Shown here: positions 1-35,296 of the stretch, in pieces
Layout: each line of letters begins with the position of its first letter
Position numbering within the stretch: position 1 is the stretch's first letter
Origin: Acanthamoeba lenticulata
Taxonomy: Eukaryota; Discosea; Longamoebia; Acanthamoebidae
Direction: 5' to 3'
DNA: 35,296 bases
Assembly: GCA_002179805.1 (NCBI GenBank)
Contig: NAVB01000088.1
Location: forward strand, 1-35,296
Made by a program: the position numbers and the translations under genes
The notes under the pieces: model-generated
What the model saw: the letters and a program-made list of their open reading frames with translations, nothing else
Databases searched by the model: none
Told to the model about the DNA's origin: nothing

Positions 1-875
1 GGCCGGTTCGCCTGCTGCTGCCGCAGACGAGGAAGAGCCGGGCAGGCTGGCCGACATGTTGAAGGTGGCCTCGTTCGACGCAAAGGCCGCCGTCACGTTG
101 GTCACTGGCACCAATTGCGGTAATGCCGTCGGTGAAGGAAATGGCAAGATGGAGGGAAACGCGGAGGACGAAGGCGAACTAGTCGGCGTGGGCGACGCGG
201 AGGGCGACGTTGTGGGAGAGCTGGAAGGCGACGGCGAGCCGGAAGGCGACGGCGAGATGGAAGGCGAGGGTGCTATTGTGCCAGCGCAGCCGCCCACAGA
301 GACGTGGGGCATGTCCACTGTATTGTACACTTGCACCGAAGGCGTGTTTGTTCCCGGCATGCCTAAGACCCATGCCGAAGTGGCCCCATTCAACGTGATC
401 TGGATGGTGTAGTTGCCCGTTCCGAGCGGTCTCTGTTCGGGGAAGGTGTAGGTGACCTGGCTTGCGCTCTCGCCCGTATACTGGTATGAGAAGTTTTTGT
501 GCACGCCGTCAGGCAGGCCGAGCTGCGCTGTACTGCCAGCCAACACAGGGATCTTGGCTGGCCACAGAAAAGAAAAGATGACAAAACAAAGGAGGACGTT
601 GAGTGCGATGGCACGCGCTGAGCGGTTCACTTGGGGTCAGTCGTGGTGGTACCAACGACACCGGAGAAATAGACGGTGATGTTCGTGATATAGAGCGTCG
701 GGTCGCTCACGTGGAGCAAGATGCTCCTCTTCTCTATCGTTTGCAGTGACGAGCCAGGAACCTGGGCCGTGTTGGCCAGTTGACCACACTGGGGCCCGAC
801 TGCTGCTTGTGCACTCATGCACAGCAGAAGCAGCAACGACGCCGCAAAGCAAAATGGGCCCACACCGAGCGGCAT
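1..875 (-). CDS. Secreted/surface protein with Pro-Ser stalk, paralogue 1 (partial, runs off the left edge)
   Basis: Exons 875..653 and 557..1 join in phase 1 (GT at 652, AG at 558; intron 95 nt). The start at 875 was chosen because MPLGVGPFCFAASLLLLLC matches the signal peptide of the neighbouring paralogue; an upstream in-frame ATG at 956 would put a basic stretch before it. After cleavage near AQA the chain has N-glycosylation sites, a conserved stretch with TYTFPEQRPLGTGNYTIQ, then a low-complexity PSPS/SPSP stalk and the start of a second globular part (NVTAAFASNEATFNM). The sequence continues past base 1, so the C-terminus is missing; by analogy with the copy at 3142-1241 it should end in a membrane segment. 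Function is not recognised. Probably a cell-surface or secreted glycoprotein made by tandem duplication. Confidence 0.8.
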
Positions 876-1240
876 GGTGGTCTTACTCTCTACACCTTGT
901 CTCTTTCTTGCTTGGATTCTTCTTTTGCGATTAAACGGAAAGCTGTGCTGTGTCACAAGGACCTCATTGGGTGTATTTTTGGTGTTTTATCTCCCCAGAT
1001 TGTTGCAGTGGAGCCACGTCATAAGAAGACATTATCATTAAAACACAAAACGATTAATTTGTACACCATCTGGGGTGAGATGTGAGATGTTCTCATAAAA
1101 CATCCCAGGCGCGCAGCCTCTTTCTTTTTCTTCTCCTGCCTCGGCCCGTACCCCACCATCTCATGATGCAACACCTTTTTGCAGAATACTTGCAAAAGCT
1201 GTCAACAAGAAAATACATACAACACACGCCAACGACAGCA
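876..1240. other. Intergenic region between the tandem paralogues
   Basis: 365 bp holding the 3' end of paralogue 2 and the upstream region of paralogue 1. Frames that are open here have no support. It contains a block resembling the upstream region of paralogue 2, listed separately as a repeat. Confidence 0.6.
953..1021 (+). repeat. Duplicated upstream block of paralogue 1, with 14-bp motif
   Basis: Bases 953-1000 closely match 3253-3302 (shared core attgggtgtattt followed by ggtgt and ttat). Separately, the 14-mer GTGGAGCCACGTCA at 1008-1021 occurs as its exact reverse complement at 3319-3332. Both copies lie 130-190 bp upstream of a paralogue start codon, as expected for retained promoter elements. 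Confidence 0.65.
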
Positions 1241-3142
1241 TCAGAGCTCGTTGAGCTCTCTGTCGTCGTCATCGGCCACGCTAAAGTTAATTTGGCTCTC
1301 GCTGATCTCCTGGCGCCGGCGACGCCACATGATGACCAAGCCCGCTGTGATGGCCGCCGCCACGACCACCACCGCCACAGGAATGGCCACCGCCACGCCC
1401 ACGATCAGGCCCGTGTTGGAGTCGCCTCCGCCCACGCCGTCGCCGCCGTCGCGCGTGCCCAGCAGCACGCCGAGACCCACGCTCGGATCGTACTCCAGCG
1501 ACCGCACAAACGGCGGCAGCTCCACCACCACCTCGTACTCGCGTGCCTTTGTGTCATTGCCCGTGGCGACGGCGACGATGTTGTGGCGAATGGCGGTGGC
1601 GATACCGTCGACCAGCGCCACGTCAAACAGCGACACTGTGGCCACCACCGTCGACGACTGGCCGCTGGCGTCGCTGGCAAAGAGCGGCACATAGAAGGTC
1701 GTCAGCCCGCTTGTGGGCGTGTTGGGTCGGCTCGTCACGTTGGCCGCCGTTGACGGCACCAGCGACGACGATGATGTTGTGTTTCCCGCGGAAAGGAGGC
1801 CAGCGAGGCGGTAGCGCACGGTCGTCCACTCGCTCGGCCCTGGTGAGGAGCCCAAGGAGGTGAAGTTGAGGGACCACTTGACCTGGTTGGCCGCGATGTC
1901 AAAGCTCACGTTGGCGAACGAGGCGCGCGTGGTGCGCGAGTAGAACGTGAACGACTGTGCGAACTGGATCGAGTTGGCCGCCAGTGTGGCGGTGTAGACA
2001 TAGGCCGTGGTGCCTGTCGTCGTGTCGTTGACCTCTGACCGCGTCATCCCTGTTGTGCACGCCATTTTTGATTTATTTTATTGTATTTGATTTGTATTTT
2101 AAAATAAAAAGGATAATAAAATTAGAGGTCATTTCTGTCGACTGAAGAGAAAGAGCGAAAGAGGGGACAGGAGGGCGCACCCGAGAGGTCCGAAGCAGGG
2201 ACAGGCACGCCGCCCAGCGTGACCCCGCTGAGTTCGGACACCACGTTTGCGGGCTCGCCTGCTGCTGATGTCGAGGAAGAGCCGGGCAGGATGGCGGACA
2301 TGTTGAAGGTGGCCTCGTTCGACGCAAAGGCCGCCGTCATGTTGGTCACCGCAACCAACTGAGGCAACGCCGTCGGTGAAGGAGACGGCGAGGACGACGG
2401 ATTATTCGTCGACGAAGGCGTGGGCGAAGGCGAGGGCGATGGCGTGGGCGAGATGGAGAACGACGGCGAGGCGGAGGGTGAACGCGACGGTGTGATGGAA
2501 GCGGACGGCGAGGTGGAAGGCGATGGCGTGATTGAGGCCGACGGGCTGGCCAGTGCGCTCGCGCAGCCGCCCACGGAGACGTAGGGCAGGGGGGACGTCT
2601 CGTACACTTGCACCGAAGGCGTGTTACCTCCCACGATGCCTGAGGCCCATAGGGAAGTCGACGCACTCAACGCGATCTGGATGGTGTAGTTGCCCGTTCC
2701 GAACGGTCTCTGCTCGGGGAAGGTGTAGGTGACCTGCATGGCGCTCCCGCCCGAGTACGTGTTCGAGATGTTTTTGTTCACTCCGTCTGGCATGACGAGC
2801 TGCGCATAACTGCCCACCAACGCGCCGGTGCCTGTGGCACAGAACAAGAAAAAGACGAAGAAGAAGAAAGATGACGATGAGCGAGATGGCGTGCAGCGGA
2901 GCCAAGGTGGTAATGGTGGTGGTACCAGCGACATTGGAGAAATAGACGGTGATGTTCGTGAAATAGAGCAACGGGTCGCTCACGTTGAGGGAAACGCTCT
3001 GCTTCGCTATCAGTACTCCCGTAGACGAAGGACCCGGGTCCGTGCTGACCAGTTTGCCGCACAAGACGCTTGCGGCTGTTTGTGCACTTGGACACAGCAG
3101 TAGTAGCAGCAATGCCCCAAAGCAAAGTGGGCTCGGCAGCAT
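1241..3142 (-). CDS. Type I membrane glycoprotein with Pro-Ser stalk, paralogue 2
   Basis: Three exons, 3142..2926, 2831..2181 and 2049..1241, all phase-1 joins, give 558 aa. Start at 3142 gives the signal peptide MLPSPLCFGALLLLLLC; an ATG at 3256 is in frame but less like the paralogue. In order: signal peptide 1-24; extracellular domain with NIT/NYT glycosylation sites; a stalk of repeated PS/SP units at about 166-226; a second domain including ANQVKWSLNF, a pattern I associate with large families of protist surface proteins; one transmembrane helix about 504-531; then RRRR and a 27-residue acidic tail ending DDDDRELNEL. The tetra-arginine after the helix predicts the tail is cytosolic. Same orientation as the copy at 875. 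Head-to-head with the glutaminase, 305 bp apart. No enzymatic motif seen; adhesion, receptor or coat roles are all open. Confidence 0.85.
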
Positions 3143-3252
3143 CGTCAGTTCTTTGCACTGTTTTGCTTCGTCGCTCCTTTCGTCTTTATCGCTAGAAGCT
3201 CCCAATAGCAGCAGCGCAACAATAACCGAAAAGGCAAACGAAAAAAGAGACA

Positions 3253-3332
3253 ACAAAGGACCCTAATTGGGTGTATTTATGGTGTATTATCGCCCACAGA
3301 TAAATGGGTTATTCTTGCTGACGTGGCTCCAC
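3253..3332 (+). promoter_or_regulatory. Shared upstream block between paralogue 2 and the glutaminase gene
   Basis: Counterpart of 953-1021. The 14-mer TGACGTGGCTCCAC at 3319-3332 carries a TGACGT core like those bound by bZIP factors. It sits 177 bp from the paralogue-2 start and 115 bp from the glutaminase start, so it could serve both divergent genes. Regulatory role is inferred from conservation only. Confidence 0.45.
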
Positions 3333-3447
3333 GGAGCCCGTTTATCATAAAACATCGTCATCCCCCAACAGCAAAGAACGAGAGGAGGACCACCCACAGG
3401 TCAGCTCCTCTTTCTTCTTCTCCTCTTTCGTGCCCACCACCGCCAGG

Positions 3448-6400
3448 ATGAAGCAGCACGTTATATTGTGCGCCGTCGTGCTTGCGGCGTTGCTGGCCCA
3501 GACAAGCGGCCAGTCGGCGCCCATCCCCGGGTTTCGCCCGCCTGCGGTGCCGCTGGTGCTGATGGACCCCTACATGAACGTTTGGCTTCGCGGCACCAAC
3601 CTCACCGACGACTGGTCGACGTGCGTTGCTCTTCTCCCCCGAAAGGTCAAAAAAACAACCAAAAAATAATGAAAAATATTAAACAACAACTATTCAACCA
3701 TGCGCAGGTACTGGGACGGCACGGTCAAGGCCCTCGTTGGCGTGCGTCCTCCTGTTCCTCCCTGTTTGTTGCTGTTGTTGCCCACTCTCTCGCGCAATGC
3801 GCTGATTGGCCGTTTTATATATTGTTTTATTCTTAATGCGAATTTTTCATTGCACTGCACAACAGCTGATCCGCATCGACGGGACGGCCTACCGCTTCAT
3901 GGGTCCTGCGGGCGAGGCGGGCGGCTCCCTGCCCGCGCCCATCCAGCAGCTCTCGAGCTCGGTACGCCCTTTCCTCAGTTTGTCTCTGTTTTTAAATTTT
4001 TTTTTATATCTCAATTCTTTTTTCTCAATTTTCCAGGTGTATCCGACCCAAACGCACTTCAGGTTCGGGGCGCGCGGCGTGGAGCTCACTGTCACCTTCA
4101 CCACGCCGCTGCTGCCGCACGACGTCGAAGTGATGTCCCGGCCCGTGACCTACCTCACCTTCTCCGTACGCCACCAGCTTCCTCTTTTAGCATCATGATG
4201 CTGACGATTGAATGGAGATGATGATGATGATGATCATACTCACAAGCTTGGGTCGCGCAGGTGCGGTCGACGGACAAGGCCGTGCATCGGGTGGAGCTCT
4301 ACTACGACAACACGGCCGAGTGGTGCGTCAACACTGTCGACCAGCAGGTCGAGTGGCGTCGCCTCACCAGTGCGCCTCCTCCACCTCCCCCGCCACCCCA
4401 CCCCCTGCCGCTCTCAGGCTCGCTTCGCTAAGATGATGATGCTGATTCATGTCAATCCCAATCCTCCCTTTTTCTGGATTGCTGTTGCAACACAGACGCC
4501 TCCAAGGAGCTCGAGATCATGCGCATCGGCACCTCTGCTCAGCCCGTCCTCAAGCGGGTATTTTTTATTTATTTTTTATTTTTTAATAATTATTATTTAT
4601 TGATAAATTGCATGTCGAATAGATATTAAATATTTAATATTAAATATTCTTTTGTTGATTTGTTATTGCAGTCGGGTGACGGAGTGGGCATCGATTGGGG
4701 CTACGTCTATGTGGCCACCCCGCGTTCGGACCCGACCCTTCAGACCGTCATCTACGGCGCGATCGGGGCTCGCTCCTCTTTCGTCTCCTCTGGGTACGTT
4801 GCGAATACAAGATAAATAAAATCACAAATAAAATCAATAAAAAATTAAACTAAAAGAACTATCTAATTTTTAATGAATGGGGATGAGGACAGAGCGCTGC
4901 CCAGGTCGGACGACATGCGCATGCCGCGCGCGGCGAGTGACGACTGGCCGGTGATGGCCGTCCGGTGGTCGCTCACGACCCACCCGTCGGGCGAGCCCGA
5001 GGAGCGCCACCTCATGCTGGCCTACGACGACCGCTACTCCATCATGTGGTTCGGCACGCCCTTCCCGCCCTACTGGAACCGTGACATGCGTCCCGACGCC
5101 GGTGCGCCCCTCTTCGTTCTTCTTCGTTTTTATTTTAATTTGATAACTCTAAATTATAATTTGTCTTTATTTTTCATTATTTAGACTTAAATAGTACAAC
5201 TGATTTTCTCTTGATTTATTTTTTGCATGTGTTTTGTGTCGTTTTTCAGTTCATCTGTTGGAAACTGCCGAGCACGAACGCATCAAGCTCCTCGACCGCT
5301 GCCATGAGTTCGACCGAAAGCTCGTTGACGTATGGGCGCTAGTTATTCCCCTTTTGGACGTAAACGCGTCGATAACGAACCAATTTATCTGCTGAAACGC
5401 TGCGCAGGAGCTGGAGCAGGCGGGCGGCGCCAAGTACGCGACGATCGCCTCGCTGGCCTTCCGCCAGTGCGCCGGCGGGACCAAGCTCGTGTGGAACACC
5501 GAGAAGAAGACCCTGTGGTACTTCATGAAGGAGATCTCGTCCGACGGCGACCTGTCCACGGTGGACGTCATCTACCCAGCCTCGCCCTTCTTCCTCCACT
5601 TCAACCCGGAGCTGCTGCGCCTGCTCCTCGTGCCGCTCCTCGAGTACGCCAACAACCAGACCTCCGTCCGCTACAACTTCCCCTGGGCACCTCACCATCT
5701 CGTACTCGCTCCTTCCTTCTTTTTCGTTCTTTTCCGCTCTCTTTCGCTTTTGTCGACTTCTTGTTCTATTGTAATTTTATTTAATTTTTTTAATGTTTTA
5801 ATTTTATTTATAAATTCGTACCAATATTAGGGCGAGTATCCGATTGGTTACATTCTGCCAAAGGACCAGGAGAACATGCCGGTGGAGGAGACGGGCAACC
5901 TGTTCATGATGATCCTGGGCATCGCCCAGCGCCAGAACAACGACCTCTCGTGGCTGTTCCCCACCTACACCCACCTGCTCGAGCTCTGGGCCGGCTACCT
6001 CGTGGCGTCCCTGCCCGACCCGGGCAACCAGCTCTGCACCGACGACTTTGAAGGCGTACGTCCTCCTCTTCTTCATCTTCATCTTCATCCTCATCATCTT
6101 CATCATCATCTTCATTCACAACGCGAGTGATGATGTGTTGTTGTTGTTGGTGGTGGTGGTGCAGCCATCGCCGCACAATGCCAACCTGGCGGCCAAGGGC
6201 GTCGTGGGGCTGGCGGCCTACGCCAAGCTGCTGGCCAAGGCCGGGAACGCGACCGGGGCGGCGTATTACGGGCAGCTGGCGAACAAGTTCATGGGCCAGT
6301 GGATGCAGCTGGCGGCCACCACGGCCGGCGGGCAGCCGCACTACAAGCTCGAGTACGACATCGTCGACAGCTGGTCGCTCAAGTACAACATCGCGTACCA

Positions 6401-6752
6401 GAAGTTCATCGGGCTCGACGTCTTCCCGCAGGCGGTGATCGACACCGAGCTCAAGTTCTACATGACGCGCATGAACGCCTTTGGCGTGCCGCTCGACGTG
6501 CGGGCCGACTTCACCAAGCTCGACTGGGAGTCGTGGGTGGGCGCCATGTCCGACGACCCGGCGCACTGGACGGCCATCATCGACCGCATCTACCGCTTCG
6601 CCGACACCACGCCCGACCGCATCCCGCTCACCGACTGGTACTGGAGCTCCACTGGCCGCTTCCGCGGCTTCATCGCCCGCCCCGTGCTGGGCGCCGTCTA
6701 CGCCAAGCTCCTCCTTCACCGCCAGGCGTCCGACGCCGTGTTGTCTGCTTAG
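3448..6752 (+). CDS. Secreted glutaminase, GtaA type (DUF5127/DUF4965/DUF1793 family)
   Basis: Hydrolyses L-glutamine to glutamate and ammonia outside the cell or in a vacuole (family knowledge). Twelve exons: 3448..3620, 3708..3741, 3866..3961, 4037..4165, 4261..4369, 4496..4557, 4672..4793, 4905..5101, 5250..5329, 5408..5701, 5831..6055, 6165..6752, giving 702 aa, close to the fungal enzymes. The start ATG at 3448 gives a signal peptide (VILCAVVLAALLAQTSG). Family landmarks in order: PLVLMDPYMNVWL near the mature N-terminus, LIRIDGTAYRFMG, YPIGYILPKDQENMPVEETG, DDFEG followed by HNANLAAKGV, SWSLKYNIAYQKFIGLDVFP, FGVPLDVRADFTKLDW, and GFIARPVLGAVYAKLL near the end. All are intact, so an active gene is likely. 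Expressed divergently from the surface-protein pair; convergent with the next gene, 67 bp away. Confidence 0.93.
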
Positions 6753-6819
6753 AAGTGGTTATTCTTGTTTAAAAATTAAACATTTATTTTTTAATAATAA
6801 TGCCGCAATTGTGGTACCA

Positions 6820-7441
6820 TCACTCGAGCAAGAACAAGTCATCATCTGGATCTGATTTATCAACCACGCCCTCTTCATGGTCCTCTCGAATGAAGAACGT
6901 CTGCACGAACCAGCGTGGCCGCATCCCATCGAAAGGCTCCCCAAAGGGGCGAAGAGGTTCGAAATAGTCAGACCTTTCATCTGCCAGGTCGCCAGCGTCG
7001 TGGTGCAGGTCCCAGCTTGGCCTCCTGAGAACGGTCCCTTTCTGGTAGATAATGACCACCACTTGCGCTTCGCGGTCCTGCACGCCTGCGGTGACGGCCA
7101 GGTGAATGTCCGGACGGTCCTGCCTTGGGTGGTCCGCCACATCACGCAGGAATGCGGCCACTTCGGTTGCTATGAGCTCAACATCTGGGTCCGTCGATTC
7201 GTCATTCTCTAAGTCGTCGTTCCCTACGATATGCTCATCCACGTCTTCTTTTTCGTCGTCCTCCTCCTCATCTTCCCGGCCAAGAGCTCGACGGACCACA
7301 GGACGGATGTCGTCCCACAGCAGCACGAGCCCGTACGCATGGAATTCTGAACACACTCATTCCATCGTAGAGGTGTTGGTGTGAGCAAAGATGTACCAAA
7401 AAGGGGATCATCATCATCACATTACGTTCAAGCGCAGCCAT
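6820..7441 (-). CDS. Small acidic protein of unknown function
   Basis: Proposed exons 7441..7426 (16 nt) and 7346..6820, giving 180 aa. The long second exon is open, but a TGA lies just upstream in its frame and there is no good ATG in it, so a first exon is needed; MAALE plus one base joins in phase 1 over a 79-nt intron (GTAATG...TTCAG). The protein starts MAALEQFHAYGLVLLWDDI, then has an acidic tract (EDEEEDDEKEDVDE), a region with alternating hydrophobic residues (ELIATEVAAFLRDV, DIHLAVTAG, AQVVVIIYQKGTVL) and an acidic tail ending DPDDDLFLLE. No family recognised. A plus-strand frame over the same bases (about 6877-7212) is possible, but has poorer composition and no splice support. The reverse strand has AATAAA-like sequence past the stop (about 6785-6800). 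Confidence 0.5.
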
Positions 7442-7675
7442 CACAACGCATACACAGGCGGCAGTTCTCCTTTTTTCTTGAGCTTGGTTGCTTTGCAATT
7501 GATCCCAAAAGGGAGCCGTTGCATTTCTGCAGACGATGTTTCTGTTCAAACGGGTTGTTTTATTGTTGCAAGTTGTCTCGCAAGCGCTTTGTTGTGGTGT
7601 TTGTTGGTGTGTTGAACTAGAGGTACACGGATCAGCAGGATCAAAAGAGGCGAGGATCAATCAAGGCTGTTGCTG

Positions 7676-10600
7676 CTACTGCACAAAGTCGGCCACGTGC
7701 TCCTCGCGGACGCGGAAGCGGAAGGGCAGGTCCTTGGCGGGCGGAAGGATGCCGATGCCCAGCCTCGACTCGTCCAGCGGCGGCAGCTTGATCTCGCCTC
7801 TGTCATCATCATTCACTCGTTAAAAATGTAAAACAAAGTAAATAGAAACAAAACAAAAAAATGTTGAAAAAAATCATTAATAAATGAACAAATAACTATT
7901 TAAAAAAAAGAAAAAGAAAAACGTACTGCTGGTTGGGGACGAGGTCGATGTCAAAGTAGTAAAGCATGATGGCGACGAAGAGCTTGAGCTCGTTGCGCGC
8001 AAAGTAGCGGCCGGGACACATGCCCGCGCCGCCGCCAAAGGGCATGAGGTGATACCGCAGCTCGCGGCCCTTGTAGTAGAACTTGCGTTCGCGCGGGCGG
8101 CCGGGCACGTTCTGCAGAAGCCGCGCGTCGCCCGGGATGTTGAACGAGCTCGTCCGCTCGCGCTTCTTGGAGAGCAGGTGCTGCTCGCGCGACAGGCGCG
8201 GCGACGCCAGGCCCGCCGTCGTCGTCGCGGCCGACGCTGTGGCGCCGGCGCCGCTGCCGCCGAAGTCCAAGGCTGCCGCGGCGGCCGCGGCTGCGGCGGC
8301 GTTGATGGCGGCCATGTTGGTGTCGGCGTCGGCGTCACCGGCGCCGGCGCCGGCCTTGTCGGTCAGCGAGAGCTGCGGGACGACGCCGAGCGAGACGCTC
8401 CGGTCGCGCCGGACGACCTGGAGGAGCTTGTTGTTGGCCGCCGGCAGCTTGAGCTTCGCGCCCTTGTCGCCGTCATCGTTGTCCTTCTTGTCCTCCTCTG
8501 CCTCCTTCTCTTCCTCTGTGTCGACGTCGACACGGACAGCGGGCGGGAGCCGCGGCGACAAGGATGACGTCAGCGGTGACGGCGCCGTGTCGGAATCGCT
8601 GTCGACAGACGCCTGCGCGTCGGCAAAGCGGCGCTGGAGGCGCTGCGCGCGCCGGAGAAAGGCCGGGCTCGACGACAGGTCGACCTCGCCGCTGCTGCTC
8701 AGCTGGTCCTGCAGGGTCGCCGACGAGGCGGCGGCGGCCGCCGCCGACGCCGTCGCGGAGAGCCGCAGGCGGCTGCCCCGCCGGGGCGACCGCCGCGCCG
8801 ACGGCGAGTCGTTGTCGGCCGTCATCGGCATCGTCACCGCCGCCGCCACGGCCGGCGGCAGCTCGAGAAGCGGCGCGCGACGGATCGTCGGCGACGGAAC
8901 GATCTTCTCCTCTTCGGCCTCGACGACCTCGACGTCGGCCTCGCGGGCTTGAAGTTGCTCAGGCGTCGCGGCCGCGGCCTGCTCGGGCTGGGCCTCGGCG
9001 TTGGCGCCGACGACGATGTCGACGGGCTTGAGAGGGCCGCTGTCGCCGAGGAGGCGCGAGAAGAGGCGGCCGCTGGCGCGCAGGTCGCGCATGACCTGCT
9101 CGCGGCTCTCGCGCAGCTCCTGCTGCACGTCCCGCCGCGACGGCGACGACGGCTCGCCGTCGGCGGCGCTGAGGACGGCGGCCACGGCCGCGTCGTCCGG
9201 CACGCCGGCGGCGGCCGACGTGGTGGCCTCGAGCGACGACGGCTCGGCGGCCTTGGTCGGCACGGCCGCGCGCGAGTCACGGACGTCGCGCTCACGCTGG
9301 CGCGTCTCCCGCAGGCGCCGGAGCTCAAACTGCTTCAGGTGCAGCACGTCGGCCGAGTCGACACGCGCGAGGCCGCCGGCGCCGACGCCGCCGGCACCGA
9401 TTGGCTTGACGCCGAGGCTCCGGAGCTTGTCCTCGTCGCTGCCGTTGTCGCCGTCGTCCTCGGGCGGGAGGAAGCGGTCAAACTGGAAGGCCTGGGGCTC
9501 GTCGTAGACCTCGGGGTTGTTGTGGATGAGCCACGGGTAGAGCGCGACCTTGTGGCCGGGCGTCACGCGGACGCGGGTGCCGTTGTGCATCTGGAGGGTG
9601 AACGGGTTGACCACCTCGCGCACGATGATCGAGGCCGACGACAGGCGCAGGGCCTCGCTGATGGCGCTGTCGAGCTTGACCATGTCCTTGAGCTTGTTAA
9701 AGGTCGTCGGGCCCGCGTCGCGCTTGTCGAACAGCGCCCGGACCTCGTCCGTGATCTCCCGCTTGGCCCTCGCGTCGCTCAAGATGTACGCCAGCGACCA
9801 GAACGCGGCTGCGTTTCATGATATCGTTATTGTGTTGTATTAGAATTTTTAAAAAACTATTACGTTTTTTATGTTGTTTTTTGAAAAAACAAAAAGGACA
9901 GGACGGGAGAGTACCAGGTAGGGTGTTCCCGTGTACGGCCCAGAACGTGGCGAACATCATGCGCGACAGTTCCTGCAAATTCGATTTAATATATTATAAT
10001 TATTATTATTTGCATAAGAAATCAATAAGATAAAGAGAAAGCGCGTACGTCGCGAGGGACGGTGGTTTCATTGGCCAAGTAGCGCTCACGCTCGACCATC
10101 CACTTGCTTGCCGTCGGATCGGTCCTGTTTGAAGAGTTGGTTGGTGTCATCAGCTTCACCATCTCCGGCTTCATGATGATGATGAAGAAGAAGGTGGCGG
10201 TGGTGGTGGTGAAGCAAATGGTGGAAGAAAAGAAAAAGAAGAAGAAAAAGAACGTACACGTAGCGGAGGAGGTCGTTGATGCGCTGGCGGGCCTGCACGC
10301 TCTGGCGGAGCAGCAGGGACGGCACGCCGATGGTGAAGGCCGGGAAGTTGTTGTCAAACGTGAAGAAGTCCTTTCCGCTCTGCTCCACCTCGAACGAGTC
10401 GCCAAAAAAGGAGCGCGTGCCTGCACGGGGATTGGGCCAATGGCAGAATCGCGGGGGTTTTGACACAGCAGGGAAAGGAAAGGCCACGAGGCAGCGGCAA
10501 CAACGCACCGGCGACGTAGAGCACTTCCATGACGAACTGCCACAAGTTGCCCTCTTGCCACGGCGCGCTGCCGTCGGCAGAGCTGGCCACGCTTGCGGGC

Positions 10601-11373
10601 AGGCGGACCTTCTCCTTGACCGCACGCCCGAGCTGGTCCCGCATGCGGGCCGTGAGGACCGGCAATTCGAGCCCCTGCAGGTTCGTGACGATTTGCCTGT
10701 TGTTTGTGTCAAAGTGTGTAACGCGTGACACCAGTCAGCAGCAGGCCTATCTCTCTATTTAAAAATGTCATTTTCAAATAATATTAATAATGAACAACAT
10801 ATCTCGTCTTGCTGGTATTTTGAAAGCAGATAAGTCATGGAATAAAGTCAATTTTTAATGCTTTCAGATAGAGCAAAGAATATGATTGAATAATTCACCC
10901 AACCAAAAAGAAAAATAAATAAATTATAAGATATTTATCAGAGGTACGTACTTGTGAACGGCCTCGTGGTCCTGCTTCTCGAACTCAATCTGATCGATGC
11001 CGAAGCACTTGAAGGCAAACTCTCGCGCCACGGCAATGAAGGAGATGTTCTTCTTCTCCTCGCGGAAGACGTGTGGGAAGGAGAAGGGGTCGAGCACGAA
11101 CACGTAGTTCTGGCCCATCATCTTCATCCGGAACACGTCGCCATAAGTCGCGCGGCACTGCTCCAGAAACGCGCCCGAGTTGCGGGCAAAGTCGAACGCA
11201 TTGCCCACAAAGGGCAGCCATGAAGGCACGAGCGGCGGCTCGGCCACTTCATCGTCCGCTGAAGATGAAGAAGATGAAGTCGAAGAAGATTGTCGACGTC
11301 GATGCAGGAGGAGAAAGGCGAGGACAAGCACCGTCGTCCCAAGAAGGGTGACGACGGTGAAGAGGAGGGTCAT
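7676..11373 (-). CDS. Cytochrome P450, CYP7/CYP8-like, with a large low-complexity insertion
   Basis: Heme-thiolate monooxygenase, probably anchored in the ER and acting on a sterol-like or lipid substrate (inferred from the closest family). Exons 11373..10952, 10696..10509, 10420..10258, 10124..10049, 9972..9915, 9808..7927, 7799..7676: 970 aa against about 500 for the family. N-terminal anchor about 3-23 (LLFTVVTLLGTTVLVLAFLLL region), proline hinge LVPSWLPFVGNAFDF, I-helix FWAVHGNTLPG with Asn where most P450s have acid/Thr, as in CYP7/CYP8. K-helix EALR (ExxR) near 354, FDRF near 412, heme loop PFGGGAGMCPGRYFA with the ligand Cys at about 900, and LPPLDESRLGIGILPP near the end, the CYP7 ending. 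Between FDRFLPPEDDG and RKFYYKGRELRYHLMPFG lie about 450 Ala/Ser/Asp/Arg-rich residues where CYP7A1 has about a dozen. All catalytic motifs survive. Confidence 0.9.
8087..9458 (-). other. Low-complexity insertion inside the P450 coding sequence
   Basis: Codes about 450 residues of the P450 between the PERF-like region and the heme loop. It is very GC-rich, stays open in the host frame throughout, and is biased to Ala, Ser, Asp, Glu and Arg with alanine runs (INAAAAAAAAAAALDF) and charged runs (DTEEEKEAEEDKKDNDDGD). One part, RRDVQQELRESREQVMRDLR, looks helical. It is predicted to be mostly disordered. No known domain recognised. Confidence 0.7.
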
Positions 11374-11937
11374 GTATGTTCGGGGGGGTAGCTTCAAACG
11401 TTCGTTTTGCCTCGTTGCGCTGAAGAAAGCAAGCACGAGCACCAAACTGATAAAAAAAAAGCGTAACCGTGAAGAACGAAAACGAAGGGAAAAATGAAGC
11501 GATGGCTGACGAGGCGAGGCAGGCGGCAGAGTAAGAGAGGGGGGCAGGTGAGGCAAACTGCGGCCAGACGTCTGAGGAAGCCAAGCAGGAGGGAGGAAGA
11601 AAGCTTGCTGAATTGAGCCCAGGCGCCGTGCGGAGGAGTATTTTGGCTACAAGAGTAGCGTGTAACCACTCGGCATCGTGCCTACCGGAGCCGCACAAGA
11701 GCACTTCCCGCGATACCCCGCGGCACCATTGGGCTAAATGACATCTCGTGCACCAACCACCATCGACCCTGGCAATGAGCTTTTCTTGGCCCACCAGCAA
11801 AAATGGACACAAAAAAAGATTTTTCTCTCCTTGGCCCCAGACCTCAAAAGCATGGTCCCTAAACCCAAAACATTCAAAGCTCGGGAACATCATGATGTTT
11901 GGCTAATTTATTTTTATTTTTATTTTATTTATTGGTG
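11374..11937. other. Intergenic region: P450 promoter side and F-box gene 3' end
   Basis: 564 bp between the P450 start and the stop of the upstream F-box gene, which is transcribed the same way. Open frames here lack family features and I see no supported gene. It should hold the P450 promoter. The end next to 11938 is AT-rich with polyadenylation-like signals. Confidence 0.5.
11928..11933 (-). terminator. Polyadenylation signal of the F-box gene
   Basis: AATAAA on the minus strand 5 bases after the TGA at 11938-11940, followed by further AATAAA-like repeats (11903-11930). Confidence 0.55.
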
Positions 11938-12704
11938 TCAACAGGCCATGTCCCACAAGACAAGGGTCCGTTCGCAGGCCACCACGAGCAGGTCGTCGGC
12001 GAGGGCCGTGTGGAGGTGGCGCAGCGGATCGCAGTCCGGCGGGTGGAAGACGCGGCGCTCGCTGGTGGCAAAGTCGTGCACCACGACGCACTTCTGGCCC
12101 ATCGAGTAGAGGTTGCCCGTCATCACGGCCTTCCGGCCGTCGACGTGGGTGAAGGTGGCCTCCCCGCCGTTGCGCAGCACCATCACCCTGTGCGGCTCCT
12201 CGAGCGAGACGATGCGCACGCCGTCGGCGGTCGGGCTCCAGATGGCGTGCTGGTTGTACTGCGGCCCGCCCGTGCTGTTCCACTCGGGGAACGGCTGAAG
12301 GCTCCGGCACTCCTCCAGGTCGCTCCACCGGTACACGTGCGTCGTGTCGCCCACGGCTGCGGCCATCATATGGGTGAGTTTGAAGCCCCAAAAGCCCACA
12401 AAGCAAAGGTCCGGGAGCAAGGCGGCTTACGTGGCGCGGCCGAGCAGAGGAACGTCTCCGAGGCGTCGTCCTGGGTCATGTACCAGCGCATGGCCCGCTC
12501 GCCCGCCGCCGCTGCGGCGGCAGCCGAGTCCCCGTAGGACTGGCCGAGCCGGGTCGGGACGAGCTCGCGCACGACCTCGCCCATGCGCAAGTCCGCCACC
12601 AGCAGCGACGTCGCGCCGCCGATGATCAGGCAGTCTTCGCGTGTGACCATGCCCGAAGCACAGTGCTCCGCCGCTGCACGTTCGTGTGTGCGCGCGTGCG
12701 TGCA

Positions 12705-12737
<33 letters not shown>

Positions 12738-13828
12738 TGCGGTCGTCAGCCTCTGAGGCAATGCCGCCAGCTTGAGGGAGAGGAGACGGCTTCGTACAAA
12801 GGCCAATAGAGACCACCGGCGTGCTGGCGTCGGGGCGCGCCATGTCAAACAGCGCAACGGTCTCTGGCCGAGGCCCGGAGCTCAGGGCCAGCCAGAGCCG
12901 CGTGGCGTTGACGGCCAGCTCGCTCTCGTCGGCTCGGCCGAGGATTAGCCGGGCGCCGCCGACGGACGGGTCGCCCTTGCGAAAGACCGCTACGCCGCTG
13001 TTGCCGTGGGCCACGAGGAGCTCTTGCGTCTGGCAGAGCGTGGGCATCCTGTACACGTTACGCGCGTGGCGCGACTGCACGATCTCCGTCGGGTCGTAGG
13101 TGGCGCTGTGGAAAACGGCGGCCCCGGCCTGGCCCCGGCGCTGTCGCCGCAGGTCGTACGCGTAAATCTGCCATGATGGCCCACGACATGAGAGGGCTGG
13201 GCGTCAACAACATGGGCGCCGTGCATGATGAAGACGCCAAGCGCAAGACGGTCGACAAGCACCTTGCCCGTCTCGCTGGCGGCGTAGAGCGTGTGGGTGG
13301 CGGGGCCGTCGTGGCGGGAGTCGACGAGAAGGTGGTCTCCGTAGGGCCGACGCGCCATCGGCCCGGGGAGCCGGGCAAGGTGGGGCTCGATTTCGTCGAT
13401 GCGGCTCCAGCGGAGGTCGCGCAAGTAGTGCTCGCGCCACTTGTCCTCCGCCAGCCTGGCAGGACCAAAGGAGGAGTTTCATACGCGTCAAAGAACGAAA
13501 AGCGGAAAAGAACGAAAAACGGTGACAGAAGAAGAGGGTGAGCTGGTTACGAGGCGTCCGGGAAGAGTGGCCCTTGGCCTGAGAAGGGGGACGTCGAGAA
13601 GCGTTGACGGTGGAGGTGACGCCATACGCTTCGCGTGATGCCGTAGAGGCGGCGACAGGTGGCCGACAACCGAGCCACGCTGGCGACGGCCAGGTCGCTT
13701 TGGCCGCGTTCGATGCGGTTGACCCACCGCCCCTTGCCCGAGCGCGGAGCGGAAAGTGCGGGGCTTCGGCAACCCACCAGCAGGAACCCAACGACGTGGA
13801 GCACCAGCTCGTCTGGCAGCTCCTCCAT
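11938..13828 (-). CDS. F-box protein with propeller-like C-terminal region
   Basis: Probable substrate receptor of an SCF (Skp1-cullin-F-box) ubiquitin ligase (family knowledge). Exons 13828..13551, 13455..13263, 13167..12798, 12673..12431, 12356..11938 give 500 aa. The F-box lies at about residues 3-75: MEELPDELVLHVVGFL opens it and LSATCRRLYGITRSVWR closes it, with an extra 25-residue basic loop between. A WREHYLRDLRW motif follows, as often after F-boxes. The rest has repeated beta-strand units ending in hydrophobic or Asp/Trp pairs: LYAASETGKIYAYDLR, LLVAHGNSGVAVFRKG, LIIGGATSLLVADLRMG, HVYRWSDLEECRSL, LLVVACERTLVLWDMAC. These resemble WD40-type blades but no classic GH...WD repeat is clear. 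Divergent from the COA3-like gene, 212 bp apart, so the two may share a promoter region. Confidence 0.82.
12683..12741. repeat. TG/CG-alternating microsatellite in an F-box gene intron
   Basis: Alternating purine-pyrimidine tract (gtgtgtgtgtgtgtgcgcgcgtgtg) lying wholly inside the intron 12797..12674 of the minus-strand F-box gene. Such tracts can adopt Z-DNA; no function is claimed. Confidence 0.85.
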
Positions 13829-14040
13829 GCCCGCCCTTCTCAGGCTTTCGCCAGTGCGTGTTAATCAAATGATTACTTATAAATTTCAATAAAGTCTTTG
13901 TTGGCCGGCAAAGCTGCAGCTTTTTTACAGCTTTTTTCCTCGAACCTGCCCGCTGCGATCGCGCGCATTACTCACTAAATCCAGTTGCGCCTACCTGCAT
14001 CTACCCACACAGCTGCATTGCACAAGGATAGACAGAAGAA
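13829..14040. promoter_or_regulatory. Bidirectional intergenic region
   Basis: 212 bp between the divergent F-box and COA3-like start codons; must contain both promoters. No clear TATA box or repeated motif was recognised. Confidence 0.4.
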
Positions 14041-14322
14041 ATGTCGGCACATGGATCTCCATCATCGGCGGGGCCTGAGGGCTACGTGCCGCCCCACCTG
14101 CGGCCCAAGGGCGCCAAGCAGACGACGCCTCCCGGTGTGAGCGAGGGCGCTCGACCCCCGCTCCCGTGGCGTCTGCGACCCGGCTCCAAGTATGTGACTG
14201 CGGGTGTTTTGATGCTGGGCGTGGTGGGCACTTTCCTCTACACCATCCGTTCGGTCTCGCGCGACGACTTCGCGGATATCGACGACAGCGGCAATAAGGT
14301 CCGCGATAGGCCTCAAGTGTAG
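14041..14322 (+). CDS. coa3: COA3-like cytochrome c oxidase assembly factor
   Basis: Small inner-membrane mitochondrial protein that stabilises newly made COX1 during complex IV assembly (family knowledge). Single exon, 93 aa, the usual size. A Pro/Gly-rich N-terminus with YVPPHLRPKG is followed by PWRLRPGSK, one transmembrane helix at about 51-69 (YVTAGVLMLGVVGTFLYTI) and the family-type sequence directly after it, RSVSRDDFADIDD, which parallels the YTFYSISQERFLDEL region of human COA3. The tail is short and polar. The only ATG giving this layout is at 14041. The next gene starts about 170 bp downstream on the same strand. The match rests on the helix plus the post-helix motif, so a different small single-span mitochondrial protein is possible. 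Confidence 0.72.
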   Translation: MSAHGSPSSAGPEGYVPPHLRPKGAKQTTPPGVSEGARPPLPWRLRPGSKYVTAGVLMLGVVGTFLYTIRSVSRDDFADIDDSGNKVRDRPQV

Positions 14323-14488
14323 GATCTGCCACGAACTTCTTGCATGAGGGTCGATTCTCTTGTACACAAATCAAATCAGCTCTCAATCTCAACAACAAGC
14401 AATCTTCCAATTTTTTATTTCCTTTTTTTTTCACGCCAAGCAGTCCTGCAAAAGAAAAAGAAAAAAGAAGGCGTTTGACGTAGCGCCA

Positions 14489-17400
14489 ATGGAGTTCGAT
14501 TCAGATGAGGAGGATCGGCTGCTAACCGAACGTGAGATTCGGTGCGGCAAATGCAATCCTCTATCTCTTCAAGTTGCAGTTTCATCTCATCGTGCATAAT
14601 TTGGTTGAGTGGGGTGGGCACCGAGAAGGGACGGCCCTTGCCTGATCGATGAAGCGTTCTATGCTCGCCTGTCCGTCTTTGGCGGCCGCAAGGAACCGGC
14701 GGTCACCAGCACGTCCTCCTCTGCCACAACTGCAACGCCGCGTTCGCCTCTCCCTCCAACAACGCTCGAGGCGCAGCGCACCAAGCGGCCCGCCACCGAC
14801 GGCGTGGCCTCGGATGCTGCTGCCGCGGCCGCGGCCGCACAGGCTGCAGCTCAGGCGGCCAAGAAGCGGCGGCGCGAAACCGCAATCATCGACGTCATCG
14901 ACATGATCCAGTCCAGCATCACGCCCATCCCCTCATCCACCCTCCCGTCCGCCACGGCCACCACGCCTGGCGGGACCACAGGCAGCGGGGCACAGGCTTC
15001 GTCTGCCGCGTCATCCGCGAGCAAGAAACAACCGGCGGCGGCGGCAGCGAGCGCCAACTTGCCGCGCACGTCGTCGCTCACACAACAGGAGCACCGGCTG
15101 TTCCTCGACCTTGAGCGCAAGTATGTGCTGCACCAGCAGCAAATGGTGCGTCGCCTCCTCCGCCACGGCCGCGAAGCTTTTTGGCCGCGCGAGGTTTTCT
15201 CACACCACCTTAGGGTCCGCCGCTGGACGAGGCCAACCTGAGCAAGTACCTCGAGATGCGCCATCGGGTCTTCCTCGAGCAGCAGGAGTACGACAAGGCG
15301 CAGCGCCAGAAGGTGCGTTTTGCACGTGCTTCGTGGTGTGCAGACCACTCGGATGAATCAACTACAACTTGAATCTATAACCCTTCTATGTGGTGCACCA
15401 GGCTCAAGCAAACAATGTTTTCCTCAAGTACAACCCAGGCATCAAGGCCCAGGTCGAGGTACGACTCCCTCCCATGGTCGTGACAACATATATATAAAGA
15501 AATGTTTTATTTTCTTAAATGTAATTTCAATACTAAAATGCGTTGTGGAGCAGCAATTCTTGGCGCTGAAGCGAAGCCGCGCGAAGCAGTATCCACGGTT
15601 CTATCAGCCTCACGTACCCCTAGCTTCGCTTCTGCCCTCCTCCCTTTACAATCTTGTCCGCACGCCTGAATCGAGCCTCATCTCGTCCTGCGTTTGTTGT
15701 TGCCTTACAGGACACGCTCGACCTAAACAAGGTGGAGTCGGCCAGCGATGATCCCATCCTCAAGCACCAGGCGCCCCTCTTCCAGATCGTGCGTATCCTC
15801 TTGTCTGTGATCAACAACACGTCGTCATCATCATCCCTTTGCTCACCACCATCGTTATGATCAAACACCATCAGGGCCGAGTGCTTCGCTTCGAGCCGCC
15901 GCCAGACTATGAGACCGAAGTGGCGTCGGACCTGCCCGTCTTCCAGCCGCCACAACAACAACAACAGCAGCAGGCACAGGCGCACAGGGCCAGGCGATGG
16001 CACAAGCAGATCATGCCGGCCGTGAGCGACGATCCCTACGCGCGCTGCTTGGCCCGCGAGACTGAACCCGCCGTCGACATCGTCTTGTCCTCTGGGTACT
16101 GCGCAGTCCACAAGCCGACTGCTCGCTCGAGTCTGACCACGACGACGTTCTCCTGTGCAGGAGCGTGTCGGCCCTGTTCAACATGTACAGCGAGACCTGG
16201 GAGATCCCGGTCACTGTTGTACAAGACGACACCACGGGTTCGTGTCCTGCTTTTGCTTCTGCTTCTTCTTGTTGTTGTTGTTGTTGTTGTTCTGAAGACC
16301 TGCTACCACGACTAGGCGGGAGGAAGGTGGTGCTGGTGGACAAGCCGCTACTCAAGAAAAAGATGACGCTACGCGAGAAAAATGAGCTCTATTATAAGGC
16401 GGCCTACGAGCACCTGGGCCTGAACCTCGCCCCTGAGGCCTCCATCGCTCTACCGCTGGCCCAGCGCAGGAGCGAGCCGCAGCCAACTCAACAGCAACAG
16501 CAACAACAGCCTCCGCTACAACAACAGGGTGATGTCAGCAACAAAAAGGGAGGAGAAAACGAAAATCAGAAAGAAAAGGAAGATGGCGGGAAGGAGGAGA
16601 AGGAGAAGAAGGAGGAGGAGAAGGAGGAGATGGAAGAGGAAGAAAGTCAACAACAGCTTGAGATCGAGGACGAGGAGGCCGAGGAGGAGCGCGAACGGAA
16701 AGCCCAAGAGAAGGTCGAACGTGAGAAGGCCGAGAACGAACGCCGCGCCAAGGAGGAAGAAGACCGCATAAATGAAGAACGGTACGATGGGTTGCACAAC
16801 ACACTTCCTTTGATCAGCATCACCACCACCTTCATCTTTCCTTATCTCTTTCTCATCCCTCTGGTCCGTGCAGGCAGCGCGAGGAGCGGGAAAAGCGGCG
16901 GTGCTCGGCCCTGGGCAAGGCGGGCGAGGAGTGGATGGGCCGCAGCTTTCCCTCGCTGGCCGACGACAACCTGACCTACCATCTGTGGAGCTTTGGGGAC
17001 ATTCGCCTCCTCATCCGCTGCAAGCTGCATGGCTACATCCAGACCCCAGCTGTACGTCTTTCTGCGTCTGGAATGTGTGGCATTTTCTGGTCATTGTTGA
17101 ATAATTCCTCAAATATTTTATAAAATGGGCGCTACGTGAAGGGCTACAAGTTCATCGGGACAAAGGCGAAGCTCGAGTACTTTGGTGACCACTGGGAGGA
17201 GACGACGGTCAGCGAGACGGCGCGCCAGTGGATCCACCACTATATTCGCCCCTACGATCCGGTCATCCTGGTCGCCCGCTGGAACGTCTTCTCATCGCGC
17301 CTCCTGTGTACCGAGCGACGCGACGCTACGAAACTGCTTCGACTCGGAACCTTTGTGTACGCCGTCCATACTTTTCCTGTTAATCTTAAGCATTTTAAAA

Positions 17401-18423
17401 TGTTTACAATTTGGCTTTTAGGCCGGCGATCGCGGCCAAGGCGGTGCTGATGGCGCTGCAGAAGCTGCGCACGCTGCCGCCCGGCCACTACGTGCTCTCC
17501 CACAAGATCGAGGAGCGGGTCGTTGTCATCCTCAAGGCCGTCGATCGTACGCCCACTCTCAGTCGTATGGACGTCATGCTCTGTGATGTGTTGACGACCG
17601 ACGCGCCTCTTTGCAGCGTCGACAATGCCGTCGGCCCAGCAGCCAAAGGGCGCGACGAGCAACACGTTGTACGACCTCCACGCGGCCCACGCGTCGTCGG
17701 GCGCCACGGACGACCGCTCGGTGCCCTACGTGCGCCTCATCTGGCCGCGCGAGCTGTCGGCCGAGCAGATCCCGCACACGTTCCCACCCGTGCCGCTGCC
17801 CGTGCCGGCCGCCGCGCAGAGGGGAAGAACGAGCAGCGAGTACCACAAGCTCAAGAAGGTCAAGAACGTTAAATATTGCTACGACTTTGCCAACAAGGTT
17901 CGCCTCTCTGGCCTTTTATTTGCTTAGTTTGCTTGAATGTATGCTGAAATATGCTTGGAATTCTTAGAGAGTGTGCCCTCGAGGGGCTGGGTGCCCGTTC
18001 CCGCATCTGGACGCCAAGACGGTGCTGGAAGCCAGCAAGGAGAAGCGGAAGCGCGCCAACAAGAAGCACAAGCTCAAGAAGCGCCAGGCGGCTGCTACGG
18101 CGGCAGCAGCCGCAACAACACCAAAAGCACAAAAGGCGGCGTCGGCGGCCACCGCGCCGAGCGGTTCCCCCGAGGGGGAGGGCTCGCGGTCGCCGCTGCC
18201 GCCCGGGTCACCCGCCGCGGGCGGCTCGAGCGACAACGACGACAGCGTGGCCAGCGGGGAGGACGGCGCTGCCGCTGAATATGATGACGATGGCGGCGAC
18301 GACGACAACAACGAAGACCACGGTGGTGATGACGAAGAGGACCACGCTGATGACCAGGACGATGATGAGTCTTCTTCAGCCATCCCAAATGACCTTCTCT
18401 ACATCGCCGCCACCCAAATTTAA
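14489..18423 (+). CDS. ICE2: ICE2/NARG2-like little elongation complex subunit with C-terminal CCCH zinc finger
   Basis: In animals ICE2 is part of the little elongation complex that drives RNA polymerase II transcription of snRNA genes (family knowledge). Fourteen exons: 14489..14541, 14626..15145, 15214..15312, 15402..15458, 15554..15613, 15711..15788, 15875..16095, 16161..16237, 16316..16781, 16874..17051, 17142..17356, 17422..17546, 17617..17897, 17968..18423; 961 aa. N-terminal acidic start MEFDSDEEDRLL, Ala-rich region, then helices around LFLDLERKYVLHQQQM. The NARG2_C-type domain spans exons 8-13: MYSETWEIPVTVV, VVLVDKPLLKKKMTLREKNE, a long Glu/Lys-rich insert, LTYHLWSFGDIRLLIRCKLH, AKLEYFGDHW, LLPPGHYVLSHKI-like strand and YVRLIWPREL. 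Exons 13-14 add CX8CX5CX3H (C804, C813, C819, H823), then a basic and acidic tail. The weakest joins are the acceptors at 14625 and 17141. Confidence 0.8.
16466..16781 (+). repeat. Gln-rich and Glu/Lys-rich low-complexity insert in the ICE2-like gene
   Basis: CAA/CAG runs (16486-16526) followed by GAG/GAA/AAG-rich sequence coding KEEKEKKEEEKEEMEEEE-type charged helix. It interrupts the conserved domain between AYEHLGLNL and the exon with the LWSFGD motif. Confidence 0.75.
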
Positions 18424-18517
18424 TGGCAAAAATTTATAAAATACAAATCCATTTTTTTTGAAATTCCAAAAACTTTCTCCATTTTTTGTTTGGCCAAGTC
18501 GGTTATTCTATTCAAAG

Positions 18518-21292
18518 ATGGAAGAGGATGAGCCGTGCTGGGATGAGTGGCTGTGGGTTCACGTGTTTGAGTTCCTCAGCGTGCGGGACCTGGCCGCTGC
18601 CCGCCTCGTCTGCGCCACCTGGGCGCGCCTGGCCGACGACGGTGCGCCCCTTTTTTTGTCTTTTGCTTGTAGCGCTGAGGCCAACTCGTGCGGAGGAGCG
18701 CGGCTGCAGGCAGCGTGTGGCGCGTCAAGTGCCGCGAGCCGGTCGACGCCTCCCGAGGCCAAGGCAAGCTTGGTGGCCGCTTCGAGCCTCGGCTGTTCAC
18801 GCGCAACCTGAAGACAGCAGACAGTGCCCTGTGGAAGCCTCTCTTCCGCGAACTCGGTACGCACCTCCATATTATTCTTATCGAATTCTTTTTTAACAAT
18901 ATTTATATTTTATATTTTATTATTTATTCTTTCATGTTTTTTCGCAGCTACGTTTGCGGTCAAGGGCGCGGGGACGGACCACCTGGCCTACGGGGTCCTC
19001 CGTGAGGGCCTGTGCGCCTCTTCAAGCGACCACTGGTCGCAGGGCATCCACCAGACTCTCAAGCCGTACGGCCTACACAAGCCCTTACGAATATTTGTAT
19101 TGTATTTTATTTTATAAAGTAATGTTACCTGTGCCACCGACGTACGTGCAGGAGCCTGCAGACGTTTTGGTCGTCCAAGGGCTCGGCCGACCCCGACAGC
19201 AGCGAGTTCCTCGTCTACCGCCTGGCGCAGCCCATCTGCCTCGTGCGGTCGGTGAGCATCACCATCTACCGCGCTGGCTACCAGAAGGGCATCCCCGTGT
19301 ACGGGCCCCAGCGTCTGCAGGTGTCCGTCGGCTTCGGGCCGGAGAAGGAGGACATGCACTACGTCTCGCCCGTCTTTCCCGTCGACAACTCGGCCGGTAC
19401 TCTCGTCCTCCTTCATCTTCATCTTCTTCATGTTCCTCAATTTGTGTCGACTGACCGGCTGCGTAGCCGAGCAGACGTTCGAGCTGGCGCCAGAGCTCGT
19501 GGCCGGAGGCTTCCTTCGCATCGACCTCTACGGGCGCGTCCAGACGCAGCCGGACGACGACCTCTACTACACGGTCCTCCAGCGCGTCGTCGCCCTCGGC
19601 GCGCCCATTGGTTCGTTTTCACCTCGTAATTTCTATGGGTTTCCACGAAACGTTCAGCGGAGCTGATTCGTCGAAAAACAGCGGCGCTGAGCGCGAAGCC
19701 GGTGCTGTCGGGCGCGCTGGTGCGGCTGGCCATGTCGAAGCCCTGCTTCCGGGCCAGCCTCCTCCACCCGCCCGTCTCGGAGCTGCGCCGCCGGTCGCGC
19801 CACAAGCGCCGCCGGACCGCCGTCGACCACGTTCTGGCGCACGGCGACGACGACGAAGGTGAAGGTGATGAAGGTGAAGACGAAGATGAAGAGGCGATGG
19901 ATGAAGAGGAAGAAGATGAAGAGGACGAGCGCCGTCACCTGTCCGATGACGACGAGAACGATCGCGACAAGACGGCGCAGTCAGACGCGGCCGACCTGGA
20001 GGAGCTCAAGGCCATCATGGAGGGCCAGCCCGAGTCCATGGTCAGCGCCAGCGATGACGGCGACGACGATCAAGACGTCGATCTCGATGCCGAGGAGGCC
20101 CTGTGCCGCCAGCTCCTGTACGTCGTAGTGGTCCTCCTTCCGGATGTTGTTGTCATCGCCTTGTTTGACGACGACGACGATGACGGCGAGGGCATCATCA
20201 GGCGTGTGCTGCAGCGTCAGATCGGGGACGCCATCGACGCGTCGCAGCGGGCGCTCCAGACGCGCGAGTACATCCGCGCGCTGCTGGCCAAGGCCAACTA
20301 CTCCGAAGCCGCCGCCGTCGCTCTCAACACCCCGCCCGTACGTGAATAATCTCAAGAATGACCGAACAAAAAGATGGGAAATACTTAAAATAACTTGAAT
20401 TGTATGCAGGAGGGAGAGGTGCGGACGGCTGAGGTGCTCGGCTGGTTCGGCGATGCTGGGCAGGAGGGCAAGAATGACAAGAATGCCAACAAGAGCCCGC
20501 TCGAGGCCTATCTGCTGATGGCCGCCCGCCGGCGCAAGGCGCTCAACGCGCACGAGTCGGTCGCCATCGCGCAGGCGCTGCTGCCCGCCCAGCTCTCGCT
20601 GCTGTCCATCTGCGTCACGTCGGGCCAGTTCACCTGCACCGAGGCCCTGGGCGACGTGCTCGCCCCGCACAACCCGCTCGTCGCCGCCGACGTCTTCATG
20701 CGCGCCCACGTCTTTGACAAGGTCCGCGCGTGTGTTGTGTGCGCGTGTGCGCGTGCGGGGACTGACGACGGCGTCGCGAGCAGGTTCTGCCATGCCTCGT
20801 GCGGGCCGGCCAGTTGGGGGCAGTGGCGCGCGTGGCCGAGGCCATCCCGTACCCGGTCGACTACGGCCTGCTCCTGCAGGTGCGGCGTCGCGCGTGTGAT
20901 GTGTGTGTGTGTGTGTGTGCGGCTCCACGCGTGTGTGTGCGGCTGACGCGCGCGTGTGTGCGTGTGGCGCGCAGCTGGCCAAGGCCGAGCTGCCGAGGGT
21001 CAAGGCGCTCGAGTTCGGGCTGATGCTGAGCCAGCCCGCCGGACACGGCGCAGCAGGTGCGCTGCTCGACGTGGACCAGATCAGGGCCACGCTGGAGATC
21101 GAGATGGCCGAGGGCGAGTGGGACGTGCGCGCCAAGCTGCGCCAGCTGATCCAGGAGGCCGGTGGGAACGAGCAGCCCGAAGACGAGCTGATGGTGGTGG
21201 CTGAAGATGAAGACGATGAGGAAGAGGAGGAAGAAGAAGATGAGGACGAGGAAGAAGAGGAAGACGGAGACGAGGACAAAGAGGAAGACTGA
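18518..21292 (+). CDS. F-box/At4g00755-like protein fused to a clathrin heavy-chain linker-like segment
   Basis: Exons 18518..18641, 18710..18856, 18948..19065, 19152..19396, 19467..19610, 19658..20117, 20202..20337, 20410..20721, 20784..20879, 20975..21292; 699 aa. F-box at 8-42 (WDEWLWVHVFEFLSVRDLAA, CATWARLADD). Residues 90-258 follow the plant At4g00755 family: LCASSSDHWSQGIHQTL, FWSSKGSADPDSSEFLVYRL, YQKGIPVYGPQRLQVSVGFG. An acidic linker fills about 323-400. Residues 413-620 resemble the heavy-chain linker and first alpha-solenoid repeats: RALLAKANYSEAAAVAL against human FNALFAQGNYSEAAKVA, CTEALGDVLAPHNPLVAADV against CSEELGDLV...PTLALSV, and FMRAHVFDKVLPCLVRAGQL against [20 protein letters not shown]. 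An acidic tail ends the chain. Both halves are joined within one uninterrupted exon (19658-20117). Role inferred: an SCF receptor that may contact clathrin or mimic its linker. The start is 94 bp after the preceding stop. Confidence 0.83.
20882..20972. repeat. TG/CG-alternating microsatellite in an F-box/clathrin gene intron
   Basis: Tracts of gtgtgtgtgtgtgtgcggc type fill most of the intron 20880-20974. It resembles the tract in the minus-strand F-box gene intron at 12683-12741. Confidence 0.8.
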
Positions 21293-21467
21293 AGAGCCAG
21301 AAGAGTAATACGCTCTGCGTGCGTCACATTCTTTTTTTTCTGCGCTGTTCTTGGCTGGGTTACCCTGTAACTCTTCGGAGTTTTGCTTATCCATTGGCGT
21401 TTTCTATTGAACTGTGAAGACTTGGTAAAAGGTCAAAGCTTGTTTGTTTTAGTTTGTAGTCAACACC

Positions 21468-22499
21468 ATGAAAGCGAGCCTCTTTTTTGTGGTGGCCTCC
21501 CTCCTGGCCTGCCTTGTCTCTCATGCTTCCTCAGCCAGTGAGATTAACTTCAAGTAAGTAGTTCACCTCCCACTTTCAAGTGATGTAATTGGGAATAGTA
21601 CTTCTTTGTACAAAGATGTAAATAAGAAAAGTGTTGACAATCCTCTTTTGTCAAACAGCTTCAAGGGAATGATCCCCGAACCTCAGGCCTGCCCCAGCCT
21701 CCCTGCTTGCCCCACTTGCGAGGTGCCCAAGGACTGCACCTACATCCTGCTGGGCAGTACCTCGGCAGGTCCCTTGGCCGAGGCCGTCGCTGAGGCCTTG
21801 AGCAAGAGCGATTCGTTCCCCTGCTACGGCGCCTACCGCGGGCTCGGCACTGGTCCCGGTTACGCCGCGTCCTTTGCTGGCCTCGAGGTCGGCCTGGCCT
21901 CGCGTCCGCCCCGTTCCACTGAGCTGACCACCATCCCGCCGGCTGCGGTCAACACCACCAAGATGGTTGCCTTTGGCCGTACCTCGACCTGCATCGTGAG
22001 GTCGACCCTCGCCAACAACACCGTGCCGCTCGAGTGGACCAAGGCCGACCTGTGTCAAACCGTCGCCGCCGCCACCCGCTCCTTCAACATCATGGGCCAC
22101 AACCCCACGTTCTCCACCCACGTCCAGCGTCTGGCCACGGGATGCGGGATCAACCTCAACGCCATCCGTTACGACCAGATCGTCGACACCCCGACCGTCA
22201 CCGAGAGCATCGCCATGCGCGGCGCCAACTGGATGGGCGTCATCCCTCCCGACGAGCTCCAGCCGTTCCTCGAAACTGGCCTCGTGTCCCTGGTCAGGGT
22301 AGACGGCCTGACCTGCCTCGACGCCGACTACTTCGCCGGCTCCAACATCTACTTCATCCTGAGCAACTACGGCACTGCGCTCGTGGACCAGTTCCTCGCT
22401 GTCGCCCGCGAGGCCCTTGCCGAAGTCGACGGCCCGTCGTTCGGCTTGGCCATCTTCCCCAACGCCCCGATCATCGCGCCCAGCCAGGCCCTCAACTAG
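21468..22499 (+). CDS. Secreted Cys-containing protein, possible periplasmic-binding-protein-like fold
   Basis: Exons 21468..21553 and 21659..22499 (phase-2 join, 105-nt intron) give 308 aa. The first exon codes a clear signal peptide (MKASLFFVVASLLACLVSHA, cleavage near SSA). The mature chain begins with a short Cys cluster (ACPSLPACPTCEVPKDC), then YILLGSTSAGPLAEAVAEAL, YRGLGTGPGYAASFAGLEVG and MVAFGRTSTCIVRSTL, alternating strands and helices. Phosphate-type solute-binding proteins have a comparable order (a loop with Ser/Thr-Gly, then a Gly-rich GSGxG-like segment, then an E/D-VG-AS pattern), so I suspect that fold, but the similarity is weak. No membrane helix or GPI-type tail. Cys residues are numerous enough for disulfides. 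It converges on guanine deaminase with 53 bp between stops. Confidence 0.75.
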
Positions 22500-22531
22500 G
22501 CCGTCGTTGTTGTTGTCATATCTTTTCATTC

Positions 22532-22537
22532 AATAAA
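22532..22537 (+). terminator. Polyadenylation signal of the secreted-protein gene
   Basis: AATAAA 33 bases past the stop codon, in the narrow gap before the convergent guanine deaminase stop. Confidence 0.65.
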
Positions 22538-22552
22538 CATAAAGAAGAGACA

Positions 22553-24619
22553 TCATGATGCTCCCTCCTCTAGTGGGGTAAAGGGCAGGACGGGGCGGCC
22601 GCGGACAAAGACCTGGGCCAGGTTGCGGTCATCGCCCAGGAAGAGCCACTTCTCCAGCGTGCGTCGGATGGCCGCCTCGTTGTCCTCCTCCTCCTGGTCT
22701 CCGCCAAACTCGTCGATGGGCGAACCCTCGGCATACGGCGCCACCACCAGCGCGTCGAGCTCCTGCTCCCCGCGCACAAAACATGACGGCCGCACACGTT
22801 CGCGTCATATACGCACGGCACGAGCGACCAGCGGAGAAAGGGAAGGAGGCCGGCGGACCTTGCCGACGAGGAAGTTGCCCACTTTGCTGTCGATGTCGAG
22901 CACGCGCGCGCCGCCCAGCGTGAGCAAGTAAAAGGCCTCGGCCACGTTCAGCGGCGCCAGCTCCGGGCGCTGCGCGTGCACCATCTGGATGTGGCCATAT
23001 GCACCATTCAATCTGTTGAGCTCTCGAGCCCGAGCCTGCCCCCGGCGGTTAAGGAAGGAGGTGAACTACCGGACCTTGGAGACGATGATGGCCAGCCGGA
23101 AGGCGTCGAGCATGTTGGGGCACGGCCCTGCGGAGGTTCCCCACAAAGAGGGCAGCAAGATGTAATGGGCAAAGAAATGATGACAAAGCAAGGGAATGAA
23201 GGGACGTACCGCCAGAGATGTCGGTGCCGAGGCCGACCTTGATGCCCTTGTTCAAGAGGCGACGTACGGGGCACATCCCGCTCAGGACGTAGAAGTTGGA
23301 GCTCGGGCAGTGCGCCACCCCGACCCCGTGCTCCACCAGCAGGTCCTCCTCCGCCTCGCTCAGCAGGATCTAAATTGATCGTCGTCAAAGAACGAAAGCA
23401 AAAGCAAAAGCGAAAGCGACGTCAGGGGACGCGTACGGCGTGGGCGAGGACGGTCTTGCGGGTGAGGAGGCCCGCCTCGCGGTAGACGTGCGTGTAGGTC
23501 GGCTGGTCCGGGTGCAGCTCGCGCACCCAGTTCGTGTCCGGCCGGCTCTCGGAGACGTGGGTCTGGATGGGGAGGTCGTGCTCGCGGGCCAGCGCGCCCA
23601 GCCCCTTCATCAGCTCCATCGTGCACGTCGGCGCAAACCTGTCGTCGTCATTCTCGTTCGTCTTCCTCATCATCGTCTTCGTCATCAACATCATCATCAA
23701 GGCGGGGCTCGCACCGCGGGGTGATGATGGGGGTGATGAGCGGGTCGTTCATGGCGAGCACGTCGGCGCAGAAGCTCGCCGTGTCACGCAGCGAGTCGGC
23801 CGTGGTCTCCACGTAGTGGGCCGGCGAGTTGCGGTCCATGCACACCTTGCCCACGAACGCCCGCTGCCCGAGCCGCGCGGCCACCTCTGGAATTCAAACC
23901 ATTTACAATTGGATATTAAAACTAAAAAAGAAAAAAATCAAGGAGTGAGGAGCGTGAAGGAGAAGAAGAGACGGGCGAGGTGGAGGGTGGCCGGGGCGTG
24001 GATGGTGCCGTAATAGGCCGCCGTGGTGGTGCCCAGCCGAAGGCCGCGCCGCACGACCGCCGGGTAGACGGCGCGCGCGTGGGCGACGTCGGCGAAGCGG
24101 GACTCGGCCGGGAAGGTGTAGGTCTCGAGCCACTCGAGCAGCGGCAGGTCGAGCCCGTTGCCCGCGTTCACGAACTGCGGCGCGTGGTAGTGCGTGTCCA
24201 CCATGCCTGTTGACCAGATGGATTTTTCATCCCATTTGCCACAATCGATTTCTGTATGGAGTGGAACGAAATGAAAAAGATTAAGGGCTACCAGGCACGA
24301 GGAAGCCGCGACGAGGCAGCTCCACGAATTCCACAGACTCGCCCAGGCCGTACCTGCCGTGAGAATCAACAACAAATTGGTCAGGTTGCCAATGAAGATG
24401 GTGAGGAAGATGAAGTGTGCACTTCTGGATGAGCGCGGTGCGATCGAGCGGGCCGTCCAAGAGCGGTGCGTGGAGGAAGGCGATGTGACCCACAGCGTCG
24501 ACGCCCAGCCACGCAAGCGGGAGCACTTGCAGCTCGTTTAGCGCCAGCGAGTGCACCACGGTCCCGTGAAACACGCGCGTAACAGCTGCTTCCCCTTCTA
24601 TGCTTGTTGGTGGTTCCAT
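22553..24619 (-). CDS. gda: Guanine deaminase
   Basis: Cytosolic zinc amidohydrolase converting guanine to xanthine and ammonia in purine breakdown (family knowledge). Nine exons: 24619..24423, 24353..24292, 24206..23973, 23886..23715, 23638..23437, 23369..23210, 23127..23075, 22984..22859, 22762..22553; 471 aa, near the human length of 454. Motifs in order: PGMVDTHYHAPQF with the metal-binding HxH (H92, H94), LPLLEWLETYTFPAE, RAFVGKVCMDRN, ITPRFAPTCT, THVSESRPDTNWVRE with the next ligand His, VLAHAV with another, AHCPSSNF, KVGLGTDISGG with the catalytic Asp, VGNFLVGK, and EKWLFLGDDRNL near the end. All metal ligands are present, so it should be active. The acidic insert DEFGGDQEEEDN near the C-terminus is not usual. 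The ATG at 24619 gives MEPPTSIEGE before the first beta-strand. Confidence 0.94.
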
Positions 24620-24745
24620 CTTTGCTTCTTTTTACGCCTTTTAGAAAAATTTCCAGGTGCGTTCGTTTACCAATCAGTTGGCGCGAAAGCAGCAATAAAA
24701 AACGAGTTTGAAAGTAATAGAAGGATGGGTTCCTGTTCATCATGG
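24620..24745. other. Gap between guanine deaminase and the GC-rich island
   Basis: Upstream region of the deaminase gene, AT-richer. It marks the left boundary of the anomalous island: composition changes sharply to GC-rich after about 24780. Confidence 0.4.
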
Positions 24746-25872
24746 TCAGCAGTGATGCCAATGTTGCTGCGGCTTCTGTTGTCTGTCTGGGTCCATGGTT
24801 GATGCAAGCTCAGGTCCTGGCCTGACCGAGGCCAGCTCTTTGCTTGCGCGGCGGGCGGCCTGCTCGACGACGTCGAGCACCGTGGGTGCCGCCGGTGATC
24901 GCGTTCGCGCAGATGCGCCAAAGCTGACGGCGCGAGCTGCCACCCGAACGCGACAACCGGCTTCAAGTAGAACGAGCAACGGGTCGCGCCACGCGGAGTC
25001 GCCCGCGTCGCGAAGGGCGGGAACGAGTTGGCCTTGTTCGTGCGCCCGGCATACCGCGTCCACCAACACGGCGATGGGCGAGTCACAGCCCGTAGCCGCG
25101 GCCTCCAGGGCGAGCGGTCCCGGCGCGACGCGATCCAACGCCGCACCACGCGGCCGCACCAGCGGCTCAAGCAAGATGCGCGTGAGCATGGCCGCGCCGC
25201 CGGCCCCAAAGTTGAGCCGCAGCACGATCTCGATTAGGCCGAGCGCGCCGCACGGCACGCCCATGTCCCGCCACGGGTCGTACCGAACGTCAAGAGGCTG
25301 AGTGCGGCTGCCGCGCCACGGGGTGCCGTCGCGGGCAACCAGCGGTGAGCGAGCGCCGCAAGCACGTTGGCGGTCTCACACGCCACCGCAATCTCGGCCA
25401 GAGTCATGGGGTCCCGCAAGAGGGAAGCATTGATGAGGCGTCTACGTCAACGGCCAACGCAAGATCGGAGCAGGCCAGGCTGGTGCGCCACGGGCCCGCC
25501 TGCTCACTTGCAGCACGGAGCGTTGGTCCGCTCGGCGTCACAGCGCCACGTCGTCGGAACGCGGTGGCTTACGGTGGCGATCAAGGACGCAATGATGGCA
25601 CTCTCCACCACCACGAGCTGGCCATTGCCGCAGCCGGGGGCAAGCGCCAAGCGGCCACAGCACCAAGGCGGCGCCGGCCATGCGCGATGAGGAGACGTGG
25701 ACGTCCTGATCACTGTGTGCAACAGCCGTCTCACCGCGATAATGGTGAGCGGCGAGCTGCGCGCAAAGTTTGACGCCATCGCGGGGGCACGATGCAGCGC
25801 CACGGGCGCGGGCCAGGCCGCATATATTGACGATGGCCGAGAGCAGGCGAGAGAGCGGGCCCCGCCCGACAT
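24746..25872 (-). pseudogene. Broken ankyrin-like reading frame 1
   Basis: Minus-strand coding character without introns. From an ATG at 25872 the coding frame appears to change several times. Readable pieces are LLSAIVNICGLARARGAA (another frame), DPMTLAEIAVACETANVLAA, then after a one-base slip near 25285 GVPCGALGLIEIVLRLNFGA, PLVRPRGAALDRVAPGPLAL and DPLLVLLEAGCRVRVAARAV, ending at a stop at 24746. The repeating units of two short helices and a loop, with A-x-x-G or LLEAG-like ends, resemble degenerate ankyrin repeats, as seen in amoeba and giant-virus proteins. At least one frameshift and in-frame stops mean the gene is probably dead. No intron signal explains the breaks. Follows the next broken frame on the same strand 41 bp away. 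Confidence 0.5.
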
Positions 25873-25913
25873 TCTATAAGGCTCCGAGCCAAGTTCCGTC
25901 TCGTCGCTCAGGT

Positions 25914-27700
25914 TTAGACACGCCAGACCAACATGCCATCATCTTCTCTGGCCTTGAGCCTGCGGGCGGCTGGATCATAAGCGTGCAGACCAGACACAAA
26001 GTCGGGATCGCCTTCGCTATCGCTCGCAGTCTCATCGTCGACGTCACTGTCGCTGCCGTTCACGGCTCATGATGTTCCAGAGCTTTGGATGTTTGCTGCC
26101 GTCGTACACATCAAGGCCAATAAAATCATCATCACCATCGTCGTCGTCGCTCGCGCCTGTCATCAGTTTGCGCGTTACTGTCAGTGCTGCCATCAGCGCC
26201 GAAAACATGGTCACGGCTGTTGTCTATATTATGATCGTCGTGTCTGGGCGCGCCAGAATCAGTGCCGTGTGGCGCTTGTCGTGTTAGTATTCTCGGTCGT
26301 ACTCATCACGTCGTCACTATGGCCGCTGTCACCACCACCGCTGTCATCGTCGTAGTCATCGCGGCCGCTGCTGTCATCGTCATCGTGGCCGCTGCCGCCA
26401 TATTCATTGCGGCCATCGTCATCGCTGGCGGCATCAGTCTCGGTGTCGACGTTGCTGTCGCTGTCGTAGGTGGCAGATCTGCCTTGCACAATGGACGCCA
26501 GATTGCGCCTGCCACTTTTGCGCTGGACGGACCCTGGGCATTTGTTGGCCTGGTTGTCGCAGGCCGCCGCCACACGGTATTTGGCATCGTAGCCGTCGCT
26601 CGCCCCCCGGCGTCATGTCTTCTCCCGCTATGTACAGCCTTGCCACGGCACGCGCAAGGCACACGGGCGCAACGCCGTGGACAATATCGTCGGGTTGAAA
26701 CCCAATCTGGCGAGGGCTTGGGCGTTGCGGTCAAAGGCGTGCACGGCTGATTCGAATCCGGCGCCGGCTTGCACCAGCTCCGTGGCTCTCGCGCAACACC
26801 GCCAGGGGGATAACGACTGAACCTGTGCGCGGGCGGTGTCCGATCGAGAAAGTCGAGGGTCGTGTGGCGCGGCGTAGAGCATCCCGTCTGTTTTGGCTCC
26901 GACAAGCAGCGCATGCAACATGGCCGCCGCGTCATGGGTGCGCCGCCGTTGCCAAAGATTGGGCGCTTTATGGGGCAAAAAACCGCTTGTGTGACCGCCG
27001 CTTGAGTTACGTCGCCAAGTTGCCTGGCCTGTGCGGCTGAGAACGGCAAGGCGCACAGGCCGAGATGAAGGACCATCATGGCTGCCCAGTCGCGCGCCCC
27101 GTGCAAATTCAGGCACAACGCGGTTTGTATCCGGTTGGCGCTGCAGTTGGCGAGGATCGTCTGGCCTCCGGCGCTCGGGCAGCGGACCCTCAGAGTCGAT
27201 ATCCGTGGCGGCACGCCTAGCGGGGCAAGCCCGACCCGCCCGGTCTGTCGAGCACTGGCCGCCGAGAGAGAGCCGGCTGCGGTCGAGCACGGCTGCTGAC
27301 ACGTTGGCGCCCTGCATGGACGCGGCCAGGCAACCCAACCACGCGGTAGGCCAAAGGAGTGCCCCGGCCTCAATAAGCGCGCCCGCCGCGCGGTGACTGC
27401 CGACGACAAAGGCCACCATGAGCGGCGTTCCCGAGTCGGGAATAGAGGCGACGTTGTTGTTGTTGTCGTTGCCGCCGTCATGGCGTCCACCGCAGTGCCC
27501 CTCGCCGTCGCCATGTTCGTCGGTCAGCGCCAAATTCGGGCCGGCCAAGATCATGGGCCGTGACCGGATCAAAGGCCGCACAGCGCTGCACTCTGGCACC
27601 ACGTATGGCGCCGCGGTAGGCCGCAACAAAATGTCGGCAATTAGAGTGGTGCTGGTGCTGTTGTTGTTAGCCCGAGAGCCGCCGTTGGTGCTAGTGCTGC
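25914..27700 (-). pseudogene. Broken ankyrin-like reading frame 2
   Basis: Minus-strand coding character spread over all three frames. In order: ADILLRPTAAPYVVPECSAV and SIPDSGTPLMVAFVVGSHRA, ALIEAGALLWPTAWLGCLAA; after a shift near 27240, GGQTILANCSANRIQTALCL and WAAMMVLHLGLCAL; after another, DAAAMLHALLVGAKTDGMLY and ELVQAGAGFESAVHAFDRNA; then an Asp/Ser/Gly-rich stretch around 26260-26500 and a terminal piece, DSDVDDETASDSEGDPDFVS, up to a stop at 25914. The helix-loop units and LIEAGALL-type endings suggest ankyrin repeats. One stretch resembles part of broken frame 1 (LRLNFGAGGAAMLTR against LCLNLHGARDWAAMM), so the two may be old duplicates. No introns. Exact ends and number of frameshifts are uncertain. 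Confidence 0.5.
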
Positions 27701-28436
27701 CGCTGCTGCTGTCGGTGTTGCAAATCCGCCACCTACGTACGGGCAGCCACGGCGTTTGCTAACAAAATGCCATGTCCCCGCACGTTGCCTGCATAGGCCC
27801 TTGCGTCGGGATGGGCAGCGGCGACCGATGCCGAGCGCGTGTCGCCGGTCCATTTGCACACCACGCTGCTTCTCAGACCCGGCGCCCCCAAAGCGGTCCA
27901 CGGCATTGGACCAACAGCGCCTGCCGTCTTCTGTCGTCCACGCGTTGGGCTGCCTAGTCGGGCGCGGTCTGGCTGTCGAGCCGGGCACGGACCCACTCGA
28001 TCTTGTAGGTGTGTGGGACCGCACTGTGGGTGCATTTGTTGCATCACGGCATGCCATGGCGGTGGAGCCGCACAAAGCACAAGCTTACTTTGGTTTTTGG
28101 CGCCAAGTTGGTAAGGAAAGTGGGAAAAAACCAGGCAGCGCAACACCACCACTGCCAAGGAGCTCAAGCCCCCTGCAAGCAATGATTGAATGTGGTGAAC
28201 TTGATATAGTTTTGCACTGGCCCAGAGAAGGGTGGTGCATAGGTTGGCTTGATGATGAAAGGATAGAGGCCCTTCTTGGCTTGCTGTGCCCACCAGCCAC
28301 TGTGAACCTGATTGAGTGATCTTGTGAAAAGGACGCCCCATTGCAACAATGGCAACTGATCAACATGTTCAACACACATGTAGCAGAAGTTGTAGAAGTT
28401 TGAAAGTTGAAGGCAACTTGGCTGAATGAAGACTGG
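27701..28436. other. Region without a supported gene, compositional transition
   Basis: GC-rich up to about 28060, then AT-richer. Long frames exist on both strands (plus 27756-28319, minus 28341-27733), but neither has a family signature, a signal peptide or a splice pattern. It may be further remains of the island. From 28080 the base composition approaches that of the SH3-coding patch. Confidence 0.4.
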
Positions 28437-28767
28437 TTAAGCATGTGGTGAGATTTTGATTGAAAGCTGGGTTGAGATGTTGGCCTTGAGAACATGAGAC
28501 GGTGATGACGAAGAAGGAAGAGGCAACACGGGAGATGAAGCGTAGTCGTCGTGAGAGAGAAGAGACAGCTTATTGCGAGGAACGAGGCCCGTTTGACCGT
28601 CGCTGCGTCGGCAGCGAGCCCAGCCCGTAGCAAACTCTGCCAGCACTTCCACCTCTTCACGGTGCAGACGACGTTGGTGAGCTATGAAAAAAAATCGAAA
28701 TATGAATTAATGGCAACGTACCTTCGTGTTTGAACAATACAACTAAGTTGCTGTTCAAGCTCTTTAG
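28437..28767 (-). CDS. SH3-domain exons, C-terminal end of an otherwise unseen gene
   Basis: Two exons, 28767..28722 and 28681..28437, joined in phase 1 over a 40-nt intron. They give one complete SH3 domain: LVVLFKHEAH at the ALYDY position, LHREEVEVLAEFATGWARC with the binding Trp, and DGQTGLVPRNKLSLL with the Gly and Pro of the ligand groove. SH3 domains bind proline-rich peptides in signalling and cytoskeletal proteins. A Ser/Pro tail (SSPVLPLPSSSSPS) and a stop follow. The exon start at 28767 rests on an AG after TG-TAG; no ATG or further 5' exon is convincing, since island-like sequence begins about 280 bp upstream. Either the gene is a fragment truncated by the island, or upstream exons are hidden. 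The patch is AT-richer than its surroundings. Confidence 0.55.
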
Positions 28768-29040
28768 CTACATTTTCCTCAACAAAAAAAGGCCATCACT
28801 CCTGACTTGTTTATCCTCAGGCCATGTAGAGATCTAACCAACAATGTGCATGCCAATAATTTGCACAACAGCTCTGCACAACAATAAGGAAAATCATTGT
28901 CAACAGCAACTTCACCTTCTTTTATTGTTGGTGCTTGTCTTTTGTTTCATTTTTGTACATCACTTAAAAAAAAGCTTTAGAGAATTTCTTGATTGTGCAT
29001 GTGACCACACAATAAAAGGCGAGAGTGATGAGGGCAATCC
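28768..29040. other. AT-rich stretch without a supported gene
   Basis: About 270 bp, AT-rich, between the SH3 exons and the start of coding character on the plus strand. A plus frame from 28844 encodes a hydrophobic run (LLLLLVLVFCFIFV), but nothing shows that it belongs to the protein downstream. It may contain the 5' end of the SH3 gene. Confidence 0.35.
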
Positions 29041-30357
29041 TCATCCTCTTCTTCACTTCCAGCTAAGAGCTGGCGTGGGCTATGGCGCTTACGTGGGCTT
29101 GGCCTCCCGGTTTCGAGCCTCAATACGTTCCGTTCCAATCGTCGATACGCAGGCGGCCGGCGCCCCCCCCCCCCAGCCCCAACTGCTGCAGCAACAGCAA
29201 CTGCCCCAATTGCAGCCCCAGCCTCAGCAGCTGGCGCGCCAGGTCCCGAATTGGGGCGCGCCAGGCACGCTTCAGCAGCAGCAGCAGCAACTCCAACGGC
29301 AACAACAACAACAGCAGCAGTTGTGGTCGGCGCAGGCCCAACAGCGCCAGCAGGCAGGTGCGCGCAGCACATCCAACGCGGGGCCAACGCCAGGCAGCAC
29401 GGCGACCACCACCATCGACACGCTTTTGGCCGTGGCCGTGCCGACCGGCACGCAGTCGTGCGTGGCCTACACGCTCATTGCGCCACACACCACCGACAAA
29501 CAAACCGCCACGATGTGCCAGGTTCTGTGGGTGGCGATGGCGATGGCAGGCAGGCCGGCCGGCCGCCTTCACACCGACTCGGTGGTTCGTGTTCCTGTTC
29601 GCTTTCGCGTTCACACTGCAAAAACGATTTGGGGTGCAAATACTGAGTAAATCATCTTGTGCAGGCACATCGGACACGCGAGAAAATAAGTGCTTTCCTC
29701 GTCTTCTCGCTCGCGGTCCCGTGTGGTTATCGATGCGCAGCCCGAATGGGTCTACGTGTGCGCGCTCGGCTACCTCGCCCTGGCCTTGTGTATGGCTGCG
29801 CTGATGCGCGTCAACCGCGCGCGTATCGCCGTAAGTCAGCGCGATTGTGGCGGGCATCATCATGCTGTCCGGTTAATGCGTGTTCGAGCCGTCGAGCCGG
29901 CAAGGAGCCGACTCGTCTGACGCCCTAGTCGACCAGAGCACACGTCTTGCAACGGCGGTCAGAGGCAGTTGTCTCGTGGGACTTGTACTGGGTGGGAATT
30001 ATCTTTTTCAAGGTACTATGAGCCCTATTCCGTCCGCACTTAGTCAGAGCAACGCACTCGGCGGCTCGTGCCGGGCTCGCTGCAATCGCTCGCGGGCCAA
30101 CACAGCCAAGCTCTATGTGGCGCCATGCTTTGGCGGCTTGTGCCCTTGCCGTTTCGTGTTGCCGTTGCCGCAGCGGACGCACCCGCCATCATTGTGGCCG
30201 GTGTCCTTGCTGCCTTTGGCGCTATTGCAGTGTGGCAAAATGGCACCAGATCATCGGGCCCCGCATGGTTCCGCTCATCGTCACGCTGTTACCTACCCTC
30301 CACGAGTTGAACCACGCCCTTAACCGCCCAGCCGAGGATGCTGCCAGCTCCTCCTAA
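29041..30357 (+). pseudogene. Broken multi-span membrane protein with a poly-Gln segment
   Basis: Plus-strand coding character in changing frames. It opens with GYGAYVGLASRFRASIRS, continues through a Pro/Gln-rich stretch and LLAVAVPTGTQSCVAYTLIA, then hydrophobic pieces follow in other frames: WFVFLFAFAFTLQKRF (about 29583), WVYVCALGYLALALCMAALM (about 29750), APAIIVAGVLAAFGAIAVW (about 30180), and IIGPRMVPLIVTLLPTLHEL (about 30255) before a stop at 30355-30357. Alternation of hydrophobic helices with short charged loops suggests an integral membrane protein with at least four spans. Frame changes near 29540-29580 and 30235 have no convincing intron; a GTAAGT at 29831 could be one donor. Therefore either a decayed gene or one with several unusual introns. 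No family recognised. Confidence 0.45.
29162..29355 (+). repeat. Poly-C run and CAG/CAA (Gln-rich) tract
   Basis: A run of about 12 C bases at 29164-29175 is followed by repeated CAG/CAA codons coding LLQQQQ, LQQQQQQLQRQQQQQQQL and similar. Homopolymer and triplet slippage make frame and length here unreliable. Confidence 0.8.
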
Positions 30358-30453
30358 GAGCGCTTCAAGGCTTGAAAATAAACTGCAGACCAAAAATTTA
30401 TATGATTTTGGTTTTGATAAATAATAAAATAAGTACTAAAACGAGCAACACGC

Positions 30454-33400
30454 TCAGGCGCCGCCACGCCGCTTGGGGGCGCCGCCGCTGGCGCGCGGGT
30501 CGGCACGAGGCGCCGTGCCGCGCCACCAGGCCAGCTGCTGGGCCGACCGCTGCTGGCTGTAGTCGGCCGCCGGCGGCAGCACGCCCAGCCCGTCGCTACC
30601 ACGCTCAGCTTCTCGCGGAGACACCGAGCGGCCGCCGCCAGGCGCCGAGCCGCCGGTGCCCGGACCGCCGCGGTCGTCCGAGATCCGGCTGCCGCCGCCG
30701 CTCCCGAGGCGCTCGCTGCGCTGCTGGTCGAGGCGGCTGCCGCCGCCGGTCGTGAGGGACCGGTGGGACCGCGAGCGAATGGGCTGGCCCGTCGGCATCA
30801 TGCCGGGCCCCGAGTCGCGCGACTCGGCCTGCTTGATTCGCTTCATCTCCTCGTTGGCCTGATTTGATTTTTGTTTTGTTTTGTTTTGTTTTTTTAGTTT
30901 TTTAGTTTTTTAAACAAAAATGAAATTGAAAAATCTTAAAAAGAAAAGCGCACCTCTTGGAGGTTGAGCATGATGGAGGTGGGGAAGGGGAAGGAGGTGA
31001 TGTCGCTGAGCTCGATGTAGTGGAGGTCCTTGATGCGCAGGGGCGGCAGGTACGACGTGTCGATGATCAGGTCCTGCGGCTCGCCCTCGCCCTCCTTGCC
31101 CTGGTACTCGTCCTTGCCTTTTGTCATAAAATAAAAACAAAAATACAAGAAATGAGCAATTAATTGTTTTTGATTGAAAATAAGAATGTTCAAAAATAAA
31201 AATAAAAATATCTCGAGTGACGCACCAGAGGCCAGCAGCTCGCCCAGGAGTTGCAGCGGCACCTTCTCGTGGCCGGGCTCCGGCGTGTACCTGATCATCA
31301 TCATGGGCATGAAGATGAAGACGAAGGCCATGAACAAGATGATGACGATGAAGAAGCTTAGAGAAGAGGAGGAGGAAAGGGAGCGCACATGGAGAGGAGC
31401 TGGCGGATCTGGAAGACGTTGAGGTCGGGGCACATGCTGCGGCGGAAGTCCGGGTCCTCGCAGATGCGCCGCCGCTTGGCGTCGTCCATCAGCAGCAGGC
31501 CCAGGCCCTGTGTGGTCATCGTCATCACCACCGTAAGCGTAAGGCGAAGACGAAGAGGATGAAGCGGATGATGATGATGATTAAGATGATGCAAATGAAG
31601 ATGAAGGAGACGAACCTGGCGCATGTAGTGGAGGTGGTTGTTGAGGGGCCCGACCCACTCGTCGCCGGCCGTCTCGGCGAGCCAGCCCTCGAGGCGGCTG
31701 ATGTTGGAGTGGATCTCGGCCGCGCGGCGCGACGTGCAGAGGTCCTTGCGGAGAAGGAGCACGTTGAAGAGGACGCTGTCGATGAAGCGGAACGACTGCT
31801 GGAAGAACTGCTTCGACACCTCCAGGTGCACAAAGTTGGACTGGAACAGCTGCAGGAACTCGTCCATGATCCCGATCACCGTCTCCAGCGCCACCGTCCT
31901 CTCGGCTGTGTTGATGGGATGACGTCCACCGCCACCTTAATTGTTAGCATGATAATAATAATAAAAATAAATAAATGAAAAAGATAAAGGTGACGCACTC
32001 TTCTTGCGCTGGGGCACGTTGGGGCTGCTGCCGCCGCCGTGCGAGAGGCCCGACGACAGGTTGCGCTTGTCCAGGATGGCCTTCTCCACAACGTTCCGGA
32101 GCCGCGTCCGGATGTTGAAGGCCAGCTGCGTGTAGATCAACCTGGTTATGGGCAGCAAAAATCAGAAAAATTTCAAAAATTTCTTTTAAAATAGAAAATA
32201 ATTTAAATGTAATGTAAATAAAAACAATAAAAAGGCTTGAGCGTACTTGAGGAGCTCCTTCATCTGCTTCTCGAACCAGAGGACGGGCGAGATGATGGCC
32301 GGCGCCGAGCCGTTGCTGCTGCCACTCTCCGAGGCGCCGTCAACGGACCCGCTGCCGTTGGTGGCCTGGCTCGGGTCGTTCTCCTCCTCGCGCTGCATGA
32401 GCATGCTCATGATGTTGTTGCCCGACAGGTCGATGCGCCCTGGAATTCAAGTTATGTGTTGGTGTGACGTCAGCAAAAAAAAGAAAAAAGAAAGGGAGCC
32501 GAGAAAGCAAAGAGGAGAAGGCTCGGACCGATGTCGAGCAAGTTGCGGCGCTCCTCCGAGTTGTAGGACTCCATCATGGCGAGGAGCGACGAGGCGCCGC
32601 CGCGGCGGATCGAGCGGCGCGTTTCGGCGCGCTTGAGGCGCTTGGACGGGGTGGCGACGCCCTGCAGCTCCTTGCGGATCAGGTGGAGCATGAGGCACAC
32701 GTTGGAGAGCAGGAAGGCCAGCTCCTGGTTGTCCTGGAAGTAGCTCTGCATGAGCGCCCGAATGACCGAGATCGTGTACGGCATCAGCACGCTCTCCTGC
32801 CTGTTATGAATGTTATCAATTTGTTAAAATGGCAGAATTACGTCAGCGTGACGTCAGCTCGCGGCTTGACAAGAACAACAAGAGCGAAGAGGACGAACCT
32901 GGCGGAGAGGAAGGAGAGGGAGAGCTCGCCCCAGGTGCGGAGGTAGCGGAACACGACCAAACCCGGCGCCGGGACGCCCATCACAAAGCCCCTTTTTGTT
33001 TTTAAAATACGAGTTAGTCACACGAGGAATGCCAGGCATGATCGAGGACGAAGTGCGCACTTTTCTTCGGCAAAGACGAGGCCGATGAGGCGCTTGCGGC
33101 CCTCCTCGGCGCTGCCCATCATGACCGTGGCCAGCATCTCGGCCTCCACCTCCTCGCCCGTCGCCGCCTCCCGACCCTCGATCGTCCCCTTGAGGCGGCG
33201 CTCTATTGACGAAATTTAATTTAATATCAGAATAAAAGAATTAATAATCAAAGCAAAAACAAAAAGTACCTTCTTGCTCCTCGATGTTCTCGAGGTCCTT
33301 GACGAGCTCCTCGTTTTCCTTCTTGCTGGTCTCGAGCTCGGCCTCGAGAGCGCGGACGCGGGCACCCAGGTCGGCCTCGACCTGACGCAGGGCGGCGCGC

Positions 33401-35228
33401 TTGCGGTCGCGCTTGTCCCGCATGGCCGCCAGGCGGGCCTCCCATGCGCGCTCGCGCTCATCGCGGTCGCGCTGGGCCTCCTCCAGCGCACGGGCCGTGT
33501 CGGCCCGGGCGGCCTCGAGCTCGGCGGTGAGCTCGGCCAGCTGGGCTTCGAAGCGGCTGGCGGCGTCGGCCCACGCGCGGCGGTCGGCCTCGGCGGCGGC
33601 CGCGGCCGCGGCAGCGTCGTCGCGGGCGTGTTCGAGATCAGCTCGAAGGCGAGCGGCGTCGGTCTCGAGGGCGGCCACGGCGTGGGCGAGCTCGTCGCGC
33701 TCAGCGGTGTGCTGGAGCTCGGCGTCGGCCCAGCGGCGGGCAAAGTCGGCCTCGAGCTGGGCGCGCTCGTCGCGGAGGCGGAGCTTCTCGGTGCGGAGCT
33801 CCTCGTTCTTCTTCTCCTCCTCGGCGAGCTCCTCGCGGAGGACAGAGAGCTCCTCCATGACCTCCTCGTTGTGGGCGACGAGCGTCTCAAGGGCGCCCGT
33901 GCGCTCGGCGAGCTGGTGCTCGAGCTCGGCGCGGCGCTCCTCCTCGCGGCGGTGGCGCTCGGCCTCGTCCTGGTCCGTCTGGGTCCGGAGGCGCTCCTCC
34001 TCGAGGCGGCGACGCTCCTTCTCGCGGCGCTTCATCTCCTTGAGCTCGTCCTGCACGCGGCGGCGCTCGGCCTCCTCGCGCTCGAGCCGCGCGCGCTTGT
34101 CGGCCTTCTCGCGCTCCTTGCGGGCGCGCTCCTCCTCCTTGCGCTTGCGCTTCTCCTCCTCGCGCTCGGCCTCCTGCCGCTTGCGCTCGCGCTCGCGCTC
34201 GATCCGCTCCTTCTCGCGGCGCTTCATCTCCTTGAGCTCCTCCTCGAGCCGCGCGCGCTCGGCCTCGGCCCGCTCGCGCTCCACGCGGGCCAGCTCCTCC
34301 TCGCGGGCCAGCCGCGCGCGCTTCTCGTCGCGCCGACGCCGCTTCTCCTCATCCTTCTCGACCTCTTGCTTCTGCGCCTCGTTCTCCCGCGCGACCCGTT
34401 CGCGCTCGCGCTCGCGCATCTCCTGGATCTCTCGCGTCAGCCGCTCGCGCTCGGCCTGCTCGAGCGCCTTGCGCTCGCGCCGCTTGGCCTTCTTGGCCGC
34501 CTGCCGCTGGCGCTCCTCCTCTTCCTCCTGCCGCCGGCGCTCTTCCTCCTCGCGCCGCGCGCGCTCGGCCTCGAGCCGCTTCTCCTCCTTGCGCTTGGCG
34601 GCCTCCTCGGCTTCGCGCCGCCGGGCCTCTTCCTCCCGGGCCCGCCGCTCCTCTTCCTCGCGCCGCCGGGCCTCCTCTTCGGCCGCCCGCCGGGCGCGCT
34701 CCTCGGCCTTGCGCTGCTTGCGCTCCTCGCGCCGCTGCTGCTCCTCGGCCTCGCGCGCGCGGCGCTCCTCCTCCTCTTGCTGCCGCTTGGCCTCCTCCTC
34801 GCGCACGATTCGGGCCATCTCCTCCTTGAGCTTCTCGGCCTCGGCCCGCCGCCGGTCCTCCTCCTCCTTGAGCTTGCGCTCGAGCTCTTCGCGCTTTTTC
34901 CGCCGCTTCTCCTTCTTGCGCAGCTCCTCCTCCTCGCGCCGCTGGCGTTCCTCTTCCTCGAGACGCTTGCGCTCTTCCTCGAGACGCTTGCGCTCTTCCT
35001 CCTCGCGCCGCTTGCGCTCCTCCTCCTCCTTGCGCAGGCGCTCCTCCTCGGCCTTGCGCTGGCGCTCCTCTTCTTCGCGCCGCAGGCGCTCCTCCTCTTC
35101 CTTGCGCTTGCGCTCGGCCTCGGCCTTGCGCTTGGCCACCAGGTACGCGCGGCACCGGGCCTGGATCACCAGCGCGGCCGCTTGCCGCTTCTCCTGCAGC
35201 ACCTTCTCTGTCATCACCCCGCGGAACA
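30454..35228 (-). CDS. Class V-like myosin, C-terminal part: one IQ motif, charged helix, coiled coil, DIL domain (partial)
   Basis: Actin-based motor for organelle or vesicle transport (family knowledge). Exons 35228..33270, 33202..33061, 32991..32899, 32800..32529, 32439..32247, 32141..31999, 31905..31616, 31507..31389, 31290..31226, 31117..30954, 30858..30454: about 1280 residues, starting at an acceptor (TGCAG, 35229), so the motor domain lies beyond the right edge. The first residues, VFRGVMTEKVLQEKR, match the end of the converter; IQ motif AALVIQARCRAYLVAK follows. Next come about 400 residues of Glu/Arg/Lys (ER/K-type single helix), then coiled coil (LEHQLAERTGALETLVAHNE). The DIL (dilute) domain covers exons 3-10: GFVMGVPAPGLVVFRYLRTW, LVFLL-type helices, QQSFRFIDSVLFNVLLLRKD, HLHYMRQGLGLLLMDDAKRR and LNVFQIRQLLSMYTPEPGHE. 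A Gly/Ser/Arg-rich tail ends it. Confidence 0.88.
33800..35130 (-). repeat. Glu/Arg/Lys-rich low-complexity coding tract of the myosin
   Basis: Highly biased sequence coding (R/K)-(E)n-(R/K) units such as RKEEEERKRREEEERKRLEE. The pattern of acidic and basic residues three or four positions apart predicts a stable single alpha-helix rather than a paired coil over much of it. Confidence 0.85.
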
Positions 35229-35296
35229 CTGCACGGCAACAACAAACGGGCATTGTTCAGATTTTTCATTCTATTTCATAATATTTTTAAAAAATA

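Follow-up and report, generated by a model that had tools for sequence, protein, structure and literature searches.

The linker-like domain of the clathrin heavy chain (CHC) is known from another protein context in CLHC1, the animal clathrin heavy chain linker domain protein. Yeast Rcy1 is an F-box protein that acts in endocytic traffic, and the Rcy1-Skp1 complex is reported to support recycling of Snc1 independently of cullin and Cdc34, with no clathrin segment mentioned in the part consulted (PMC5663479). A traffic protein, the Vam6-like Vlp1, is a potential substrate of the F-box protein Fbp1, without a fusion of the two in the part of the report consulted (PMC8228526). Within CHC, the docking site for TACC3 lies in residues 457–507 according to the consulted sections of two reports (PMC5897774, PMC8488560), the first of which lists contacts at L476, S477, L480, R481, L503, Y504, and K507, with D455 holding R481 (PMC5897774). 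Here we describe a locus of Acanthamoeba lenticulata in which an F-box and a segment resembling the linker and ankle of CHC probably belong to a single gene.

The locus lies in a stretch of 35,296 nucleotides (contig NAVB01000088.1, assembly GCA_002179805.1; hereafter the window), and the genome searched alongside it comprises 48.5 Mb in 1825 contigs. Of seven profilin matches in this genome, the two best have profilin II and profilins IA and I of Acanthamoeba castellanii as their nearest PDB chains without being identical to them, as would be expected of an Acanthamoeba other than that strain. Joining the exons on the sequence of 17500–22500 gives a ten-exon model with GT-AG introns at 18518–21292 of the forward strand, comprising 699 codons with no internal stop and nine introns of 47–95 nt (Table 1). 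GC3 is 0.78–0.95 across all ten exons, and the intergenic flanks have 27% GC (18424–18517, 94 nt) and 42% GC (21293–21468, ∼175 nt). Intron 6 has a length divisible by three and contains no stop, so that two isoforms are possible; its retention would insert a short hydrophobic and then an acidic stretch. A GT/TG repeat lies inside intron 9 (20880–20974).

Table 1. Layout of the F-box/clathrin-like gene in the window
Feature	Position	Strand	Content
Exon 1	18518..18641	+	Start codon; most of the F-box (residues 1–41)
Exon 2	18710..18856	+	End of the F-box and connector, from residue 42
Exon 3	18948..19065	+	F-box-associated domain begins; match to P0001 from residue 101
Exon 4	19152..19396	+	F-box-associated domain, FWSSKGS motif
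Exon 5	19467..19610	+	End of the F-box-associated domain, GRVQTQPDDDLYYTVL motif, to residue ∼259
Intron 5	19611..19657 (47 nt), or 19611–19681 (71 nt, second in-frame acceptor)	+	
Exon 6	19658..20117	+	Basic stretch RRRSRHKRRR (303–312), then acidic linker; neither domain
Intron 6	20118..20201	+	84 nt; in frame and stop-free if retained
Exon 7	20202..20337	+	CHC linker-like segment begins (NYSEAA)
Exon 8	20410..20721	+	CHC linker/ankle-like segment (CTEALGDV, RAHVFDK)
Exon 9	20784..20879	+	CHC ankle-like segment (RAGQL)
Exon 10	20975..21292	+	End of the CHC-like segment, acidic tail (31/44 D/E, residues 656–699), stop

The acidic linker noted in an earlier, sequence-only reading of this DNA is borne out, with D or E at 46 of the 101 positions of residues 312–412. 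Runs rich in D/E are also present in the upstream gene (18222–18420), and the gene described here has two, in its linker (19840–19980) and its tail (21190–21290), so acidic runs alone mean little at this locus. The upstream gene (∼17595–18423, same strand) has an acidic C terminus and encodes CPRGAGCPFPH, which looks like a portion of a CCCH zinc finger. The downstream gene (21468–22499) has apparently one intron (about 21554–21658) and a hydrophobic, signal-peptide-like N terminus.

The N-terminal module is an F-box at residues 12–50, as the same reading had proposed. It scores above the Pfam cut-off (E 2.1e-8), with 34.2 bits for PF12937 (cut-off 24.3) and 23.4 bits for PF00646 (cut-off 20.5), and 17 PDB sequences matched at E up to 10, each aligned within residues 4–55, the best being FBXW7 (E 0.0024). 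The F-box is followed by a second domain, residues 101–259, that matches a 376-residue F-box protein, P0001, with E 1.9e-15 (database of 5.8 billion); of the 7994 candidates scored, P0001 alone reached E 0.01 or better, and it aligns in two parts, one of 152 columns at 31% and one of 33 columns at 45%. Both proteins carry an F-box and then the motifs FWSSKGS and G(K/R)VQTQP(G/D)D(N/D)L(F/Y)YTVL in the same order. P0001 differs in having an acidic stretch ahead of the domain and an insert within it, and in stopping after the domain, two residues past the last matching position, without a clathrin part. An alignment of P0001 against separate exons was poor and was set aside, and its predicted structure (pLDDT 38.3, pTM 0.24) is too weak to carry a claim. 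The earlier assignment of this region to an At4g00755-like domain thus stands in so far as a post-F-box domain is common to two F-box proteins; the name itself is one that we take to be plausible for the domain type. The first 302 residues had no match in NCBIfam. In the genome, at least 26 matches were obtained at E up to 1, six of them the window itself and at least 20 confined to residues 4–78, the F-box end, and none among the matches listed is a second copy of the associated domain.

The C-terminal part is homologous to the linker/ankle region of CHC, as judged from several sequence comparisons. Residues 434–612 are colinear with CHC 366–536 in a phmmer comparison with PDB chains (E 7.6e-15, 58.5 bits), in which all seven sequences found at E up to 1 are clathrin heavy chains. 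The tail scores 51.0 bits against the corresponding stretch of the genome's own CHC, where the reversed sequence scores −1.0 and the best of 2000 shuffles, 1410 of which were reported at all, scores 5.7. Against a truncated CHC paralogue the score is 27.7 bits (best shuffle 8.0), and the tail reaches 66.4 bits with a profile built from three stretches of CHC, for which none of 1000 shuffles exceeds 7.7. The motifs picked out in the sequence-only reading start at residues 445 (NYSEAA), 534 (CTEALGDV), 556 (RAHVFDKV), and 569 (RAGQL). Their order holds, and this protein and bovine CHC agree in the last two spacings, of 22 and 13 residues; the first spacing is 89 residues from start to start, rather than about 75 as had been stated, and 83 in bovine CHC.

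The homology shows in direct comparison with CHC chains and not in the PF13838 search that had been suggested as a check. Clathrin_H_link (PF13838; 66 positions) remains below its cut-off of 27.8 bits, scoring 15.3 with the whole protein and 17.4 with the C-terminal part, and a genome search with this profile finds the contigs C355 and C437 among its matches, with the window absent; default annotation would therefore miss the tail. No Pfam match at E up to 1 to propeller or CLH repeat families was found in the 699 residues. The predicted structure of exon 8 alone is all-helical at low confidence (pLDDT 54.4, pTM 0.39). A Foldseek search with this weak model ranks clathrin (1bpo) first of 66 at E 0.98 and probability 0.30, with no hit at E up to 0.001. 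The central proposal of the sequence-only reading, an F-box protein with a segment like the CHC linker/ankle, is supported by significant homology on both sides.

The genome also contains a CHC gene and a CHC-like gene with which the tail can be compared. The organism's own CHC, on C355, carries the linker, and all seven of the genome's listed CLH-repeat matches fall on that contig. A second CHC-like gene, on C437 (L017, about 3040–5586), contains a linker scoring 53.6 bits for PF13838 in a hand-joined stretch, then the start of the leg and a stop; its upstream frames appear propeller-like by eye, and the gene seems to encode a clathrin chain that is leg-less by nature. It shares with the protein described here the CHC linker and leg start without CLH-repeat matches, and differs in its propeller-like frames (by eye) and in that no F-box was seen. 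By BLASTP, the tail scores 72.8 bits against bovine CHC (31.9% identity), 63.9 bits against the genome's own CHC (28.1%), and 40.8 bits against the truncated C437 gene (25.0%), and an origin from this last gene was set aside on the difference between 40.8 and 63.9 bits. The tail is colinear with the linker/ankle of both bovine/human CHC (366–536) and the organism's own chain at 28–32% identity, whereas CHC additionally has a propeller and CLH repeats. From these alignments we conclude that the tail was derived from a CHC, and not recently, because the region is a single open frame in the genome's own CHC and is spread over four exons here.

The CHC stretch matched by the tail covers the TACC3 site, residues 457–507 in the consulted parts of the reports cited above. 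Of the eight residues of this site, the tail retains only R481, with M in place of L480. The genome's own CHC retains five (L476, S477, L503, Y504, and K507) and the truncated paralogue three (D455, R481, and Y504). Since the docking site is mostly replaced, a TACC3-like use of the tail is unlikely, in so far as the alignment indicates. Among positions identical in bovine and the organism's own CHC, similar residues are found in the tail at 37/57 hydrophobic, 23/42 polar, and 8/16 G/P positions, and retention at hydrophobic and polar positions is not significantly different (Fisher p 0.41).

The sequence-only reading had placed the junction of the two halves within the exon at 19658–20117, which would make the fusion independent of any predicted splice, and this argument is wrong. 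The associated domain ends in exon 5 (residue ∼259) and the clathrin similarity begins in exon 7; because exon 6 holds neither domain, the fusion depends on the splicing of intron 5, not of intron 6. If intron 5 is left unspliced, translation stops after 277 residues, and the locus could then be read as two neighbouring genes, an F-box protein ending at 19666 and an acidic, clathrin-like protein starting from the ATG at 19732. The end of P0001 two residues past its last matching position would agree with such a division, as would the length of intron 5, at 47 nt the shortest in the gene, where the other eight measure 62–95 nt. Six introns of the CHC gene, taken from the shortest joined product, measure 77, 216, 218, 220, 227, and 239 nt, with joins of 56 and 50 nt also possible for the first of these. 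However, the gap between stop and start would be only 65 nt, compared with 94 and ∼175 nt for the flanking intergenic stretches, and the stretch upstream of the first exon 6 ATG has coding-like codons (GC3 0.79 over 19660–19731), unlike the flanks with their 27% and 42% GC. Both in-frame acceptors of intron 5, moreover, preserve the reading frame. We regard a pair of separate genes as quite improbable.

We therefore favor, with reasonable though far from complete confidence, a single gene encoding a putative Skp1-binding F-box adaptor with its associated domain, a linker that is first basic and then acidic, and an arm derived from at least residues 366–536 of CHC. The F-box would dock on Skp1 of an SCF ligase, and the CHC-derived helical segment may bind other proteins as a docking arm, either to present substrates or to position the ligase. 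The protein cannot itself build a coat, because propeller, later leg, and trimerisation domain were not found in it. The genome contains six Skp1 matches, 27 cullin matches (22 above cut-off), and one clathrin light-chain match, which, together with CHC, means that this organism has partners for both an SCF adaptor and clathrin. The functions suggested in the sequence-only reading, ubiquitination of clathrin-coat or propeller-bound proteins or competition with the linker of clathrin, are neither favored nor contradicted by the present comparisons. A role of the protein in clathrin traffic is something we infer, and the specific form in which the F-box module takes the place of the propeller, bringing a ligase to coats or to proteins that dock on the linker/ankle and so coupling coat turnover to ubiquitination, seems unlikely. 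Alternatively, the tail may have been co-opted as a generic α-solenoid scaffold with no remaining tie to clathrin biology. This is a serious contender, though we lean against it: an identity of only 28–32% to bovine and own CHC, the loss of TACC3-site residues (1/8, versus 5/8 and 3/8 in the two other genes), and the division into four exons of a region that is one open frame in the organism's CHC all speak for it, but CHC order and spacing are retained, and a single site is a poor guide to the rest. That the tail is of the CLHC1 type, and so not CHC-derived, is highly improbable; CLHC1 too bears a free-standing CHC linker domain, but BLASTP of the tail against a provisional sequence for part of human CLHC1 listed no match at E up to 100, against 72.8 and 63.9 bits for bovine and own CHC. 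The protein might instead bind Skp1 and act in endocytic traffic without ligase activity, its clathrin part placing it on coats or endosomes. The Rcy1-Skp1 precedent, as described in the consulted part of its report (PMC5663479), and the origin of the tail from a traffic protein are consistent with this reading, which we nonetheless hold to be rather unlikely, given that the cullin matches make a canonical SCF possible and that most residues of the TACC3 site in CHC have been exchanged. A role of the SCF type is more likely than one of the Rcy1 type.

Of the 7996 candidates scored in a protein database search, which was probably driven by the acidic tail, none was a fused relative at E up to 0.001, and a second protein search, with 7997 scored candidates, gave none at E up to 10. 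The silence of both is weak evidence, because a length rule leaves full-length CHC out of each. Viral contigs yielded six and one pattern stretches, none confirmed as a fused relative, and phages yielded no fused relative. These searches, which have little power for eukaryotes, did not turn up the fusion in a second species. Likewise, none of the papers listed in literature searches, which leave out most subscription journals, describes an F-box joined to a clathrin linker.

If the locus is expressed as one transcript, it would represent, as far as these searches reach, an undescribed combination of domains, in which a ubiquitin-ligase adaptor is linked to part of the clathrin coat. The arrangement suggests that the CHC linker/ankle is a module transferable from one protein to another; in this form, Pfam scans with the curated cut-off miss it. 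Amoebae feed by endocytosis, and a single transcript from this gene would offer a handle on how they might regulate components of the coat or the proteins that partner them.
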